Positions 1-21,002 of a stretch of 21,002 bases of DNA are shown piece after piece. The stretch comes from a virus, in IMG/VR virus record IMGVR_UViG_3300049057_000060, positions 1 to 21,002 of that record. One strand, written 5' to 3'. Below the pieces are notes generated by a model. The model was not told the DNA's origin, made no database searches, and worked only from the letters and a program-made list of their open reading frames with translations. The number at the start of each line of letters is the position of its first letter. Position 1 is the stretch's first letter. A program made the position numbers and the translations under genes.

Positions 1-39
1 ACTACTAGAACCAGTTGTGCCCCTGGTACAGTTTGCGCT

Positions 40-120
40 ATGGCGACTGTTGTAGAGCCGGGGGGCGTGGGGCCGGGGCCGCTCGGGCCGGTTGACAAGA
101 GTGGACAGGCTGGAGCCTGA
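40..120 (+). CDS. possible 26-residue Gly/Pro-rich peptide
   Basis: A short open frame (ATG at 40, TGA at 118-120) would encode a glycine- and proline-rich peptide beginning MATVVEPGG. No ribosome binding site is visible, but TACAGT at 27-32 starts 13 nt before the ATG, the same arrangement as in front of the genes at 152 and 542. That would suit a leaderless mRNA. I recognise no family, and it may be chance or the 5' fragment of something else. Confidence 0.2.
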   Translation: MATVVEPGGVGPGPLGPVDKSGQAGA

Positions 121-145
121 CTTCTGACACCAGGGGGTCTACAAC
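117..145 (+). promoter_or_regulatory. putative promoter for leaderless gene at 152
   Basis: CTGACT at 117-122 (4 of 6 matches to TTGACA), a 17-bp spacer and TACAAC at 140-145 (4 of 6 to TATAAT). The -10 box starts 12 nt before the ATG at 152, so transcription would begin at or next to the start codon. AGGGGG at 132-137 lies 14 nt from the ATG, too far for a normal Shine-Dalgarno site. Confidence 0.4.
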
Positions 146-151
146 TAGGCC

Positions 152-331
152 ATGGCCATCAACCTGGACGACTGGGCCCCGCTACCGGACATGTCCCGGG
201 AACAGCTCAGCGTGATCCTCGACGAGCCCGAGGAGGTGAAGTCGCAACTATCTGCCGCTCTTGGCCGCCTCTTGTCCAGTCTTGACGATCCAAACGGTGT
301 CATCAGCGCCTTTAGTTCCTACGTTGAGTGA
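152..331 (+). CDS. small FxSxx-COOH-like protein, copy 1 (59 aa)
   Basis: First of two adjacent paralogues. The 59-residue protein has an acidic N-terminal half (LPDMSREQLS), a basic helix (LGRLLSSLDDP) and ends in NGVISAFSSYVE. The LPDL...ALRRVL...F-x-S-x-x layout matches what I recall of the actinobacterial FxSxx-COOH (FxsA) precursors, in which the Phe and Ser are cross-linked by a radical SAM/SPASM enzyme. Here one residue (Glu) follows the FxSxx motif, so it is not strictly C-terminal. TAG at 146-148 makes 152 the first possible start. The stop TGA abuts the next ATG (TGAATG), indicating translational coupling. No radical SAM gene is in the window, so a RiPP-precursor role is inference. 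It could equally be an unrelated phage early protein. Confidence 0.75.
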   Translation: MAINLDDWAPLPDMSREQLSVILDEPEEVKSQLSAALGRLLSSLDDPNGVISAFSSYVE

Positions 332-523
332 ATGGTTGCCGATGAATCGTTTGATCTACTCCCAGATCTGGGCGGCAAGAGTCTTCTGGAACTGATCCAG
401 AATTCCACCCGACCCACGACTGAGATGAAGCCGGTTATTGAGCACGCCCTCCGCCGGGTCCTAGCCAGCTTGGACGACCCTGACGGCGTCATCAGCGCCT
501 TCGGCAGCTACGTTGGAACCTAG
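332..523 (+). CDS. small FxSxx-COOH-like protein, copy 2 (63 aa)
   Basis: Tandem paralogue of the preceding gene, starting on the base after its stop codon. The C-terminal 21 or so residues are nearly the same in both: SLDDPNGVISAFSSYV in copy 1, SLDDPDGVISAFGSYV in copy 2. The upstream LPDL segment and ALRRVL helix are also shared, and the middle differs. This copy ends FGSYVGT, leaving two residues after the FxSxx motif. The ALRRVL helix and terminal F-x-S are the hallmarks of FxsA-like small proteins of Streptomyces and relatives. No Shine-Dalgarno is evident, so translation probably depends on the upstream frame. Function unknown. Duplication with divergence in the leader-like half suggests two related peptides acting together or on different partners. 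Confidence 0.75.
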   Translation: MVADESFDLLPDLGGKSLLELIQNSTRPTTEMKPVIEHALRRVLASLDDPDGVISAFGSYVGT

Positions 524-529
524 TTCGCC

Positions 530-535
530 TACAGT
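530..535 (+). promoter_or_regulatory. -10 box of putative leaderless promoter
   Basis: TACAGT starts 12 nt before the ATG at 542. No Shine-Dalgarno lies in between. No convincing -35 box is seen at the expected distance. Confidence 0.3.
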
Positions 536-541
536 GGGTTT

Positions 542-772
542 ATGCCCCGGAGCCGTGCCAGCAGGTGGTTCGGTTCCGGGGTGTTCTGGATGTGGTTCTG
601 GTCTGGGGTGGCTGTTCTCGCCATGGTCTGGGGCGTGGCCACGTTCGTGTTCTGGATGGACTCGGTGCGCAACCTGAACGCCATCTCGGTGATCACGATG
701 TGGTTGTCCTTCATGGCCGGTTTTCAAGCCACGCTCGGTATGCGGAAGGCTGACCCAGAAGACCCCTTGTGA
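542..772 (+). CDS. small membrane protein, two TM helices (76 aa)
   Basis: A 76-residue protein with a basic N-terminus (MPRSRASR), a Trp/Phe-rich hydrophobic helix at about residues 10-37, a short polar link (DSVRNLN) and a second helix at about 46-66, ending in an acidic tail (ADPEDPL). Both ends would lie on the same side of the membrane, probably the cytoplasm by the positive-inside rule. It has no signal-peptidase site. The gene follows the two FxSxx-like genes by 18 bp, and its last codons overlap the -35 box of the strong promoter at 767. Its mRNA is probably leaderless. Small two-helix proteins are common in actinophage early regions and some act in superinfection exclusion, but no specific function can be assigned. 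Confidence 0.65.
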   Translation: MPRSRASRWFGSGVFWMWFWSGVAVLAMVWGVATFVFWMDSVRNLNAISVITMWLSFMAGFQATLGMRKADPEDPL

Positions 773-795
773 TCACAGGGAGGGGTGTGTATACT
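767..795 (+). promoter_or_regulatory. strong promoter with CACAGGGAGGGG operator-like spacer
   Basis: TTGTGA (767-772), a 17-bp spacer and TATACT (790-795). The spacer carries CACAGGGAGGGG at 774-785, shared with the promoters at 1345, 4239(-) and 9510. Predicted transcription start is near 802. It should drive the structured leader, the proline-rich peptide and possibly the tRNA at 1270. Confidence 0.7.
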
Positions 796-1060
796 AGAGT
801 CCTCCAGCAGGAAGAGAAGGCCCGCTGAAGTGAGGATCCCGGGGGCGGATGGGTTCACGTTCACCTCTCCCGGGATCCGAGGGGGAAGTGCCGGCGCACC
901 CCCACGGAACGAGCGCCAGGCCCCTTGGGGCGGCTCAATCCGTGGGTGTAAAGCGAGGATCGACACCTCTGTCCCCCACGTGTGGGCTCCCAACGAAGTT
1001 CCACGCAAGATCCCCTCCCGACTCTCGACCGGGAGGGGATCTTCTAACTTAAGGAGGATC
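796..1060 (+). promoter_or_regulatory. hairpin-rich leader RNA upstream of the proline-rich peptide
   Basis: About 265 nt without a credible gene, packed with inverted repeats. GGATCCCGGG (834-843) pairs with 869-878. CCCACGGA (901-908) pairs with TCCGTGGG (939-946), enclosing GAGC/GCTC and GCCC/GGGC stems. CCCA/TGGG pair around 975-986. A perfect 14-bp stem, AAGATCCCCTCCCG (1007-1020), pairs with 1030-1043 around a 9-nt loop. The last hairpin has no U-tract, so it is not a standard terminator, and it ends 7 nt before AAGGAGG. Its left arm (GATCCCCTCC) could also pair imperfectly with that Shine-Dalgarno, which would allow a switch between two structures. A regulatory leader, riboswitch-like element or small RNA are all possible. 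I recognise no known RNA family. Confidence 0.45.
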
Positions 1061-1174
1061 ATGAGTAGACCACCCAGTCCACCCCCACCAAGGCCTCCAT
1101 ACAATCCACCACCCCCGCCACCTAGGCCAGCGCCGGCCCCAGCTCCAAAACCAGTGCCGGCACCTGGGAGGTAA
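1061..1174 (+). CDS. 37-residue polyproline peptide
   Basis: ATG at 1061 preceded by AAGGAGG at 1051-1057 (3-nt gap, slightly short but a perfect core). The peptide has 37 residues, 21 of them proline, with runs of four and six prolines followed by an alternating Ala-Pro tail (RPAPAPAPKPVPAPGR). There is no signal peptide and no hydrophobic segment. Runs of prolines stall ribosomes that lack EF-P, so the peptide could act in cis as a stalling leader. It could also be a short SH3-ligand-like or cell-wall-spanning segment. The strong promoter, long structured leader and strong ribosome site argue that it is expressed. An in-frame upstream extension to 785 exists but lacks a ribosome site and has no protein-like composition, so I reject it. 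Confidence 0.55.
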   Translation: MSRPPSPPPPRPPYNPPPPPPRPAPAPAPKPVPAPGR

Positions 1175-1181
1175 TCAGTTG

Positions 1182-1279
1182 ATGGGCTGGACAGCCAGGT
1201 AAGAAGAGGGATCAGCGCGCCGGGCTGGCTGGGCGTGCTGTTGACACTGGTCCTTCTCCCCATCTATCAGGCCAGGTAG
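1182..1279 (+). pseudogene. possible frameshifted small membrane protein
   Basis: ATG at 1182 follows GGGAGG (1166-1171) at a good distance but reads only six codons (MGWTAR) before TAA. Slipping back one base at that point gives VRRGISAPGWLGVLLTLVLL and then PIYQAR before TAG at 1277-1279: a basic N-terminus, a hydrophobic helix and a basic tail, the classic shape of a small membrane protein. It could be a frameshifted gene, a sequencing slip or a recoded gene. The end overlaps the tRNA by about 10 nt, which argues for caution. Confidence 0.2.
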
Positions 1280-1343
1280 CTCAACAGGTTAGAGCAGCGG
1301 ACTCATAATCCGCAGGGTGTCAGTTCGAAACTGACCCTGGCCA
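1270..1343 (+). tRNA. tRNA with anticodon CAT (Met or Ile2)
   Basis: Full cloverleaf: acceptor GGCCAGG (1270-1276) with CCTGGCC (1336-1342); D stem GCTC/GAGC (1279-1282, 1292-1295); anticodon stem GCGGA/TCCGC (1297-1301, 1309-1313) with loop CTCATAA; 5-nt variable loop; T stem GTCAG/CTGAC with loop TTCGAAA; discriminator A1343. Anticodon CAT is at 1304-1306. The anticodon loop is common to elongator tRNA-Met and to the tRNA-Ile2 whose C34 is converted to lysidine, and these cannot be told apart here. CCA is not encoded. It lies inside the rightward early block, probably read from the promoter at 767. Confidence 0.9.
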
Positions 1344-1344
1344 C

Positions 1345-1373
1345 TTGACAGGGACCCCTCCCTGAGCTACTCT
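1345..1373 (+). promoter_or_regulatory. strong promoter for the DUF2637 gene, with operator-like spacer
   Basis: TTGACA (1345-1350, perfect consensus), a 17-bp spacer and TACTCT (1368-1373). The spacer holds CCCCTCCCTGAG (1355-1366), the reverse complement of the shared CACAGGGAGGGG element with one mismatch. It begins two bases after the tRNA. Confidence 0.7.
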
Positions 1374-1460
1374 TACTTTTACCGGTGAATGACGGACGCG
1401 GCTTCATGCCCCCGTAAACCGGACCAATCACCTTTTTTAGCCCTTTAAGGAGGGAACCTC
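1374..1460 (+). promoter_or_regulatory. 5' leader with possible attenuator
   Basis: An 80-nt leader in front of the DUF2637 gene. GGTGA (1384-1388) can pair with TCACC (1428-1432), which is followed at once by six T residues (1433-1438). An inner GGC/GCC hairpin sits at about 1400-1409. The arrangement resembles an intrinsic terminator upstream of the gene, but the outer stem is only 5 bp. AAGGAGGG at 1447-1454 is the ribosome site. Confidence 0.25.
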
Positions 1461-2201
1461 ATGCTATTCAAAAGGAAGCCGCTGCCCAAGACCCCGAGGG
1501 AGCGTGCGCAACAGAAGCTTGACGTATTCATCAATGTGCTATGGGCCTGTCGAGGAATGATCATCTTCGGATTCGTTACCTCGGCCGGTGGGAACGTGCT
1601 TCACGCTGTCAGTAAGGCGGCGGTGGGACAACCACTGCCCATCCGAGTCGCCATCGCCCTCCTCGCCCCGATCCTCCTCCTGGGAGCGTTCGAGGCCATC
1701 AGCCGGATCCCACTGCCCCCAGCGGGGTTGAAGTGGTACAGCCTCCGGTACTGGGCTACTGGCCTGCGGATCCTGGCGATGTTCACCATCGCCACCGTGA
1801 CTGTAGTGACCTCGTTCCGGCACCAGCGGAGCGCCCTTGAGACGTACGGAGGCGACCACCTCCAGGCCATCATGTTGCCTGGGGCGATCGACGCCTTCAT
1901 GCTCGTGGGCTCTCTCAGCGTGCTGGAGGTCATGATCTTTATCCGCAACATGGAGGAGAAGATCGCAGCCATGGACCTGTCCGCCAGTGCCAAGGAGGAC
2001 GCGAAGGTGGCCCCGGAGAAGCCGCTGAACGGCCGCGAGCGCATCGCCATGGCCTTCATGGACATGCCGTGGGCCTCGGTCAAGGACATCGCGACCAGGG
2101 CTGGGACCACAGAGGCGTACACCGCCACTGAGGTCAGCAAGCTGAAGAAGACGCAACGTGCCACCAACGGAACCGGACAACCGGCCACCGCCACCCTGTA
2201 G
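1461..2201 (+). CDS. DUF2637-like membrane protein with C-terminal helical/HTH segment
   Basis: A 246-residue protein with four predicted membrane helices at about residues 31-50, 62-82, 96-118 and 135-160, a conserved LPGAIDAFMLVGSLSVLEV stretch in the fourth, then a linker and a basic soluble tail (about 190-235). In that tail ERIAMAF...SVKDIATRAGTTEAYTATEV reads like a winged-helix DNA-binding segment. The layout fits DUF2637 proteins of actinobacterial plasmids and phages, some related to Spd spread proteins, in which a membrane domain precedes a soluble domain. ATG at 1461 is preceded by AAGGAGGG. It has its own strong promoter at 1345 and a terminator at 2249-2287, so it is a single-gene unit. 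Membrane-tethered regulation or DNA positioning is possible. Exact function unknown. Confidence 0.75.
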   Translation: MLFKRKPLPKTPRERAQQKLDVFINVLWACRGMIIFGFVTSAGGNVLHAVSKAAVGQPLPIRVAIALLAPILLLGAFEAISRIPLPPAGLKWYSLRYWATGLRILAMFTIATVTVVTSFRHQRSALETYGGDHLQAIMLPGAIDAFMLVGSLSVLEVMIFIRNMEEKIAAMDLSASAKEDAKVAPEKPLNGRERIAMAFMDMPWASVKDIATRAGTTEAYTATEVSKLKKTQRATNGTGQPATATL

Positions 2202-2248
2202 CATAGTTACCGCCATTCACGTGGTTAATGTGTCCAGGGGTGGACAGG

Positions 2249-2287
2249 AAAAAGGCCCCGTACCTGTATCAGGTACGGGGCCTTTTT
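2249..2287. terminator. bidirectional intrinsic terminator
   Basis: A perfect 17-bp inverted repeat: 2249-2265 (AAAAAGGCCCCGTACCT) with 2271-2287, loop GTATC, flanked by A5 on the left and T7 on the right (2283-2289). It therefore works on both strands, for the rightward DUF2637 gene and the leftward ParB-like operon that converge here. Confidence 0.92.
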
Positions 2288-2324
2288 TTGTCCCCTTGGT
2301 TAGTCGCCACGGGTGGAGGTGACT

Positions 2325-2397
2325 TGACTAGTCGGGATACGGCGTGACATGTCGAATGGACCTGATTAGATCAGTTGGGGTGAGACTCGACCTGTCG
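2325..2397 (+). repeat. TGACNNGTCG motif cluster A
   Basis: Exact copies at 2325-2334 and 2345-2354, spaced 20 bp (two helical turns), and a near copy CGACCTGTCG at 2388-2397 inside the end of the 60-residue gene. The cluster lies between the bidirectional terminator and the end of the leftward ParB-like operon. It is the same motif as in clusters at 7031-7186 and 11276-11465. Confidence 0.6.
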
Positions 2398-2553
2398 TGA
2401 TCTCTTTCTGAAACAGACTCCACATGCCCGCTTGTGCCTGCGCCGTATCTCCGGTCCCAGCCTACTGATGACTTGTGTCTTGGACTGACCCGGCAAAAGG
2501 CGCACATTGTGCTCCCAGCCGCAGTCGTAACGGAACACCAGTACCGTGGCCAT
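2371..2553 (-). CDS. 60-residue Cys/His protein, possible zinc-binding
   Basis: The last gene of the leftward ParB-like operon, starting 2 nt after the stop of the upstream gene, so probably translated by coupling. It is a 60-residue basic protein with C11-x3-H15 (YDCGWEHN) and a second pair ACGVC at about residues 43-47, just after HKR. That spacing could bind zinc in a small beta-hairpin or ribbon fold. The C-terminal part (RKRSRQ) is strongly basic, suggesting nucleic-acid binding. No family recognised. The stop TGA is at 2371-2373, 84 bp before the bidirectional terminator on this strand. Confidence 0.55.
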   Translation of the reverse strand: MATVLVFRYDCGWEHNVRLLPGQSKTQVISRLGPEIRRRHKRACGVCFRKRSRQVESHPN

Positions 2554-2555
2554 GG

Positions 2556-3386
2556 TTAGAGCCGCCGCTTCCGCCAGGTGGGCAGAGCCGACTTGGCATC
2601 GTTCTTCTTGCCCTTGTTGTAGATCTCGGTGACCAGCCAGGCCAGCGACATAGATACGGAGCCGCCGGTAGTGTTGGCGAACTGCTTCGCCTCCGCGTGC
2701 AGCTTGCGGGCACCGCCCTTGTAGTTCTTCAGCCGGTCGACCAGGTGATCCACGTCGATCTTGGAGCCGTGCTCATTGAACAGTGCCCCCAGACCCTCCA
2801 GGAGGACTGCCTGAGAGCCGTAACGATCCGTGCTCCAAGCCCTGGTGATGGTCAGGAATACCAACTGGAGCAGGCTCGGCTCCTTCGGCCCACCAGGAGC
2901 ATTCTGAGAGATCTCATCGAGCCGGTACAGCTTGTTGATCGCGTTGACGTGGCCGGTGGCCGCATGCGGGTGGACGGCCCAGCCGTAGGCATGGACGCTA
3001 GCCTCGATACGCAGGGCCTGCTCGTCCTCGGCGGAAACCCTGGCCTTGTGCTTCTCCAGGGGACTGGGCTGGTTGGCGTAGTTCAGGTCCAGGAACATTT
3101 GCGCTTCCTGGGCCAGGGTCAGGCCCTTGTACACGTGGGCGGTGATCTCCCCGGTACCGTCGGTAACCCGGATGACTACTTCCTTCCGGTGCCATCCATC
3201 GATGACATAGTCACCGTCGATACGCCGGGACACGTGGATCACGCCCAGGGCATCAGCGTTGAAGGCCTTGACGATGTTGTCGACCTTCCTGGCCTGGATC
3301 TCGTCACGCTGCACTCTCTTGTCGACCAGAAGATCGGCAGCCTTCAGTTTCTCGACCGTGTAGGTCTGTTCCAGTGTTTGGGTCAT
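2556..3386 (-). CDS. ParB-like protein (ParB/DUF6551-like), 276 aa
   Basis: An N-terminal ParB-like domain: VQRDEIQARKVDNIVKAF at about residues 24-41, GVIHVSRRIDGDYVIDGWHR at about 48-67, the latter the glycine-rich DG-x-HR motif typical of phage ParB-like and DUF6551 proteins. The remainder (about 100-276) is helical and basic at the C-terminus (WRKRRL). Its ATG overlaps the stop of the upstream ParB-like gene by 4 bp (ATGA), giving coupled translation and probably fixed stoichiometry. ParB-fold domains bind CTP or act as nucleases or sulfiredoxin-like enzymes. In phages they occur in regulators, DNA modifiers and partition proteins. No Walker ParA partner is present in the window. Partition, DNA binding and nuclease roles all remain open. 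Confidence 0.75.
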   Translation of the reverse strand: MTQTLEQTYTVEKLKAADLLVDKRVQRDEIQARKVDNIVKAFNADALGVIHVSRRIDGDYVIDGWHRKEVVIRVTDGTGEITAHVYKGLTLAQEAQMFLDLNYANQPSPLEKHKARVSAEDEQALRIEASVHAYGWAVHPHAATGHVNAINKLYRLDEISQNAPGGPKEPSLLQLVFLTITRAWSTDRYGSQAVLLEGLGALFNEHGSKIDVDHLVDRLKNYKGGARKLHAEAKQFANTTGGSVSMSLAWLVTEIYNKGKKNDAKSALPTWRKRRL

Positions 3387-4180
3387 TTGTTGTTGATCTC
3401 CTCAGTAAGCAGTTTAATGAACGCATTGAGTTTGGTGCGCACCAGAAGTAGCTCGGAGCGCTTCGCTTCTGCCTCCTCCTTCTTGAACTTCCTATTCAGT
3501 GGACCAAGACGACGCAGCGCGGCAACTGTTCCGTTGAGGGAGGCAACAGCCGACGACAGGGCTTCCTGTTGCTGGGTCAAGGACACGATGTCACCAGTGA
3601 GGCCAATGGTCTTTCTGGTGTATTCAGCAGCACCGTAACCAGTCAATTTGCCTTGAGTCATCATGTCGATGGCCTCGGCCGCCCGAGTTGCTCGGACCGG
3701 GTCCTGAAGGGCTCGGTAGGTGTAGACCAGTGCCGCTAGTTGTCCTGGTGACGCCATGCCTAGCGCATTGGACAGTAGGTCGGCACCTCCGGCTGATTCG
3801 CGTGTCGTTCCCTCCGCTCTTGGCTTACCGCGCTGGTTATGTGCCTTGGTGATGATGAGCAGCGGCTGCATAGCGTTGTAGATCTCCCAGATGCGCTGGG
3901 GGGTCAAAGGCAATGCAGCTACGCCATGTTCACGAGCCTGTTTGAGCTGGTCACAGGCCCTGGGGTACATGAACGTGGGGGACACAACAATCTCGGTCTC
4001 ACCGAGGGCCCGTAGTGTCTCTATGCGTCGAAGACCATCAATCAGCTCAAGGTCTTGAGTGACCAGAGGTGGTATCTCGACGCCATGTTCTTTGATGCTT
4101 GCCATGAGTTCTTGTAGATCGTCGCCGGGGGTTAGGACCCGGTCGGTGACGATCAGGTCGATGGCGACGCGCTTAGCCAT
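3383..4180 (-). CDS. ParB-like protein with putative HTH and coiled coil, 265 aa
   Basis: Residues 8-66 form a ParB N-terminal domain: LQELMASIKEHGVEIPPLVT, then LIDGLRRIETLRALG, the counterpart of the GxRR motif. Residues about 135-158 (SNALGMASPGQLAALVYTYR) and GKLTGYGAAEYTRK (about 177-190) resemble the helix-turn-helix and following helix of ParB proteins. Residues about 197-262 are a predicted coiled coil. I place the start at ATG 4180 because AAGGGAG lies 6 nt upstream and the protein begins at the ParB fold. The longer frame to 4417 runs back through the promoter into the primase gene. First gene of the leftward operon, under the promoter at 4239-4212. Two exact parS sites in the portal gene make DNA partition or condensation a testable role. 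A transcriptional regulator is the main alternative. Confidence 0.8.
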   Translation of the reverse strand: MAKRVAIDLIVTDRVLTPGDDLQELMASIKEHGVEIPPLVTQDLELIDGLRRIETLRALGETEIVVSPTFMYPRACDQLKQAREHGVAALPLTPQRIWEIYNAMQPLLIITKAHNQRGKPRAEGTTRESAGGADLLSNALGMASPGQLAALVYTYRALQDPVRATRAAEAIDMMTQGKLTGYGAAEYTRKTIGLTGDIVSLTQQQEALSSAVASLNGTVAALRRLGPLNRKFKKEEAEAKRSELLLVRTKLNAFIKLLTEEINNK

Positions 4181-4211
4181 AGGTCTCCCTTCGGTCGTGC
4201 TTGTACACCGA

Positions 4212-4239
4212 AGCATACCACAGGGAGGGGTAGGGTCAA
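4212..4239 (-). promoter_or_regulatory. promoter of the ParB-like operon with CACAGGGAGGGG element
   Basis: On the minus strand, TTGACC (4239-4234), a 16-bp spacer and TATGCT (4217-4212). The spacer contains the shared element, read CACAGGGAGGGG on the plus strand at 4219-4230, so relative to the promoter it points the same way as at 1345 and opposite to those at 767 and 9510. The whole promoter sits in the 62-bp gap between the primase stop and the ParB-like start. Confidence 0.75.
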
Positions 4240-4242
4240 ACT

Positions 4243-6816
4243 CTAGCTGAGGATTGCCGGGATCATCCCCAGCACCCCGACCCCAGTCGCCCTGCCCAGT
4301 CCTCGCCAGAACGTGGTCCCGTTGAACCGGACCTGATCGATATCCTGGGAGGCGTACAGGATCCGGTGGCTGAACCGACGGTTGCCGAGGGGGCGTTCCC
4401 CGGCCATCTTGGCCCACTCCATGTACATGGAGTACAGGTCGGAGGTACGGATCTGCTGGCCTGGGTCGACGATCAAGATCGAGTCGTTGACCTTCTCCTC
4501 CAGGAACCTGGCCACCGGATCGGACTGGAGGCGCACCTCGCGCACGGAGCCCTGGACATGCTCAGGCTCCTGGAGGCCATGGACCTGGTAGTCCCGGAGG
4601 CCAACGAGCAGCCAGTTCAAGATCCCGTTCAATTCCTTGGCCAGGATCTTGTGGGCGTAGTCCGAAATCTCCCCTTCGCCCAGTAGGACCGTAGTAAAAG
4701 GTATGATCTTGGCACGGCGCCAGATCGCATCGTCGTCAGAACTGAAACGGGGTGGATGGTTCGTGGCCAACCAGATCGTGCACCGAGGTGCCCAACTCTG
4801 GAACTTCTGGTACAGCTCGCGGGACTGGATCTGGTCGCGGCCGGTTAGCCGTTTGATCAAGTCCTCATTGTAGGCGGTGTGCTCATTTGTCTCCGAGGTG
4901 GATACGAACCGCTTGCCCCGCAACATATGTAAATCATTCGATGGGCTGGATCCCTCAGATCCCCGGGCGCGCAGCGTACCCGATGGGGCCGGTACACCAT
5001 AATCACCAAACAGCAGCTCCATCGTGGCCATCAGCGTGGACTTACCAGTCCCCGACGGGCCACAGACCAGGAACAGGGAGCGCTGATCTGCTTCCCCCAG
5101 CAGGCTGTAGCCCAGCGCCCGCTGCACGTACGACCTCATGCCTGGGTCTGGCAGTACGCGCTCCATGAACCCTTCGAACTGTGGGCAGGTTGCCCGTGGG
5201 TCGTAGGAGGCGCCCATGGTTCTGGTCATCAACTGATTAGGGTTGTGCGGCAGCAATTCGTGAGACGTGAGATCGTAGGTGCCGTTGGCCAGGTTCAGCA
5301 GGTTCCGGTCGTGGTCCATCTCGTCCACTGTGACCGTGAACCCTGGAATAGCCCGCAGACTTTTGACTGCTGCCTCTGCCCGTGACCGGTTGCCAGCTCG
5401 CATCCACCACTTGGCGCCAGACTCGTCACCAAGCTCCCGGGCTCGTACGGACCTGGCCAAGGCCATTTCTGTGAACTCGTTCTCTAACATGAACCGTTGG
5501 TCACGACGCCAACACGATCCGTCCCACCGAACGAACTCTTTCTCCTCCGCCAGGTACAAGTACCGGCCCCGGACCCGGTCCGCCAGGTAACGAGCGTTGC
5601 CGGCGTCGTTGGGTTGGTAGCCAGGGTCGGCCTCCGCCTGTGGTTCATGATGGAGCACGTCCAAGGCTCGGGACGGCTCGCCGAAGCCCAACCGGCGTAG
5701 CTCACGAGCGGCCACATGGAAGTCCCCGCCATGGTTCAGGTGGGCGTAGACCGCGAACTTAGTCAGAGGTTCTTCATGCGGCAGGGACGTGGACGTACTG
5801 AAGACGAACATCCGGTCCCGGTCGTCCCGGTACCCCGTGGTGGCCGAGTGGCCCTCACGGGGGTTCTTACCGGGACGGGTCCAAAGACGTTCCGGTCCCT
5901 GTCTGCCGGCGGCATGCCAGCCTTGGGGTTCAAGAATCTCTGCCCAGTCAGTGACCGCTTCGAAATGATCCCCGGGGGTCAGGGAGGAGGACGGCCGTGA
6001 GGGGGCGTGGAAGGGTGAGTCGGCGTCGGAGACGGGTCGTGGGGATACGTCGGAGTGAGTGAGAACTGACCAGTCCGGCACTGAGTTGTCGGCGTGGAGA
6101 CGTAAGGAACGGGCCAGGTGCGGTCCGTCGAGCTGATTGGGTAGGACATGATTCGCGATGTCGGTAGGGATGAGGCTTGATGCGGTTAGAGATTGGGCTG
6201 ATTCGTCGAGTGCGAGGCGCAGTGCTTCATGAATCCTGCACCGGTCCTCCCAGTCTACCGTAGGGAGGGCTCCGTACTCGCCGGAGAGGATCACCCAGGC
6301 CTCGCCGGTAGGGTGACAGAGCCCGGATGTGGGGGCCACGATGACGTAGCCGCCTTCCCCCCGGGTCTCGGCCAGGACCAGGCGCTTGGTCGGGTCCTCA
6401 TCAGCGCGCTGAGCAATCTTCGTGTTTCCCGGGACCGGGTGATCAGAGATCCGGTACAGAAGGTGCAGGCCGCCAGATGGACTCATCTCCGAGTAGCCGT
6501 ACGGCCCGGTCAGCAAGTTCCAGACCTCACCCACGCCCAGCTCGTCCATACGGTTCTGGATCTCTGTCATGGATTCGCCGTCGCAGGCGCGGCCCTCGAT
6601 TTCAGTCATCTCCAGGTTCCCGGAGACTGAGCCGCAGATCAGGGCCAGGCCGTAGGACTTGCCGTTCGACCACCATTCGTCGACCTGGTTCAAGGTCGGA
6701 ACTTCAACTTGATATTCAGCCCACCGGACGGCTGGACGCTTCGTCTTGTTCGACTTGATGGGGACTACAGATACACCACTGTTTCGCCACGTCCTGGCAA
6801 CATCTGCTAATGTCAT
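4243..6816 (-). CDS. bifunctional primase-polymerase / D5-family helicase, 857 aa
   Basis: Phage replication protein that should prime and unwind DNA at the fork. The N-terminal Prim-Pol domain (about residues 5-200) shows the acidic motif EMTEIEGR (69-76), GGLHLLYR (115-122, the catalytic His motif) and EGGYVIVAPT (154-163). The acidic residues are Glu rather than the more usual Asp. The C-terminal half has a D5_N-like region and an SF3-type ATPase with Walker A GPSGTGKST near residue 585, then FVSTSETNE and TIWLATNHPPRF, an acidic/Asn sensor motif as in P4-like primases. I choose ATG 6816 rather than TTG 6822 because GGAGGG lies 6 nt upstream. That ribosome site is in a hairpin. The gene follows a 460-bp repeat-rich region that may be the origin. 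Confidence 0.92.
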   Translation of the reverse strand: MTLADVARTWRNSGVSVVPIKSNKTKRPAVRWAEYQVEVPTLNQVDEWWSNGKSYGLALICGSVSGNLEMTEIEGRACDGESMTEIQNRMDELGVGEVWNLLTGPYGYSEMSPSGGLHLLYRISDHPVPGNTKIAQRADEDPTKRLVLAETRGEGGYVIVAPTSGLCHPTGEAWVILSGEYGALPTVDWEDRCRIHEALRLALDESAQSLTASSLIPTDIANHVLPNQLDGPHLARSLRLHADNSVPDWSVLTHSDVSPRPVSDADSPFHAPSRPSSSLTPGDHFEAVTDWAEILEPQGWHAAGRQGPERLWTRPGKNPREGHSATTGYRDDRDRMFVFSTSTSLPHEEPLTKFAVYAHLNHGGDFHVAARELRRLGFGEPSRALDVLHHEPQAEADPGYQPNDAGNARYLADRVRGRYLYLAEEKEFVRWDGSCWRRDQRFMLENEFTEMALARSVRARELGDESGAKWWMRAGNRSRAEAAVKSLRAIPGFTVTVDEMDHDRNLLNLANGTYDLTSHELLPHNPNQLMTRTMGASYDPRATCPQFEGFMERVLPDPGMRSYVQRALGYSLLGEADQRSLFLVCGPSGTGKSTLMATMELLFGDYGVPAPSGTLRARGSEGSSPSNDLHMLRGKRFVSTSETNEHTAYNEDLIKRLTGRDQIQSRELYQKFQSWAPRCTIWLATNHPPRFSSDDDAIWRRAKIIPFTTVLLGEGEISDYAHKILAKELNGILNWLLVGLRDYQVHGLQEPEHVQGSVREVRLQSDPVARFLEEKVNDSILIVDPGQQIRTSDLYSMYMEWAKMAGERPLGNRRFSHRILYASQDIDQVRFNGTTFWRGLGRATGVGVLGMIPAILS

Positions 6817-6822
6817 ATCCAA

Positions 6823-6835
6823 CCCTCCGGGAGGG
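6823..6835 (-). promoter_or_regulatory. hairpin sequestering the primase ribosome binding site
   Basis: On the minus strand CCCTC-CCG-GAGGG forms a 5-bp GC-rich hairpin with a 3-nt loop, and its right arm is the Shine-Dalgarno GGAGGG for the primase ATG at 6816. A further GGGG/CCCC pair lies just upstream. Translation may therefore depend on unfolding this stem. Confidence 0.5.
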
Positions 6836-6858
6836 GTCCCCTACGGGAGACCGGGCTT

Positions 6859-6915
6859 GCACCTGACCCTTCGAGGAGCACCTGATTACTCAGGGGGCAC
6901 CTGACTCTTCAGGAG
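6859..6915 (-). repeat. three tandem 19-bp repeats in the primase leader
   Basis: Three head-to-tail units of exactly 19 bp start at 6859, 6878 and 6897, each beginning GCACCTGA on the plus strand (GCACCTGACCCTTCGAGGA, GCACCTGATTACTCAGGGG, GCACCTGACTCTTCAGGAG). On the minus strand two of them fold as CCTGA-4 nt-TCAGG hairpins (loops AGAG and GTAA). They lie 40-100 nt upstream of the primase start. They could be iterons (DNA sites) or repeated RNA hairpins in the primase leader. Confidence 0.65.
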
Positions 6916-6959
6916 GGGGAGGTCCCTAGTGGACCGGGCTATACCTGGCCCTCGCAAGA

Positions 6960-7021
6960 GACCGGGCCCACTGATGGTGAGCTTGGTGGGCAACATGATG
7001 CCACCATTGGTTGGCCCGGTC
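6960..7021. repeat. long imperfect inverted repeat
   Basis: GACCGGGCC (6960-6968) pairs perfectly with GGCCCGGTC (7013-7021). Inside, TGGTGGGCA (6984-6992) pairs with TGCCACCA (6999-7006) with one bulge, and ATGGTG/CACCAT can pair alternatively. GACCGGGC also occurs at 6850-6857 and 6932-6939, each followed by a similar CTGRCCCT-like stretch. It may be a cruciform, origin hairpin or RNA structure upstream of the primase. Confidence 0.5.
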
Positions 7022-7030
7022 CAGGGGGCA

Positions 7031-7186
7031 CGACTTGTTACCTCGTGTCACTCCAACCGTTTCGACACGTCAAGCCGAGTCTTGGCCACCCTCTTCGGTT
7101 CATTACCGACATGTCATCCCGAGACGAACCCAATCTGCTCGACTCGTCACGTCAGAACCGTCCGGCCCACACTGCCTGACACGTCT
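7031..7186 (-). repeat. TGACNNGTCG motif cluster B
   Basis: On the minus strand exact copies are TGACGTGTCG (7072-7063), TGACATGTCG (7126-7117) and TGACGAGTCG (7149-7140), with one-mismatch copies at 7040-7031 (TAACAAGTCG) and at 7177-7186 (TGACACGTCT, plus strand). Five sites in 156 bp, all in non-coding DNA. Here the motif points left, the direction in which the flanking genes are read. Confidence 0.65.
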
Positions 7187-7243
7187 GCTCCTCCCCCCAC
7201 GGTGCAGTAGCATCTTCCATGCTCCTCAGAGCAGCAGTTGAGT

Positions 7244-7273
7244 CAGGCCCCGGGTAATGCAGCCCGGGGCCTG
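7244..7273 (-). terminator. GC-rich hairpin after the leftward operon
   Basis: A perfect 11-bp stem, CAGGCCCCGGG (7244-7254) with 7263-7273, and an 8-nt loop, with GAGT/ACTC able to extend it. It begins 5 bp beyond the stop codon of the gene at 7279-7878 in the leftward direction. There is no U-tract, so it is a tail-less terminator or an mRNA-stabilising hairpin, possibly letting part of transcription through to the primase. Confidence 0.5.
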
Positions 7274-7278
7274 TTAAC

Positions 7279-7878
7279 TCAGTAAGGGAACCGTTCCGGC
7301 CGTGGTTCTGGCAGCCGTTCCGCCCCTCGCTGGGCCTGCTGAGCCATTCGCTCCAGGTCACTGCGTATCCGCTGACTCTCAACCTCAGGTTGAGGGTTAG
7401 GGTTTTCCGCTTGTGCGGGTGGCGCTGCTGCCTGACTGACCCCCCGCGACCGGGGCAGGTCGAATCCGGTGGGTTGGAAGTCGGGGTTAGCGTCCAGCCA
7501 GGCTGTGGCCCGAGCCCGAGCGCTGGGATCTCCGGTGGCGCTCACCAGTTCGTACGGTGCATTGAACCCTGTGGATGCAACCCCCAGCCGCATCCACGCC
7601 AGCACCGGATCCTTGGAGCCGAGTCGACGCTTCAGGGAACCGATCAGTCGACCCGGACGCCACCAAGCACCTCGGGACAATTGCCCTGGTTCCCCGGTGA
7701 ACTCATCGATCACGTCCAGATCTACAAGATCCACAACGATGACATCGGACTGCCCCCCAGCACGACTGAACTTGCTGGGGACATCGTCGAGGTAGTCAAC
7801 CGCCCAGACCATGAGCAGGTGGTTGACCAGCTCGGCTGCATACGGGCCGCCAGCTTTCTCTGGTTCGGCGAATGGCAT
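7279..7878 (-). CDS. conserved phage protein of unknown function, 199 aa
   Basis: Not assigned to a named family. The N-terminal two thirds look like a compact globular domain with WAVDYLDDVPSKFSRAG (about 25-41), SDVIVVDLVDLDVIDE (about 44-59), a Trp-rich stretch GAWWRPGRLIGSLKRRLG (about 70-87), and FNAPYELVSATGDPSARARA (about 104-123). The C-terminal 55 residues are a low-complexity Pro/Gln/Arg tail. It follows a small coiled-coil gene and the Cas4-like nuclease and precedes the primase, so a role in replication or recombination is plausible. The SDVIVVD strand pattern could suit an OB-fold or single-strand-binding role, but that is only a guess. AAGGAG lies about 7 nt before the ATG. Confidence 0.75.
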   Translation of the reverse strand: MPFAEPEKAGGPYAAELVNHLLMVWAVDYLDDVPSKFSRAGGQSDVIVVDLVDLDVIDEFTGEPGQLSRGAWWRPGRLIGSLKRRLGSKDPVLAWMRLGVASTGFNAPYELVSATGDPSARARATAWLDANPDFQPTGFDLPRSRGVSQAAAPPAQAENPNPQPEVESQRIRSDLERMAQQAQRGAERLPEPRPERFPY

Positions 7879-7890
7879 TGTTCTGTCTCC

Positions 7891-8091
7891 TTAGGCGACT
7901 GGCGCTGGTTCAGTTGGTTCTGGTGTCGGCTCTGTGGCCTCGGGCGGATTATCCTGTTGCACCTTGAGTGCGATGATGGCCGCTTCTGCCTCCTCGACCT
8001 TCTTTGTCCACCGGTCCAGCATCTGTCGAGCGTGGTCGCGGTCACGGAAGAGTTTTGCCATCTCTGAAACCCACTGTTCGTCTAGGGTCAT
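7891..8091 (-). CDS. small coiled-coil protein with Pro/Thr-rich tail, 66 aa
   Basis: Residues about 5-45 form a charged helix likely to be a coiled coil (AKLFRDRDHARQMLDRW, KKVEEAEAAIIALK). The last 20 residues are an acidic Pro/Thr/Glu tail. ATG 8091 is chosen because AGGGAGGTG lies about 7 nt upstream. A longer frame from 8130 would overlap the end of the nuclease gene. The ribosome site overlaps that gene's stop, so the two are probably coupled. No family recognised. It may be an accessory or dimerising partner of its operon neighbours. Confidence 0.65.
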   Translation of the reverse strand: MTLDEQWVSEMAKLFRDRDHARQMLDRWTKKVEEAEAAIIALKVQQDNPPEATEPTPEPTEPAPVA

Positions 8092-8095
8092 GTTT

Positions 8096-8932
8096 TCACC
8101 TCCCTGGGCAACCTTGGTCATCTGCGCCATGATTTTCCCGTCCTGGGTTATACCACGGGCAGAACCCGCACTCGTTCGACGGGACAGCTTCTACATCATT
8201 CCATTTATCTGGATACGTCAATGCGTCGATTTGCAGGATCTGCTGGGCGATCAGGTGGGTTCGGCGGATAGCCGTCAACGCGATCTCCTGGCTGTACCGC
8301 GCACACCAGACGTACATGTCCTTGAGCCAGCCAGCGCGGGGCAGGAAAACAAGACAGACCCTGTCCACCGGGTGGTTCTGTTGCTCGAACCCGTAGCCGT
8401 AAATGTGGGTCTGGATCTGGTAACCCAGCGGCGGCCCGTCCCTGCGGATCTTCTTCATCACGTCAGGACCGACAGTCTTGTAGTCGATCACTGAGCGATG
8501 TTCCTTGGAGTACAGGTCCGCGTGCCCCTCAATGAACTGGTTGATCGTGAGGGTCTGCTCAGTGAACCAGTCCCACTGGGCATGCGACTCCATCCAGGAC
8601 GTGACCGCTTGGTCCATCCAACTGTGTATCGCCGTACCTACGATGGCCGGCCACCCGTCAAAGCCCGTGTTGCATGCAGGTATCTGGGCCAGTCGGTACC
8701 CGATCCGGCGGTCGCACATGGTCCCGATCTCCGACGGCCCCATCAGGACCTGCTTGGACCTGGGGTTCTGTTGCTCAGCCCACTTGACCATGGTGATGAT
8801 CTGGTCCTTGAGCAGGGTGATGAAAGGATCCTCGTCTTCGGTTACCGGCAGTAGTTTCATGTCACAGTTCGGGTGAGTTCCGAAGCCGGCGTTGACTGAA
8901 TCCATGATCGTTCCACAGATCAGACATCTCAT
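8096..8932 (-). CDS. Cas4/RecB-like PD-(D/E)XK exonuclease with Cys clusters, 278 aa
   Basis: A predicted DNA exonuclease for recombination or replication. Visible motifs: H103 in VGTAIHSWMD, D139 in EGHADLY, then VIDYKT (D150, K152; the D/E-x-K core), and Q172 in YQIQTHIYGYG, matching the RecB-type nuclease order. C73 (GTMCDRR) plus C255, C258 and C275 (ECGFC...QGC) have the spacing of Cas4/AddB-type iron-sulfur ligands. An extra N-terminal CLIC...C motif (C3, C6, C23) suggests a zinc knuckle. ATG 8932 overlaps the upstream HTH stop by 4 bp (ATGA), so translation is coupled and I reject the longer start at 8968. There is no cas1 or repeat array in the window, so this is a phage recombination nuclease and not part of a CRISPR adaptation locus here. 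Confidence 0.87.
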   Translation of the reverse strand: MRCLICGTIMDSVNAGFGTHPNCDMKLLPVTEDEDPFITLLKDQIITMVKWAEQQNPRSKQVLMGPSEIGTMCDRRIGYRLAQIPACNTGFDGWPAIVGTAIHSWMDQAVTSWMESHAQWDWFTEQTLTINQFIEGHADLYSKEHRSVIDYKTVGPDVMKKIRRDGPPLGYQIQTHIYGYGFEQQNHPVDRVCLVFLPRAGWLKDMYVWCARYSQEIALTAIRRTHLIAQQILQIDALTYPDKWNDVEAVPSNECGFCPWYNPGRENHGADDQGCPGR

Positions 8933-9372
8933 GACCTCAGCTCGTCTACGTCGGACTGGAACATCCAAAGGCCCAAGATGCCAAGATCTGTGGCTTCAAA
9001 CTCGCCGTTCCGGTAGCGGTAGAGCAGTTGTTCCTGAGGTATGCCCAGGAACGTAGCCACGACATGGAACGGCACCATGTTCCGGATGTCGATCTGGTGA
9101 TCACGCAGGATACCAAGCTCCAGGGTGGCAGTTTTGTAGAAGCGGCCCACCCTGGCGGCGGTCAGCTTCCGTAGCCGGACCGGGCGCTTCTCCCAGTTGG
9201 CGTAGGTGGGCCAGGCCACCTGGAGCAGCTCGGCCATGGCGAACCTGGTCAGGCCCAGTTGCTCACGAAGGTCCTTTAACCGGCCATCGTCTATAACGTC
9301 CTGACCGAGTTGGACTGCCTCTTCGGTACTCATCGACACGGTGACATGCTCCAAATGTCTGAGTTTGTTCAT
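8929..9372 (-). CDS. two-domain helix-turn-helix DNA-binding protein, 147 aa
   Basis: First gene of the leftward replication operon. Residues about 32-62 are a Cro/C1-type HTH (LREQLGLTRFAMAELLQV, then TYANWEKRP). Residues about 96-147 resemble the MerR/excisionase-type HTH_17 fold (PFHVVATFLGIPQEQLLYRY, RNGEFEATDLGI, then FQSDVDELRS). Having both suggests binding to a composite or bent site. ATG 9372 is supported by AAGGGAGG about 11 nt upstream; the frame extends to a TTG at 9465 but without a ribosome site. It is the best candidate in the window for a regulator acting on the promoter operators or the TGACNNGTCG clusters, but that is inference. An excisionase-like accessory is possible, though no integrase is seen. 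Confidence 0.8.
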   Translation of the reverse strand: MNKLRHLEHVTVSMSTEEAVQLGQDVIDDGRLKDLREQLGLTRFAMAELLQVAWPTYANWEKRPVRLRKLTAARVGRFYKTATLELGILRDHQIDIRNMVPFHVVATFLGIPQEQLLYRYRNGEFEATDLGILGLWMFQSDVDELRS

Positions 9373-9442
9373 TGATGGCCAGACCTCCCTTCCTGCATCA
9401 CCGATGAGCAACACAGTAGTAGGGGGGGCCGACAGAAACGGA

Positions 9443-9488
9443 ACATCCCCGCCCGTGGGGACCAAAGGGAGGCTTAGGGCGGGGATGT
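9443..9488. promoter_or_regulatory. perfect 12-bp inverted repeat in the divergent intergenic region
   Basis: ACATCCCCGCCC (9443-9454) pairs with 9477-9488 around a 22-nt interval. It lies between the leftward HTH operon and the rightward promoter at 9510, so it cannot be an ordinary end-of-gene terminator. Either a two-half operator site or the first hairpin of the leftward mRNA. Confidence 0.4.
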
Positions 9489-9509
9489 CCGGCCCAAGTC
9501 TATCGTGGT

Positions 9510-9538
9510 TTGCGACACAGGGAGGGATGGGGTATAGT
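9510..9538 (+). promoter_or_regulatory. promoter of the tRNA(AAG) gene with CACAGGGAGGG element
   Basis: TTGCGA (9510-9515), a 17-bp spacer and TATAGT (9533-9538). The spacer begins CACAGGGAGGGA (9516-9527), and the whole promoter is closely similar to the one at 767 (the same bases from -35 through the G-rich spacer to -10). Predicted start is near 9545, 35 nt before the tRNA. Confidence 0.7.
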
Positions 9539-9579
9539 GAAGATCGTTCCGGGTTCCAGCCAATGAATGCTTACACGCA

Positions 9580-9651
9580 CCCAGAGTCGTCCAATGGTAG
9601 GACGTCGGTATAAGGAACCGAAGGTTGCTGGTTCAATTCCAGCTTCTGGAA
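9580..9651 (+). tRNA. unusual tRNA, anticodon AAG with short variable loop
   Basis: Cloverleaf: acceptor CCCAGAG (9580-9586) with TTCTGGA (9644-9650), first pair C-A mismatched; D stem GTCC/GGAC with loop AATGGTA; anticodon stem TCGGT/ACCGA (9605-9609, 9617-9621) with loop ATAAGGA; 5-nt variable loop; T stem GCTGG/CCAGC with loop TTCAATT; discriminator A. The anticodon read at 9612-9614 is AAG, formally Leu (CUU), but bacterial tRNA-Leu has a long variable arm and this one does not. The body looks more like tRNA-Gln. CCA is not encoded. Charging identity is uncertain. Confidence 0.75.
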
Positions 9652-9741
9652 TCACTTCAGCCTTCATCACTCGGGACCTGGGACCTACACAACCGAATAC
9701 GTGAGACAATCCCGTGAGGACTGGGCGGTCCTGTACGGAAG

Positions 9742-9780
9742 AGAAGCCCCGTAGGCTATGACTGCTTACGGGGCTTCTTT
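9742..9780 (+). terminator. intrinsic terminator after the tRNA
   Basis: AGAAGCCCCGTA (9742-9753) pairs perfectly with TACGGGGCTTCT (9767-9778), and the right arm ends in TTCTTT. It separates the tRNA transcript from the head operon, whose first start codon follows 28 bp later. Confidence 0.85.
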
Positions 9781-9795
9781 GCGTTGGCGCGCACT

Positions 9796-9801
9796 TATCA
9801 T
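9796..9801 (+). promoter_or_regulatory. -10 box of putative leaderless promoter for terminase
   Basis: TATCAT (5 of 6 to consensus) starts 12 nt before ATG 9808. No Shine-Dalgarno lies between them. The -35 region falls in the right arm of the preceding terminator and is poor (TTCTTT), as expected if a phage activator is needed for late genes. Confidence 0.4.
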
Positions 9802-9807
9802 GATCGC

Positions 9808-11241
9808 ATGGGGTTGTCCATAGCACAACGGATCGCCGGTCTACCTAACGATGTCCGGGAGACCTACATCCGTACGTTGCCGGACGAGGTTCTGGCCGAG
9901 ATGAACCGGGGCGAGTGGTGGTACGTCGCTCGACCCGAGCAGATCCCGCCCCAGGGTCCAGAACTTGTCTACCTCTACATGGCCGGTCGAGGCGCCGGAA
10001 AGTCCAGGGCGGGATCCGAGTGGATTGTAGAGCGGGTGCTGAAGCATCCCTTTGACCGATCGGGGGTCCCTACCGAATGGCTGGTAGTTGCCGACACCTT
10101 GGCCGATGCAAGGACTATCAATGCCGAGGGCCCCAGCGGGATCCTCAACGTCCTGTCCAGGAGAAAGGTAGATCACCGATACAAGCAGAGTCCCCGGCCG
10201 ATGATCCTATTCCCGGACGGGGCGAAGATCTATCTGGAGGGGGCCGATGACCCGGATACGGGTCGTGGGTACAACGCTTCGGGTGTGCTCTGTGACGAAC
10301 TCGCCAAGTGGATTAAGCCGTATGAGACATGGTACGAGGGTCTCCTGCCAGCTCTGCGTGCCGACCTTCTTGACGATCATCCACGTGCCTTCGTCACCAC
10401 AACCCCGAAGCCGATCAAGCTCCTGATTGAGTGGCTGGCCAGGGACGACGGGACCGTTCACGTCATCACCGGATCCACCTTCGACAACGCCACCAACCTA
10501 TCCAAGCACGCTCTGCGTGAGTTGAAGATCCGATACCACGGCACCTCCCTGGGGGAACAGGAGCTGTACGGCAAGCTCCTGGAGCTGGCCTCCGGTGGAC
10601 TGTTCAAGCGCATGGACATCGTCAAGCACCGGGTCAATGCGCCACCCGACCCCGGTGAGATCGTGACCACAGTCGTGGGCATGGACCCGAACCTCACTGG
10701 TGAGGAGGCACAGACCGGCCTCGTCGTGGTCTGTCGGACCGCAGATAATCACCAGTACGTGCTTGGGGACCATAGCGTCCCCGACTCGGGGCGTCATGCC
10801 GCCTTGGCTGCCTGGAAAACGGTGGCTCGCTACCAGGCGGACCTGCTGGTGTATGAGGAGAACCTAGGCAAGCGTTACCTGCAAGAAGTTCTCCAGGATG
10901 CCTACTACGAGCTGATAGAGCAGGGAATCTTTCCTCGCGGATCATCCCCCGCCATGAAGCCGGTCCATGCCCGACACGGCAAAAAGACTCGTGCCGAGCC
11001 GGTGGCTATGCGGTGTGAACAGGGTCGTCTCCACATGGTTGGCAACTGGGACGACCTGGAGAACCAGATGGTTCTGTACGACCCGACCAGTACCAGAGAG
11101 AGTCCCGACCGTATGGATGCACTGGTCCATGCCTCCATTCACCTCCTGGCGGGGGAGAAGCGGCAGATGCGGGTCAGTGATCCGAGCCAATATGACTTTC
11201 GTCTGGACCAGAGTCTCTATGACCTCAATCGATTGATGTAG
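9808..11241 (+). CDS. terL: terminase large subunit, 477 aa
   Basis: The DNA-packaging motor. The ATPase domain has Walker A GRGAGKS (60-66) after LVYLYMA, and Walker B GVLCDELAKW with the acidic pair near residues 162-163. TTTPKPIKLL (about residues 195-205) fits the coupling motif. The nuclease domain starts at VVGMDPNLTG (about 291-300), with its first catalytic Asp, and runs through YEENLGKRYLQEV to SPDRMDALVHA near the C-terminus, where another active-site Asp is expected. Length is normal for the family. I use ATG 9808, not the TTG at 9784, because a -10 box sits 12 nt upstream and there is no ribosome site for the longer form. No small terminase subunit is recognisable in the window. 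First gene of the rightward head operon. Confidence 0.95.
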   Translation: MGLSIAQRIAGLPNDVRETYIRTLPDEVLAEMNRGEWWYVARPEQIPPQGPELVYLYMAGRGAGKSRAGSEWIVERVLKHPFDRSGVPTEWLVVADTLADARTINAEGPSGILNVLSRRKVDHRYKQSPRPMILFPDGAKIYLEGADDPDTGRGYNASGVLCDELAKWIKPYETWYEGLLPALRADLLDDHPRAFVTTTPKPIKLLIEWLARDDGTVHVITGSTFDNATNLSKHALRELKIRYHGTSLGEQELYGKLLELASGGLFKRMDIVKHRVNAPPDPGEIVTTVVGMDPNLTGEEAQTGLVVVCRTADNHQYVLGDHSVPDSGRHAALAAWKTVARYQADLLVYEENLGKRYLQEVLQDAYYELIEQGIFPRGSSPAMKPVHARHGKKTRAEPVAMRCEQGRLHMVGNWDDLENQMVLYDPTSTRESPDRMDALVHASIHLLAGEKRQMRVSDPSQYDFRLDQSLYDLNRLM

Positions 11242-11275
11242 ATAGGAGATGAAGCGGAGAGGAAATGAGGGGAAC

Positions 11276-11465
11276 TGACAAGTCGAGACGGAAAGTGGCG
11301 AACGGCTCTGAACTGTCCTGGCGAGATGAGTCGACGATAGAGGGGTGGTCCGTACTGACCAGTCGTTTCGGGTCGTGACGCGCAGAAGGGGATAGTCGGA
11401 TGGGGCAGTTTTGGATCGGGCTCGGCCAGACAAGTCGAGACGACACGGGACGGGTAGACCTGTCT
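11276..11465 (+). repeat. TGACNNGTCG motif cluster C in the gap after terL
   Basis: The 310 bp between terL and the next gene hold no credible gene. Exact sites TGACAAGTCG (11276-11285) and TGACCAGTCG (11356-11365) lie 80 bp apart, with a near copy AGACAAGTCG (11428-11437). The 14-mer GACAAGTCGAGACG occurs twice (11277-11290, 11429-11442). AGACCTGTCT at 11456-11465 is a weaker relative. All strong copies point right, with transcription. Confidence 0.65.
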
Positions 11466-11544
11466 CCGTACCCTACCTCGACAGGGATGCCTGGGGCAAA
11501 CATCCGATTCGTGGCGCCCGTAGCTCTTGACGTACTTTGACCTT

Positions 11545-11550
11545 TACGCT
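11545..11550 (+). promoter_or_regulatory. -10 box of putative leaderless promoter
   Basis: TACGCT begins 12 nt before ATG 11557, the same spacing as at 140, 530 and 9796. An alternative promoter is TTGACG (11527-11532), 17 bp, TATGCG (11550-11555), which would start transcription at about 11562, close to ATG 11560. Either way the mRNA would be leaderless or nearly so. Confidence 0.35.
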
Positions 11551-11556
11551 ATGCGC

Positions 11557-11841
11557 ATGATGTTGGTCGTGTCGTTGATTGTGGCGACTTTAGCTGTTGC
11601 CCGCCTGACACGACTGGTAGTTGATGATCAACTGTTTATCGGATTTCGCCGTTGGACGCTCCAAAAATGGGGCGATACCTCCTGGCAAAGTTATCTGATC
11701 ACCTGCCCCTGGTGCATGAGTATCTGGATCGGCATACTGATCATGCCTGTCGCCGCCCTGTGGCCCTCCATCTGGGTCATTGCTCCCCTCTCAATCCCGG
11801 CCGCGTCCATGATTACCGGCCTCCTCCTTGACAAGGGGTAA
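11557..11841 (+). CDS. DUF1360-like membrane protein, about 94 aa
   Basis: An N-terminal hydrophobic helix (LVVSLIVATLAVA), then RLTRLVVDDQLFIGFRRW, an amphipathic stretch, and the signature CPWCMSIWIG (CPxC at about residue 50) leading into two more hydrophobic segments. This matches the DUF1360 family, small membrane proteins found in Bacillus and in many actinophages next to head genes. Their biochemical role is unknown. Starts at TTG 11527, ATG 11551, 11557 or 11560 are all possible; I prefer 11557 because of the -10 spacing. It ends 2 nt before the portal start, so the two are cotranscribed. Confidence 0.75.
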   Translation: MMLVVSLIVATLAVARLTRLVVDDQLFIGFRRWTLQKWGDTSWQSYLITCPWCMSIWIGILIMPVAALWPSIWVIAPLSIPAASMITGLLLDKG

Positions 11842-11843
11842 CA

Positions 11844-13766
11844 GTGCGCCTCAGTAGACGAGCCAAGACTCCGGAGTTGATCTCTGATGTTTCACGTGAA
11901 ACATCGCGGAGCCTGGTCGCCTCAGCCGCCCGGATCAAGATGGATGGGCTCGGCTGGCGTACGTACAAGTTCGGGGATGACACCTGGCAAACCGAGGCCT
12001 GGCGTCTCTACGACATTGTCGGGGAGCTACGTTTCGTCTCCAACTGGATCGGATCTGCCTGCTCGCGCGTCCGTATCTATGTCGCCGAGGTGGACGACAA
12101 CGGGCGTGTCCAGAAAGAGGTAACGAAGAAGAAGGTCGCTGGCCTCGCGGACACCCTGTTCGGCGGACCTCCAGCTAAGGCTGAAGCCCTTCGCATGCTG
12201 GGGATCAACCTCACTATTGCGGGTGACTGCTTCATAGTCGGCCGCAGTACCGACGATCCGGAGTCGGACGAGTGGTATGTGGTGTCGACGAGCGAACTTA
12301 AGCGTTGGGGTAGCAACATCATCCAGCTCAACCCGGACGGCTCGAAGGAACACCTCAACCCTGGCAAAGACCTCGTAATCCGCGTATGGACTCCACACCC
12401 CAGACGAAACCTCTGGGCTGACAGTCCTACTCATGCCGCCCTCCCCATGCTCTGGGAGATCGAACGGCTCACCCGCTACGTCTTCGCTCAAATCGACTCC
12501 CGGCTGGTGAGTGCCGGCCTGCTGCCCATTCCTAAGGATGTTTCCTTCCCGGATGAAGATCCAGAACTTTCTGGGGCCGAGGCATTGACACAACGTCTCC
12601 TGGAGACGGGCTCAGCTTCCCTTAAAGGTGAGGGTACGGCCGCTGGTGTCGTTCCCACGTTCGTGGAAATGCCCCTGGAAGCTCTGGGGAAAATTGACCT
12701 AATCCAGTTCAGCAGCGAGCTGTCCAAGCAAGCTCTGGATCTTAGGTCGGAGGCCATCCGCAGGTTTGCCCTGGCCATGGACATCGAACCATCCATCTTG
12801 TCCGGAGCCGGAGAGGCCAATCACTGGGGTGCCTGGCAGATCATGGAGGGTCAGATCAACGTGCACATCGTGCCGTTGATGACCAGAATCTGTGACGCGT
12901 TGACCACGGCCTACCTACAACCAGCCCTGAAGACGATCAAGGAAGATGCCGAACGGTACGTCTTCTGGTACGACACTTCTCCGCTAACGGTCCGCCCCGA
13001 GCGGCTGAAGGACAGCCTGGAGCTGTACGACAAGGGCATTGTTTCACGTGAAACAGTGCTGCTGGCCGGTAACTACAAGATCAGCGACGCCCCCGAAGAT
13101 GAGGAGGACCTGCGCAACTTCACCCGGGAACTGATGCTGCGGGACCCCAACCTGTTCCAGATCCCTAAGGTCCGCGAAGTCGCTGGGTACACCCCTGACA
13201 TTCTCCCACCGGACACCGTGGTGACCGTCCAGCAACCAGGCCAGCCCGGCGCTGGACCGCCTCCTCCACCACCACCCCCCACGGGCATCTCTGAAACACC
13301 TGGTGGGCCGATGCCGGTAGGTCCCTCCGAAGCTCAGAATGCTCTGAGTGGTCCACCGCCGGCCCCGGCTGGGATAACGGCGTCGGCGGTGGTCCCGCTG
13401 GCTGCCGTGCCCACCTCCATGAACATGTTCGTGGTGGCCAACGCCACCGTGCTGCGGGCGCTGGAGAGGGCCGGGAAGCGGCTGCTGGATCGACACTCCC
13501 GAGACCGATGGCCGGATGTCCCCCCGTATGAACTACACACCAGGATCCGGGTGGGCGGGACGGATCATGCCGGTCGACTGCTGGATGGATCGTGGGACCA
13601 TCTCTCCGTCCTAGCTGAGGCGGTGGATCCGGAGATGGATACCGCCAAGCTCCAGTTCGCTCTCCAGGACTACTGCACAACACTCTTAGTACAGGAACAA
13701 CCACACCACGTAAACTTGCTGGCTCAATATTTGACTCATCAAGGACTCATGGATGCCAAGTCGTGA
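11844..13766 (+). CDS. portal protein, 640 aa
   Basis: The dodecameric head-tail connector through which DNA is packaged. It was identified from position (terL, then this, then MuF), length and portal-like features: WRLYDIVGELRFVSNWIGSA near residues 53-72, SDEWYVVSTSEL, the membrane-like/crown segment with EIERLTRYVFAQIDSRL, and ALAMDIEPSILSGAGEANHW at about 309-328, a typical portal stem region. A Pro/Gly-rich linker (GAGPPPPPPPPTGIS, about 471-485) separates a C-terminal domain of about 155 residues, an extension beyond the usual portal core. The start is GTG 11844 with AAGGGG 6 nt before it. The coding sequence contains two exact parS sites, both encoding VSRET (residues 16-20 and 400-404). 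Confidence 0.9.
   Translation: MRLSRRAKTPELISDVSRETSRSLVASAARIKMDGLGWRTYKFGDDTWQTEAWRLYDIVGELRFVSNWIGSACSRVRIYVAEVDDNGRVQKEVTKKKVAGLADTLFGGPPAKAEALRMLGINLTIAGDCFIVGRSTDDPESDEWYVVSTSELKRWGSNIIQLNPDGSKEHLNPGKDLVIRVWTPHPRRNLWADSPTHAALPMLWEIERLTRYVFAQIDSRLVSAGLLPIPKDVSFPDEDPELSGAEALTQRLLETGSASLKGEGTAAGVVPTFVEMPLEALGKIDLIQFSSELSKQALDLRSEAIRRFALAMDIEPSILSGAGEANHWGAWQIMEGQINVHIVPLMTRICDALTTAYLQPALKTIKEDAERYVFWYDTSPLTVRPERLKDSLELYDKGIVSRETVLLAGNYKISDAPEDEEDLRNFTRELMLRDPNLFQIPKVREVAGYTPDILPPDTVVTVQQPGQPGAGPPPPPPPPTGISETPGGPMPVGPSEAQNALSGPPPAPAGITASAVVPLAAVPTSMNMFVVANATVLRALERAGKRLLDRHSRDRWPDVPPYELHTRIRVGGTDHAGRLLDGSWDHLSVLAEAVDPEMDTAKLQFALQDYCTTLLVQEQPHHVNLLAQYLTHQGLMDAKS
11888..11903. promoter_or_regulatory. 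parS: parS site 1 (ParB-binding centromere consensus)
   Basis: TGTTTCACGTGAAACA, identical to the canonical bacterial parS consensus. It extends to a perfect 20-bp palindrome, GATGTTTCACGTGAAACATC (11886-11905). It lies in codons 15-21 of the portal gene and is read as Asp-Val-Ser-Arg-Glu-Thr-Ser. The codons GTT, TCA, GAA and ACA are A/T-rich compared with the surrounding GC-rich coding sequence. Confidence 0.85.
13040..13055. promoter_or_regulatory. parS: parS site 2 (ParB-binding centromere consensus)
   Basis: A second exact TGTTTCACGTGAAACA, 1152 bp from the first, read in the portal frame as Val-Ser-Arg-Glu-Thr (residues 400-404), the same five codons GTT TCA CGT GAA ACA as site 1. The palindrome stops at 16 bp. 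Confidence 0.85.
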
Positions 13767-14481
13767 GCAAGACGAAAGGCACCTGGCGGGTGTGGTGGGT
13801 GGAGCGTTGTCCCGGTGGCTTCAGCAAGCTCGGGCCGTGGTCATGGCGCCATTTCGCCGGTTTCGCATGCAGCCAGACGCGACAGCAGTTTTCCGAGTTC
13901 AGGCCGCCTGGGATCAGGAAGTCGAAACGATCATGACAACCATCGGTCAGATAGCCATGGGCGCCTGGTCAGAGGCTACGGACGTGCCACCGGTGTCCAG
14001 GCACGCCTTCCTGATGAGTCAATTAGCCCAGACCGAGAACTTCCTGGTTCGGATTCCTGACGAGGTTTACAACCTCGTCTTCGCCGAGATAACCGATGCA
14101 GTCAACGAGGGGTCCGACAGTGAACGAGTTGCAGAAAGAGTGGACAGAGTACTGGAATATAGCGGGTCCGAAAGATGGCCAAATCGAGCCCGGGTTATCG
14201 CCCAGACAGAAGTTACTCGGGCTTATGGCGCAGGTACCCTTGCCGCCGGACTTGAGCAGTCCCGAGTTACCGGAAGGGTGTTGCAGAAGCGCTGGGACAC
14301 AGAGCACGACATGCGGGTGCGCGCCTCCCACCGAGCTGTAGACGGACAGGTGCAGGCGCTATTCATGCCGTACTACGTGGATGGCTTCCCTATTCAGTAC
14401 CCGGGTGATCCAATGGGACCACCCGAGACGGTGATTAACTGTCGCTGTGATCTGGTGATCATGGACGAGAGGGGGCGGTGA
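13753..14481 (+). CDS. MuF-like minor head protein, 242 aa
   Basis: Head morphogenesis protein of the phage Mu F / SPP1 gp7 family, which attaches near the portal inside the capsid. The C-terminal half carries the family signature: RARVIAQTEVTRAYGAG (about 151-167), KRWDTEHDMRVRASHRAVDG (about 184-203) and PPETVINCRCDLVI ending the domain (about 220-235). The N-terminal half is helical. The start ATG 13753 lies 14 bp inside the end of the portal gene, with AAGGA 7 nt upstream, so translation is coupled. Length is normal for a stand-alone MuF, without a fused toxin; the toxin-like module may instead be in the gene at 17207. Confidence 0.9.
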   Translation: MPSREQDERHLAGVVGGALSRWLQQARAVVMAPFRRFRMQPDATAVFRVQAAWDQEVETIMTTIGQIAMGAWSEATDVPPVSRHAFLMSQLAQTENFLVRIPDEVYNLVFAEITDAVNEGSDSERVAERVDRVLEYSGSERWPNRARVIAQTEVTRAYGAGTLAAGLEQSRVTGRVLQKRWDTEHDMRVRASHRAVDGQVQALFMPYYVDGFPIQYPGDPMGPPETVINCRCDLVIMDERGR

Positions 14482-17108
14482 TGGTCGATCCCAACCCAGC
14501 ACGGGGGATGCCGCTCCAGCTTCAGCGCTACTGGCTCACCGGTAAAGGTGCCGCCAAGATCCGCTGGGGAGTGCCGCACGATTTCAACCGCTGCGTACGC
14601 AACCTACGTAAGTACTTTCCTAAGAACCCGCAAGGGCTGTGCAACATTCTGCACCAGAAGGCTTTGGGCGCACCTCCAGGCAAGGGGCACCCGGGGGAAG
14701 CAAGTATCACCTTCAGTGCCGGGCTGATGATCACTGATCGGGACGCCCTGGTGGCGGCCCAGGAGCTAATGGACAAGCAGCCCAAGCTGGGCCAGTACAC
14801 CTGGGCCGGCCCCCTGGCCCCGGTCGGTCGTCCCACCCAGGAGCCGAGCCGTATCCGAGTCTTCGAACCGGGAGCGCTCCGGCACCGGATGCTGCCGCTG
14901 CCCCTGGACTGGCGGGAGCGGGTCGCCCCCGGGCATGAGGGTGCCGTCACCGTCGGCCGTCAACTCGGCATTGTCTACGGTCCTGACCACACTGGACTGG
15001 AGTATGCGTGGGCCTGGGGCGACTTCCTGGACGAGGAGATCATCCCGGATGTGAAGAAGGCTCGGCACCTGACCGAGATGGGGGTCGCCGGGACCAGTGT
15101 GGACCCGGGGGGGCGCATCGTGGGCATGCTGAACCCGGAGACCGGGGCCACCCACATGTCCGAGTTCACCATCGGTGGGGCGACCCTGGTCCCCATCCCG
15201 GCCTTCTCCGCCATGCGTATGTACGTGTTCGACGCCGATGGGGACTGGCCCGACGACGACCCGGACATGATGGAGGTATCTGGTGGGGATGACTGTGGTT
15301 GCGCAGACGCAGCGCCAGCGATTCTGGCTTCGGGTGCGTCATTCACGGTCAACTCATCCGGATGGCGGGGGCTACCCCTGGCACCTCGTGATGCGGTCTT
15401 TGACAATGACGACGCGGTCAAGCGGATCACTGCGTGGGCCAACGTCGGTGCCCAGGGTGCTGACGTCGATAAGCTCCGGCGCGCATTCATGTGGTACGAC
15501 CCGAACCTCCCCCCGACGGACCCGACCTCCTACCGGCTACCGGTAGGAGATGTCATCAATGGGGACCTGACCCTCATCTACCACGCTATCTACGCAGCGG
15601 CAGCTCTGCTGTCCGGTGCCCATGGTGGCCTGCCCGGAATCGACGAAGCCGACCGGGCTGACCTGCGCAATGTGATCAGTGAGATCTACCCGGAGATGGC
15701 CCGGGAGTTCAACGACGCCTCCATCCGTGCCCCCTGGGACCGGTCTGCTCAGCCAGGAGTCCAGATGTCTGCCGACACCTATGCCGCTACAGAGCCGTAC
15801 GGGGACGTGAAGTACGCCGACCCTGGCTACCGGGACAACCGGAAACGCTACCCGATCGACACGCCGGACCACATTCGGGCCGCTTGGTCGTACATCAACA
15901 TGCCGAAGAATCAGACTGATTACACGGACGAGCAGGTTGAGGCGATCAAGGGTCGGATCAAGGCGGCGGCCAAGAAGGCCGGCATCGAGATCTCTGATTC
16001 CGAGATGTCGGCCAACGGTTCAAACATGCGGAAGAAGAAGCGGCGCCGGGATGAGAATGGGGAGTACAGCATGACCATGTACCCGGTGGAGCCGCCAGCG
16101 GCCTGGTTCAGTAAGCCGGAACTGCCCAGTCGAACCCCCCTGACCGTCACCCCTGAAGGTCAGGTGTTCGGTCACATCGCTGCCTGGGGAGAGTGCCACC
16201 GTGACTTCGCCGGAAGAGAATGTGTCCTTGCCCCTAAGTCGCGTAAAGGCTATGAGCCATTTCATCTGGGAACTGTCTACACGGCTGAAGGAGATCCAGT
16301 CCGAGTTGGCAAAATTGTCATGGACACTCGCCACGCTGACATCAGCCTTGGGTACACCGCCGCCGCCATCCACTACGACAACACCGGAGACGAGGCCGCC
16401 GTCATCCGAGCCAGCGACGGCAACTTCGGAGTCTGGGTGGCTGGGGCAGTCGTCCCCGAGATGACCCCGGCGAAGGTGGCCAAGCTGCGTCGTTCCCCCA
16501 TTTCTGGGGACTGGCGCCGAGTAGGGGACAACCTGGAGTTGACTGCCGCACTGGCGGTCAACGTCCCAGCCTTCCCGGTCTACGCCATGGATGGCGAGGA
16601 TCAGCTAGCTCTGGTGGCCGCCGGTACCCTGGAGCCGGCCAAGGTCCAGGAGCCTCCGACTGGTGTTACTCCCGACCTGGACCTTGGCCGCTTCATCCGG
16701 GAGACCGTGGAGCAGGTGTTCGCCACCATCCAGGATGACCAGGCTCAGCAGGAACGAGCTGAGCGTCTGGCGGATCTGCTGGAGGACGAGCAGATCTATG
16801 CTGAGCGGGCCCGGATGGAGCGGTTCAGTGCCTTGACCGCTGCGGCACAGCCGCCGGAGCCTGCTCCGAGTTCCACTGTGGCCTCTCCCCCGGTCACCCC
16901 GGAGCAGGCTCCGGCCCCCGAAGCTGGGATGTCTGACCAGCCTTGGCCACCAGACCCGGAGACCCTGATGCAAATGCAGATGGATGCCCGTTTCTCTATC
17001 ATCGAGGAGCCGGCCGGAGGGGCGGAAGTGGTTCCTGGCGCAGATCGCCAGCAAACTACTCCCCCGGCCGGTGCCACCTCCCCTACTGAATCCGAGGTGC
17101 AGCAATGA
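14481..17108 (+). CDS. multidomain head-maturation protease with DUF6582-like module, 875 aa
   Basis: A large polyprotein-like head protein in the position of the prohead protease. Visible modules: an N-terminal segment with KGAAKIRWGVPHDFNRCVRN (about 22-41) and PGKGHPGE; a first protease-like region of about 75-260 (DWRERVAPGHEGAVTVGRQ, GGATLVPIPAFSAM); a DUF6582-like module (KYADPGYRDNRKRYPIDTPD, then YTDEQVEAIKGRIKAAAKKA, about 450-510); a second conserved region VFGHIAAWGECHRDFAG to NVPAFPVYAMDG (about 560-710), typical of actinophage capsid-maturation proteases; and a charged coiled-coil plus Pro-rich tail, probably scaffold-like. Catalytic residues are not certain; His residues in the GHIAAWGECH motif are candidates. 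ATG 14481 shares one base with the MuF stop (TGATG) and follows GAGGGGGCGG. The ATGA at its end couples it to the next gene. Confidence 0.82.
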   Translation: MVDPNPARGMPLQLQRYWLTGKGAAKIRWGVPHDFNRCVRNLRKYFPKNPQGLCNILHQKALGAPPGKGHPGEASITFSAGLMITDRDALVAAQELMDKQPKLGQYTWAGPLAPVGRPTQEPSRIRVFEPGALRHRMLPLPLDWRERVAPGHEGAVTVGRQLGIVYGPDHTGLEYAWAWGDFLDEEIIPDVKKARHLTEMGVAGTSVDPGGRIVGMLNPETGATHMSEFTIGGATLVPIPAFSAMRMYVFDADGDWPDDDPDMMEVSGGDDCGCADAAPAILASGASFTVNSSGWRGLPLAPRDAVFDNDDAVKRITAWANVGAQGADVDKLRRAFMWYDPNLPPTDPTSYRLPVGDVINGDLTLIYHAIYAAAALLSGAHGGLPGIDEADRADLRNVISEIYPEMAREFNDASIRAPWDRSAQPGVQMSADTYAATEPYGDVKYADPGYRDNRKRYPIDTPDHIRAAWSYINMPKNQTDYTDEQVEAIKGRIKAAAKKAGIEISDSEMSANGSNMRKKKRRRDENGEYSMTMYPVEPPAAWFSKPELPSRTPLTVTPEGQVFGHIAAWGECHRDFAGRECVLAPKSRKGYEPFHLGTVYTAEGDPVRVGKIVMDTRHADISLGYTAAAIHYDNTGDEAAVIRASDGNFGVWVAGAVVPEMTPAKVAKLRRSPISGDWRRVGDNLELTAALAVNVPAFPVYAMDGEDQLALVAAGTLEPAKVQEPPTGVTPDLDLGRFIRETVEQVFATIQDDQAQQERAERLADLLEDEQIYAERARMERFSALTAAAQPPEPAPSSTVASPPVTPEQAPAPEAGMSDQPWPPDPETLMQMQMDARFSIIEEPAGGAEVVPGADRQQTTPPAGATSPTESEVQQ

Positions 17109-17203
17109 TCCGTCGCGGCGATGGCATGCATGGAGCCGGAGGGTACGGTGGCAAGAAAAGTACCAAGATCTTTCCTATTACCTGCGGCCTGAAGCGTCCG
17201 TAA
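17105..17203 (+). CDS. 32-residue Gly/Lys-rich peptide
   Basis: ATG 17105 overlaps the protease stop by 4 bp (ATGA) and the frame ends at TAA 17201-17203, 3 nt before the next start. The peptide (MIRRGDGMHGAGGYGGKKST..., ending CGLKRP) is basic and glycine-rich with one Cys. It resembles the tiny coupled genes often seen between actinophage head genes. It could simply keep ribosomes moving to the next gene, which has no good ribosome site of its own. No family recognised. Confidence 0.5.
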   Translation: MIRRGDGMHGAGGYGGKKSTKIFPITCGLKRP

Positions 17204-17206
17204 CCC

Positions 17207-20200
17207 ATGCCCGGGATCGGCGACTCGTGGGGCACGAAGGAGGAGTTACTCCACCCTCGTGGCCCTGATGGTCGCTGGATCCGTAAGGCCGGAATGGCCA
17301 AGAGCCTCATCCAGGGAGTCTTGGACTTCTTGGCCAGCTTCCGGCCCCGCATGTTCCAGAACAAGCGACAGTCCAATCAGTACCTGACGAACATTGCTTC
17401 CCGTCAGGGTCGGGGCCGGATGGGTCGAGCTGACCACCTCCGCCTCCGTAGCGACCTGGGTGCCACCAACGCCGACCTCCGCGACGGGGTCATAGACGAG
17501 CCGTCGACACAACGGTTCGTGCAGATGATGGACCGGTCGGCCACCGAGTTGCCAGACGATGTAATCCTCACCCGGGTCGTGGGTGTGGATTCCTTCGGGT
17601 ACACCCCACAGACCGCAGCCGGCACCAGCTCAGATGCCGACCCTGGGATCCGGGAGATGGCCGGAAAGCTCATCGCCGACCGGGGCTACAGCCTCACCAC
17701 CATCGGTGGCGTGGAAGGGACGCAGCCGGCTGGCAGTGTCCGGATGGTCATCGCTGCCAAGAAGGGCACCAAGGTCGTCGTTCCGGCCGCTGGTCCGGAA
17801 GACTCCACCATCTTCCTTGATCGGGACCAGCCACTTCGGGTGACCAAAGTGGAGCCTGATGGTGTCGGTGGCTGGACCATGTTCGTCACGGCCGACTCGT
17901 CCGGCCGACACAAGACGCCAGAACCGATCGCTGGACCCATCGGTGAAGGACGGCGCCCGTCGAAGGAGCGGGAAGCCAGCATCCGTGAAACGGGCCAGCG
18001 GCTGGGGAAGTTCGAGAAGCGGCCAGATGATGAGCAGGAGGCTGCTGATGAGCAGGCCCGAGCCGAGGCTGCGGCTGAGGCGGCCAAAACCCCAGTCACC
18101 CCGTCCCCGATGCAGGAAGCAGAACGGCGGCGCGTTGAACAGCTACAGCAACAGGCTGGCGTCCAACCTCGCACCGAGCCAATCCATGCCCCGTCCATCG
18201 GCGGGGAGCCGCGTCCGGCGACAGGTCCCGGTGGCCAACCGGCGGCCCCCGGCGCCCCGGAGGCTCCGACAGCAACGACTCGCTCTGTGGACCTGCGCCG
18301 CGCTGTCCGTGATGCAGGTGTTCCGTCTCCGGCCGCCGGCCCCAACCGGAGGCGGTTCAACGAGGCTTACGAAGGCGTCGTCTCCGGACGGAAAGATCCG
18401 ATTGACGCGGTCCGGGAGTTGGACCGGGATGCGGCAGATCTAGACGCCGCTGGGGATCCGGATGCTGAGGACCTGCGCCAGCTCTCGGATGTGATCAAGC
18501 GAGAGTACGGACTGGAGCAGCCTGAGACGAAGCAGGCGCCGGGTAAGGCGGTACCACGCACTGAGGCTGGGCTGCCAAAGGTTGCCAAGTCTCAGATGCA
18601 GGAGCTGGACGAGCGCAAGAAGGCAGCCAAGGCCGGGAAGGCAACGGCTCCAGAGGCGGCTCCGACTCCGACACCAGTGAAGGCGCCGGCCAAGAAGTCT
18701 GGCATGAGCCGGGACCAGGAGAACCGCGTCATTGCTCGGGCCCAGCAGTTCCGGGGTAACGAGCGTAACGAAGAGGAACAGCGGATTGTCGGGACGGCCG
18801 ATGAGATCTTGGCACGGCGACGTGGTGAGGCACCGAAGGCGCCTGCTCCGGTGGCCAAGAAGGCTCCGGCGAAGATGGCAGCGCCGGTGGTTCCTCCTGC
18901 TGAACTAACCCCTGAGCAGGAGATAAAGGGCCTGTTCAACGGTAAGCGGCCAACCAATGCTCAGCTACGGGAGATGGGGGAACGCAACAACCTCGGCTTC
19001 GGACCCAAGGAGCCACGCTCTGAGATGATTCTGGCCATCCTCGGTGCCCGGCCCAGTCGTGGCCGGCAGCGGGGGGAGGTGCCGGTAGAGGCTCCGAAGA
19101 AGGCGGCAAAAAGGGTCAGTACAGAGGACCGGGTTGCCACTCACCTCCTGGACCGGATGAACCCAGAGGTGCGGGACCAGATCCTGGCCGACATGCCGGA
19201 AGGAGACCGGCGTGCGGTAGAAGAGGCAGTACAGCGGGTGCGGAAAGCTGGTCCTCCCGGCAAAAAGACGGCCAAGAAGGCTGCACCGGAGGCTCCGGGT
19301 GATGACCTGGACCGGATGACGAAGCAGGAGTTGATCGCTGAGGCCGGTCGCCGTGGTGTAACGGCACGAGGTGGCTGGACAAAGGACAAGATCAAGGCAG
19401 CGATTCGAGGTCGGGAAGAGGCAGCGGCACAGGCACCTGAGGCTCCGGCCCCAGCCAAGAAGGCAGCCAAGGCCGCCGTACCCGAGGCTGCACCTGGGCG
19501 CCTGGAGCGGATTGGTCCGCAAACTGTCCAGGTTGGAGACACCATCCTTCTCGGTCGGGACGGGAGTCGTCCATTATCCCGAGTAAAGCCGGGAGCCTCC
19601 GGTCGTGAGGTTGCACGCATCGAGCGATCCCCCACGAGGCGGTATCAGTTCTACGACGCCGACGGGAAGCTGATCGACTCGGTCAACCCGAACGGCAAGA
19701 TGAACGTTCGCCGTGGCGGACAGGCCCCAGAACTTGAGGCTTCAGCCGAGGCACGGAAGCTCACTCCATCCGAAACCCTGGCCAGGCTCAGTGGCCAAGA
19801 GAACCCTCCGAGCCGTGAACAAGCTCAGGAGATGGTCAGTGACTTCAACAAGGCTCAGCTCCAGGAGATGGCCAAGGAGCTGGAGATCCCGCGCCGTACC
19901 ACTCTGACGAAGCCAGAACTGCAACGGGAGATTGTTGAGGCGACGGTAGGCAGTCGCCGTGACTCCATTGCTACTCGTGGCTTCACGGAAGCTCGCCCTG
20001 AGGCCGTCCCCTTGGCTCCAGAGGACTCCGTTGAGGTAGCCCGTAACCGTCAGGCCAAGATTGATCGTGGCCGTAAGTACGGACGGCTGGCAGCAGAGTT
20101 CGATGAGCTGGTTGCTAACGAAGCGTCGGCTGAAGCGATCAGTGCCAGGGTCAGGGCCCGTCTCGGCACCGAAGGTTCCGACGCTAAGTGGGCTGACGCT

Positions 20201-21002
20201 ATCGTCGAGATGCTCGGCCGTGGGGATGTGGATGGAGCACGCTCCTTCGTCGACCGGATTACTGCAGCCGATGATGTGTCCCTCCAGGGCAAGGCCGGGG
20301 ACGTGGTGCCATTCAATCGGCGCCTGCACAAGGGCATCGCTGGGGACATCCCCGAAGGGACGATGGTTCACATCGTCCGTCCAGGCAGCAGCACCAGGTG
20401 GCGTGACGAGGACATTCAGCTCGACCGGGCCACGGTCGAAGTAGCCAGCCCCAAGGAGGCGGCTGGTGCCGAACGGTCCGAACGTGGTGCCCGGGTGGTC
20501 CCTGAGGGATCGGTGAAGGGGGACCGTACGCAGACCCCCGTCAGTAACGAACCCCGTAAGCGTGAGTTCGGTGATGCCTGGGATGCAGCTGACTTGGATG
20601 CTGACGGTGCTGCCGGCCGGAGCCTGAAAGAGATCCGAGACGACGTAGCCAGCGGGAAGATCACCCCTGAGGAGGGTGTCCGCCGCATCGAAGGTGAGAT
20701 CAGCTTCAACCAGGAGGACCTGAACGAGGTCGACGCCAACCTGCGCCAGCCTGACCTCAGCCCGGAGCAGCGGACCAGGCTCCAATCTGATGCAGCCAAG
20801 CTCCAGAGTGCTGTCGACGCGCAGAAGAAGGCGTCGAAGTTCATGCGGATGTACTTCAGCGACGAAAAGCCGACCATCGCTGAGGTACGGGTCAACCTGG
20901 ATGCGGAAGGCTTCGAAGCGCTCCAGAAGGCCACCCCGGACGATCTCCGTGAAGCTGCCCGGATGCAGGGCTTGGACCCGCCGAAGGGTGAGACTAAGGA
21001 GG
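17207..21002 (+). CDS. giant minor head protein, at least 1265 aa (3' end outside window)
   Basis: The frame from ATG 17207 is open to the end of the window. The start contains HPRGPDGRWIRKAG, a motif common in actinophage minor head proteins. Residues about 112-230 (ILTRVVG with R123, GYSLTT at 161-165, EDSTIFLDRDQPLRVTKVEP at 198-217) follow the R / S-T / E-x-E order of ADP-ribosyltransferases, but the E-x-E is not intact, so activity is doubtful. A Lys/Ala/Pro-rich linker region follows. Three SAP/Rho-N-like motifs appear at about 582-615, 700-730 and 876-910 (NKAQLQEMAKELEI, then TKPELQREIVEA). A module near 1020-1070 reads GDVVPFNRRLHKGIAGDIPE...VHIVRPG. DNA-binding SAP repeats would suit a protein packaged with DNA or ejected. 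Overall role unknown. Confidence 0.75.
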   Translation, partial: MPGIGDSWGTKEELLHPRGPDGRWIRKAGMAKSLIQGVLDFLASFRPRMFQNKRQSNQYLTNIASRQGRGRMGRADHLRLRSDLGATNADLRDGVIDEPSTQRFVQMMDRSATELPDDVILTRVVGVDSFGYTPQTAAGTSSDADPGIREMAGKLIADRGYSLTTIGGVEGTQPAGSVRMVIAAKKGTKVVVPAAGPEDSTIFLDRDQPLRVTKVEPDGVGGWTMFVTADSSGRHKTPEPIAGPIGEGRRPSKEREASIRETGQRLGKFEKRPDDEQEAADEQARAEAAAEAAKTPVTPSPMQEAERRRVEQLQQQAGVQPRTEPIHAPSIGGEPRPATGPGGQPAAPGAPEAPTATTRSVDLRRAVRDAGVPSPAAGPNRRRFNEAYEGVVSGRKDPIDAVRELDRDAADLDAAGDPDAEDLRQLSDVIKREYGLEQPETKQAPGKAVPRTEAGLPKVAKSQMQELDERKKAAKAGKATAPEAAPTPTPVKAPAKKSGMSRDQENRVIARAQQFRGNERNEEEQRIVGTADEILARRRGEAPKAPAPVAKKAPAKMAAPVVPPAELTPEQEIKGLFNGKRPTNAQLREMGERNNLGFGPKEPRSEMILAILGARPSRGRQRGEVPVEAPKKAAKRVSTEDRVATHLLDRMNPEVRDQILADMPEGDRRAVEEAVQRVRKAGPPGKKTAKKAAPEAPGDDLDRMTKQELIAEAGRRGVTARGGWTKDKIKAAIRGREEAAAQAPEAPAPAKKAAKAAVPEAAPGRLERIGPQTVQVGDTILLGRDGSRPLSRVKPGASGREVARIERSPTRRYQFYDADGKLIDSVNPNGKMNVRRGGQAPELEASAEARKLTPSETLARLSGQENPPSREQAQEMVSDFNKAQLQEMAKELEIPRRTTLTKPELQREIVEATVGSRRDSIATRGFTEARPEAVPLAPEDSVEVARNRQAKIDRGRKYGRLAAEFDELVANEASAEAISARVRARLGTEGSDAKWADAIVEMLGRGDVDGARSFVDRITAADDVSLQGKAGDVVPFNRRLHKGIAGDIPEGTMVHIVRPGSSTRWRDEDIQLDRATVEVASPKEAAGAERSERGARVVPEGSVKGDRTQTPVSNEPRKREFGDAWDAADLDADGAAGRSLKEIRDDVASGKITPEEGVRRIEGEISFNQEDLNEVDANLRQPDLSPEQRTRLQSDAAKLQSAVDAQKKASKFMRMYFSDEKPTIAEVRVNLDAEGFEALQKATPDDLREAARMQGLDPPKGETKE

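Follow-up and report, generated by a model that had tools for sequence, protein, structure and literature searches.

In MerR-family control, the operator is a dyad that lies inside a long promoter spacer of 19-20 bp. Closest among known systems to the element and candidate regulator described here are the immunity repressor and stoperators of the cluster A phages (L5, TipsytheTRex). The cluster A repressor is a monomer with two DNA-binding domains that recognizes asymmetric 13-mers (PMC9283540); a Cas4-family gene is located close to the one that encodes it (PMC6550527). Asymmetric 13-bp repeats, about half of them with an adjacent inverted repeat, have also been described in Cluster K mycobacteriophages as Start-Associated Sequences; these are located immediately before start codons, and a role in translation has been proposed for them (PMC3203893). 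The element studied here resembles the latter in its asymmetry and in its conservation at orthologous genes across related phages but, unlike them, is found between the -35 and -10 hexamers. With the cluster A system it shares a short (12-13 bp) asymmetric site that is repeated in the genome and overlaps promoters, a small candidate regulator predicted to carry two DNA-binding domains in one chain, and a regulator gene near a Cas4-family gene. Unlike in cluster A, where more than 20 sites are mostly in one orientation tied to transcription, there are about four sites here, two in each orientation; furthermore, relatives have dyad versions of the site, and no integrase was found in 15 large contigs. 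By analogy, the element system may work as the cluster A repressor does, a likeness of operation which does not by itself establish membership in that system. No sequence match linked the candidate to the solved repressor, and cluster A Rep was absent among the PDB-chain profile matches and structure matches listed for the candidate, although the two may be distantly related.

The analyzed stretch of DNA, hereafter the window, is a virus record of 21,002 bases from an uncultured tailed phage of soil. Its genes include those for the large terminase (TerL, 9784), the portal (11844), a primase-polymerase/D5 helicase, a ParB-like protein, DUF6551, and a Cas4-like exonuclease. A nucleotide search found no DNA similar to the window in annotated phages, and the terminases of annotated phages are less than 60% identical to that of the window. 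Since there was neither a nucleotide match nor a match to the candidate regulator among annotated phages, these could not be used for comparison. About 300 relatives were recognized in IMG/VR by their terminase, and 80 were fetched, including a 58.7-kb contig (G001) that is near-identical to the window. A scan of bacterial genome contigs (GTDB) recovered only distant alphaproteobacterial terminases, with 35-38% identity. An apparent in-frame stop at the TerL start of some relatives proved to be an alignment extending upstream of the start codon.

At up to one mismatch, the 12-mer CACAGGGAGGGG occurs four times in the window, in two exact and two one-mismatch copies, and nowhere else. The same four copies, and no others within one mismatch, are found in G001, for which an order-2 Markov model predicts 0.025 exact occurrences and 0.43 within one mismatch. 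The signal resides in this near-exact set, because looser matching, at up to 3 mismatches, reveals no enrichment in the window (32 found versus 45 expected). All four copies lie inside promoter spacers, of 17, 17, 16, and 17 bp, two in each orientation. The earlier note had assigned the copies to exactly these positions, in spacers of 16-17 bp and twice in each orientation, and this description fits all four; extending the motif search to the full-length contig and the relatives bore out the shared element as well, with four copies in G001 and the element kept at orthologous promoters.

The first copy (774-785, plus strand) is exact and in the G-rich orientation, within the promoter TTGTGA-N17-TATACT (767..795, plus), downstream of which lies the region of a structured leader and polyproline ORF. 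This promoter is probably the counterpart of the inverted-repeat-edge promoters of the relatives, where the orientation is likewise G-rich. The second copy (1355-1366, minus strand), with one mismatch, reads CTCAGGGAGGGG on the minus strand and, C-rich, CCCCTCCCTGAG on the plus strand; it is contained in the promoter TTGACA-N17-TACTCT (1345..1373, plus) of a controlled gene at 1461..2201 (plus), for which we keep the earlier designation DUF2637-like, although it had no Pfam match here. The C-rich orientation of this copy is the same as in the orthologous promoters of relatives. The third copy (4219-4230, plus strand), exact and C-rich on the coding strand of the operon, is held by the promoter TTGACC-N16-TATGCT (4212..4239, minus) of the ParB-like/DUF6551 operon, one product of which is the ParB-like protein (3386..4180, minus). 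Finally, the fourth copy (9516-9527, plus strand; one mismatch, CACAGGGAGGGA) is in the G-rich orientation within the promoter TTGCGA-N17-TATAGT (9510..9538, plus) of a transcript carrying tRNA-Leu (9580..9651, plus). The tRNA expected downstream of this promoter is indeed there, both tRNAs of the window being real, and G-rich spacers similar to that of the 9510 promoter are found upstream of TerL in L007 and L008.

The quality of the promoters, all of which had been called good, is less uniform. A sigma-70-like scan of 20 kb returned four sites, of which those at 767, 9510, and 4239 (minus) carry the element, while the fourth, at 1281, lies inside a tRNA gene and is without it. With its weak -10 (TACTCT, 3/6), the 1345 promoter was missed by the scan, although its -35 (TTGACA) is perfect.

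The core (A)CCC(A)CCCCTCCC was found again, across 59 non-redundant relatives, at promoters of the DUF2637 gene, the inverted-repeat edge (on the G-rich strand), the tRNA, the right arm, and the ParB-like operon. The DUF2637 promoter of relatives follows the form TTGACA-CCCA-CCCCTCCC-NNNNN-TANNNT with small variations; in the DUF2637 promoters that were read, the C-rich element comes a few nucleotides after the -35, and in most of them it includes an exact CCCCTCCC. The G-rich orientation characterizes the inverted-repeat-edge promoters of G002, G003, G007/G008, G010, and G023. At the ParB-like operon, the window, G002, and G014 carry the element within the spacer; G003, G007/G008, G012, G015, L108, L113, and L115 have an ordinary spacer, with a related C/G-rich stretch found between the -10 and the ribosome-binding site. 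This stretch downstream of the -10 is often a dyad (e.g., ACCCACCCCTCCCGGGGAGGGG), and a dyad copy in G009 reads TACCCC-TCCCT-GGGGTA. The orientation of the element thus varies between promoters but is fixed for each promoter, and its position ranges from the spacer to the transcript start. G001 has a fifth copy, more diverged than the others, in a spacer at 55858 on the minus strand (TTGCCC-TCACCCACCCCTCCCGT-TAGAGT), so that the regulon extends to the right arm. When 60 non-coding promoter-like sites in the 59 non-redundant relatives were compared with shuffled spacers, CCCCTCCCTG was matched at at least 8 of 10 positions in 18 spacers versus 3.6 expected (five times) and at at least 9 of 10 in 9 spacers versus 0.3 expected (about thirty times). 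A full-text literature search found no phage paper with the 12-mer.

One and the same site overlaps polymerase contacts at several promoters and is kept at orthologous promoters. Because it appears in both orientations, at shifting positions, and in dyad forms, we read the element as a protein-binding site, and its sequence pattern makes it very probable that it is the operator of some protein. The binder is likely to be encoded by the phage, and its effect is likely to be repression rather than activation. Overall, the explanation that we favor, with some confidence, is that the copies are operators of a phage regulator, most likely a repressor of early genes. Such a DNA-binding protein would control the promoters of the leader/inverted-repeat edge, the DUF2637 gene, the ParB-like/DUF6551 operon, and the tRNA and, in relatives, also some right-arm genes. 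Most simply, a protein bound between the -35 and -10 would sterically exclude RNA polymerase, and early genes, a label that is plausible for the controlled set, would be repressed until or unless the block is relieved. Activation of the MerR kind could operate in relatives with 19-bp spacers; in the window, it is not needed, since spacers of 16-17 bp are already near optimal. The locus resembles MerR-controlled promoters in having its operator in the spacer, in the second domain of the candidate, which is similar to MerR/BldC domains, and in the 19-bp spacers with dyads of some relatives, but it differs in the 16-17-bp spacers of the window and in the extra Cro/C1 domain of the candidate.

That candidate, a protein of ~145 aa encoded at 8929..9372 on the minus strand, could be the one that binds the element, an assignment that we put forward tentatively. 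Its gene is the first of a leftward replication operon, adjoins the gene for the Cas4-like exonuclease, and is found in nearly every relative covering the region. The protein is predicted to combine an N-terminal Cro/C1-type HTH with a C-terminal BldC/MerR/Xis-like HTH: Cro/C1-type HTH models of Pfam matched 28 of 32 family members, and AlphaFold produced a confident two-domain model (pLDDT 94.9), the second half of which aligns structurally with BldC, MerR-type proteins, and excisionases. The ACCCACCCCT(CCC/GGG) core is present at 0.70 per kb of non-coding versus 0.15 per kb of coding DNA in phages that have the main-clade two-HTH protein, and only in these phages is the roughly 5-fold non-coding enrichment seen. 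The core is present in 29/36 main-clade phages versus 1/10 of those with a divergent copy or none (Fisher p = 9e-5, ancestry uncorrected), an association that tracks phage phylogeny and is therefore suggestive only. In G019 and G020 (54-55 kb), the two-HTH protein was not found, and G019 (54 kb) has TACGTA palindromes in two spacers instead of the core (TTGACA-CCCCTACGTAGGGGTGTAG-TAGAGT and TTGACA-CCGGGGTACGTACCCCTG-TAGGTT); a TACGTA palindrome is also present in a promoter spacer of L129, which is without the two-HTH protein.

Against this candidate, the promoter of the two-HTH gene itself is without the standard element: the upstream regions match the 13-mer weakly, with 3/31 reaching 11/13, so that autoregulation through the same site has little support. 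Ahead of the -10 of this gene, 19 of 33 orthologues (0.6 expected) have a second conserved element, TGTC-NN-(A/C)CCC, which is related to, yet distinct from, the standard core; the version of the window, TGTCGGCCCC-N7-TACTGT, lies in the upstream region at 9373..9445 (minus). In many relatives, the second element directly follows a terminator-like hairpin.

Other binders have to be weighed against the two-HTH protein. It is improbable, though conceivable, that a different phage protein binds the element, such as the ParB-like protein autoregulating its own operon as KorB-type partition proteins do. This operon itself bears the element, its product has a ParB N-domain (PHROG 5e-10) and, in the structure model, a central helical domain, and phages without the two-HTH protein keep the ParB-like gene together with a GC-rich promoter dyad. 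Nevertheless, some phages without the CCCACCCCT core (L119, L125, L126, and L129) have ParB-like genes, too, and the ParB-like proteins of relatives are only 24-39% identical to that of the window although the operator is conserved. If, on the other hand, the phages had adopted the site of a host transcription factor, the site sequence would be expected to be common across phages and not clearly diversified per phage, as is observed: operators within one phage are not clearly more alike than those of different phages (p = 0.058, hand-picked sites), and there is therefore no co-evolution signal by which a phage-encoded binder could be told apart from a conserved protein of the host. We nonetheless find a host factor unlikely, given that the same class of promoters has other dyads in relatives that lack the two-HTH protein and that no actinobacterial regulator site is known to match ACCCACCCCTCCC.

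Two further readings fare worse. Free of protein, the sequence might act directly on promoter melting, as the earlier note had offered in the alternative for a G-quadruplex or the C-rich strand, or it might act as a G-quadruplex or i-motif; the element is G/C-rich and placed in the spacer, where G- or C-runs are found in many relatives. A G-quadruplex requires four closely spaced runs of three or more G, and the sites have 2 (774), 2 (1355), 3 (4219), and 3 (9516). Moreover, matches to the 10-mer are much more frequent in the non-coding spacers than in shuffles that preserve composition, several relatives have the element as a dyad downstream of the -10, and the ParB-like site leaves the spacer in relatives, all of which fits a protein-free effect poorly and makes it very unlikely; we set the G-quadruplex reading aside on grounds of orientation and position. 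Least probable of all would be that a special sigma factor reads the sequence as an extended promoter element, a notion to which the near-fixed spacing lends itself, CCCCTCCC starting a few nucleotides after the -35 in C-orientation promoters. An element of this type would keep one orientation and place, but the orientation is opposite in two promoters of the window and in the inverted-repeat-edge promoters of relatives, and in other orthologous promoters the element lies downstream of the -10; we therefore set the sigma reading aside, too.

Returning to the favored phage-regulator operator, the proposal that a common repressor or activator site defines an early/immunity regulon is upheld as to the common site, by the orthologous promoters and the two-HTH association, but not as to immunity, no integrase or lysogen having been found. 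Tyrosine and serine integrase models (PF00589 and PF00239) had no match in 15 large contigs, and GTDB bacterial genomes contained no close prophage or lysogen relative. An extrachromosomal (plasmid) prophage is possible, because the phage has a ParB-like gene and parS sites. The portal ORF contains two perfect copies of the chromosomal parS (TGTTTCACGTGAAACA), at 11888-11903 and 13040-13055, and parS is also found in the relatives G002, G006, G009, G016, L007, L008, and G022, the last with 3 exact and 5 one-mismatch copies within 5 kb. In 16 large contigs, there are 11 exact parS copies, and 200 arm-shuffled palindromes yielded none. A literature search turned up the parS 16-mer together with phages in one paper, on gut prophages.

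For a soil phage family without a close annotated relative, the two-HTH protein and the element provide a testable candidate pair of regulator and operator. A broader and more speculative suggestion, which we consider doubtful, is that a large phage family keeps its early arms under one GC-rich spacer operator, in either orientation, and an undescribed single-chain Cro/C1-BldC/MerR regulator, which would have arisen independently as a counterpart to the cluster A repressor, here in phages with no recognizable integrase and, in some cases, with parS. If true, this would be a second case of two-headed phage regulators on asymmetric sites, so far represented by the cluster A mycobacteriophages.

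Several further features of the window and its relatives were observed. The tRNA-Leu is embedded in conserved flanking RNA (GGUUCCAGCC...GCUUACACGC ... UCAGCCUUCAUCACUCGGGACCUG; about 9549-9690), for which Rfam gave no match outside the tRNA. The same flanking RNA occurs with other tRNA or tRNA-like inserts in L007, L008, G016, and L129; G002 has it with no tRNA inside. A long inverted repeat (ACATCCCCGCCC...GGGCGGGGATGT, 9443-9490) that lies between the two-HTH gene and the tRNA promoter is probably a terminator or leader hairpin. Two neighboring small ORFs, at about 281-330 and 470-523, have the common ending D-D-P-(N/D)-G-V-I-S-A-F-x-S-Y-V and represent one small gene duplicated in tandem. 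The contig ends of G002, G003, G004, G005, G006, G007, G009, and G010 are exact inverted copies of 69-123 bp that mirror internal or opposite-end sequence. For G002, G006, and G009, this points to a segment of 1-1.5 kb present in two inverted copies on either side of a 4-6-kb region, one copy having collapsed in assembly; promoters with the element are located at the repeat edge. In the repeat-edge promoters of G003 (54867, minus), G010 (56441, minus), and G023 (99, plus), an ATG follows ~8 nt past the -10, as in the example TAGGGT-TGAGGGTATG, an arrangement that resembles leaderless mRNAs.
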